Of a stretch of 5,317 nucleotides of DNA, positions 1 to 5,317 are shown piece by piece (the first letter of the stretch is position 1; each line of letters starts with the position of its first letter). The DNA lies in the NCBI GenBank assembly GCA_003644335.1, contig QNCB01000116.1, positions 1-5,317 of the forward strand, in the 5' to 3' direction. Origin of the DNA: Planctomycetota bacterium. GTDB taxonomy: Bacteria > Planctomycetota > Phycisphaerae > SM23-33. The notes under the pieces were generated by a model that searched no databases, was not told the DNA's origin, and saw only the letters and a program-made list of their open reading frames with translations. A program made the translations under genes and the position numbers.

Positions 1-140
1 CATAATATTGCTTCTATCTTTCCGTTTTTAATTAACAGGAAACCGTTTTGCGTTTATAGCGATGGCTGTTTTATTTTGCCAGAAACAGTACAGTAACTTG
101 GGGTTTTCCCAATTCATAATAATAGGCCAAGGGGCATTCT

Positions 141-1910
141 TTAAGAAGTCTGTACCAGTTTTTTTTGCGACTCCTTGCCTTTTTGCCAAAATTCAAGGCA
201 AAACGCCATAAATATACCAAGCACCAAACTGGCAACTCCAGCGAGAGCAACCATGCGTTTTTTCTTAGGCCCAACTGGCTCATCAGGCTTGAATGCCATC
301 GAAACAGCCTTTACCTCTCCCAGCTCCATTGCCTTGGCAATGCGAGCTCCTTCTATTTTCGAGGCCAAAGTTGCATAGCCTTTCTTGGCAATATCCAGCT
401 GTCGATTTAGTTCCGTAAGCTTTGTTCTTTTTGCGTTGATCGCCACTTTTAAGGTCTTCACTTTGGCCTCTAACCTCTTTACCATTTCTTTCGAATATGA
501 AAGCGTGAATTCAATTTTTGCAATTTCTGTCTCAAGAGAATTTTTCTGGCTTTGAGCTGTTTTCAACCGACCATAAAAAAAATCATAATTGGCCTGTGCC
601 ATATTAAGATTTTCATTAAGTGTTTTTAATCTGTTATTGTCGGCAAAAACACTGTTCTCCAGAGCTACCCACTCTTTTTCCTGCTGTTTTAATTTCGAAC
701 TTAAAGACTGTCCGCGCGTTTCAAAAAAGTTATATCCACTTGTAAGGGATAAAAGTTCCCATACAGTAGATTCCGACAAATTCTCTGCTATTGGGCCTTG
801 ACGGTTTCTTAACATGTCCAAATTAACTCTTGAGTTTAGATTGGCTTTTGTAGATTCTCCTAGTTGTCTTATCTGGGCTAGGCGAACTTTATCATTTACC
901 AGGTTTGTTTTTTTGCGTTCTACCTCTGCTCTCAGCAGCATTATTTTTGAATCATTTATAAAGTTCTCAACTTTTTTCCTGTTATTTTCGAGATTCTGCC
1001 TTGCCATTAAAACCTTTTGTCGCAATACGTTCTGCTCGTCACTTAAAGTCTCGTCAACAAAATACTCTTGGCCAAGTTTTTGAACATTAAAAGCCCCAAG
1101 CCAAGTGCCGTCTTTTGTCATAGCAGCAATATCGGCATCTACTTTCATTAGCTGCCTTTTCTTTTCTTGAAGCTTAAAGTCGAGTTCGTGGACCTTTGCA
1201 TAATGCGCCTTGAGCTGACTAGAGTTTTCCTTCAACTCTATTTCCGTAAGCAAAAGTTGTTCTTTAACGTCAAAATCCTTTACCGCCTGCTCCGCCTTAA
1301 TCAAGCTGCCTCCAACCAACTTGAACTGGTCTTCAATAAACTTTCCGGAACCCTTGAGTTCACCTGTAATTATCTCTAAGCTGTATTTGACATACTCATC
1401 AGCCCAGATATTTGCAATATCCTCAGCAGTACCGGGGTCTTTGTCTTTAACGGCCAGCTGTAGAATGTTGGTTTCTTCGGTATCTTCAACATCCAACTTC
1501 CGATAAAGCCCCTCAAGTGTTAAATTCTTATCCCACTTCCCCTCTAACTTTAGCCGATTTATCACCCTTTCTAATACAGCGTTGGATTTCAACAGAATCT
1601 TATGCGTAAGAATTGATATAGCCGGTCTCTGTGCAACATATGCTCCCGTTTTTGTTTTTTTAGAATTCAGGAAAATCTTGCTAGGCGAAAGGGCACTTTG
1701 TATCTTTGAAGGCATGATCATTACCGAGGCGGAAGCCTGGTAAACTTTCGGTAAAAGCAGGCTTAAAATTGCCGTTACGATAACAGCTATCAAAAAAGTG
1801 CCTATTATTAACTTTCTCCTTTTTACAATAATCTGAAAATAATCCATCAGGTTTATTTCATCTTCGTAGATATTTGCATTTTCCGAATCGTTATTTTCCA
1901 AATTTGCCAT
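141..1910 (-). CDS. Wzz/GumC-type polysaccharide co-polymerase (chain-length determinant), no kinase domain
   Basis: A 589-residue inner-membrane protein with the layout of the polysaccharide co-polymerase (PCP) family, which sets chain length and couples polymerisation to export of capsule, exopolysaccharide or O-antigen. Residues 17-33 (INLMDYFQIIVKRRKLI) are the typical Wzz N-terminal cytosolic lead-in, followed by membrane segment 1 (about 34-54) and the periplasmic start VYQASASVMIMPS. Residues about 95-180 match the conserved Wzz head, with a 'LKSNAVLERVINRLKL' stretch. Residues about 190-530 are mostly heptad-like, charged coiled coil. A proline-rich KPDEPVGP (541-548) precedes membrane segment 2 (about 553-574) and a short basic tail. 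No Walker A/B or tyrosine-rich tail follows, so a BY-kinase, if used, must be separate. The start is ATG with GAAAGG seven bases upstream (complement of 1918-1923). The gene is clearly AT-richer than its neighbours and lies downstream of the transferase gene across a 510-bp gap, so it probably has its own promoter. The family assignment is firm; which polymer it serves is unknown. Confidence 0.9.
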   Translation of the reverse strand: MANLENNDSENANIYEDEINLMDYFQIIVKRRKLIIGTFLIAVIVTAILSLLLPKVYQASASVMIMPSKIQSALSPSKIFLNSKKTKTGAYVAQRPAISILTHKILLKSNAVLERVINRLKLEGKWDKNLTLEGLYRKLDVEDTEETNILQLAVKDKDPGTAEDIANIWADEYVKYSLEIITGELKGSGKFIEDQFKLVGGSLIKAEQAVKDFDVKEQLLLTEIELKENSSQLKAHYAKVHELDFKLQEKKRQLMKVDADIAAMTKDGTWLGAFNVQKLGQEYFVDETLSDEQNVLRQKVLMARQNLENNRKKVENFINDSKIMLLRAEVERKKTNLVNDKVRLAQIRQLGESTKANLNSRVNLDMLRNRQGPIAENLSESTVWELLSLTSGYNFFETRGQSLSSKLKQQEKEWVALENSVFADNNRLKTLNENLNMAQANYDFFYGRLKTAQSQKNSLETEIAKIEFTLSYSKEMVKRLEAKVKTLKVAINAKRTKLTELNRQLDIAKKGYATLASKIEGARIAKAMELGEVKAVSMAFKPDEPVGPKKKRMVALAGVASLVLGIFMAFCLEFWQKGKESQKKLVQTS

Positions 1911-1917
1911 ATTTTAA

Positions 1918-1923
1918 CCTTTC
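1918..1923 (-). promoter_or_regulatory. Ribosome binding site of the co-polymerase gene
   Basis: GAAAGG on the minus strand lies seven bases before the ATG at 1910-1908. It supports this start and overlaps the edge of the heptad repeat block 1922-1952. A TTGATA (complement of 1948-1953), 16 bases and then TAATAA (complement of 1926-1931) could be a promoter inside that repeat block. The -10 match is poor, so I do not call the promoter itself. Confidence 0.55.
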
Positions 1924-1952
1924 AGTTATTAGTAATCAGTTGTCAGTTATCA
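1922..1952. repeat. Heptanucleotide tandem block (TCAGTTA type)
   Basis: Four degenerate 7-nt units follow one another: TCAGTTA, TTAGTAA, TCAGTTG, TCAGTTA, then a partial TCA. The block ends 12 bases before the start codon of the co-polymerase gene, where its promoter would be expected. The periodicity is read directly; function is unknown. From memory, similar strings are dispersed in many environmental bacterial genomes. Confidence 0.6.
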
Positions 1953-1960
1953 AAAAAACT

Positions 1961-1987
1961 CTTTGTGTTCTCTGCGTTCTTTCACGG
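1961..1987. repeat. Nonanucleotide tandem block (CTCTGCGTT type)
   Basis: Three 9-nt units are adjacent: CTTTGTGTT, CTCTGCGTT, CTTTCACGG. The same motif core CTCTGCG recurs in the block at 4332-4355 in the same orientation, which suggests one dispersed repeat family with two members in this window. No coding potential and no known function. Confidence 0.55.
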
Positions 1988-2009
1988 TAAAAATTGTTTT
2001 TGTTTTTCA

Positions 2010-2040
2010 ATTAGTGTTCATTACTGTCCATTCGTGGTTC
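2010..2040. repeat. Decanucleotide tandem block (ATTAGTGTTC type)
   Basis: Three units with a 10-nt period are visible: ATTAGTGTTC, ATTACTGTCC and ATTCGTGGTTC (the last with one extra base). It is the third block in a row with a different unit and period within 120 bp. Function unknown. Confidence 0.55.
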
Positions 2041-2076
2041 TTGTACTCTGGTCGGCTATAAAAAGAAAAATTCGAA

Positions 2077-2121
2077 GTAGCTGGACTCCGTCCCCGTCGG
2101 GTGTTTTTGTCGCCCGACAAA
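2077..2121. repeat. Palindromic stretch after a GTAG tetranucleotide
   Basis: GTAG (2077-2080) is followed by a short GGAC/GTCC stem (2083-2086 with 2090-2093). Next comes GTCGGG (2096-2101) able to pair with CCCGAC (2113-2118), or alternatively a 16-nt palindrome TTTGTCG-CC-CGACAAA (2106-2121). The two stems exclude each other. It could be a decayed REP-like sequence. No T run follows on either strand, so it is not a convincing terminator. Confidence 0.35.
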
Positions 2122-2171
2122 TAGCACGCATCGAGTAGGCACACCTGGCTATTCCGCATATAGCTGTGGTG

Positions 2172-2190
2172 TCCCGGTGCATCCCGGTGC
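2172..2190. repeat. Two-copy decanucleotide repeat (TCCCGGTGC)
   Basis: TCCCGGTGC occurs at 2172-2180 and again at 2182-2190 with a 10-nt period. It belongs to the same chain of short-period blocks that fills the gap between the two polysaccharide genes. Two copies only, so modest support. Confidence 0.4.
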
Positions 2191-2231
2191 CATCCGCCAT
2201 TCGCTAATACACATAAGGGTAAACAAAAAAA

Positions 2232-2247
2232 CTGGTTGACTGGTTGA
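2232..2247. repeat. Two-copy octanucleotide repeat (CTGGTTGA)
   Basis: CTGGTTGA is repeated perfectly in tandem at 2232-2239 and 2240-2247, followed by a small palindrome CCATT-G-AATGG (2249-2259). No gene function can be attached. Confidence 0.4.
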
Positions 2248-2295
2248 TCCATTGAATGGGAAAAGATTACAAAAAACGGCACCAATCCGCCAGCT

Positions 2296-2316
2296 ATATC
2301 TAATATCAAATATCCA
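2296..2316. repeat. Heptanucleotide tandem block (ATATCNA)
   Basis: Three 7-nt units, ATATCTA, ATATCAA and ATATCCA, are contiguous and differ only at the sixth base. Same period as the blocks at 1922-1952 and 5243-5316, but a different unit. Function unknown. Confidence 0.55.
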
Positions 2317-2368
2317 AAAAACCGCGAGAGTTGGCCTTGTCCTTCGCAAATATCAAGCCAAGAACGCC

Positions 2369-2386
2369 CCGCTCACTCCGCTCACT
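2369..2386. repeat. Two-copy nonanucleotide repeat (CCGCTCACT)
   Basis: CCGCTCACT is present twice in perfect tandem (2369-2377, 2378-2386), 35 bases beyond the stop codon of the transferase gene. Between it and the stop lies a small hairpin, CATGC (2403-2407) with GCATG (2414-2418). That hairpin has no T run, so I see no intrinsic terminator for the transferase gene. Confidence 0.4.
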
Positions 2387-2420
2387 ATAGCCACCCGCCC
2401 GCCATGCGAAGTTGCATGAC

Positions 2421-3944
2421 CTACGAGGAATAATTCTCGCCGGGGGATGAGGCGGCGAGAGTTTGTTTTTCGTAGGCTATTTTATCCTGCTCCTCGAAAA
2501 CCGTATCCAGGGTGTGCTCGTCGAGCAGTCTGCCAAAAAGCGACACCCGCCTTCCGATAGCTTCCAGGGAGTCTTGTACCGGCACGTCGATTTCCACATG
2601 AATCAGCACCTTGGCCAATTGCGAGCGTACGGGGATGCTCAGGTGCATCGTATCTTCCGCTCCGTTATCTGTAGGCCTGCTGTACGTCAGTGTTTTTATC
2701 TCGTCGCTGGCGGGGTCGCGATATTGAATAACGATCCGCTCGAAGCCCATCTTGCGGGCCATCCTCCGCACAGCAAGCCACCATTGCTTAAACGTCCACG
2801 CCCGCTTGATGCGATTTTGCATATGTTCAAAATCTTTGCGGTCATTGCGAAACTCCCGCATGCGAGCGAGGTTGGACTGGACTTGCTCAAACATTTTCCG
2901 GAACCGCAGCACGCCAGCTATCCTGAACACAGCCAATAAAATAAGCATGGAAACCACGAGAACTATCAGCTCGCCACCCTCTTCCCGCAGGAACATCATC
3001 AGCGCAGCCAAGCCTACTATAGCCAGCGTGATCAGATACATTACGATGACGGTGTTGCGGTGATTCAAGCCCATATCGAGCAGGCGGTGGTGTATATGTC
3101 CGCGGTCGGCGGAGAAGATACTCCGCCGCTCCAATACCCGCCGCACGATCGATATCAGCATGTCGAAAAGGGGCAAGCCCAACGCCAGGGCGGGCAGGAG
3201 CAAGCCTACGACCGTGGCTACTTTCGCGGTACAAATAACGCTGGATGTCGCGAGGAAGAACCCCAGAAACATACTCCCGCTGTCGCCCAGGAATATCTTG
3301 GCTGGGTTGAAATTGAAGAAAAGAAAACCCACCAGACTCCCGAACAGGATCGCCATGAGAATCGCCATTGCCACCTGCCCGGTATAGGCGGAGAAGACGC
3401 CTATCACAACGCAGGTCGTCGCGCAAATCCCCGCGGACAGCCCGTCGAGTCCGTCGATAAGGTTCACCGCGTTGGTTATGCCGACGATCCAGAGTATCGT
3501 AACAGGCCAGGCCATCCAACCGAACCACCACCCAAACAAAGTAACCTGGTCGATGCGGATTCCATAGCTGCAAACGACGATAGCTGCGATTAGCTGGACG
3601 GCAAGTTTCGCACTTGCCCGCATTCCCCAAATGTCGTCAATCAGTCCGAAAAGGAAAACAAAGCCGCCGCAGACGAAGAGGACGAGAAGTTTGCTGTGCA
3701 GCTCCCTGAAAACCTCACTGGCGTGCGTGTCGAAGAGGAGCATGCCGACAGTAACCAGAATCAGTGAAACAAAGATAGCGACTCCGCCGATGCGAGGGGT
3801 CGGCAGAGCGTGCACGCTCCGGGTGTTTCTCGGTGCGAAAAGTTTGATCCTGTGCGCGAACCAGACCATCCCCTGCGTAACCACCAACCCCAGCAGCATC
3901 GCAGAAAGAAACACACCAGCGTATGTCCACAGCATTCTTTGCAT
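2421..3944 (-). CDS. WecA/TagO-type polyprenyl-phosphate sugar-1-phosphate transferase with C-terminal extension
   Basis: Integral membrane enzyme of the MraY/WecA/TagO superfamily. It moves a sugar-1-phosphate (usually N-acetylhexosamine) from a UDP-sugar to undecaprenyl phosphate, starting a glycan on the cytosolic face. Visible motifs (507-residue numbering): HALPTPRIGG (45-54), the Mg-binding DD pair (103-104), NAVNLIDGLDGLSAG (158-172) with D164 and D167, NFNPAKIFLGDSGS (211-224), and DRGHIHHRLLDMGL (280-293). The HIHH form fits WecA/TagO rather than MraY. About eleven membrane segments end near residue 345. The family usually stops near 350 residues; here about 150 more follow, cytosolic-looking, with basic helices and a mixed alpha/beta region of no family I recognise. 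I chose the ATG at 3944: a TTG three codons earlier (3953) has the purine-rich GGTGAG only two bases away, whereas from the ATG the spacing is 11. It lies divergent to coaX and upstream of the co-polymerase gene. The acceptor sugar cannot be told from sequence. Confidence 0.9.
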   Translation of the reverse strand: MQRMLWTYAGVFLSAMLLGLVVTQGMVWFAHRIKLFAPRNTRSVHALPTPRIGGVAIFVSLILVTVGMLLFDTHASEVFRELHSKLLVLFVCGGFVFLFGLIDDIWGMRASAKLAVQLIAAIVVCSYGIRIDQVTLFGWWFGWMAWPVTILWIVGITNAVNLIDGLDGLSAGICATTCVVIGVFSAYTGQVAMAILMAILFGSLVGFLFFNFNPAKIFLGDSGSMFLGFFLATSSVICTAKVATVVGLLLPALALGLPLFDMLISIVRRVLERRSIFSADRGHIHHRLLDMGLNHRNTVIVMYLITLAIVGLAALMMFLREEGGELIVLVVSMLILLAVFRIAGVLRFRKMFEQVQSNLARMREFRNDRKDFEHMQNRIKRAWTFKQWWLAVRRMARKMGFERIVIQYRDPASDEIKTLTYSRPTDNGAEDTMHLSIPVRSQLAKVLIHVEIDVPVQDSLEAIGRRVSLFGRLLDEHTLDTVFEEQDKIAYEKQTLAASSPGENYSS

Positions 3945-4108
3945 AGCTACCAAAACTCACCAAAAGTGTTTTAGTCGTTCCAGTCAAGAGGGTAAGGTAT
4001 GCCATCCACCACCGATTTGCAACAGGATTCTGGCTGGCGGACAGGTTGGTTGTGCGACATAAATTTGGGGCGGGGTTAGAATGCCTTTCAAACACACAGC
4101 CCGGCTCC

Positions 4109-4153
4109 GGGGGCTTACGCCCCCTGCTAAAATTTGGCCGGCCCTTCGGGGTT
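4109..4153. repeat. Pair of GC-rich hairpins, one with a UUCG loop
   Basis: The first hairpin is GGGGGC (4109-4114), loop TTAC, GCCCCC (4119-4124), a perfect 6-bp stem. The second is CCC (4142-4144), loop TTCG, GGG (4149-4151), extendable by two G-T wobbles, which gives a C(UUCG)G tetraloop, known to be very stable in plus-strand RNA. They lie between the divergent transferase and coaX genes. No T run follows, so this looks like a dispersed palindromic repeat rather than a terminator. Confidence 0.45.
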
Positions 4154-4177
4154 AAGCAGAAAAAAAGCGTGAACGGT

Positions 4178-4308
4178 GAGCTAATTGCAAAAATGTAGCC
4201 CAGCCGCCCTCGGCTGGGAAGGTCGTATGAAAAACACTGGAAATATAGCAAGTTCAACACAGCCGAGGGCGACTGTGCTACATTTCCGAATAGTTTTGCA
4301 ATTGGCTC
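4178..4308. repeat. REP/BIME-like inverted pair of GTAG-hairpins with terminal inverted repeats
   Basis: Two hairpins face each other. Left: GTAG (4195-4198), stem CCCAGCCG / CGGCTGGG (4199-4206, 4211-4218), loop CCCT. Right, read on the minus strand: GTAG (4281-4278), stem CACAGTCG / CGGCTGTG, same loop CCCT. The 24-nt copies agree at 21 positions. Two of the three differences are the two sides of one stem pair (C-G against A-T), and the third gives a G-U wobble in minus-strand RNA. Outside them, GAGCTAATTGCAAAA (4178-4192) and the complement of 4294-4308 form a 15-nt inverted repeat with one mismatch; the right side has about 10 extra bases between it and its hairpin. GTAG at the foot of a hairpin, in inverted pairs in extragenic DNA, is the hallmark of REP/BIME sequences moved by RAYT (Y1 HUH) transposases. 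No such gene is in this window. The structure is seen; the REP identity is inferred. Confidence 0.65.
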
Positions 4309-4331
4309 TGGTTACAAATAAATATTCCCTT

Positions 4332-4355
4332 CTCTGCGAACTCAGCGTCTCTGCG
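4332..4355. repeat. Short-period block of CTCTGCG type
   Basis: CTCTGCG (4332-4338), CTCAGCG (4341-4347) and CTCTGCG (4349-4355) are spaced 9 and 8 bases apart. It shares its core with the 1961-1987 block. It sits just before a possible TTG start at 4362 that I reject for coaX, and about 30 bases before the candidate coaX promoter. Confidence 0.5.
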
Positions 4356-4385
4356 AGATAATTGCATATAGCCACACGAGCTGGC

Positions 4386-4414
4386 TTGATTTTGCGACGG
4401 AAAGGCTTTATAAA
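4386..4414 (+). promoter_or_regulatory. Candidate sigma-70-type promoter of coaX
   Basis: TTGATT (4386-4391) and TATAAA (4409-4414) are separated by exactly 17 bases, matching four of six and five of six consensus positions. Transcription would begin around 4421-4422, at or next to the coaX ATG, giving a leaderless or nearly leaderless message. The -10 overlaps the AAAGG that would otherwise be the Shine-Dalgarno site, so the two readings compete. Prediction only; the organism's sigma-factor preferences are unknown. Confidence 0.4.
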
Positions 4415-4416
4415 GG
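4412..4416 (+). promoter_or_regulatory. Ribosome binding site deciding the coaX start
   Basis: AAAGG lies five bases before the ATG at 4422. It favours this start over an in-frame TTG at 4362, which has no purine-rich site and lies just behind the CTCTGCG repeat. It is useful only if transcription starts upstream of the candidate promoter at 4386-4414. Confidence 0.5.
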
Positions 4417-4421
4417 CTGCG

Positions 4422-5234
4422 ATGTCCGAAGAACTTGAAAATATCGAAAACGCCGAAAAAATCCCTAACGTATTGGCTTGCGATTGCGGCAACAGCACCA
4501 TCGCCCTGGGATGGGTGCATAGCGAGACGGTTTGCGACGCCCAGACATTTGCGTTGGACGCCCCAGCTGAGCTGGGCCAGGCCTTGTCTAAGCTATGGGC
4601 TAAGATGCCCCAGCCTAGGTGCGTCGCAGCTGCCAGCGTGAACCCCTCAGCGACGAAAGCTCTCCAAGCCAGCGTCAAACAGGCGACGGGCCAAGGCGTG
4701 CTGGTGGTAGGCCTGGACCTGCCCCTGCCGATAGAGGTTTCCCCAGCCCTGGCCAACCCCGAGCGAATCGGCACGGACAGGCTGTGTTGTGCGGTCGCAG
4801 CCTTCGACAAGCTAGGCTCAGCCTGTGTAGTCGCGGATTTCGGATCGGCTGCGACTATCGACTGCGTCAACGACGAGGGCGTCTTCATGGGCGGAGCGAT
4901 TCTCCCGGGCCTAGCCATCGCGGCAGAAGCCCTGGGCGAGAAGACCGCACAGTTGCCCCGCGTGGAACTCGCCCAGCCTGATGGGGTTTTCGGCACGGAC
5001 ACCGCGGGGGCTATTCGACTTGGCCTGATCCGCGGAATGCGAGGCTCGCTGCGAGAGCTGACAGAAGCCTACGCCACCGAGCTTGGCACCTGGCCTGCCG
5101 TTATCATCACCGGCGGCGAGGCGAAACTCATCTGCCCAAACCCAGGCCAAAATGGCTTGGTACAAGCACTCGTGGAAGACCTCTGCCTCCGCGGCGTCGC
5201 GATGGCATACTACAAATCGCTGCTGCAAGAATAG
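4422..5234 (+). CDS. coaX: Type III pantothenate kinase
   Basis: A 270-residue cytosolic enzyme that phosphorylates pantothenate with ATP, the first step of coenzyme A synthesis. It belongs to the ASKHA fold; family knowledge says it needs a monovalent cation and resists CoA feedback. Motifs in order: DCGNSTIALGW (21-31, phosphate-binding DxGN), ERIGTDR (114-120) with the likely catalytic aspartate D119, DFGSAATID (139-147, second phosphate motif, with S in place of the usual T in GTA), GGAILPGL (157-164), LP (178-179), and ITGGEA (229-234, adenosine motif, with E where D is common). The length matches the usual 250-270 if translation begins at the ATG at 4422, preceded by AAAGG. An earlier TTG (4362) would add 20 unconserved residues encoded next to a repeat. 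It ends in TAG eight bases before a long inverted repeat. It is the GC-richest gene here and divergent from the transferase. The identification is firm; the two motif substitutions are conservative. Confidence 0.93.
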   Translation: MSEELENIENAEKIPNVLACDCGNSTIALGWVHSETVCDAQTFALDAPAELGQALSKLWAKMPQPRCVAAASVNPSATKALQASVKQATGQGVLVVGLDLPLPIEVSPALANPERIGTDRLCCAVAAFDKLGSACVVADFGSAATIDCVNDEGVFMGGAILPGLAIAAEALGEKTAQLPRVELAQPDGVFGTDTAGAIRLGLIRGMRGSLRELTEAYATELGTWPAVIITGGEAKLICPNPGQNGLVQALVEDLCLRGVAMAYYKSLLQE

Positions 5235-5242
5235 ACCTTTCA

Positions 5243-5316
5243 ATTTCGGATTTTGGATTGCGGATTTCGGATTGGATACACGAGCAATCCGAAATCTGAA
5301 ATCCAAAATCCGAAAT
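5243..5316. repeat. Large inverted repeat of heptanucleotide units downstream of coaX
   Basis: Arm 1 (5243-5274) and arm 2 (5285-5316) are complementary at 30 of 32 positions; one of the two exceptions is a G-U wobble in plus-strand RNA. The loop is 10 bases (GATACACGAG). Arm 1 is itself a tandem of 7-nt units: TTTCGGA, TTTTGGA, TTGCGGA, TTTCGGA, TTG. Starting nine bases after the coaX stop, it would form a long stem at the 3' end of the coaX transcript and could protect it or stop transcription. The window ends one base later, so a following T run cannot be seen. Similar 'ATCCGAAATCC' strings are, from memory, common in environmental genomes. Confidence 0.75.
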
Positions 5317-5317
5317 A

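Follow-up and report, generated by a model that had tools for sequence, protein, structure and literature searches.

A probable REP heterodimer of a planctomycete GTAG family, framed by outer inverted repeats between divergent genes

Introduction

What is the long inverted repeat that occupies the gap between two divergent genes in a 5,317-nt stretch of DNA from a Planctomycetota bacterium (contig QNCB01000116.1; the whole stretch is called the window below)? An earlier note on this DNA took it for a REP/BIME-type inverted pair of GTAG-footed hairpins set within outer inverted arms. It supposed that a matching RAYT transposase family may exist in the genome, and proposed to look for further copies of the hairpin and for such a gene flanked by it. 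In E. coli, the GTAG hairpin is recognised by TnpA_REP as single-stranded DNA, whereas its complement is not, and the cut falls on the 5' or 3' side of the hairpin (PMC8266576); sequencing reads have shown that REPINs are excised as units (PMC3116915, Bertels and Rainey 2011). GTAG REPs have already been reported in planctomycetes, several of the 24 printed REP families residing in R. baltica and O. terrae (PMC3733652, Di Nocera et al. 2013). No paper came up in term searches of the literature that combined REP with Planctomycetota or RAYT with Phycisphaerae.

Results

Anatomy and setting of the element

The features of the window discussed here are as follows.

141-1910, minus strand: Wzz/GNVR chain-length protein gene
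2421-3953, minus strand: glycosyltransferase family 4 (GT4) gene
4178-4192, plus strand: left outer inverted arm, GAGCTAATTGCAAAA, 2 nt from the GTAG of copy A
4195-4218, plus strand: REP copy A, with GTAG foot, 8-bp stem and CCCT loop; C-G subtype at stem pair 2
4219-4257, no strand: 39-nt spacer of the head-head REP dimer
4258-4281, minus strand: REP copy B, with GTAG foot, 8-bp stem including one T.G pair and CCCT loop; A-T subtype at stem pair 2
4294-4308, minus strand: right outer inverted arm, 12 nt from the GTAG of copy B
4362 or 4422 (start) to 5234, plus strand: coaX, type III pantothenate kinase gene

The two inverted 24-nt hairpins with a shared CCCT loop were found as the earlier note had described them, copy A reading GTAG-CCCAGCCG-CCCT-CGGCTGGG and copy B GTAG-CACAGTCG-CCCT-CGGCTGTG. 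In both, GTAG lies directly 5' of a short palindrome, as in GTAG REPs, and faces outward. The inner 26-nt arms of the structure are 92% complementary. The outer 15-nt inverted repeats, likewise seen where they had been placed, are 93% complementary and fall within the 15-30 bp range of MITE terminal inverted repeats. The stems of A and B differ at pair 2 (C-G to A-T), the difference that had been pointed out, and also at pair 6 (C-G to T.G), which had been overlooked; the T.G pair exists on the GTAG strand, the complement having C.A. The 24-mer of copy A recurs in related genomes, and the stem letters of copy B, with a GTGG foot, adjoin a RAYT gene in one of them (locus L230).

The GT4 gene and coaX start divergently, and the pair sits in the gap between them. 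This is the extragenic position of GTAG REPs; most published REPs, however, lie between convergent or unidirectional genes (PMC3733652), and this difference speaks against the reading preferred below. Among the 120 matches listed for CoaX, the four with a visible organism are two Phycisphaerae, one Planctomycetota and one Bacteroidetes; the four glycosyltransferase relatives with the lowest E values come from MAGs titled Phycisphaerae, Phycisphaerales or Sedimentisphaerales. Just upstream of the REP element, positions 4107-4152 (plus strand) weakly match the Acido-Lenti-1 RNA (RF01687), the score of 18.5 bits falling short of the gathering score, 37 (E 0.021 for 141 bases, 0.074 for 501). An AT-rich 32-nt inverted repeat, 94% complementary with a 10-nt gap (5243-5316), closely follows coaX and closes the window.

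On its GTAG strand, copy B was predicted to form the 8-bp hairpin plus an extra G.T pair at -6.8 kcal/mol (7 of 200 shuffles as good), slightly better than its complement (-5.0 kcal/mol; 17 of 200). Copy A reached -10.7 kcal/mol on either strand. The 146 nt between 4170 and 4315 fold as one long hairpin (-35.4 kcal/mol, shuffle mean -16.8, z -6.4), so that two inverted REPs with GTAG outside and a foldable spacer, the make-up of a REPIN or BIME, are all present. Chance is a poor source for this arrangement: in 1000 dinucleotide shuffles of the 468-nt intergenic region two such GTRG hairpins never arose and at least one arose in 10, while 15-nt arms with at most one mismatch within 200 nt appeared in none of 300 shuffles, against three arm pairs observed, a figure that counts the REP arms themselves. 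Across 33 sequences (the window and loci L001-L032) there was no excess of GTAG at hairpin feet; four hairpins were so footed, and two of these lie in the window.

Copies of the hairpin in related genomes

Copies beyond the window, which the note had proposed to look for, were found in relatives. A class sample of 397 genomes was drawn from a larger group; it represents the class of G016, a MAG with a locus (L017) that bears the title Phycisphaerae. Of these genomes, 40 have the hairpin pattern with one mismatch at most, in 1 to 188 copies each. The highest numbers are those of G231 (188), G128 (117), G076 (90) and G220 (69), and the pattern written backwards matched nothing in the 397 rows. 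A set of 29 genomes reached through the glycosyltransferase scan gave six with the hairpin at up to two mismatches (19 copies in G012, 62 in G013, 86 in G016, 56 in G018, 14 in G020 and 19 in G027), the backwards control matching once across all 29. A draw from the phylum gave five of 236, two of which (G016 and G084) were already known. Judged by the counts across these three sets, the family is patchy in its distribution; it is absent from G118, G106, G063 and G056, the class-sample genomes with the best CoaX matches.

Covariation and two stem subtypes

The letters of six stem pairs were partly fixed in the search patterns, up to a few substitutions, whereas pairs 2 and 6 were unconstrained. 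With readings of the complementary strand removed (loop AGGG or GGGG), pair 2 is Watson-Crick in 165 of 180 places, where 74 would be expected if its two sides were independent. Among 66 distinct sequences, a set unfiltered for pairing that includes some chance pattern matches, 90.3% of cells are paired against 79.4% in shuffles, an overall figure inflated because six of the eight pairs were partly fixed by the pattern. The covariation score of the whole stem on these sequences is 0.277 (0.090 in shuffles, at most 0.102 for slid structures), and 47 cells are changed on both sides (11.6 in shuffles, at most 15 slid); the shuffles ignore relatedness, and a structure derived from the sequences tends to beat its own slid versions anyway. 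Pairs changed on both sides number six of eight, a value that slid structures also reach. The stem of the family thus keeps its pairing through compensatory changes, as GTAG REPs do. There are 14 G.T cells and 8 C.A cells, too few to make a case for strand specificity.

Pair 2 also separates the two orientations of neighbouring copies. It differs between the members in 22 of 32 head-head (inverted) pairs and in 1 of 26 tandem pairs (Fisher 3e-7). The comparison left out pairs with a member below 7/8 stem pairs, namely 3 of 29 tandem and 1 of 3 tail-tail pairs and the head-head pair of L144; its head-head set of 32 shares 31 pairs with the 32 dimers used for the outer arms below and adds the second copy from G112 (L282). 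The loci fetched are a non-random sample, some having been chosen for looking like inverted pairs, and the dimers are not independent counts because some genomes contribute several (four from G020, three from L230); likeness of tandem copies may be mere local duplication. Halves of the window type (CCCAGCCG with CACAGTCG) occur three times in the RAYT locus of G393 (L230).

The note had read the C-G/A-T difference as a pairing-preserving change between the copies. The covariation is real, and the stems of the copies keep their pairing. An origin of the difference by compensatory mutation at the window locus was nonetheless discarded, the same subtypes being joined in inverted pairs of other genomes. 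Because of this recurrence, the difference is best read, from the sequences compared, as two REP subtypes whose pairing was inherited. With halves from two slightly different subtypes, the palindrome formed by the inverted pair is imperfect. According to Di Nocera et al., heterodimers are preferential in most REP families; those authors offer no obvious explanation, suggesting that such pairs are perhaps protected from enzymatic removal (PMC3733652).

RAYT genes and their hairpins

Y1_Tnp genes are common (27 of 29 genomes), and the NCBIfam RAYT model matches in 323 of the 397 class genomes at E <= 1e-5, in 214 of them above its cut-off. All 40 hairpin genomes have some match to this model and are among the 323 (Fisher 3.5e-4; the 40 were read by eye from tables). 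Bare presence of a RAYT is weak evidence, since such genes and matches are so common.

Two proteins are more telling. P0121 (from G016) and P0122 (from G027) score 90.5 and 85.4 bits against the NCBIfam REP-associated tyrosine transposase (cut-off 80), and their genes stand among copies of the hairpin, seven of them around P0121. With Pfam Y1_Tnp, P0121 scores 23.9 bits, just over the cut-off of 23, and the whole reading frame of P0122 20.9, under it. The sole PDB match of P0121 is 4er8, TnpA_REP of E. coli (E 5e-5), and the motifs D-H-V-H and Y-I-C-A-N-P can be read in it. In the G016 locus, copies on the plus strand alternate with hairpins on the minus strand that have a different stem, GTGGCACCCCCG.

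At E <= 1e-50, 13 of the 397 genomes encode a close relative of P0121: 11 belong to the 40 hairpin genomes and 2 to the 357 in which the hairpin pattern is missing (Fisher 2e-10). At most seven candidates per genome were scored in this survey; scoring all candidates in the 40 hairpin genomes returned the same 11. Conversely, this threshold yields no relative of P0121 in 29 of the 40 hairpin genomes, and 2 of the 13 genomes with the P0121-type gene lack the hairpin pattern. Scanning 400 nt around each gene, with up to three substitutions and at least 7/8 pairs, placed the hairpin or a covarying variant beside the RAYT gene at 12 of the 13 loci. One of the 12 is weak (L256, a variant with 7/8 pairs that is possibly due to chance), and at L233 (G321) no such hairpin lies within 400 nt. 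A matching RAYT flanked by the hairpin, the arrangement of a REPtron, which the note had proposed to look for, is in this way found in relatives. Stem pair 4 varies with the locus: it is A-T in most, G-C in G101 (GTAGCCCGGCCG) and C-G in G044 (GTGGCTCCGCCG), the last being one of the two RAYT genomes without the search pattern.

Other RAYT genes have other neighbours. The regions around RAYT-type genes in G012 (L128) and at C265 of G027 (L130) contain no such hairpin. Nineteen more distant RAYT loci (L236-L254) have no intact one, related variants with at least seven pairs being confined to L254; 11 of the 19 contain two or more copies of some other GTRG hairpin. Around general matches to the RAYT model, 32 of 50 loci (L175-L224) have a GTAGGGT or GTAGGGC hairpin and four a window-type match, intact in L208 (G119) and L209 (G076), two genomes rich in the window-type hairpin, and weaker in L184 and L210. 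The 32 loci suggest, at the level of sequence, that each RAYT lineage may keep its own REP type.

Two further observations were made at these loci. In L116 (2742-2765) and L117 (4285-4308) the RAYT reading frame runs at its 3' end into a REP hairpin, which is read as GVAQPPPAGES. In G027 and G016, genes with an FGE-sulfatase domain lie between copies of the hairpin (L117 1057-3424, L126 1834-2910, L129 2035-2997), the one in L117 adjoining the RAYT gene.

Outer inverted repeats

Of 32 head-head dimers, 4 are surrounded by outer arms 15 nt or longer that are distinct from REP copies: those of the window, L144 (G112), and L075 and L124 (both G020). The remaining 28 have no 15-nt arms, or arms that are the REP copies themselves. 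The survey covered flanks of up to 40 nt, and a 16-nt match in L231 was excluded as a REP copy. An outer-arm score of 8 or more was reached by 9 of the 32 dimers and by 3.1% of a null set whose 99.5th percentile, 12, is the window's own score, and which includes pairs between two copies of one unit. Outer arms around REP dimers are thus rare, not unique.

In G020 and G112 the arms and the REP pair recur together. The former has two copies of a 127-bp unit, 97.6% identical, and the latter two of a 133-bp unit (at C14 and C230), 98.5% identical, in each case between different flanks. Both hairpins are intact in the C230 copy; in L144 the second is worn (below 7/8 pairs). The distances from arm to hairpin are asymmetric in all three genomes (2 and 12 nt in the window, 19 and 2 in G020, 17 and 3 in G112). 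A search with the G020 arms returned the two known pairs, the fifth match (two mismatches) being at control level; a search with the G112 arms returned one more diverged arm (three mismatches), whose 3021-base locus contains no window-type hairpin. No clear target duplication was seen by eye in the printed flanks of either unit. The arm sequences differ between genomes, and the window's arm followed by the start of the REP was found in none of 42 hairpin genomes, for which reason the arms were dropped as a fixed part of the REP family. The arm motif occurs a third time in the window, as GAGATAATTGCA at 4355-4366, here without a REP and beside a direct repeat, TCTCTGCGA, at 4331 and 4348.

Discussion

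We conclude, with a probability of about 0.88, that the element is a head-head REP heterodimer (BIME/REPIN) of a planctomycete GTAG REP family, its hairpins being putative sites of a cognate RAYT. The conclusion rests on its anatomy, its membership in the family by sequence, the covariation of the stem, the copy numbers in relatives and the RAYT genes that stand beside the same hairpin there, and it agrees with the earlier note's assignment to the REP/BIME type. The likeness to GTAG-tagged REPs as described in PMC3733652 extends to the GTAG/GTGG foot, stems mostly of 6-9 bp, a short loop, head-head inverted dimers that are heterodimers with spacers mostly of 20-100 bp, complementary alternatives among the stem residues that set subfamilies apart, and the presence of the same REP on the flanks of RAYT genes. 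As in the REPINs of PMC3116915, two inverted REPs and their spacer are predicted to fold into one hairpin. The consensus GTRGCNCAGCCGCCCYCGGCTGNG may be that of one of the 24 printed families, and we make no claim of exact-family novelty. Since some relatives have many copies of the hairpin, several of them beside a matching transposase gene, the window element is, its outer arms aside, an ordinary one.

How the outer arms came to surround this REP dimer can be explained in either of two ways: they are part of a larger REP-carrying unit, or they belong to a palindrome in which the dimer landed. If they are the ends of a MITE-like composite that has the REP pair as cargo or core, the 131-bp stretch would move whole. 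The two-copy units of G020 and G112, with arms and REP pair conserved between different flanks, speak for this, as does the lack of further arm pairs in G020, and arms of at least 15 nt at unequal distances from the hairpins are common to these units and the window. The same reading must accommodate the 28 of 32 dimers without arms of their own, arm letters that change from genome to genome with the window's combination absent from 42 hairpin genomes, flanks in which no clear target duplication meets the eye, and the G112 arm found apart from any window-type hairpin; on balance we regard it as possible but rather unlikely. A dimer that landed in a pre-existing palindrome, operator-like or terminator-like and upstream of both divergent genes, would account for the arm motif at 4355-4366, which occurs nearby without a REP and therefore leans towards a local motif. 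PMC3733652 describes REP dimers within what its authors call 'target palindromes', although arms travel with the REP in G020 and G112; this second account has a little under an even chance. The published cases, the A. variabilis GTAG-15 and H. neapolitanus CGTC-1 dimers, are likewise enclosed by longer outer inverted arms, and their authors report having found no REP-free palindromes. There the palindrome consensus is common to many dimers, whereas here the arms differ by genome and frame 4 of 32. With this precedent in print, and with the G020 and G112 units, the mixture of outer repeats and REP hairpins is less unusual than the earlier note had supposed.

Both accounts keep the REP. A third would dispense with it: instead of a mobile repeat, the stretch would form an RNA structure in the glycosyltransferase leader that acts locally as a regulator or attenuator. 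The strong folding of the stretch would suit this, as would the minus-strand hairpin of copy A, which is followed by a T-rich run and has a terminator-like score. On the other side, terminator-like matches number three in the region, against 1.1 +- 1.1 in shuffles, and no Rfam match above the gathering score is listed for 3950-4450. As the hairpin family is multi-copy, reaching 188 copies per genome in relatives and standing beside RAYT genes as well, we consider a regulatory RNA very improbable as the primary explanation. An intrinsic terminator was rejected on its position, the T-rich tail being on the minus strand but the hairpin lying upstream of both divergent genes, and an Rfam RNA was dropped since the matches were all below threshold.

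For the REP heterodimer, the published model supplies a mechanism by analogy. The hairpins would be single-strand recognition sites for the cognate RAYT (TnpA_REP, a Y1 HUH nuclease), and the inverted pair would be a non-autonomous mobile unit that this enzyme excises and inserts; the window element would then be a substrate of a P0121-type RAYT. We infer that the window's genome has or formerly had such a gene, and that binding, cleavage and movement of the element would follow the model. One departure from E. coli concerns the stem, where a bulge is reported to be required for activity (PMC8266576); the stem of the window's family is simple.

These results match one REP hairpin family with one RAYT subfamily in planctomycete genomes, and since stem pair 4 varies with the RAYT locus, the rules of recognition become testable. 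The two-copy units of G020 and G112 are material for studying how REP dimers get embedded in larger inverted repeats. It is conceivable, if on the whole improbable, that REP pairs of this family sometimes form the core of a longer mobile unit with arms acquired anew in each lineage, the 131-bp element being a REPIN-MITE hybrid; if true, such a hybrid would perhaps represent a step in the origin of new TIR-type elements.
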